Below, piece after piece: positions 1 through 7,381 of a DNA stretch of 7,381 nt. Position numbers and translations under genes: made by a program. This DNA is from Syntrophomonadaceae bacterium (GTDB taxonomy: Bacteria; Bacillota_B; Syntrophomonadia; Syntrophomonadales; Syntrophomonadaceae): assembly GCA_030627145.1 (NCBI GenBank), contig DAOUSQ010000047.1:1-7381 (forward strand). The letters are read 5' to 3'. How positions within the stretch are numbered: the stretch's first letter is position 1; each line of letters opens with the position of its first letter. The notes beneath the pieces are model-generated. The model saw only the letters and a program-made list of their open reading frames with translations, was not told the DNA's origin and searched no databases.

Positions 1-9
1 AATTAGTAT

Positions 10-63
10 CCCCATTTCCAGGAGACTGAAGTCTCCCCATTTCCAGGAGACTGAAGTCTCCCC
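10..63. repeat. Tandem 25-bp repeat, each copy carrying a hairpin
   Basis: Two identical, directly adjacent 25-bp copies lie at 10-34 and 35-59, followed by the first four bases (CCCC) of a third. Each copy contains GGAGAC-TGAA-GTCTCC, a perfect 6-bp stem with a 4-nt loop (21-36 and 46-61; the last two stem bases come from the next copy). On the opposite strand the block reads GTAGGGGAGACTTCAGTCTCC-like, which resembles the short palindromic intergenic repeats common in Clostridia genomes. That family link is from memory and is inference. There is no U-tract after either stem, so these are not ordinary terminators. Confidence 0.85.
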
Positions 64-114
64 TACGAGAGATAATAACGGACTTTTCGCAGTAGAATTG
101 ATTTTTAATTTTGT

Positions 115-138
115 AAGGTAAAACTAACGTTTTACCTT
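115..138. repeat. Perfect 10-bp inverted repeat in the leuC leader
   Basis: AAGGTAAAAC (115-124) and GTTTTACCTT (129-138) are exact reverse complements around a 4-nt loop (TAAC). The stem is AT-rich and only CTTTGG follows it, so it is a poor terminator. It could be an operator or a leader hairpin. Nothing in the sequence identifies a cognate regulator, and no CodY-type box was recognised here. Confidence 0.6.
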
Positions 139-177
139 TGGTCATAGAATTGTTATGGTTGTTGGCTTTACTATGCT

Positions 178-183
178 TATAAT
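178..183 (+). promoter_or_regulatory. Candidate -10 box for the leu operon
   Basis: TATAAT here is a perfect sigma-A -10 hexamer 73 bp before leuC. No good -35 is found 16-18 bp upstream (ATGGTT at 155-160 for a 17-bp spacer), and the upstream TG is one base off the extended -10 position. If used, transcription would start near 190, so the mRNA would begin almost exactly with the 191-211 hairpin. The promoter is therefore plausible but weakly supported. Confidence 0.4.
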
Positions 184-211
184 AAAAAAAGGATTGGAGG
201 GTCTCCAATCC
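183..211 (-). terminator. A-tract plus 9-bp hairpin; minus-strand terminator or 5' mRNA hairpin
   Basis: GGATTGGAG (191-199) and CTCCAATCC (203-211) pair perfectly around GGT. An A-tract (184-190) sits on the left, so on the minus strand this is a stem followed by TTTTTTT, the form of a rho-independent terminator. On the plus strand the stem is followed only by TGACTTTAATTC. No minus-strand gene that would need it is visible. The alternative is a stabilising hairpin at the 5' end of leu mRNA, given the TATAAT box just upstream. The hairpin itself is certain; its role is not. Confidence 0.4.
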
Positions 212-255
212 TGACTTTAATTCATAATTCAAAATTAATTAACGGAGGTTAATTT

Positions 256-1527
256 ATGGGAATGACAATAAGCCAGAAGATACTTGCAGTTCATGCTGGC
301 AGAGATTATATTGAACCAGGGGAACTGGTTAATTGTAAGCTGGATGTCGTTTTGGGTAACGATGTAACTGCACCGGTTGCTATATCCGAATTTAACAAGC
401 TGGGGTTAACAGAGGTTTTTGACCCGGACAAAGTAGTCCTGGTTCCTGATCATTTTACACCCAATAAAGATATTAAGTCTGCTGAACAATGTAAGGTAAT
501 GCGTTGTTTTGCCCGGGAATATAAAATAAAAAATTATTTTGAAATCGGGCAGATGGGAATAGAACACTGCTTATTACCTGAACAGGGATTAGTGTTACCG
601 GGTGATTTAATTATAGGTGCAGATTCACATACCTGTACTTATGGAGCCTTGGGGGCATTTTCCACTGGTGTGGGATCAACTGATATGGCGGCAGGAATGG
701 CAACTGGTGAAGCATGGTTTAAGGTCCCTGAGAGCATTAAATTTATTTATTATGGGAAGCTACCCCGCTGGGTAAGCGGTAAAGATTTAATACTACATAC
801 CATTGGTGATATAGGTGTTGATGGAGCAAGATACATGTCTATGGAATTTACCGGGGAGGTAATAAAAAAGTTATCTATTGATAACCGGTTTACAATGGCT
901 AACATGGCTATAGAAGCCGGAGGTAAGAACGGAATCATTGAAGCTGATGATATTACCATGGAATATGTGAAAAAAAGAGCCCGGCGTCCATTTGAGGTAT
1001 ATAGATCTGATCCTGATGCACAGTATTTTGATGTAAGAGAATATGATGTTTCTCAAATGGAACCAGTAATAGCTTTTCCGCATCTACCCGAGAATACCCG
1101 ACCGGTAAGTGAGGCAACTGATATCAGTCTTGACCAGGTAGTTATAGGATCATGTACAAATGGGAGAATAGAGGATTTAGAAATAGCTGCTTCTTTAATG
1201 AAGGGGCACAGGGTTCATCCTGAAATGAGAGTAATTATTTTTCCCGGAACTCAGCAGATATATCTCGAAGCTATGCAAAAAGGTTATATTGAGGTGTTCA
1301 TCAAAGCGGGGGCAGTGGTTAGCACTCCTACCTGCGGCCCTTGCCTGGGTGGGCATATGGGTATCCTTGCCAGAGGTGAAAGAGCCCTGGCAACTACCAA
1401 CCGGAATTTTGTGGGTAGAATGGGGCACCCGGAAAGTGAAGTTTACCTGGCCAGTCCTGCAGTGGCAGCGGCAAGTGCTATAAAAGGGAGAATTACTCCT
1501 CCGTGGGAGATTAACAATAATGTGTAA
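256..1527 (+). CDS. leuC: 3-isopropylmalate / (R)-2-methylmalate dehydratase, large subunit
   Basis: Large subunit of the [4Fe-4S] aconitase-family isomerase. With LeuD it converts 2-isopropylmalate to 3-isopropylmalate (leucine) and, with cimA in the same operon, probably citramalate to 3-methylmalate (isoleucine). It acts in the cytoplasm. At 423 residues it belongs to the short, archaeal/HacA-type LeuC group rather than the roughly 466-residue enterobacterial type. Visible motifs are [15 protein letters not shown] (121-135), [12 protein letters not shown] (297-308) and [11 protein letters not shown] (357-367). Cys300, Cys360 and Cys363 are the expected cluster ligands. ATG 256 is chosen because GGAGG at 244-248 lies 7 nt upstream; ATG 262 would be spaced too far. 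It is the first gene of leuCDB-cimA in this window. It is full length with no frameshift seen. Whether it handles isopropylmalate, citramalate or both cannot be read from the large subunit. Confidence 0.95.
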
Positions 1528-1585
1528 AGTGTGAAGCGTTAATATATATTTTAAATCCTCTTACTACTGATGAAAAATATTATAC

Positions 1586-1593
1586 AAGGAGAG
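1586..1593 (+). promoter_or_regulatory. Ribosome binding site that sets the leuD start at 1600
   Basis: AAGGAGAG ends 6 nt before ATG 1600. The upstream in-frame ATG at 1570 is preceded by CTCTTACTACTG, with no purine-rich match, so 1600 is preferred. Confidence 0.8.
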
Positions 1594-1599
1594 TTGGTT

Positions 1600-2088
1600 A
1601 TGAGATTTTGTGGTAAGGTACATAAATTCGGCGCTGATATAGATACTGATGCTATTATCCCGGCACGTTATCTAAATACTTTTGATCCTCAGGAATTGGC
1701 TAAACATTGCATGGAGGATGCTGATACTGAATTTCCTGATAAAGTGAAGAAAGGCGATATCATTGTTGCCGATAAGAATTTTGGCTGTGGAAGTTCCAGG
1801 GAGCATGCACCTATAGCTATCAAGGGTGCCGGGGTATCATGTGTAATAGCCAGGTCTTTTGCCCGTATTTTCTACCGGAATTGTATTAATACTGGACTGC
1901 CTATACTTGAATCTCCTGAGGCAGTTGATGCTATAAACGAAGGAGACGAAATAGAAGTTGAACTGGAAACAGGAAAGATAAGAAATCTAAAGACTAATGA
2001 GGTTTACCAGGCTACGCCCTTTCCTGAATTTATGCAGGAAATAATGGCAAAAGGTGGTCTGATCAATTATGTAAAGAATAAGGTGTAA
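1600..2088 (+). CDS. leuD: 3-isopropylmalate / (R)-2-methylmalate dehydratase, small subunit
   Basis: Small subunit of the LeuCD isomerase, supplying the swivel domain that closes over the substrate. The 162-residue length fits the short LeuD type that pairs with short LeuC. Motifs: [13 protein letters not shown] (13-25), and [19 protein letters not shown] with the following [16 protein letters not shown], the conserved substrate-binding region. The start is ATG 1600, where AAGGAGAG (1586-1593) lies 6 nt upstream. An in-frame ATG at 1570 would add ten residues but has no ribosome site and would put the real one inside the gene. The loop YLNT (24-27) aligns with the segment reported to set specificity in methanogen isopropylmalate/homoaconitate isomerases. 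It sits 72 bp after leuC and 21 bp before leuB, so co-transcription is likely. Confidence 0.95.
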
Positions 2089-2109
2089 GTTATAGAAAGG
2101 ATGGTGTTA

Positions 2110-3204
2110 ATGTACAAGATAGCGGTACTTCCTGGAGATGGTATAGGAGTAGAGATAGTACCTGAAGCATTAAAAACCCTAGAAGCTATTTCAAAGCAAT
2201 ATGGGCACAGTTTCGAGTTCAATGAAGCACTGGTAGGAGGTGCAGCTTATGATGAAGTAGGACATCCTCTGCCTGATGAGACAATAAATTTGTGCAAGAA
2301 TTCTGATGCAGTACTATTAGGGGCTATAGGGGGACCTAAATGGGATAATTTACCTGTTCATTTGCGTCCAGAAGTAGGTGCGCTACTTCCATTGAGAAAG
2401 GAATTGGCACTGTTTGCCAATCTACGTCCCTGTACGCTTTTTCCGGGACTTCTCTATGCTTCAACCCTGAAGGAAGATGTAATTAGTGGGGTTGATATCA
2501 TGGTAATTAGAGAACTGACCGGGGGGTTATATTTTGGCGAAAAGAGCCGTGAAAAAACCGCTGATGGAGGAGAAAAGGCAACTGATATATTAAGTTACTC
2601 AACGTATGAGATAGAAAGAATTGTCCGTTTTGCCTATGAAACAGCCCGCAGGCGGCGGAAAAAACTTTGTTCGGTGGATAAAGCCAATGTTCTTGAGACC
2701 TCACGTTTATGGAGAGAGTGTGTAAATGACTTGGCTGGAGACTATGCTGATGTTGAGACGAGCCATATGTATATAGATAATTGTTCTATGCAGTTAATCA
2801 GATATCCTAAACAGTTTGATGTAATAGTAACTGAAAACATGTTTGGGGATATACTTACCGATGAGGCTTCAATGTTGACCGGTTCTATTGGCATGTTACC
2901 CAGTGCTTCTATTGGCGGAGAGGTAGGTCTTTATGAGCCTTCCCACGGAAGTGCCCCGGATATCGCCGGGCAAAACAGGGCAAATCCACTGGCGACTATA
3001 CTTTCTGCTGCAATGATGCTTAGATATTCGTTCAATCTGGAAGAAGAGGCCTGTTTAATTGAAAAGGCTGTACGGAGCGTTTTAGAAGAAGGCTACCGGA
3101 CTCCGGATTTAATGGAGAAAGGGGCAAAATTGCTCAATACTGTTCAGATGGGAGATATAGTTGCAGAAAAAATAGAAAAGTTAGGAGTTGGGGGTAAGGA
3201 GTGA
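2110..3204 (+). CDS. leuB: 3-isopropylmalate dehydrogenase
   Basis: NAD-dependent beta-decarboxylating dehydrogenase of the isocitrate/isopropylmalate family, cytoplasmic. It oxidises 3-isopropylmalate to 2-oxoisocaproate and, in the citramalate route, 3-methylmalate to 2-oxobutyrate. The 364-residue length is typical of bacterial LeuB. Motifs: LPGDGIG (7-13), GGPKWD (74-79), substrate-binding arginines in LPLRKEL and FANLRP (Arg96, Arg106), [11 protein letters not shown] (134-144) with catalytic Tyr141, VDKANVL (189-195) with catalytic Lys191, metal-binding Asp223, Asp247 and Asp251, and the NAD-binding [14 protein letters not shown] (280-293). ATG 2110 is preferred over in-frame ATG 2101 because AAAGGA (2096-2101) lies 8 nt before 2110 but overlaps 2101. 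The last residues (about GVGGKE) and the stop lie inside a long inverted repeat, so the C-terminal tail may come from a repeat insertion. Confidence 0.95.
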
Positions 3205-3248
3205 GGAACGAACGATAAAGAATTGGTGTGTGACCCCTTTCCCCTAAC
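3187..3248 (+). repeat. Imperfect 13-bp inverted repeat across the leuB stop codon
   Basis: GTTGGGGGTAAGG (3187-3199) and CCTTTCCCCTAAC (3236-3248) pair over 13 positions, with one G-U and one T-T mismatch. The loop is 36 nt and contains the leuB stop (3202-3204). A further TTAG/CTAA pair (3181-3184 with 3258-3261) could extend it past an internal loop. The G-rich left arm and C-rich right arm differ from the neighbouring sequence, as expected of a short palindromic insertion. No U-tract follows, so it is not a canonical terminator. It could be an RNA stability or partial read-through element between leuB and cimA. Confidence 0.6.
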
Positions 3249-3276
3249 GTCTCACGTCTAATGAAAAAACAATGAT

Positions 3277-3282
3277 AGGAGG
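3277..3282 (+). promoter_or_regulatory. Strong ribosome binding site pointing to TTG 3291 of cimA
   Basis: AGGAGG is followed by an 8-nt spacer and then TTG at 3291-3293, an optimal arrangement. This marks TTG 3291 as the translation start even though its frame closes at TAG 3306-3308. No ATG, GTG or TTG occurs in the CimA frame between its upstream stop (TAA 3284-3286) and the catalytic motif. Confidence 0.8.
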
Positions 3283-3290
3283 TTAAACTG

Positions 3291-4873
3291 TTGGGAATAA
3301 AAAAATAGATGTTGTTATATATGATACTACCCTGCGTGATGGGGCCCAGGGAGAAGGGCTTTCATTTTCTTTAGATGACAAACTCAAGATAGCTGAAAGA
3401 CTGGATTTTTTAGGAATTTCCTATATTGAAGGTGGTTGGCCGGGAAGTAATCCTAAAGATTTGGAATTCTTTCGGCAGGTTCAGAAATTGAATTTACAAA
3501 ACTCGCGTATTACAGCTTTCAGTTCAACACGAAAACCTGGGGTACCTGTTGAAAAGGATAGTAATATTAGAACTATTTTAGAATCAGGCGTATCTACGGC
3601 TACAGTGTTTGGCAAGACATGGGATTTTCATGTGCTGCGGGCCCTGGAAACTACTCTGGATGAAAACCTCAGCATGATTGGAGACACTGTTTCTTACTTG
3701 AAAGACAGGGGATTGGAAGTAATATTTGATGCAGAGCATTTTTTTGATGGTTATAAAAATAATAGTAATTATGCCCTGCAGGTATTGCAAACTGCGGCTG
3801 ATGCCGGAGCTGACTGGTTGGTGTTGTGTGATACCAACGGGGGATTGCTTCCCTGGGAAATTGAGAATATTATCAAACAGGTGAAAAGTTTTAAAGATAT
3901 TCCCCTGGGAATTCATGCTCATAATGATTCGGCATGCGCAGTGAGCAATTCATTAATAGCGGTAAAACAGGGATGTATGCAGGTGCAGGGTACTATAAAT
4001 GGTTACGGGGAACGGTGTGGAAATGCCGATCTCTGCTCGATAATTCCCAACCTGGAACTTAAAATGGGAATAAAAGCTCTGCCTGAGGGAAAACTCAAAC
4101 ATCTGAGCGAAGTCTCTCATTATGTAAGTGAGATAGCCAATATGCCTCATTATAATAGCCAGCCTTTTGTCGGTCATGGAGCGTTTGCTCACAAAGGCGG
4201 GATACATGTAAGTGCGTTATTAAAAGATTCTTTAACATATGAACATATAAACCCGGAAGAAGTAGGTAATCACCGCCGTGTCCTGGTGTCTGAGCTTTCA
4301 GGACTTTCCAATCTTCTTTACAAAGCCAGAGAATTGGGCATAGATGTTAATAGTTACGATGCTGAAACCCGTAAAGTTATAAAACAGATCAAAGAATTGG
4401 AAAATCAGGGTTTGCAGTTTGAAGGTGCTGATGCTTCACTGGAATTGTTTTTAAGAAAAGCGTTCGGACAGTATAAAGAATTCTTTCAGTTAAAAAATTT
4501 AAAAATAATCCTGGAAAAAAACGAAGATGAAGAAATTACTGCTGAAGCTATGATAAAAATTGCTGCAGGGGAGAAGACTTTCCATACAGCCACTGAAGGA
4601 GATGGGCCGGTTAATGCTCTTGATAATTCCCTGCGTAAAGCTTTAGTTGAAATGTATCCTAACATAAACGAAATGCACCTCAGTGATTATAAAGTCAGGG
4701 TCCTTAATGGAAATAAAGGGACAGCAGCTAGGGTAAGAGTTCTTATAGAATCATCTGATAAAACCACCAAGTGGAGTACAGTTGGGGTTTCAGAAAACAT
4801 TATTGAAGCTTCCTGGCAGGCTATAGTAGACAGCATTAATTATATGTTAATGAAACAACACCTGGATCTATAA
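3291..4873 (+). CDS. cimA: (R)-citramalate synthase, requires a -1 frameshift near its start
   Basis: Condenses pyruvate with acetyl-CoA to (R)-citramalate, the first step of the threonine-independent isoleucine route. It matches the long CimA type of Geobacter and Clostridia: DTTLRDGAQGEG (12-23, catalytic Arg16 and Asp17), YIEGGWPGSNPKD (45-57), metal-binding HAHND (209-213), GTINGYGERCGNAD (234-247), then a linker and a C-terminal LeuA-type regulatory domain (roughly 400-520), the usual site of isoleucine feedback. From TTG 3291 the frame reads M-G-I-K-K then TAG. A -1 shift on the A run 3299-3305 gives MGIKK-IDVVIYDTTLRD and a 527-residue protein of normal length. A start at TTG 3461 would give 470 residues but delete Arg16 and Asp17, so it cannot be the functional product. 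Either recoding or slippage restores the frame, the gene is a recent pseudogene, or one A is missing from the assembly. Identity is near certain; expression state is not. Confidence 0.9.
3299..3308 (+). other. Candidate -1 slippery site A-AAA-AAA followed by TAG
   Basis: In the TTG 3291 frame the codons are ATA AAA AAA TAG. The seven A (3299-3305) are thus framed exactly as the X-XXY-YYZ heptamer of -1 frameshifting, with a stop codon next. Slipping back one base continues as ATA GAT GTT into CimA. A run of eight A would join the frames without recoding. The nearest downstream stem, CCCTG/CAGGG (3330-3334 with 3347-3351), starts 24 nt away, farther than usual stimulators. The upstream AGGAGG (3277-3282) could act as an internal stimulator as in dnaX, though it is more distant. 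Confidence 0.5.
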
Positions 4874-4901
4874 AAGAATAATTTTATATGGAAACTGTTT
4901 T

Positions 4902-4933
4902 CACTTCTGGCTAAAACCAGGGGTGTTTTTTTT
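4902..4933 (+). terminator. Rho-independent terminator of leuCDB-cimA
   Basis: CACTTCTGG (4902-4910) pairs with CCAGGGGTG (4917-4925), nine pairs including two G-U, around a 6-nt loop. Eight T follow (4926-4933). It lies 28 bp past the cimA stop and so closes the operon. Confidence 0.9.
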
Positions 4934-5091
4934 ATTCACAAAAATGTATTAAATTTGCTGCAATTTTTATGGTGTAAAAAAACAAATGTGGCATAAAGTA
5001 ATAAAGGACTCGGGGACACCCCTGAAACCGCTATTTTATGGTATATTAATTAGAAGAATATTTTATCTGCTATGGGAGGTTTTGTAATAAT
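4934..5091 (+). other. Intergenic region with a small GGGG-ACA-CCCC palindrome
   Basis: No gene is seen. GGGG ACA CCCC (5012-5022) is a short palindrome. ACACCCCTG (5016-5024) is the exact reverse complement of CAGGGGTGT (4918-4926) in the upstream terminator. The rest is AT-rich and leads into the candidate promoter and the ribosome site GGGAGG (5074-5079) of the next gene. Confidence 0.5.
5039..5047 (+). promoter_or_regulatory. Candidate extended -10 promoter for the nucleotidyltransferase gene
   Basis: TGGTATATT matches the extended -10 pattern TGnTATAAT in all but one -10 base. No good -35 is seen 16-18 bp upstream, which extended -10 promoters can tolerate. Transcription would start near 5054, giving an untranslated leader of about 38 nt. 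The preceding terminator means this gene needs its own promoter. Confidence 0.45.
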
Positions 5092-6162
5092 ATGAAAGCA
5101 ATGATAATGGCGGCAGGAGTGGGGTCGAGGCTTATGCCTTTAACAATGAATGTACCAAAACCAATGATACCTGTGGTAAATCGACCGTTAATGGAAATCA
5201 TTGTAGAGCTATTAAAAGAACATGGAATAAAGGAGTTAATTTCCAATTTGCATTACCATTCCCGGATAATCAGGAATCATTTTGGCGATGGAAGTAACTT
5301 TGGAGTATCCTTACACTATTCTTTAGAAGATGAACTTATGGGAACTGCCGGGGGAGTAAAAAACTGTGAATGGTTTTTAGATGATACTTTTATTATCATG
5401 AGTGGTGATGCTTTAACAGATGTTAATCTAACGGAATTACTTGCTGCTCATCGAAAAAATGGTGCTCTGGCTACGATAGCGCTTAAAGAAGTCGAAGAAG
5501 TCGAACAATTTGGAGTGGTTATTACAGATGATTATGGGAAAATACAAAAATTTCAGGAAAAGCCGCGCCCCGAAGAAGCTTTAAGCCATCTGGCAAATAC
5601 CGGGATTTATATTTTTGAACCAGAAATATTTAAATACATACCGGCAGGGCAGTTTTATGATTTTGGCAAACAGGTTTTTCCTCACCTCGTTAAGATAGGA
5701 GCGCCGTTTTATGGGGTGCCTATTACGGATTACTGGTGTGACGTTGGTAATATTGACACATATCGCCAGGCAAATATTGATATTCTGCAGGATAAACTTA
5801 AAGTAAAAAAACATGGTAATATGAACCAGTATTCAAATAAGGCTAAAGTCCTTTTAGGTAATGAAACCTTGATAGAGGAGAATGTAGAATTAGAAGGCCA
5901 TGTAGTAATCGGGGCAGGATGTAGAATAGAGTCCCATGCCATTATTCGTGACTGTGTTATATGGGATAATACTACTATTAGCTCAAAGGCTGTTTTAGAT
6001 AAGTGTGTACTTGGGGATAACTGCAGTACTGGGTATTCTACAGTTATTAACCCCGGGGCAGTAATAGCCAGTGGTTGTATTCTAAATGATAATATAGAAA
6101 TTGCTCCATCTATGAAAGTCTTTAGCTCAGGCACGGAGAATTTAGAACTCGAACAGGGATAG
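5092..6162 (+). CDS. Sugar-phosphate nucleotidyltransferase with hexapeptide-repeat tail
   Basis: Predicted NDP-sugar pyrophosphorylase, transferring a nucleotide from an NTP to a sugar 1-phosphate in the cytoplasm to make activated sugar for cell-surface polysaccharide or nucleotide-sugar pools. The N-terminal Rossmann-like domain (1-235) has AAGVGSRLMPLT (7-18), PKPM (22-25, with Lys23), GTAGG (84-88), SGD (104-106, metal Asp106), EKP (156-158) and DYWCDVGNIDTYRQAN (213-228). Residues about 253-340 carry hexapeptide-type repeats of a left-handed beta-helix. This architecture matches mannose-1-phosphate guanylyltransferase and related thymidylyl/uridylyl enzymes. It lacks the phosphomannomutase domain fused in some longer Firmicute homologues. 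The sugar and nucleotide cannot be fixed from sequence alone, so no symbol is given. ATG 5092 follows GGGAGG (5074-5079) by 12 nt, slightly long. It has no functional link to the leu operon. Confidence 0.88.
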   Translation: MKAMIMAAGVGSRLMPLTMNVPKPMIPVVNRPLMEIIVELLKEHGIKELISNLHYHSRIIRNHFGDGSNFGVSLHYSLEDELMGTAGGVKNCEWFLDDTFIIMSGDALTDVNLTELLAAHRKNGALATIALKEVEEVEQFGVVITDDYGKIQKFQEKPRPEEALSHLANTGIYIFEPEIFKYIPAGQFYDFGKQVFPHLVKIGAPFYGVPITDYWCDVGNIDTYRQANIDILQDKLKVKKHGNMNQYSNKAKVLLGNETLIEENVELEGHVVIGAGCRIESHAIIRDCVIWDNTTISSKAVLDKCVLGDNCSTGYSTVINPGAVIASGCILNDNIEIAPSMKVFSSGTENLELEQG

Positions 6163-6209
6163 ACTTTAAGGTTAAAACCAGCGGAAGATTTGTATGCCTA
6201 TAAAGTATC

Positions 6210-6236
6210 CAACCCGGCTAATGACTGTCCGGGTTG
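6210..6236 (+). promoter_or_regulatory. Perfect 8-bp hairpin just before the URO-D family gene
   Basis: CAACCCGG (6210-6217) and CCGGGTTG (6229-6236) pair perfectly around an 11-nt loop. The stem is GC-rich in AT-rich surroundings. It is followed by CATAAAAAAGGAG, not a U-tract, so it is not a standard terminator in either direction. It ends 7 nt before the ribosome site (AAGGAG, 6244-6249) and could be an operator, an RNA-stability hairpin or a translational control element. Confidence 0.5.
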
Positions 6237-6256
6237 CATAAAAAAGGAGTACAAAG

Positions 6257-7132
6257 ATGGACAAGCATCAAAGAGTATGGGCAGCGCTTAATAAAGAAAA
6301 GGTAGACAGACCGCCTGCAGGAGAGATTTTAATTACTGATGAGTTTATTAAACAATTTACCGGTGGCAATCTGGAGTCTGTACTTGCTTGTTTAAATACT
6401 GACCTGGTTACCTTGAAAATAAACGAAAGTAAATCCAAATCCAGGTGGAGTTACTGGCAGCAGCAGGGCTATTTTATTTTTGGTTTTATGCAGGGGCCAT
6501 TTATGCTTATGGCAGAAGAACTTGGCTGGAAAGAAATGTCATATTTGATAGTAAAAAAACCTGAAGAAGCAGAAAAAATTATGGGTAATTTTATTAACAA
6601 CGGATCTAAATTGGCAGTTCAGGCTCTGGATGCTGGATGTGAAGGAATAATTATTGCAGATGATTTGGCTGGAAAACATGGGCTTCTAGTGTCTCCAACA
6701 TTTTTATGTGCGCACTATTTTCCACTTTTAGCAAGGTTATTAAAAAGACTGGATTATAACACTGTACCTTTTATTTTTCACTCTGATGGTAATATACTTG
6801 ATATTATTTCCTCTATTAAGGAAACTGGATTTTGGGGAATGCAGTGTCTGCAGCCTTCAGCAGGCATAAGTAAAGATAATTTTTCACTAGATATATTGGG
6901 GAATTGGGTTTTTTGGGGAAACTATGAGTATGAAGATATAGCAAAAATGAAAACTGTCGAACAGGTAGAAAATGAAGTGAATGAGCTATTAAAAGACTGG
7001 AGCAGCTTTCCGGGCTACATTTTTGGTTCCTCAGGAGGTTTATACAAGGGTATACCCCGGGAAATTGTAAAAACTGCTTATAATATTGTGAATAAGTGGC
7101 AAAAAGCTCCAGCTAAAACAAATAATATGTGA
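6257..7132 (+). CDS. Uroporphyrinogen decarboxylase family protein, MtaA/CmuA-like
   Basis: A URO-D superfamily TIM-barrel protein. The N-terminus (RVWAALNKEKVDRPP, 6-20) is typical of the corrinoid-dependent methyltransferase branch, and the arginine/aspartate signatures of true HemE are absent. FIFHSDGNI (172-180) occupies the strand where MtaA-type enzymes carry the zinc ligands His-x-Cys; here it reads His-Ser-Asp, as in many uncharacterised relatives. GSSGGLYKGIPREIVKTAY (257-275) is the usual C-terminal barrel segment. At 291 residues it is shorter than the usual roughly 330-370. No signal peptide or membrane segment is seen. ATG 6257 follows AAGGAG (6244-6249) by 7 nt. No corrinoid protein or other methyltransferase lies in the window, so substrate and partner are unknown. 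It may be co-transcribed with the nucleotidyltransferase (94-bp gap), but a functional link is not evident. Confidence 0.8.
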   Translation: MDKHQRVWAALNKEKVDRPPAGEILITDEFIKQFTGGNLESVLACLNTDLVTLKINESKSKSRWSYWQQQGYFIFGFMQGPFMLMAEELGWKEMSYLIVKKPEEAEKIMGNFINNGSKLAVQALDAGCEGIIIADDLAGKHGLLVSPTFLCAHYFPLLARLLKRLDYNTVPFIFHSDGNILDIISSIKETGFWGMQCLQPSAGISKDNFSLDILGNWVFWGNYEYEDIAKMKTVEQVENEVNELLKDWSSFPGYIFGSSGGLYKGIPREIVKTAYNIVNKWQKAPAKTNNM

Positions 7133-7162
7133 ACCGATGTTATTCTTCTGATTTAAAATTAA

Positions 7163-7176
7163 CACCATTAATGGTG
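7163..7176. repeat. Perfect 14-bp palindrome after the URO-D gene
   Basis: CACCATTAATGGTG is self-complementary over all 14 bases. As RNA it could form a 5-bp stem with a 4-nt loop. On the minus strand it is followed by TTAATTTTAAATC, a weak terminator shape for a convergent gene beyond the window. On the plus strand no U-tract follows. It could instead be a dimeric regulator site. Confidence 0.5.
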
Positions 7177-7187
7177 CTTACCTTTCA

Positions 7188-7258
7188 TGCAAGGTTTCAA
7201 CTTTGCAAAATCCTTCTTATCACCTAAGCCAATGGTATTTTCATTGGACAATTTAATT
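7188..7258 (+). terminator. Two weak hairpins, possible terminator of the second unit
   Basis: TGCAAGG (7188-7194) pairs with CTTTGCA (7201-7207) including one G-U, and CCAATG (7229-7234) pairs with CATTGG (7242-7247) around a 7-nt loop. ACAATTTAATTTT follows the second. The stems are short and AT-rich and the T-tract is broken, so termination here is only possible. No other terminator is seen after the URO-D gene. The remaining bases to 7381 show no recognisable gene. Confidence 0.25.
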
Positions 7259-7381
7259 TTCTTGCATTATTAGCTCAACTTTAGAGATTTTGCCGGTTTA
7301 CTTATATTAGGCGGACGTGACCAATATTTTATATGAAATAATATAGTTGTTTTTGCAGACAGGGTAGAAACCAAATGATAT

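Follow-up and report, generated by a model that had tools for sequence, protein, structure and literature searches.

Comparison of relatives strongly supports a -1 frame change around the first three codons read by ribosomes initiating at cimA, the gene for citramalate synthase (CimA), in two bacterial orders. CimA makes the first isoleucine-specific intermediate, and we consider it likely, judging from sequence, that a -1 frameshift at codons 2 and 3, triggered by a hungry isoleucine codon, gates its synthesis; the gate would respond to isoleucine shortage. An earlier note on the window (the whole 7,381-nucleotide stretch of DNA analysed here) had proposed a -1 frameshift where cimA begins, as a possible gate on entry into isoleucine synthesis, and relatives carry this arrangement.

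Results

The start of cimA in the window

Profile matches identified leuC, leuD, leuB and cimA in tandem in the window (Table 1). The cimA frame, that of positions 3305 and 3296, is -1 relative to TTG 3291; it is preceded by the stop TAA 3284-3286 and is open to 4873, and its earliest ATG, GTG or TTG is TTG 3461, within the catalytic domain. The sole well-placed start in the window is TTG 3291 behind AGGAGG, which opens a mini-ORF of five codons. The letters given in the earlier note, from AGGAGG and the 8-nt spacer through TTG GGA ATA AAA AAA TAG to cimA in the -1 frame, were confirmed, as were the lack of an in-frame start after TAA 3284 and the normal length of the shifted product (527 residues). 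A search of the window against Rfam returned nothing at gathering score, and no T-box (RF00230) matched at the cimA leader. Elsewhere in the window, a 25-nt unit, CCCCATTTCCAGGAGACTGAAGTCT, occurs in tandem copy at 10-60, upstream of leuC, and positions 6257-7132 encode a protein weakly similar to methylcobalamin:coenzyme M methyltransferases (49.8 bits, cut-off 244).

Table 1. Genes of the window and elements proposed at the cimA start
Feature	Position	Strand	Details
leuC	256-1527	+	TIGR02083, 739 bits (cut-off 611)
leuD	1600-2088	+	TIGR02084, 262 bits (cut-off 246)
leuB	2101-3204	+	Directly upstream of cimA; TIGR00169, 510 bits (cut-off 353)
Shine-Dalgarno AGGAGG	3277-3282	+	G-rich block at -13 to -9; starts the mini-ORF
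Spacer, AGGAGG to TTG	3283-3290		8 nt
Mini-ORF, 0 frame	3291-3308	+	Met-Gly-Ile-Lys-Lys-stop: TTG 3291-3293, GGA 3294-3296, ATA 3297-3299, AAA 3300-3302, AAA 3303-3305, TAG 3306-3308
Putative slip tetramer G_GGA	3293-3296	+	tRNA-Gly on GGA (3294-3296) could re-pair on GGG (3293-3295)
Proposed sensor codon ATA (isoleucine)	3297-3299	+	Would be in the A site during the slip; ATA, ATT or ATC in all carriers of the motif
A7 run	3299-3305	+	Not conserved; in the window genome it could serve only as an accessory slip site
cimA, citramalate synthase, -1 frame	3296-4873	+	TIGR00977, 791 bits (cut-off 450), residues 6-522 of 525; AAT (Asn) is the first codon read after the shift; stop codon at 4871-4873

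Automatic gene calling puts the start of cimA in the wrong place. The CimA of the window (P0001) is called at 461 residues, as is a 98% identical protein from another contig (P0002); among the best 120 of 1389 homologues, which include one from Candidatus Syntrophocurvum alkaliphilum (P0092), the catalytic motif DTTLRDG is absent in 16, and 42 start six residues before it. CimA entries are shortened in databases because cimA begins in the wrong frame.

The arrangement is conserved in two orders

An initial scan of genome contigs, from which the best 80 loci were retained, revealed the same cimA start arrangement in the nearest ones; among the scanned loci, L001 is from Thermosyntropha lipolytica and L003 from Syntrophomonas wolfei subsp. 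methylbutyratica. We then counted the arrangement by taxon, the first order being that of S. wolfei and G003, presumably Syntrophomonadales, and the second that of the DTU083 MAG. CimA was found at E <= 1e-150 in 55 of 63 first-order genomes; setting aside G022, whose match lacks the 5' part, all 54 readable genomes carry NTG GGR AT(A/T) in the same -1 phase to cimA. In the first order, the mini-ORF has three to eight sense codons before its 0-frame stop. CimA was found in 24 of 30 second-order genomes, and each of the 24 has NTG GGR AT(T/C) in that phase. The class of the DTU083 MAG has CimA in 133 of 391 genomes; 60 more ends from it, 52 of them readable, held the motif in three (L157, L158 and L161), and its motif-less ends mostly have an ordinary in-frame ATG. 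In the phylum of S. wolfei, CimA was found at E <= 1e-120 in 214 of 398 genomes, and the motif occurs in 6 of 14 further loci and 8 of 60 extra ends.

Over the whole survey of 258 five-prime ends, the motif occurs 96 times in phase -1, once in another phase (L165, 60 nt upstream) and never in the third; mononucleotide shuffles of 263 ends gave an expectation of 2.5 motifs over all phases. These counts leave out twelve unreadable ends (L173, L177, L185, L190, L199, L204, L207, L213, L307, L053, L065 and L068), five rows that are second copies from a genome already represented (L018, L054, L064, L076 and L077) and L013, which is identical to L012 across 120 nt. Programmed -1 frameshifting is expected to keep its two frames fixed at -1 across species, as is seen here in 96 of 97 motifs. 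On a tree built from a short alignment, the presence of the motif requires at least five gains or losses. One locus, L246 (G677), has 21 extra nucleotides behind the element that look duplicated, its distance being -47 versus -26 with the phase intact.

In an S. wolfei-like genome, a scan of TTG and ATG starts preceded by GGAGG and followed by GGR gave 17 TTG and 44 ATG sites, and no gene among them besides cimA has a long -1 ORF lacking a usual start; two of the TTG sites, L314 and L318, have by eye an ordinary ATG just behind. A loose scan of twenty neighbourhoods gave many matches inside genes and added nothing.

Selection on the element

Nine bases are conserved, NT(G_GGR)_AUH, encoding Met-Gly-Ile. 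On a FastTree tree of 258 CimA parts, codon 1 changes eight times (TTG/ATG/GTG), codon 2 fifteen times (GGA/GGG) and codon 3 six times (ATA/ATT/ATC), within classes that are fixed by the pattern and phase filter, which would hide other states; no genome of the two orders failed this filter. The spacing between NTG and the catalytic motif alters thirteen times, always by multiples of three, and the first two bases of the isoleucine codon are unchanged on the tree in two groups.

Counting changes per site revealed where one frame gives way to the other. In 49 first-order rows the counts over the element are 3,0,0 / 0,0,10 / 0,0,4, the wobble of the NTG frame; behind these three codons, third positions of cimA change 15, 14, 14, 10 and 13 times and their neighbours mostly less often, the exception being position 15, a first position, with 18 changes. 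A further 23 rows, namely 21 from the second order together with L157 and L158, share distance 38 and give 2,0,0 / 0,0,2 / 0,0,1; their positions 10-20 have no clear period, and the periodicity of cimA is plain only further on. Behind the element the wobble thus changes over from that of the NTG frame to that of cimA: what selection reads is Met-Gly-Ile in the one frame and CimA in the next.

The permitted codons are narrow. Neither NTG GGY ATH nor NTG GGR ATG nor CTG GGR ATH occurs in the 258 ends, and NTG GGR followed by other third codons is rare and scattered over phases -1/0/+1 (A[ACG]N 4/2/1; [CGT]TN 2/0/1). Over the first 130 cimA codons, 45-54% of those for glycine are GGY, which is found at the element in 0 of 96; ATC makes up 19-58% of the isoleucine codons of the same stretch and is found at the element in 1 of 96. 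GGY glycine codons are read by a different tRNA. Re-pairing of tRNA-Gly from GGR to GGG would explain their absence.

The proposed slip site and its stimulator

Two features of the mini-ORFs place the shift. Codon 4 is a stop in 26 of 96, and 30 of 96, the window included, lack any in-frame start; five genomes combine the two, and in these the shift must therefore occur at codons 1 to 3. A slip sequence that can re-pair in the -1 frame, G_GGR, is present in 54 of 54 first-order and 24 of 24 second-order genomes. The single good re-pairing available is that of tRNA-Gly from GGR to GGG, and we infer that the slip is made by tRNA-Gly in the P site.

The earlier note had put the slip on the A-AAA-AAA heptamer. 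Canonical heptamers, a common though not obligatory feature of -1 sites, are not a feature of this element: the mini-ORFs in the three groups contain X_XXY_YYZ in 8 of 55 (window included), 1 of 24 and 0 of 17 cases, and a slip on A-AAA-AAA is impossible where codon 4 is the stop. Slippage on A7 likewise fails as a general mechanism, the run lying behind the stop in those 26 of 96, and on/off switching by A7/A8 slippage finds no support in relatives, which vary freely there. Of the TTG-A7-TAG that relatives were to share, the start in the wrong frame proved conserved and the A7 did not.

The Shine-Dalgarno sequence of the window sits 10 nt before the slip tetramer. Stimulatory Shine-Dalgarno sequences of -1 sites lie 9-14 nt upstream of the slip site, and a single one acting in both initiation and stimulation is recorded for an IS element, according to passages of a review (PMC5009743); the one in the window thus appears placed to stimulate a -1 shift as well as to initiate. 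By the rule used, a Shine-Dalgarno match of at least 4 nt precedes 52 of 55, 24 of 24 and 17 of 17 mini-ORFs in the three groups, being not found in 3 of the 55 first-order ones, and the aligned spacing to NTG is 8-10 in 45 of 52 and 22 of 24, so that the element has a Shine-Dalgarno sequence in the stimulator position. No downstream hairpin or pseudoknot was found in the window (z 0.27), where alone it was sought.

In fed E. coli without a stimulator, Z_ZZN tetramers are barely shifty (0.147% versus 0.112%), as reported in PMC4066793, whose authors set G_GGG aside as an artefact. A large induction or other helpers would therefore be required. A weak shift at G_GGR in fed cells would suit an inducible switch.

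Isoleucine synthesis and T-boxes

Threonine deaminase provides the other usual route, and its model TIGR01127 scored above cut-off in 2 of 63 first-order genomes (G026 and G050), both without a CimA match, and the other six genomes lacking CimA have neither. In the remaining 61 genomes it reached at most 101 bits versus a cut-off of 379; just 5 of 14 well-known genomes passed this cut-off in a control, which leaves the low scores as the basis of the argument. As the threonine deaminase route is scarce in the first order, cimA is probably needed there.

In the L215 and L227 neighbourhoods, cimA lies within a branched-chain operon (gene names by eye from N-termini). T-box leaders were found about 3 to 11 kb upstream of cimA in 3 of 7 first-order neighbourhoods and 6 of 7 others; none was found in the two S. 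wolfei neighbourhoods among the 7 first-order ones searched. Read by eye, the specifier is AUC (Ile) in L218, L222 and L223, and CUC (Leu) in L226, L227, L228 and L230. With AUC T-boxes upstream in three first-order loci, an isoleucine sensor at cimA would be partly redundant there.

Alternative explanations

The main alternative is a genuine shift at NTG-GGR-AUH that occurs constitutively, with a constant proportion of ribosomes slipping to set a low level of CimA and the isoleucine codon acting just as a slow codon in the A site. It shares all the comparative evidence for frameshifting, and it would fit the ATA found in 45 of 55 first-order elements, as against 26% of isoleucine codons among the first 130 of cimA. 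However, the codon is always isoleucine, all three isoleucine codons are used, the gene encodes the first enzyme of isoleucine synthesis, and the second order has ATT in 23 of 24. We regard a constitutive shift as unlikely.

Rather less probable still, and in our judgement very unlikely, is that the Met-Gly-Ile mini-ORF merely encodes a leader peptide and that translation of cimA begins at an in-frame start of its own, whether by reinitiation, by coupling or directly. In 66 of 96 cases some in-frame ATG, GTG or TTG follows the in-frame stop and precedes the catalytic motif, 25 of them with a Shine-Dalgarno match of at least 4 nt by a loose rule; in L085, L087 and L096 an in-frame ATG stands 4-5 nt behind the Shine-Dalgarno sequence. 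In the third group (13 rows, one tree clade), every row, together with L309, has an in-frame ATG (12) or GTG (2) exactly 10 nt before NTG, within the Shine-Dalgarno sequence (L241, L245-L248, L251, L255, L258, L263, L272, L283, L284, L292 and L309). These codons may be a by-product of Shine-Dalgarno sequences like GGATGA or GGTGA at a fixed spacing, or a real second start, and in-frame initiation may occur in these loci; in L272 the mini-ORF continues for 20 codons. A leader peptide would also suit L158, where the mini-ORF stop overlaps an in-frame ATG. Against it stand the 30 of 96 starts, the window's among them, that have no in-frame start at all; the TTG codon usually annotated, which in relatives is CTA, TTT, ATA and so on; the spacing of NTG and catalytic motif, which in the two orders varies solely by threes; and the first-order wobble of cimA, which begins right after the isoleucine codon and which an independent uORF would not need.

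Several loci depart from the common form. The mini-ORF of L158 (G245), TTG GGG ATT GGA ATA AGA TGA, ends in an ATGA that overlaps the in-frame cimA ATG, and the element has perhaps turned into a coupled leader peptide there. Four loci of another group, L191, L193, L195 and L197, have in-frame starts and, between the in-frame TTG or ATG and the catalytic motif, a GC-rich hairpin-like stretch and an A-run; three of them also carry an out-of-frame ATG. A non-standard in-frame start, whether the ATA at 3305 raised in the earlier note or an NTT overlapping NTG, was rejected: the codon aligned with ATA 3305 is TTG, CTA, TTT, TTA, CTG and others in relatives, and no start-like form is kept at either.

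A homopolymer at the frame change invites sequencing error, recent one-base deletion, decay of the gene in the window contig or slipping on A7, but the mundane possibilities named in the earlier note fall to conservation of the arrangement in two orders, the A7 is not conserved, and the start call of P0002 falls at the same late residue, a sign that its gene (known from the protein alone) may be equally startless, so that we give this group of explanations a negligible chance.

Discussion

In the proposed switch, ribosomes would initiate at NTG in the wrong frame; cimA of the window lacks a start codon of its own. Glycine (GGR) would be added, and the isoleucine codon would then enter the A site. 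With charged tRNA-Ile plentiful, this codon would be read and translation would terminate a few codons on; with tRNA-Ile scarce, the A site would stay empty and the peptidyl-tRNA-Gly in the P site could slip one base back, from GGR to GGG, aided by the Shine-Dalgarno sequence 10 nt upstream. Translation after the slip would proceed in the cimA frame and give a product beginning fMet-Gly-Asn/Asp-; for the window, the predicted N-terminus becomes MGNKKIDVV in place of the MGIKKIDVV expected in the earlier note.

The closest parallel is prfB, the +1 autoregulatory gene of release factor 2, which likewise has a short first ORF, makes its product from shifted ribosomes and senses through A-site occupancy; it also shares a Shine-Dalgarno stimulator (PMC5009743) and a product that relieves the shortage sensed. 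The shift at cimA differs in being -1 rather than +1, would sense aminoacyl-tRNA instead of release factor, and would fall at codons 2/3 with the initiating Shine-Dalgarno sequence itself in the stimulator position. Z_ZZN -1 sites of IS elements and dnaX likewise re-pair on three equal bases with a Shine-Dalgarno sequence 9-14 nt upstream; unlike these, the cimA site has no conserved heptamer, has no structure in the window, and lies at the start codon. Attenuation by leader peptides and the T-boxes of ilv-leu operons also sense charging of tRNA-Ile or tRNA-Leu in the mRNA of their own pathway, whereas no alternative RNA structure was found here, and sensing would lie in the enzyme gene's own reading frame and affect a single gene.

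In hungry-codon frameshifting of E. coli, too, ribosomes slip at codons for which charged tRNA is in short supply. That, however, is known as an effect in starved cells or constructs, and the cimA site is kept in a single gene. Work on starvation frameshifting has long treated it as a mishap of hungry ribosomes, and the 2016 review, in the portion consulted, knew of no natural use, there being no known examples of starvation-specific trans-frame products (PMC5009743). An earlier report of such a cimA start was not found among open-licence PMC papers, and the main text of a survey of prokaryotic frame transitions, in the part consulted, held no mention of one (PMC3711429). The cimA start is, we think with fair though not full confidence, the first natural hungry-codon switch, in which translation starts in the wrong frame and a lack of the amino acid that the enzyme serves to make, sensed through an empty A site at codon 3, restores the right one. 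With similar confidence, we believe that such a switch would be a one-codon amino-acid sensor requiring neither RNA structure nor protein, and either passed down through entire clostridial orders or acquired repeatedly.

With a nine-base element kept through orders in the gene of the first isoleucine-specific enzyme, a natural use of starvation frameshifting becomes directly testable. If true, the switch would provide a simple, amino-acid-specific control inside an operon that is under another signal, as with the leucine T-boxes of three second-order loci (specifier read by eye).
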